Origin: Elusimicrobiota bacterium
GTDB taxonomy: Bacteria; Elusimicrobiota; Endomicrobiia; CG1-02-37-114; JAHJSO01
NCBI GenBank assembly: GCA_018830385.1
Contig: JAHJSO010000170.1
Span: 1 to 10,809 of the forward strand
Length of the DNA: 10,809 nt
Direction of reading: 5' to 3'
Shown here: one piece after another, positions 1 through 10,809 of the stretch
Numbering within the stretch: the stretch's first letter is position 1
Layout of the letters: each line of letters opens with the position of its first letter
Made by a program: the position numbers and the translations under genes
Notes under the pieces: model-generated
Database searches by the model: none
Seen by the model: only the letters and a program-made list of their open reading frames with translations
Told to the model about the DNA's origin: nothing

Positions 1-1
1 A

Positions 2-280
2 GGGGCGCTTTCTGCCGATGTTTCTGTTCCGGATGAAAACGTAACACCGGGCCCTGCCCCGCTGATTTATGATTTAAGGGGAACGCCCTGCCCCATAAAT
101 TATGTCAAGACAAAAATTAAACTTGAGGAACTTAATACCGGCGACGTGCTTGAAGTTTATCTGGATGACGGAGAGCCGATAGTGAACGTGCCAAAGAGTC
201 TGGAAGGCGACGGCCACAAAATATTAAACATTCAAAGGGTTGATAATTATTTCAAGGTTGCAGTTAAAAAAGAGAGGTAA
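2..280 (+). CDS. C-terminal part of a protein ending in a TusA-like sulfur-transfer domain (5' end outside window)
   Basis: The reading frame is open from the window edge and stops at TAA 278-280, giving 92 visible residues. A Pro-rich linker leads into a TusA/SirA-like domain that begins around LIYDLRGTPCPINYVK, with the Cys that carries persulfide in this family and a G-D-V-L-E-V strand after it. The usual CPxP is CPIN here. The NVPKSL and GHKI elements are, as I recall, typical of the TusA-like domains attached to sulfite/sulfur-metabolism proteins in such clusters. The upstream domain is unseen, so the whole protein could be a sulfite-reductase-type or other fusion, or a TusA protein with an N-terminal extension. 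Only 3 nt separate it from the ThiS-like gene, so they are surely co-transcribed. The likely role is handing sulfur to the downstream carrier/PLP-enzyme system (inference). Confidence 0.75.
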   Translation, partial: GALSADVSVPDENVTPGPAPLIYDLRGTPCPINYVKTKIKLEELNTGDVLEVYLDDGEPIVNVPKSLEGDGHKILNIQRVDNYFKVAVKKER

Positions 281-283
281 GTT

Positions 284-574
284 ATGACGGTAAAAGTTTT
301 TCTTAATGGCAAAGAAGAGGAACTGGACGGCATAGGAAGCATCCTTGAACTTCTCAATAAAAAGAAAATTCGCCCGGAGGTTGTGACGATAGAAGTGAAT
401 GATAAAATTATACCGCGGGGCGAATACGGGAAGACAGTTCTGAAAAACGGCGACCGCATAGAAATGGTTTTTTTTATGGGCGGTGGTCGACGTGCGAGAA
501 ATAACGAGCACATGTCTGTCCGACGGGCGCGAGATGTGAGCGCCCACATACGGATCCGCAAGGGGGCTATATGA
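284..574 (+). CDS. ThiS-like sulfur carrier protein with an atypical C-terminal tail
   Basis: The 96-residue product begins with a small ubiquitin-like fold of the ThiS/MoaD family: MTVKVFLNGKEEEL, then a helix, then VTIEVNDKIIPRGEY and KNGDRIEMVFFMGGG. In this family the chain normally ends at the Gly-Gly, which is adenylated and converted to a thiocarboxylate. Here Gly-Gly-Gly (residues 66-68) is followed by 28 more residues rich in Arg, encoded by DNA that forms two related hairpins (see separate entry). Such a tail would have to be cut off before the carrier could be charged, or it blocks function. The stop overlaps the next start as ATGA (571-574), so translation is probably coupled to the cysteine synthase. 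A role in thiamine synthesis is possible by family, but neighbours point to cysteine/sulfide assimilation. Confidence 0.85.
   Translation: MTVKVFLNGKEEELDGIGSILELLNKKKIRPEVVTIEVNDKIIPRGEYGKTVLKNGDRIEMVFFMGGGRRARNNEHMSVRRARDVSAHIRIRKGAI
488..558. repeat. Two related palindromic units within the 3' end of the ThiS-like gene
   Basis: Two units about 33 bp apart share the pattern CGACGxGCG...AGA.AT...GAGCxC. The first can fold with GTGC (492-495) against GCAC (508-511). The second folds with GGGCGC (525-530) against GCGCCC (540-545) around a 9-nt loop. The block starts directly after the Gly codons where a ThiS gene would normally stop and ends just before the ribosome binding site of the next gene. 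It looks like a small dispersed palindromic element read through in frame. Boundaries are approximate and no clear target duplication was found. Confidence 0.5.
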
Positions 575-1530
575 GTTTGTCCGACGACAACAGAGAAAGG
601 AAATCCGGCATCAGGATAGCCGGGAACGTTCTGGAGTTGTTTTTTAATACGCCGGTTGTCCGTCTGAACCGCATCCCGGATGAGGGCGCTGAGATTTATG
701 CAAAATTAGAGGCGTTCTCGCCGGGGGGCAGCGTAAAAGACAGGGTCGCCCTCAGCATGATTCAGGAAGGCGAAAAGGCGGGCATGCTTAAACCGGGGTC
801 AATCATCGTTGAGCCGACGAGCGGGAACACGGGCATAGGTTTCGCCATCGTCTGCGCGGTTAAGGGTTACAGGTGCGTACTCACAATGCCCGAATCAATG
901 AGTTTAGAAAGGATTTACATACTGAAATCATTGGGCGCAGAGGTCATCCTTACCCCGGCTACTGAAGGTATGGCTGGAGCAGTAAAAAAAGCAGAAGAGA
1001 TTGTCAAAAAAAACAAAAACGCCTACATGCCGCAGCAGTTTAAAAACCCGGCAAACCCCGACATCCACAGGGAAACTACCGCCCTGGAAATAATTGAATG
1101 CATGGGCGACGGGTTTGACGCGTTTGTCGCAGGCGTGGGTACCGGCGGAACGATTACGGGCGTCGGGGAAGTCCTTAAGAAAAAATATCCGTCAATAAAG
1201 ATAGTCGCCGTTGAGCCGGAAAGTTCGGCAGTGCTGTCGGGTGGCCCGGCTGGCCCTCATAAAATACAGGGCATAGGAGCAGGATTTATCCCTGACATAT
1301 TAAACCGTGAGATAATTGACCGTATTATTACCGTGAGGGATGAAGACGCATACAGGACAGCGCAACTCCTGGCGAAGAAGGAAGGGATTTTTTGCGGTAT
1401 ATCGTCGGGCGCTGCGTGTTTCGCATCAATAAAACTGGCGAAAGAATTGGGCAGGGGGAAAAAGATTGTAGTTATATTCCCCGATACGGGCGAGAGATAT
1501 TTCAGTATACAGCAGTATTTTGAAATCTAG
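571..1530 (+). CDS. cysK: Cysteine synthase, CysK family (PLP-dependent)
   Basis: The 319-residue protein is full length for O-acetylserine sulfhydrylase-type enzymes, which make cysteine from an activated serine and sulfide. Visible hallmarks are the PLP lysine in SPGGSVKDR (K56), the substrate loop EPTSGNTGIG (81-90), the glycine-rich phosphate loop GVGTGGTITG (188-197), KIQGIGAGFIP, the CGISSGA segment that holds the PLP ring nitrogen, and the C-terminal FPDTGERY. It has an N-terminal extension of about 18 residues before the NVLELFFNTPVVRL start of the fold. The ATG overlaps the stop of the ThiS-like gene, with AAGGGGG at 560-566 as its ribosome binding site. Association with sulfur carriers and an E1-like enzyme suggests it may take sulfur from a carrier thiocarboxylate, as mycobacterial CysM does from CysO; whether the acceptor is O-acetylserine or O-phosphoserine cannot be read here. 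Confidence 0.93.
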   Translation: MSLSDDNRERKSGIRIAGNVLELFFNTPVVRLNRIPDEGAEIYAKLEAFSPGGSVKDRVALSMIQEGEKAGMLKPGSIIVEPTSGNTGIGFAIVCAVKGYRCVLTMPESMSLERIYILKSLGAEVILTPATEGMAGAVKKAEEIVKKNKNAYMPQQFKNPANPDIHRETTALEIIECMGDGFDAFVAGVGTGGTITGVGEVLKKKYPSIKIVAVEPESSAVLSGGPAGPHKIQGIGAGFIPDILNREIIDRIITVRDEDAYRTAQLLAKKEGIFCGISSGAACFASIKLAKELGRGKKIVVIFPDTGERYFSIQQYFEI

Positions 1531-1551
1531 TAATACCGGAGGATTCAGGAT

Positions 1552-2781
1552 ATGGGTTACGTCAGGGGACTAAAATGCAGGGAGTGCGAACGCAAATACC
1601 CGGCAGAACCGCTATACGTGTGTGAGTATTGTTTCGGCCCGCTTGAGGTTGATTATGATTATGAGGGGATAAAAAATGTTTTGTCCAGAGACGTCCTCAC
1701 CTCAAGGGCCGAAAACATCTGGCGTTACAGGGAACTTCTGCCTATTGACGGCAACCCGATAGTAGGGCTGCAATCCGGCTGGACCCCGCTTATCAGGGCG
1801 GACAACCTGGCGGGAGAGCTTGGTGTAAAGGAGTTATACGTAAAGGATGACTCTGTCTGTCACCCGACGCTTTCCTTCAAGGACAGGGTTGTCTCGGTGG
1901 CGATATCAAAGGCGGCCGAGTTCGGTTTTGACACGGTTGCGTGTGCATCAACGGGGAATCTGGCAAACTCTGTTTCGGCCCAGGCAGCAAAAGCAAAAAT
2001 GAAGTGTTTTGTTTTTATTCCTGCCGACCTTGAATCGGGAAAGATTATCGCTGCAATTATTTATGGCCCGAATGTGGTTGCGGTTGAGGGAAATTATGAC
2101 GAGGTGAACCGTCTCTGCACGGAAATCACAAACAAACACAAATGGGCTTTCGTCAACATAAACATCCGTCCGTATTACGCCGAGGGCTCAAAGACCTACA
2201 TATATGAAATCATTGAGCAACTGGGCTGGAAGGTGCCGCAGCACATAGTAGTCCCCGTTGCAGGCGGCTCGCTGATTTCCAAAATCCGTAAGGGAATGGT
2301 TGAATTTCAGAAGTTAGGGCTGATTAAGAATATTGACACGAAAATATACGCTGCGCAGGGGCAGGGCTGCGCACCTGTCGTTACGGCGATTAAACAGAAA
2401 AGTGAAATAATAAAACCCGTAAAACCGAGAACGATAGCAAAATCGCTGGCGATAGGCAACCCTGCCGACGGTTATTATGCTTACAAAACAGTCACTGACA
2501 GCGGCGGGTGGGCGGATGAAGCCACCGACGACGAAATAGTTGAAGGGATTAAACTGCTCGCCCGCACGGAGGGGATATTTACCGAGACCGCCGGCGGCGT
2601 GACCGTAGCCGTAGCAAAGAAATTAATTGAACAGGGAGTAATACCGAAAGACGAATCAATCGTTATATGCATAACAGGTAACGGGCTAAAAACTCAGGAG
2701 GCCCTTGCGGGCAGGATAAGACAGCCGGTAAAGATAAAACCTAACATTGATTCGTTTGAAAAAATAGTCCACGAAAAATAA
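1552..2781 (+). CDS. thrC: Threonine synthase (PLP-dependent)
   Basis: The 409-residue protein matches threonine synthases, which convert O-phosphohomoserine to threonine. It has an N-terminal zinc-ribbon-like module with C9-x2-C12 and C24-x2-C27, then GWTPL (76-80), the PLP lysine K110 in HPTLSFKDR, CASTGNLANS, the phosphate-binding VAGGSL, a NPADGYYAY segment, FTETAGGVT, and a C-terminal ITGNGLKTQEAL. The ATG follows a strong GGAGG (1538-1542). It lies 21 nt after the cysteine synthase stop. Its presence inside a sulfur-carrier operon is notable: O-phosphohomoserine is also a possible acceptor for sulfide in homocysteine synthesis, so a role beside threonine formation is conceivable, but the sequence reads as an ordinary threonine synthase. 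Confidence 0.93.
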   Translation: MGYVRGLKCRECERKYPAEPLYVCEYCFGPLEVDYDYEGIKNVLSRDVLTSRAENIWRYRELLPIDGNPIVGLQSGWTPLIRADNLAGELGVKELYVKDDSVCHPTLSFKDRVVSVAISKAAEFGFDTVACASTGNLANSVSAQAAKAKMKCFVFIPADLESGKIIAAIIYGPNVVAVEGNYDEVNRLCTEITNKHKWAFVNINIRPYYAEGSKTYIYEIIEQLGWKVPQHIVVPVAGGSLISKIRKGMVEFQKLGLIKNIDTKIYAAQGQGCAPVVTAIKQKSEIIKPVKPRTIAKSLAIGNPADGYYAYKTVTDSGGWADEATDDEIVEGIKLLARTEGIFTETAGGVTVAVAKKLIEQGVIPKDESIVICITGNGLKTQEALAGRIRQPVKIKPNIDSFEKIVHEK

Positions 2782-2803
2782 AAAGCGCAACGGAGGAGAA
2801 AAA

Positions 2804-3886
2804 ATGAATATTAAAGTAAGAATCCCGACGCCGTTACAGAAAATTACAAAGAATCAGACAGATATTGTTTCTGACGGACAGGATGTCAGGGAACTTATAG
2901 AAAACCTTGACAGGGAATATCCGGGGCTGAAGGAGAGAGTCTGCGACGAGAAGGGCGATATCAGGCGGTTCATAAACATATTCGTCAACGGACAGGACAT
3001 CAGGTTTCTGGAAGGGGACGGGACAAAACTTAAAGAAGGGGACGAGGTTTCCGTAATTCCGGCAATTGCTGGCGGTGTTGATTTAAGTGAAGATCAAATA
3101 GAAAGGTATTCAAGACAGATAATACTCCCTGAAATCGGAGGTAGGGGCCAGGAAAAACTGTTGAAGGCGAAGGCGCTTGTTATCGGATGCGGCGGGCTCG
3201 GCTCACCTGCGGCATATTACCTGGCCGGCGCTGGCGTGGGTACTATCGGGCTGGTTGACAGCGACAGGGTTGAATTAAACAACCTGCAGAGACAGATACT
3301 CCATTTCACGCGGGATGTGGGACAACCGAAAGTTGAATCTGCAAAGGAAAAACTGTCAGCACTGAACCCGGACGTGCAGGTTAACACGTATCCGCTTCGT
3401 CTCACATCAAAAAATATTCTTGACATTATTGCGCAATACGACATTATCATTGATGGTAGCGACAACTTCCCGACCCGTTATCTTGTGAACGATGCGTGTG
3501 TTTTTTCAAACAAACCTCTTGTCCATGCGGGTATATTGAAGTTTGACGGCCAGGCGACCACAATAATCCCGAACGAAGGGCCCTGTTACAGGTGCCTGTT
3601 CCCGGAGCCACCGCCGCCGGGCATGGTGCCGTCTTGCCAGGAGGCGGGAATCATCGGCGTGGTGGCGGGCATGTTGGGTATCGTCCAGGCGACTGAGGCG
3701 CTGAAATTTATACTTGGCGCAGGGGAGCTCCTTGTCGGTAAACTCCTTATATGTAACGCCCTGGAAATGAACTTCAGGAAACTTAACTTCCAGCGGAATC
3801 CCGGCTGCGTCGTCTGCGGGGATAAGCCGTCAATAAAGGAGTTGACTGATTACGAACAGTTCTGTGGCGTCAGGCCGCAAGGGTAA
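2804..3886 (+). CDS. CysO/MoaD-like sulfur carrier fused to a MoeB/ThiF-type adenylyltransferase
   Basis: The 360-residue protein has two domains. Residues 1-91 form a ubiquitin-like carrier ending in FVNGQDIRFLEGDGTKL..VIPAIAGG, very like CysO. Gly-Gly (90-91) is followed at once by the E1-like domain. That domain has the start LSEDQIERYSRQIILPEIG, the ATP loop GCGGLGS (128-134), D152, R163 in NNLQRQ, DGSDNFPTRY (217-226), zinc Cys pairs C261/C264 and C335/C338, and C278 in VPSCQEAG at the ThiF/MoeB catalytic-Cys position. No rhodanese domain follows. It should adenylate the Gly-Gly tail of a carrier, perhaps the ThiS-like protein encoded upstream. Its own carrier domain has an internal Gly-Gly and would need proteolysis to be charged. 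GGAGGAG (2792-2798) precedes the ATG. Confidence 0.92.
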   Translation: MNIKVRIPTPLQKITKNQTDIVSDGQDVRELIENLDREYPGLKERVCDEKGDIRRFINIFVNGQDIRFLEGDGTKLKEGDEVSVIPAIAGGVDLSEDQIERYSRQIILPEIGGRGQEKLLKAKALVIGCGGLGSPAAYYLAGAGVGTIGLVDSDRVELNNLQRQILHFTRDVGQPKVESAKEKLSALNPDVQVNTYPLRLTSKNILDIIAQYDIIIDGSDNFPTRYLVNDACVFSNKPLVHAGILKFDGQATTIIPNEGPCYRCLFPEPPPPGMVPSCQEAGIIGVVAGMLGIVQATEALKFILGAGELLVGKLLICNALEMNFRKLNFQRNPGCVVCGDKPSIKELTDYEQFCGVRPQG

Positions 3887-3890
3887 CTAA

Positions 3891-4049
3891 TGCAGTGTCC
3901 CATAAATCTCTTGACATTTGAATACCCATTGGATTGTCATTGCGAGGGACGAAGTCCCGAAGCAATCCCCTTGTCTTATGAGATTGCTTCGTCGCTGACG
4001 CTCCTCGCAATGACAACCATGATTGTAGAGATCTGTTAGGGACGCTACA
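3891..4049. mobile_element. 159-bp MITE-like element flanked by CTAA target duplication
   Basis: The ends are imperfect terminal inverted repeats: TGCAGTGTCCCATAA.ATCTCT at 3891-3911, and on the opposite strand TGTAGCGTCCCTAACAGATCTCT from 4049 inward. Both ends are bordered by CTAA (3887-3890 and 4050-4053), consistent with a 4-bp target-site duplication. There is no coding capacity. An inner palindrome of the GTCATTGCGAGG type fills the centre. Deleting the element and one CTAA leaves the MoeB stop, then CTAAGGAGACAAT, then the ATG of the NIL gene, which is a normal operon junction with the ribosome binding site AAGGAG. This strongly supports a secondary insertion of a non-autonomous element. 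The transposase family that moves it is unknown. Confidence 0.8.
3934..4015. repeat. Inner long palindrome with GTCATTGCGAGG arms
   Basis: The left arm (3936-3967) starts GTCATTGCGAGGGACGAAG and ends GAAGCAATC. The right arm (3982-4013) starts GATTGCTTCG and ends CTCCTCGCAATGAC, so the two arms pair over most of their length around a 14-nt centre. The left arm also holds a small hairpin GGGAC-GAA-GTCCC (3946-3958). Dispersed repeats with this GTCATTGCGAGG/GAAGCAATC signature occur in many unrelated bacterial genomes. If transcribed in the operon, it would form a long stable RNA hairpin between the MoeB fusion and the NIL gene. Confidence 0.85.
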
Positions 4050-4062
4050 CTAAGGAGACAAT

Positions 4063-4302
4063 ATGGCGAAAAAAATCGTTAAACTTATTTTTCCGCAGCG
4101 TCTGATTAAAGAACCGCTGACTTTTAAAATGGCAAAAAAATTTAACGTTATTCCGAACATCCGTCGGGCAAGGGTAACTGATACAATCGGAGAATTAGTC
4201 CTTGAACTGGACGGCGAAGAAAAGAACGTAGCCATGGGTATTGACTATCTTGTGAAAGCAGGGGTGGACGTCAGGCCTGTTGAAGGCGATATCCTGGATT
4301 AA
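4063..4302 (+). CDS. Stand-alone NIL-domain protein
   Basis: The 79-residue protein consists of a single NIL domain, the module found at the C-terminus of the methionine ABC transporter ATPase MetN and in some ferredoxin-like proteins of sulfur metabolism. The match is VKLIFPQRLIKEPLTFKMAKKFNVIPNI near the start, with a second half ELVLELDGEEKNVAMGIDYL and AGVDVRPVE. In MetN this domain binds methionine. A free copy in a cysteine/threonine/sulfur-carrier operon could sense or bind a sulfur amino acid, or assist sulfur insertion; the function is not established. The ATG has AAGGAG at 4052-4057, which abuts the right end of the MITE-like element. Before that insertion the gene would have followed the MoeB-fusion stop by 13 nt. 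Confidence 0.88.
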   Translation: MAKKIVKLIFPQRLIKEPLTFKMAKKFNVIPNIRRARVTDTIGELVLELDGEEKNVAMGIDYLVKAGVDVRPVEGDILD

Positions 4303-4311
4303 CATATTGAT

Positions 4312-4917
4312 ATGATATCAGAAGATGAAGATATAAAATGTATGCTTGCGTTCAGAGCGGGGGGTGATATCTGCTTTGAAAAAATACTTAAGAAATATGA
4401 AAAGCCATTGATTAACTTCGTCTATCGTTTTATAGGCAATAAGACAGAAGCAGAAGATATAGCACAAGAAGTTTTTTTGAGGGTCTATAAATCAAAGAAT
4501 AAATATGAACCCCGGGCAAAATTTTCTACCTGGTTATATAGAATTGCCGCTAATATATGTATTGATTATAGAAGGAAACCTGCTAATAAACTCCATGCAA
4601 GCACGGATTCGCTGGATAAACCGATTGTTAGAGACGAAAATGAAATAACGAGTGAAATCGCGGACGCTTCTAAAAACCTCCAGGAGAACATACTGGAACA
4701 AAAACTGATAAATGAGACCATTATGTCTGCTTTGATTTTACTGCCTACGAACCAGCGTATTGCTTTAACTCTTTGTGTGTATGAAAATAAATCGTATCGG
4801 GAAATATCGGAAATTCTCGGCTGTTCCGTTTCCTCGGTTGAATCGCTTCTATTTCGTTCCCGCCAGACCTTAAGAAAAAACTGGCTGTTCTATAAAAAAA
4901 ATGATAAAAGCGTGTGA
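4312..4917 (+). CDS. ECF-type RNA polymerase sigma factor (RpoE-like)
   Basis: The 201-residue protein has both ECF domains. Region 2 spans about residues 19-89, with EAEDIAQEVFLRVYK (46-60) and the -10-recognising FSTWLYRIAANICIDYRR (71-88). Region 4 starts near residue 139, with LPTNQRIALTL and the helix-turn-helix YREISEILGCSVSSVESLLFRSRQTLRK. The linker between the domains is long, polar and acidic (about 90-135). The ATG was chosen because DEDIKCMLAFRAGG lines up with usual ECF N-termini; no good Shine-Dalgarno precedes it, and it starts 9 nt after the NIL stop. Composition drops sharply in GC from this gene, so it starts a different block. It is presumably held by the membrane anti-sigma factor encoded downstream and released by an envelope signal. 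Confidence 0.93.
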   Translation: MISEDEDIKCMLAFRAGGDICFEKILKKYEKPLINFVYRFIGNKTEAEDIAQEVFLRVYKSKNKYEPRAKFSTWLYRIAANICIDYRRKPANKLHASTDSLDKPIVRDENEITSEIADASKNLQENILEQKLINETIMSALILLPTNQRIALTLCVYENKSYREISEILGCSVSSVESLLFRSRQTLRKNWLFYKKNDKSV

Positions 4918-4984
4918 TATAATTAGAGAAGCGCTATTTGAACAACTATCAGAAAACAATTTATTGTTAAAGAAGTATAGGTGA
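4901..4984 (+). pseudogene. Short ORF resembling the first half of a zinc anti-sigma (ZAS) domain
   Basis: A 27-codon ORF starts at an ATG inside the last codons of the sigma gene and ends at TGA 4982-4984. Its product, MIKACDIIREALFEQLSENN followed by LLLKKYR, resembles the start of ZAS anti-sigma proteins, which place a Cys near the N-terminus, then an acidic helix, then HxxxCxxC. In the other frame, right at the stop, the DNA reads VITHSGRCRMK. This puts His 26 residues and Cys 30 residues after C5, the same spacing as in the intact anti-sigma factor at 5435, though the last Cys is missing. It may be a decayed anti-sigma gene, a translated leader, or chance. No separate ribosome binding site is evident, but overlap with the sigma stop is typical of coupled anti-sigma genes. 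Confidence 0.35.
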
Positions 4985-5007
4985 TAACCCATTCCGGGAG
5001 GTGCAGA

Positions 5008-5328
5008 ATGAAATTAGGTATAATTATTCATTCCAGTGATGCAGAAACAACATGGAACGCATTCCGTCTTGCCAACCTGTCATTGACAGAGAAAGATGAA
5101 GTTAAAATTTTTCTTCTGGCCAAAGGCGTAGAATATGAAAATTTGTCAAATGAAAAGTTTAATATCTTTAAACTTGCACAGGATTTTGTCAATAACAACG
5201 GTAAAATTCTGGCTTGTGGAACCTGTCTCAAACTAAGACAAAAAGAAGGCACAGAACTATGCCCGCTATCCAGTTTAAAAGATTTATATAAACTTGTTGA
5301 AGAATGCGACAAAGTTTTGACATTTTAA
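5008..5328 (+). CDS. DsrE-family protein (small sulfur-relay-like)
   Basis: The 106-residue product has the DsrE/F-like alpha-beta layout: KLGIIIHSSDAETTWNAFRLA at the N-terminus, a middle DEVKIFLLAKGVE strand, and the conserved Cys segment KILACGTCLKLR (C70, C73), followed by C85 in ELCPLSSLKDLYKL. Proteins of this family bind or pass sulfur on a conserved Cys, though many are of unknown role. The start at 5008 is preferred over the in-frame GTG at 4981 because GGGAGGTG (4996-5003) sits just upstream and the fold begins at MKLGIIIHS. It lies between the sigma gene and its probable anti-sigma gene, an uncommon position that hints at a link between sulfur or thiol state and the regulator. Confidence 0.8.
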   Translation: MKLGIIIHSSDAETTWNAFRLANLSLTEKDEVKIFLLAKGVEYENLSNEKFNIFKLAQDFVNNNGKILACGTCLKLRQKEGTELCPLSSLKDLYKLVEECDKVLTF

Positions 5329-5434
5329 TTTGTTATGTTTTCATGTTTGAGCCACCGCAAGTTTTTGGTAGATTCCTCGTTTAGTATAGTGAAAGGGTTC
5401 GCTGTTAGATGAATAAGGAACACAGGACTAAAAC
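5329..5434 (+). other. Intergenic stretch before the anti-sigma gene
   Basis: These 106 nt hold no ORF of note and no clear terminator hairpin. A GGAAC at 5417-5421 resembles an ECF -35 element, but no convincing -10 fits before the next ATG, so no promoter is called. AGGA at 5424-5427 is the likely ribosome binding site for the anti-sigma gene. Confidence 0.4.
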
Positions 5435-5965
5435 ATGAAATGTAAAAAGGTAAAGAGAAAACTTTATGCATATATTGATAATGAACTAACCGACACTGAA
5501 AAACAATTTATTTTTGAACATTTGAATAAATGCGAAGATTGTAAAAAAGGACTTGACGAACTCTTACTACAGAATCAGTTTCTTAAAAAACTTGAAGCGA
5601 TTGAACCATCTGTGAATTTCAGAGCAAAATTCTGGCAGAGAGTTGAATCTGTTCAGGAAGAAAAACAGGGGGTTAAAATATCTTTGCTCAGGTGGGTTCC
5701 TGTTCCTGTTTTTTGTTCTGTGGTTGTGATTTTGTTTTTGACTTTTTTGGTATTATCGCCTGTGTTGTATGGTATTTCTGATGTTGAAACAAACAGAAAA
5801 ATTTCTGCTCTTGCCCAAAGAACATTTATTGTACAGTTACAGCAGACGGGTTTCGCGCCCTTGAATTTTATAAATTTTTGTGAAGAATATTGCCGGATAC
5901 TGCATGAACACTGTCAGAGAAAAACAGGTTCAACAAAATGTATCTGCGGGAGATGTGAAATATGA
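5435..5965 (+). CDS. Membrane anti-sigma factor with ZAS domain and Cys/His-rich external tail
   Basis: The 176-residue protein starts with a zinc-binding anti-sigma domain: C3, then H29-x3-C33-x2-C36 in HLNKCEDC. A polar linker leads to one membrane span at about 87-113 (WVPVPVFCSVVVILFLTFLV...). With the ZAS domain inside, the remaining residues lie outside the inner membrane. That tail ends in a dense cluster of possible metal ligands: C149, C153, H157, H159, C160, C169, C171 and C174. The ZAS part should bind and restrain the ECF sigma factor encoded upstream. The tail suggests direct metal or redox sensing, as in other envelope metal-response systems, although its sequence is not one I recognise. 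The stop overlaps the next start as ATGA. AGGA at 5424-5427 precedes the ATG. Confidence 0.85.
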   Translation: MKCKKVKRKLYAYIDNELTDTEKQFIFEHLNKCEDCKKGLDELLLQNQFLKKLEAIEPSVNFRAKFWQRVESVQEEKQGVKISLLRWVPVPVFCSVVVILFLTFLVLSPVLYGISDVETNRKISALAQRTFIVQLQQTGFAPLNFINFCEEYCRILHEHCQRKTGSTKCICGRCEI

Positions 5966-6228
5966 AGATAATATCAAAGTTAGCGGTTGCAAGTTTTGTT
6001 TTGAGTTTGGTTTCATTTATTCAGTTGTTTGGCATTGAGAAGGCGATTTTGTCAATTATTCTCGGAGTATTTGCATTAAAAGAAATTCTTAACAGCCAGG
6101 AAGAATTAAAAGGGAAAAACTATGCTTATGCGGGTATAATATTTGGTTCGTTATACATTTTGGTTCTGCTTGTATTTGTAATTCTAAAAGGGCCGGAAAT
6201 ATTTAAGTTGCTCAGTCATCTGCGTTAA
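5962..6228 (+). CDS. Small DUF4190-like membrane protein
   Basis: The 88-residue product has three predicted membrane spans, at about 5-25, 29-43 and 57-80. The pattern resembles DUF4190: a first span rich in A/S/V/L, a second LSIILGVFALKEI, a short polar loop with NSQEELKGKN, and YAYAGIIFGSLYILVLLVFV. Function is unknown for this family. Its start overlaps the stop of the anti-sigma gene by 4 nt, so the two are translationally coupled. That suggests it belongs to the signalling unit, perhaps helping membrane placement or stability of the anti-sigma factor (inference). Confidence 0.75.
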   Translation: MKIISKLAVASFVLSLVSFIQLFGIEKAILSIILGVFALKEILNSQEELKGKNYAYAGIIFGSLYILVLLVFVILKGPEIFKLLSHLR

Positions 6229-6238
6229 AATAGAGACA

Positions 6239-7459
6239 ATGAAACTTAAAATAATTTTTACGCTGAATCTTTTGCTGATTTTAATGTTGTCTCTCCCGGG
6301 AACTGCGGGCTGCGAAGAGTCCGTTACCCTTGATGCCCTCCTCAAACGCGCAAGGGAGAACAACCCTGAAATCAAATCCGCATACCACAACTACACATCA
6401 AGAAAAAACAACATTACGGCAGCGAGGTCGTGGGAATACCCCCAGTTCGGTTATGAAAATACCAGGTGGACGGATAAAACCGAGGACATGTTTTCCGTAT
6501 CCCAGATGTTTTCTTTCCCTGGAAAACTTTCGCTTAAAGGCAGGGTTGCGGAAAGTTACGCAGGTATCGCCGAACAGGAACTCAATTCAAAAATCATCCG
6601 GGTAGCGTCTATGATCAAAAGAAATTTCTGGGAATATTGGTTGATAGACAAAACAATAGAGGTTTATCAGGAAAACATTGAATTGATGAACAGGTTTTTG
6701 AGCATAGCCAAGAGCCGGTATGCCACCGGCATAGTCACTCAAGCGGACGTTCTCAAGGCGAACACCGAACTTGCCAAAATGGAGAGTATGCTTGTTGAAA
6801 TTGAGCAGGAAAGGGACTCAATCCAGTCGGAGCTGAATGCGCTTGTTAACGACAGGCCCGATACCCCGCTTGGCAAACCCGTCCGGCCCGTGAGCCCGGA
6901 CCTAAAATATAAATACGGGGAACTGGAGAATATTGCGCTGAAAAACAACCAGTTGATTAAATCCAGGGAATTTTCATACCAGAGAAGCATTTACGGACTG
7001 GACTTGGCGCGACGTGAATGGTTCCCCGACATAATGGGCAGCGTGAAGTCGGGCAGTATGTCAAACACTTACATGGCAGGGGTTTCACTGCCGCTGTATT
7101 TCTGGAAGCAGGGGTCAATTGTCCGGACGATGAAAAGCGAAAAGGAAGCGGGCGAGTGGGAATTGGCAGCGGCTAAGGTTGACGTCCTGAGAGACATCAG
7201 GGACCTCTATACAAAATACAATGCCCGGCAGAAATCCGTCGGTATTTACGAAGCGGCCGTTATACCGCTGGCGAAACAAACACTGGAAATTACTGAATCC
7301 AGCTACCGCACGGGGAAAAACAATTTTCTTGATTTGCTTGACAGTCAGAAGAGATACCTTGAATATAATCTTGAATATTACCGTCTGGTTGCGGAAGAGG
7401 GTATTGCCCTGTCGGACCTGGAACGGGTTGCGGGCGTGGAATTGGGAAAGCCGGAATAG
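6239..7459 (+). CDS. TolC/CusC-family outer-membrane efflux channel
   Basis: The 406-residue protein has an N-terminal signal sequence (about 1-24, ending LPGTAGC). A Cys sits at 25, but the lipobox is poor, so lipid attachment is uncertain. After it comes the usual outer-membrane efflux repeat: VTLDALLKRARENNPEIKSA, YATGIVTQADVLKANTELAK in the first half and YRTGKNNFLDLLDSQKRYLE in the second, followed by LSDLERVAGVEL. These long helices form the periplasmic tunnel of tripartite pumps. It is slightly short for the family but complete. The adaptor gene follows after 56 nt, making a CusC-CusB order. The start has only a weak ribosome binding site (AGAG at 6232-6235) 10 nt after the DUF4190-like gene, so it may depend on translation from upstream. 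GC content rises clearly here compared with the preceding genes. Confidence 0.9.
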   Translation: MKLKIIFTLNLLLILMLSLPGTAGCEESVTLDALLKRARENNPEIKSAYHNYTSRKNNITAARSWEYPQFGYENTRWTDKTEDMFSVSQMFSFPGKLSLKGRVAESYAGIAEQELNSKIIRVASMIKRNFWEYWLIDKTIEVYQENIELMNRFLSIAKSRYATGIVTQADVLKANTELAKMESMLVEIEQERDSIQSELNALVNDRPDTPLGKPVRPVSPDLKYKYGELENIALKNNQLIKSREFSYQRSIYGLDLARREWFPDIMGSVKSGSMSNTYMAGVSLPLYFWKQGSIVRTMKSEKEAGEWELAAAKVDVLRDIRDLYTKYNARQKSVGIYEAAVIPLAKQTLEITESSYRTGKNNFLDLLDSQKRYLEYNLEYYRLVAEEGIALSDLERVAGVELGKPE

Positions 7460-7515
7460 ACGGGACAACCGCAACAGAGCCGTTCTGTTTGTCCTATCAA
7501 GGAGAAGAGGAAAAA

Positions 7516-8787
7516 ATGAAAATGAAATACTTTCTGATTGTGACGGCGGTTGCGCTATCGCCGCTATTTTTTGCCTCCTGCGGCAAAAAGGAGAAGTTAA
7601 ACATCCGCATGGTCAGGACTGATGAAATCGGCATTGAATCTGTTTGTCCGGTGACAAAGAATAAATTTACGGTCACGGGCGATACAAAGGCGGTTGACTA
7701 CAAGGGTAAGGCGTATTATTTTTGTTGTCCCGGATGTGACAGCCGGTTTGTAAATGAACCAGGGGAATACGTAACATCTGGCGAAGACAGGAGCCCGGCG
7801 GGACCAAAAGTAACGAAAGATGCAGGAGACGAAATTAACTACTGGACGTGTTCAATGCATCCTCAGGTCAGGGCGGACAAGCCGGGTAAGTGTCCCATAT
7901 GCGCCATGGAACTTATACCCGTATATAAGGGTGATGAGGGAATGATTTCCGTTGACGACCAAAAGAAAAAGACCCTGGGCATAAAGAGCCGGCCGGCGGA
8001 AAAAATGCATCTCATAAAAATGATCCGGTTAGCCGCCAGCGTCTCTTACGACAACGAACTGTATCTCGCGCAGCAGGAATACCTGTCAGGTTTTAAGAAC
8101 TGGCAAAAGGTCAGGGATGAGGAATCCGCGCAAAAAGCCCGGGTAAAAGACACGATGGATGCAGCGAAATTCCGTCTTAACCTGTTGGGATATACCGACG
8201 GGGATATAATTAAATTAGGCGGCATGGACGGGGCGGATAAAAATTTAATCTATCCCGGTAAAAATGTTTGGCTCCTGGCGGAGGTTTACGAGCAGGACCT
8301 TAATGTGGTAATGCCAGGACAAAAGGTTAATGTAATAACATCTGCGTATCCGTCAAAGAATTTTCCGGGTGTCGTAAGGTTCGTTGAACCGTCCCTGAAC
8401 CCGCAGACGCGCTCTGCAAGAGCGAGGGTTGAGGTTGAAAACTCCGATAACCTGCTTAAACTTGAAATGTACGCCGTCGTTGAAATAAAACTGGCATTGG
8501 GCAGTCACCTTGCCATTCCCGAGAATGCGCTTATAGACACCGGCGTCCGCAAAATCGTTTACCTTGATTTACAAAAAGGCAGTTATAAAATGCAGGAAAT
8601 CATAACGGGTTTTTCCGCAGAGGGTTTTGTACAGGTGCTCGGAGGACTGAAGCCGGGAGACATGGTCGTGACGGACGGCAACTTCCTGATTGATTCGCAA
8701 TCAACCCTGACAGGCGGCCAGTCGATCCTGTACGGCGGGGCGGAAGAAGTAAAAGAAAAACCAGAAAAGGTTAAACATAAACATTGA
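7516..8787 (+). CDS. CusB-like RND efflux adaptor lipoprotein with YHS and heavy-metal-binding domains
   Basis: The 423-residue lipoprotein has a signal with lipobox FASC (C22). A YHS-type domain follows (about 36-86) with C44-P-V, AYYFCCPGC (C70, C71, C74) and F78. Next is a heavy-metal-binding domain (109-137) with C112-x2-H115-P and C126-P-I-C129-x-M131. The rest is an RND adaptor: helical hairpin from ELYLAQQEYL to FRLNLLGYTD, beta-barrel from NVWLLAEVYEQDL, then QTRSARARVEVEN and a C-terminal membrane-proximal domain ending in a His/Lys tail. The two lipoyl half-motifs expected before the hairpin and before NVW are not seen. The ATG at 7516 is preferred over an in-frame TTG at 7489 because GGAG (7501-7504) and GAGG (7507-7510) precede it and the signal peptide starts there. 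It likely links an inner-membrane copper/silver-type pump to the upstream channel while capturing metal. Confidence 0.9.
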   Translation: MKMKYFLIVTAVALSPLFFASCGKKEKLNIRMVRTDEIGIESVCPVTKNKFTVTGDTKAVDYKGKAYYFCCPGCDSRFVNEPGEYVTSGEDRSPAGPKVTKDAGDEINYWTCSMHPQVRADKPGKCPICAMELIPVYKGDEGMISVDDQKKKTLGIKSRPAEKMHLIKMIRLAASVSYDNELYLAQQEYLSGFKNWQKVRDEESAQKARVKDTMDAAKFRLNLLGYTDGDIIKLGGMDGADKNLIYPGKNVWLLAEVYEQDLNVVMPGQKVNVITSAYPSKNFPGVVRFVEPSLNPQTRSARARVEVENSDNLLKLEMYAVVEIKLALGSHLAIPENALIDTGVRKIVYLDLQKGSYKMQEIITGFSAEGFVQVLGGLKPGDMVVTDGNFLIDSQSTLTGGQSILYGGAEEVKEKPEKVKHKH

Positions 8788-8797
8788 GGGGGGGGGG
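8788..8797 (+). promoter_or_regulatory. Run of ten G in place of a Shine-Dalgarno
   Basis: Ten consecutive G follow the adaptor stop codon directly and end 9 nt before the ATG of the next gene. The run serves as, or replaces, the ribosome binding site. Tracts of this length can change by slipped-strand mispairing, which would shift the spacing or strength of the site and could switch expression. Sequencing error in the exact length is possible. Confidence 0.55.
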
Positions 8798-8806
8798 AAT
8801 TAAAAA

Positions 8807-9481
8807 ATGAGAAAGGTTATTGTAATGATGTGTTGTTTGGTGCTAACGGGTTTCTTTGCTGATAGGATTATGGGGCAACAGCGTGAAGGACTTGAACACT
8901 CCCCGCCAGCCGCGGCCAGCCCCGAGATTTTACCCGATGTTAGATCCGAGAATATTGGGAGACAATATCAAGAAATGGGAGAAGCGCCAATGACCTATTT
9001 TGAGAAAACAGTTTACACATGTCCTATGCATCCTGAAATCACAAGTGAAAAATCTGGCAAGTGTCCGAAGTGCAAAATGAAACTTGAAAAGAATATGTCG
9101 CTGATGACATATGCCTGTTCAGAAAAAGATTGTAACCATCAGAGTGCAAAAACAGGGATGTGTCCTAAACATAAAAAGGATTTAGTAAAATCCGAAGTAA
9201 AATTCCATTGTCCAAAATGTGGTGGAGAGATTCGTCCAAAAAAACTAAAACCTGAGCCGGTGAAGCCCTTAAAAGCAGAGATTCCGAAAGAAGAAAAACC
9301 AGTATTCCGTAATGTCAATGACGATGAAATAGGCAAAGAAGTTATCTGTGTAGTAATGAATAAAAAAATCAAAGTCACACAGAAAACAAAAGTTGTTGAC
9401 TATAAAGGACAAAAATATTATCTTTGTTGTCCGGGTTGTGATAGTGAATTCATTAAAAATCCTGAAAAGTTTGTCAGATAA
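8807..9481 (+). CDS. Exported multi-module metal-binding protein (heavy-metal-binding and YHS domains)
   Basis: The 224-residue product has a signal peptide (about 1-23) and no membrane span after it. Modules in order: a Pro/Ala-rich spacer; a canonical heavy-metal-binding domain YTCPMHPEI...GKCPKCKMKL (C72, M74, H75, C86, C89, M91); a degenerate second copy (C104, C109, H111, C119, H122); a small CPKC ribbon (C135, C138); a Lys/Pro-rich linker; and a C-terminal YHS domain (about 172-222) with C181, YYLCCPGC (C207, C208, C211) and F215. The YHS domain is a close relative of the one in the preceding adaptor (shared VDYKG.....CCPGCDS.F), so one gene was probably seeded from the other. It probably acts in the periplasm as a metal-binding or delivery protein for the efflux system. 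It is AT-richer and Lys-rich compared with the adaptor. Confidence 0.82.
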   Translation: MRKVIVMMCCLVLTGFFADRIMGQQREGLEHSPPAAASPEILPDVRSENIGRQYQEMGEAPMTYFEKTVYTCPMHPEITSEKSGKCPKCKMKLEKNMSLMTYACSEKDCNHQSAKTGMCPKHKKDLVKSEVKFHCPKCGGEIRPKKLKPEPVKPLKAEIPKEEKPVFRNVNDDEIGKEVICVVMNKKIKVTQKTKVVDYKGQKYYLCCPGCDSEFIKNPEKFVR

Positions 9482-9549
9482 ACCGTCTAAACATGGAAAT
9501 TGTTGCAGTAACCCAATGAAAAAATAAATAAAATGGAGGAGTACGGGTC

Positions 9550-10317
9550 ATGAAAAAAATCGGTAGTGTGCTTGGAATTTTGGTATTAAGTTGTTTGTTG
9601 TTCAGTAATCTCACATTTGCGCATTTCCCGGATCCCGCCGAACATGTTTTGCACGAGGAAAAATTTATTGCTTTCAGCAGCGAGTTTGCTGAATTTAATT
9701 ATGCGGGTTATCAGGGAAGTTATTCCCGCAACGCTTTTGTTATTAAACTTCCTTTGATTGACAGATTGTCTTTGCGTGCGGAAGTTCCGTTCATTATACT
9801 TCGCAGAGACAGTAAATCGTTTGCGGGTTTGGGAGATATAATTCCGGGTATTACGGCTGAAGTATTTCATACGGAAAAAATACATCTAAACATTAACGGT
9901 TTTTTTGAAACGCCGACAGGTCTTCATAAAGACGGCATTGGCGCCGGCCACCTTTCTTTCATTTCCGCGTTTGACATCGGTTATGAGATTAACGAAACGC
10001 ATCTTTTTCACGGCGGGGTTGATGTAGTTACCGGTTTATCAGAGCATGATGAAGAAGATGCGGCGCCATCTTTGGTTCACCCGCACAGCGAGCCCGAGAT
10101 TTTACTGCATCTTGGAAATAATATAAAACTTTCTGAATCACTATCTTTTGGCGGAGGATTTGTAGATGAGTTTAATCAAAAAGAACAGAAACATTACATG
10201 AGCTGTTTAGGTTCTCTTTTAATCGGCAGAAAAAATCCAATAAGCGTAAACCTAAGACTGCCTTTACGAGAGAATAATCGTTTGAACTGGAGCATAAATC
10301 TGCGGCTGACAATTTAG
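9550..10317 (+). CDS. Outer-membrane beta-barrel protein, MetA-pathway/transporter-like
   Basis: The 255-residue protein has a Sec signal peptide (1-24, cleavage LTFA|H). It then shows alternating strands typical of a small outer-membrane barrel, with GLGDIIPGI (93-101), a FETPTGLHKDGIGAG turn (119-133) and a C-terminal strand LNWSINLRLTI. The pattern recalls the phenol-degradation MetA/transporter barrel family. A His/acid-rich loop at about 164-187 (H166, H177, H179, H187) could bind metal. The strong ribosome binding site GGAGGAG (9535-9541) sets the start. It sits just after the metal-binding genes with 68 nt between, so it probably belongs to the same resistance/handling cluster; the transported substrate is unknown. 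Confidence 0.72.
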   Translation: MKKIGSVLGILVLSCLLFSNLTFAHFPDPAEHVLHEEKFIAFSSEFAEFNYAGYQGSYSRNAFVIKLPLIDRLSLRAEVPFIILRRDSKSFAGLGDIIPGITAEVFHTEKIHLNINGFFETPTGLHKDGIGAGHLSFISAFDIGYEINETHLFHGGVDVVTGLSEHDEEDAAPSLVHPHSEPEILLHLGNNIKLSESLSFGGGFVDEFNQKEQKHYMSCLGSLLIGRKNPISVNLRLPLRENNRLNWSINLRLTI

Positions 10318-10330
10318 GAGATGACTGGTT

Positions 10331-10809
10331 ATGCGAATTGCTAAAATTTCGTTCTTAAAGTTCTTTGTTATTCTTACTGTTTTGGCGGTCTTAACTGAAT
10401 TAGTTTATTCATTTGATTTATGTCCTGCTTGTTCGCCGGAAATAGTTTCTTCAGAGTCAAATTTACCGGATTATATGCTCGGTAAGGGGAAGTTTTCATT
10501 TATTGCACTTTCTTCTTTGGGTGAAATTAAATCAGACCATGCTGAGGGGCATTCACAAATAGAGCAAGCATTGGTTTCTTCCAATTATGGAATTACTAAC
10601 CACTTCAAAGCGGGGTTGATGTACGGATTCAGTTCACAAAAGTTATCTTTACAAATTGATTATTTATTATTACAAGAAAAAGATATAAGACCAAGTTTGA
10701 TTTTAGGTATAGGAAGTTTTAGAGGAATTTTTTCTGAGTCACATCCATATGTAATAGCAATAAAAAGTATACAACCGTATGTAAAATTACCAATAAAAAT
10801 TTCTGCTGG
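10331..10809 (+). CDS. Exported protein, probable outer-membrane barrel, with CPAC near the mature N-terminus (3' end outside window)
   Basis: This frame is open from ATG 10331 to the window edge (159 full codons). AGGAG at 10316-10320 overlaps the stop of the previous gene and serves as the ribosome binding site. A hydrophobic signal peptide (about 1-27) is followed by SFDLCPACSPEIVSS, with C31 and C34, then short alternating hydrophobic strands (KFSFIALSSLGEI, FKAGLMYGFSS, KLSLQIDYLLL) like a beta-barrel. No family is recognised. The vicinal Cys pair at the start of the exported chain could be a metal or disulfide site, in keeping with its metal-binding neighbours. It is clearly AT-rich. 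Confidence 0.65.
   Translation, partial: MRIAKISFLKFFVILTVLAVLTELVYSFDLCPACSPEIVSSESNLPDYMLGKGKFSFIALSSLGEIKSDHAEGHSQIEQALVSSNYGITNHFKAGLMYGFSSQKLSLQIDYLLLQEKDIRPSLILGIGSFRGIFSESHPYVIAIKSIQPYVKLPIKISA

Follow-up and report, generated by a model that had tools for sequence, protein, structure and literature searches.

A probable IS630-type miniature element with a REP-like core between the ThiS-ThiF and NIL genes of an Elusimicrobiota bacterium

Introduction

Previous work on RUP, a 107-bp MITE of Streptococcus pneumoniae, showed that its ends match those of IS630-Spn1, and it was proposed that the IS moves RUP into TA-containing targets (PMC2229807; this and the following papers are cited from excerpts). 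IS630, studied in Shigella sonnei, has a preference for TA within CTAG (Tenzen and Ohtsubo 1991, as cited in PMC2170065), and elements of the IS630 family are reported to duplicate TA, as ISY100 does in 34 of 39 products (PMC2170065).

The CGTC-tagged REPs (CGTC-1 to 4, including dRS3 and the Rickettsia repeats RPE-4 and RPE-6) are said to lack a dedicated transposase, and the possibility that transposases of other kinds move them was raised as a question by Di Nocera et al. (2013; PMC3733652). The traits given for these REPs in the same excerpts are a terminal CGTC, often TGTC, a stem of 8-9 bp that starts with an A-T pair, a loop of 4-5 nt and the tail CCA (PMC3733652). A MITE that contains a REP has been described in Coxiella burnetii, where QMITE2, of 150-190 bp, holds a GTAG-type REP and is flanked by variable duplications of 7-11 nt (PMC5896051).

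Results

An element between the ThiS-ThiF and NIL genes

The window, i.e., the whole stretch of 10,809 nucleotides that was analysed, contains a same-strand run of genes at 284-4302 which ORFs and Pfam matches identify as a ThiS-like gene, two genes for PLP-dependent enzymes, a ThiS-ThiF fusion and a NIL-domain gene. We take this run to resemble a sulfur-carrier amino-acid pathway. Directly 3' of the NIL gene, at 4312-4917, lies a sigma-70-family gene of ECF-like make-up (Sigma70_r2, Sigma70_r4_2). Between the ThiS-ThiF stop and the NIL Shine-Dalgarno is a 159-bp segment (3891-4049) bordered by identical CTAA, with the following features.

2804..3886, + strand: ThiS-ThiF fusion gene ('MoeB fusion'), an ORF with Pfam ThiF at 298 bits and ThiS at 61 bits, ending just 5' of the element
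3887..3890, no strand: CTAA, left target copy, read from the sequence (G009 has a single CTAA at the matching place)
3891..3934, + strand: left arm (long end), 44 nt, made up of about 30 nt of IS630-type terminal repeat and a further 14 nt, from its match to IS left ends
3911..3916, + strand: TTGACA, also present in the IS left end upstream of the transposase gene (alignment with the IS ends, L115)
3935..4015, no strand: core, 81 bp, two TGTC-tagged REP-like palindromes in inverted orientation (TGTCATTGCGAG ... CTCGCAATGACA) with heads at 3935-3946 (+) and 4004-4015 (-)
4016..4049, - strand: right arm (short end), 34 nt, a worn IS630-type terminal repeat, from its match to IS right ends
4050..4053, no strand: CTAA, right target copy, read from the sequence
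4054..4057, + strand: GGAG, Shine-Dalgarno-like, of the NIL gene, intact in the sequence
4063..4302, + strand: NIL-domain gene, 79 aa, 3' of the element (Pfam NIL 52.7 bits, cut-off 24)

An earlier sequence-only reading of this DNA had proposed a MITE-like element with a CTAA duplication, whose removal restores an operon junction. Both parts of that proposal hold. CTAA is present at each edge and same-armed copies occur elsewhere; the right CTAA is followed by GGAGACAAT and then by the NIL start, and taking out the 159 bp with one CTAA leaves TAA-CTAA-GGAGACAAT-ATG, with the Shine-Dalgarno kept. The longest mechanical ORFs lying mostly inside the element, of 49 aa (3890-4039, +) and 48 aa (3870-4016, -), are far below the 354 aa of the transposase described below, and a transposase gene is absent from the 159 bp.

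Judged by the window sequence on its own, the inverted ends are a modest match. They agree at 9 of 12 tip bases and at 18 of 30 ungapped positions, and their local score of 10 was equalled by 16 of 2000 shuffles of one end. Given such ends, and given that CTAA is a short word that here stands beside a Shine-Dalgarno, the spacer might be a REP pair alone, with outer repeats and CTAA that arose by chance. This explanation is refuted by the further copies, in which the same arms, joints and flanking 4-mers recur at many independent places, and an IS with the same ends exists; we regard its probability as negligible.

Copies in the host genome

The further copies sought in the parent genome were present. 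The host assembly (1.23 Mb) contains at least 65 matches to the full segment, a lower bound since 40 of 62 candidates were scored. At least four other places have both arms around the palindrome: C168:6407-6578, C28:3656-3827 (with the outermost tip altered), C39:586-752 and C53:2359-2510. Three more have one arm (C206, C65 and C25), and left-arm fragments lie beside a palindrome at C189, C40 and C33, again as a lower bound from the full-segment search. The five full copies and three one-armed copies are dispersed in differing flanking sequence, and the end pattern finds 11 ends in the genome, all at seven of the eight armed places. Because of this repetition, the inverted ends are taken to be beyond chance, though modest in the window itself.

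The four other full copies are 78-83% identical to the window copy, so the element family is not young in this genome. The insertion had been called recent, and that description finds no support here, given the divergence of these copies, the worn right end and the lack of such a transposase in the host assembly. In a Goldiibacteriota genome (G096) there are at least 41 matches to its own 155-bp composite, 31 of them 93-97% identical; 35 of the 41 reach position 1 or 155, the arm tip, and many lie at contig ends. Here 40 of 85 candidates were scored, so that these counts are lower bounds too.

The partner insertion sequence

Two closely similar end patterns were searched, with up to 3 mismatches, in 95 genomes of the class and 340 genomes of the phylum. 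Matches were found in 6 of the 95 and in 58 of the 340, while an end pattern read backward as a control gave 2 hits among the matches listed. At G001:C33:4945-6076 two ends lie 1132 bp apart around a single ORF of 354 aa, the product of which scores 258.6 bits against the NCBIfam model NF033545 for IS630 family transposases (cut-off 100) and matches Pfam DDE_3. Relatives of this transposase at E <= 1e-20 occur in 14 of the 340 genomes. By a comparison of the lists by eye, all 14 are among the 58 end-positive genomes, a co-occurrence (14/14) that is partly due to the IS carrying its own ends. Eight of the 17 transposase matches in the 340 genomes lie in complete IS copies (1131-1133 bp) whose two ends can both be recognised, although two of these copies have 6 mismatches at one end; for the other nine, no pair of ends was obtained. 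CTAG flanks six of the eight IS copies on both sides, one copy has CCAG/CTAG, and one is cut by a contig edge. This 1.13-kb IS of the IS630 family provides the IS with matching ends that the earlier reading had suggested looking for. IS3/IS481 or IS5, expected as partner from the tips and CTAA, was rejected, the IS481 match being 46 bits against a cut-off of 224.

Aligned without gaps, the left arm of the window element is identical to the IS left end at 32 of 40 nt in G336 and at 28 of 40 in G001, and it retains the TTGACA box of the G001 end. The right arm is identical to the IS right end at 22 of 32 nt in G336 (ungapped) and at 21 of 32 in G001, and has 5 mismatches to the end pattern. Since its inverted ends correspond to those of an IS630-family IS, the element classes as an IS630-derived MITE. 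No related transposase was found in the host assembly, which is 79% complete and in 255 contigs, and the nearest is that of G001, from the same order. A partner transposase in the same genome is not essential for a MITE, and it may have been lost or be unassembled.

Target-site duplication and the empty site

Flanks were tabulated for elements from many genomes, and 73 of the 81 elements listed were usable; the eight dropped were one at a contig edge and seven with uncertain tips or flanks, host copy C28 being among the eight. CTAG stood on both sides of 39 elements, identical 4-mers other than CTAG flanked seven, and the two sides differed in 27. The seven identical pairs were CTAA twice (including the window), CTAC twice, TTAG twice and ATAG once. 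When the right flanks were shuffled in 20,000 trials, identical non-CTAG pairs averaged 0.77 with a maximum of 5, and none of the trials reached 7. Seven perfect 4-mers of this sort favour a 4-bp duplication for this element group. A strict 2-bp duplication of TA may still apply, and CTAG/CTAA (3 elements) and TTAG/CTAA (1 element) fit it, yet it appears not to fit all copies. The CTAA on both sides of the window element is what would be expected of a duplicated TA target, for which CTAG would be preferred. CCAG on the left with CTAG on the right was seen for five elements in the flank table.

The 4-bp duplications anticipated at the other host copies were found in part: C39 has TTAG on both sides, but C53 has CTGT/CTAT, and no clean duplication was seen at C168 or C28. 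Elsewhere, two elements of G096 (C115:4188-4323 and 4328-4482, L177) stand head to tail with only CTAG between them, and in G210 (C8:280-309 and 314-343) two stand back to back with only 4 bases, CTAG, between. From these pairs, the CTAG at an element's edge itself serves as a target.

Among 39 related genomes, the ThiS-ThiF protein is 72-75% identical in four of family f5 (G009, G012, G006 and G014). In G009 the sequence from this gene to NIL reads TAA-AA-CTAA-AGGAGG, with no insert and a single CTAA; G012 has CTAC at the matching place, and in G014 the spacer ahead of NIL is longer and unrelated. In G006 the NIL gene is not directly downstream of ThiS-ThiF, another ORF being next. The element is thus missing in all three relatives with a readable ThiS-ThiF/NIL pair. 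An empty site as predicted by the earlier reading is seen in one relative, G009, though not in G012 or G014, and the single CTAA of G009 could be chance, because G009 is in another family and its ThiS-ThiF is only 75% identical.

As DNA, the element with a little flank (3880-4070) has a predicted fold with a z of -5.9 against shuffles; as RNA, the stretch 3860-4080 folds at -78.8 kcal/mol, with a z of -5.2. So stable an RNA fold between same-strand genes raises the possibility that the element is kept as a regulatory hairpin, a stabiliser or attenuator, between ThiS-ThiF and NIL. We consider this unlikely, given that the element stretch has no terminator-like site and 3700-4300 no promoter-like hit, that G009, G012 and G014 have this gene pair without the element, and that the other copies lie in different flanking sequence. 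The TTGACA at 3911-3916 has no TATAAT-like partner, and the element has no match in Rfam at gathering thresholds. An effect on expression may occur without being the reason for the element's presence.

The REP-like core as a module

Composites, i.e., arms around the GTCATTGCGAG palindrome, were found in seven genomes: the host (G000), G037, and the MAGs Elusimicrobia UBA5214, Goldiibacteriota DeMMO3_7, FCPU426 CSMAG_2803, Firestonebacteria CSMAG_1793 and Bacillota GPS1B09. A scan of named genomes gave the short-end/palindrome joint at 31 loci, which lie in these five; since all five are MAGs, binning errors could misplace some of the copies. The scan queried the exact joint, which makes the 33-nt distance a given of the search for the five MAGs, while their other ends are free of bias. 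G000, G037, G010, G273 and G274 are free of joint bias, their elements having come from whole-element or end-pattern searches or adjoining another gene. In the same arms a second REP-like core, GTCATTCCCGC or GTCACCCCCGC, was found in G010 (1), G273 (5), G274 (1) and G099 (1, with one end at an odd distance).

With the IS left aside there are 80 elements, and 40 of these have a tagged core. Among the rest, elements of about 262-296 bp have a different long palindromic core, and some have further palindromes (by eye). Same-ended elements in the range of about 262-270 bp, with another long palindromic core, were seen in G037, G034, G094, G223, G256 and others (L091, L096, L100, L165, L274 and L282).

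Among the 64 ends with the first core, 19 have the start of the tag GTCA 29 nt in from the tip, 13 have it at 44-46 nt and 32 at 32-35 nt, each of the 32 elements having one 32-35 nt end and one other end. The 16 ends with the second core divide into eight with the tag at 29 nt, seven at 32 nt and one at 56 nt. In 39 of the 40 tagged elements the tags thus stand at set distances, one tip being 29 or 44-46 nt away and the opposite tip 32-35 nt, and the exception is the element with an end at 56 nt. The window copy has 45 and 35 nt; among the short ends of G000 and G037, six of seven are at 33 nt, the window's 35 being the seventh.

The cores were also compared with 12 arm-less dimers of the host. 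Two of these share 95-96% identity with the window core, which reaches no more than 83% with any of the four remaining composite cores. The core of C39 is 87% identical to a free dimer versus 78% to a composite core, that of C53 is a near tie, and for C168 and C28 the core of another composite is a better match than the free dimers are. Three composites contain a dimer type with spacer CCCCTTGTCTTATGAG (up to 2 mismatches), which also stands at several free places in the host.

Free palindromes and the Y1 transposase

The host genome has 100 palindrome heads. Arms were sought at 39 loci, which gave about 43 distinct islands, a count in which a few one-head islands may be chance. Only 8 of these islands carry an arm, and 35 are armless; arm scores were 18-42 for the eight, and the maximum of 1660 shuffle controls was 14. 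Because so few islands are armed, IS630-type transposition is one vehicle and not the general mobiliser, and by this count the free palindromes must have moved otherwise or lost their arms. The idea that the free palindromes are worn composites was rejected, as the flanks of most islands score at shuffle level, though C189, C40 and C33 retain part of a left arm. The earlier suggestion that these ends join a widespread palindrome to a mobilisation mechanism is accordingly narrowed: the composite is real and present in MAGs of several phyla, but most of the host islands examined have no arm and similar dimers also occur outside arms. At C90, C185, C69, C239 and C128 of the host, GTCATTGCGAG heads stand in tandem arrays with a spacing of 35 or 42 bp.

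The sole Y1 transposase match of the host assembly is at G000:C158:2213-3163. Its ORF is enclosed by inverted copies of ATGGGGTCAGGTCTTGACATTTGACA, its own terminal repeats, which are unlike the palindrome (by eye). The nearest one-mismatch palindrome head lies about 2 kb upstream; the next ORF downstream contains a two-mismatch word, some 0.3 kb away. No RAYT-borne REP (REPtron), in which the Y1 gene is flanked by the same REP, was found in the host assembly. As this one Y1 match is not enclosed by the palindrome, a RAYT was set aside as the mover of the inner palindrome, although a RAYT acting at a distance could have moved it. In G034, a 264-bp element that shares these ends but has another core (C155:1200-1463) lies 17 bases from a Y1 transposase match (PF01797) at 1481-1819.

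An alternative is that the palindrome itself is what moves: through machinery of its own (e.g., a RAYT) it would have entered a plain IS630 MITE, or a target palindrome, at a second step, and would ride as a passenger of the outer ends. The armless majority of the host islands examined and the same-spacer dimers inside and outside arms would agree with this, and REP dimers within larger palindromes have been described in other bacteria (Di Nocera et al. 2013, PMC3733652, in the excerpts). Against it, set tag-to-tip distances with two core types are tidier than random insertion would give, though set distances are also expected from descent of one composite, and the host's one Y1 match has different inverted repeats of its own. 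We regard this account as quite possible, while giving it somewhat less than an even chance.

Discussion

We consider it highly probable that 3891-4049 is a MITE of the IS630/Tc1-mariner type, with arms from a 1.13-kb IS and a REP-dimer interior, that was moved in trans into CTAA, the core being a module. Under this reading the arms would be the terminal repeats of the IS, with no transposase gene between them. A transposase acting in trans would have brought the element to CTAA just upstream of the NIL Shine-Dalgarno, and the insertion would have duplicated the CTAA target and left the operon readable. The same or a different REP dimer could fill the space between the arms, and similar dimers would also occur armless. 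The arms, the partner IS, the copies, the duplication, the single relative with an empty site and the sharing of the module can be read from the sequences; that this transposase moves these elements, and the route of the core into the arms, we infer.

The resemblance to RUP and IS630-Spn1 is that the ends of a MITE match an IS630-family IS. No REP core is described for RUP in the excerpts of PMC2229807, whereas elements of the window type have a REP-dimer core, with several core types in one end family. With IS630 and ISY100 the element shares the family of the partner transposase (IS630/Tc1-mariner) and the preference for CTAG. Where ISY100 duplicates TA, 7 of 73 elements of the window type have identical 4-mers other than CTAG on both sides. 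In several traits the inner palindrome is like the CGTC-tagged REPs that Di Nocera et al. (2013) described: the window core has TGTC at both outer ends, in an inverted pair, and its units appear by eye to start the stem with an A-T pair (ATTGC ... GCAAT). Each unit of this core has, again by eye, an outer stem of 5 bp with another hairpin inside it, and the likeness is drawn from described traits and not from a consensus. QMITE2 is also a MITE with a REP inside, but it has a GTAG REP, duplications of variable length and, in the excerpts of PMC5896051, no named partner transposase, while the window element has a TGTC tag and CTAA.

Among the literature matches listed, with subscription papers mostly outside the search, no IS630 element with a REP core was met, and no relevant paper was found for the GTCATTGCGAG-type palindrome or end sequence. 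The parts are known, as IS630 MITEs and as a REP inside a MITE; what appears to be new, no paper having been found among those matches, is that they are combined, with an identified IS as partner, two kinds of core and joints at almost constant distances. A broader proposal is that IS630 terminal repeats are a reusable shuttle, swapping different CGTC-type REP pairs exactly at their tags, offering palindromes presumed to lack a transposase a transposition route across several phyla and duplicating NTAN instead of TA. We put this forward tentatively and consider it doubtful.

In sum, the composite elements bear on the published question of what moves CGTC-tagged REPs. That question becomes a simple assay, i.e., whether an IS630-type transposase moves a mini-element with a REP core. 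Further, the elements supply insertions with recognisable duplications for studying the entry of dispersed palindromes into operons.
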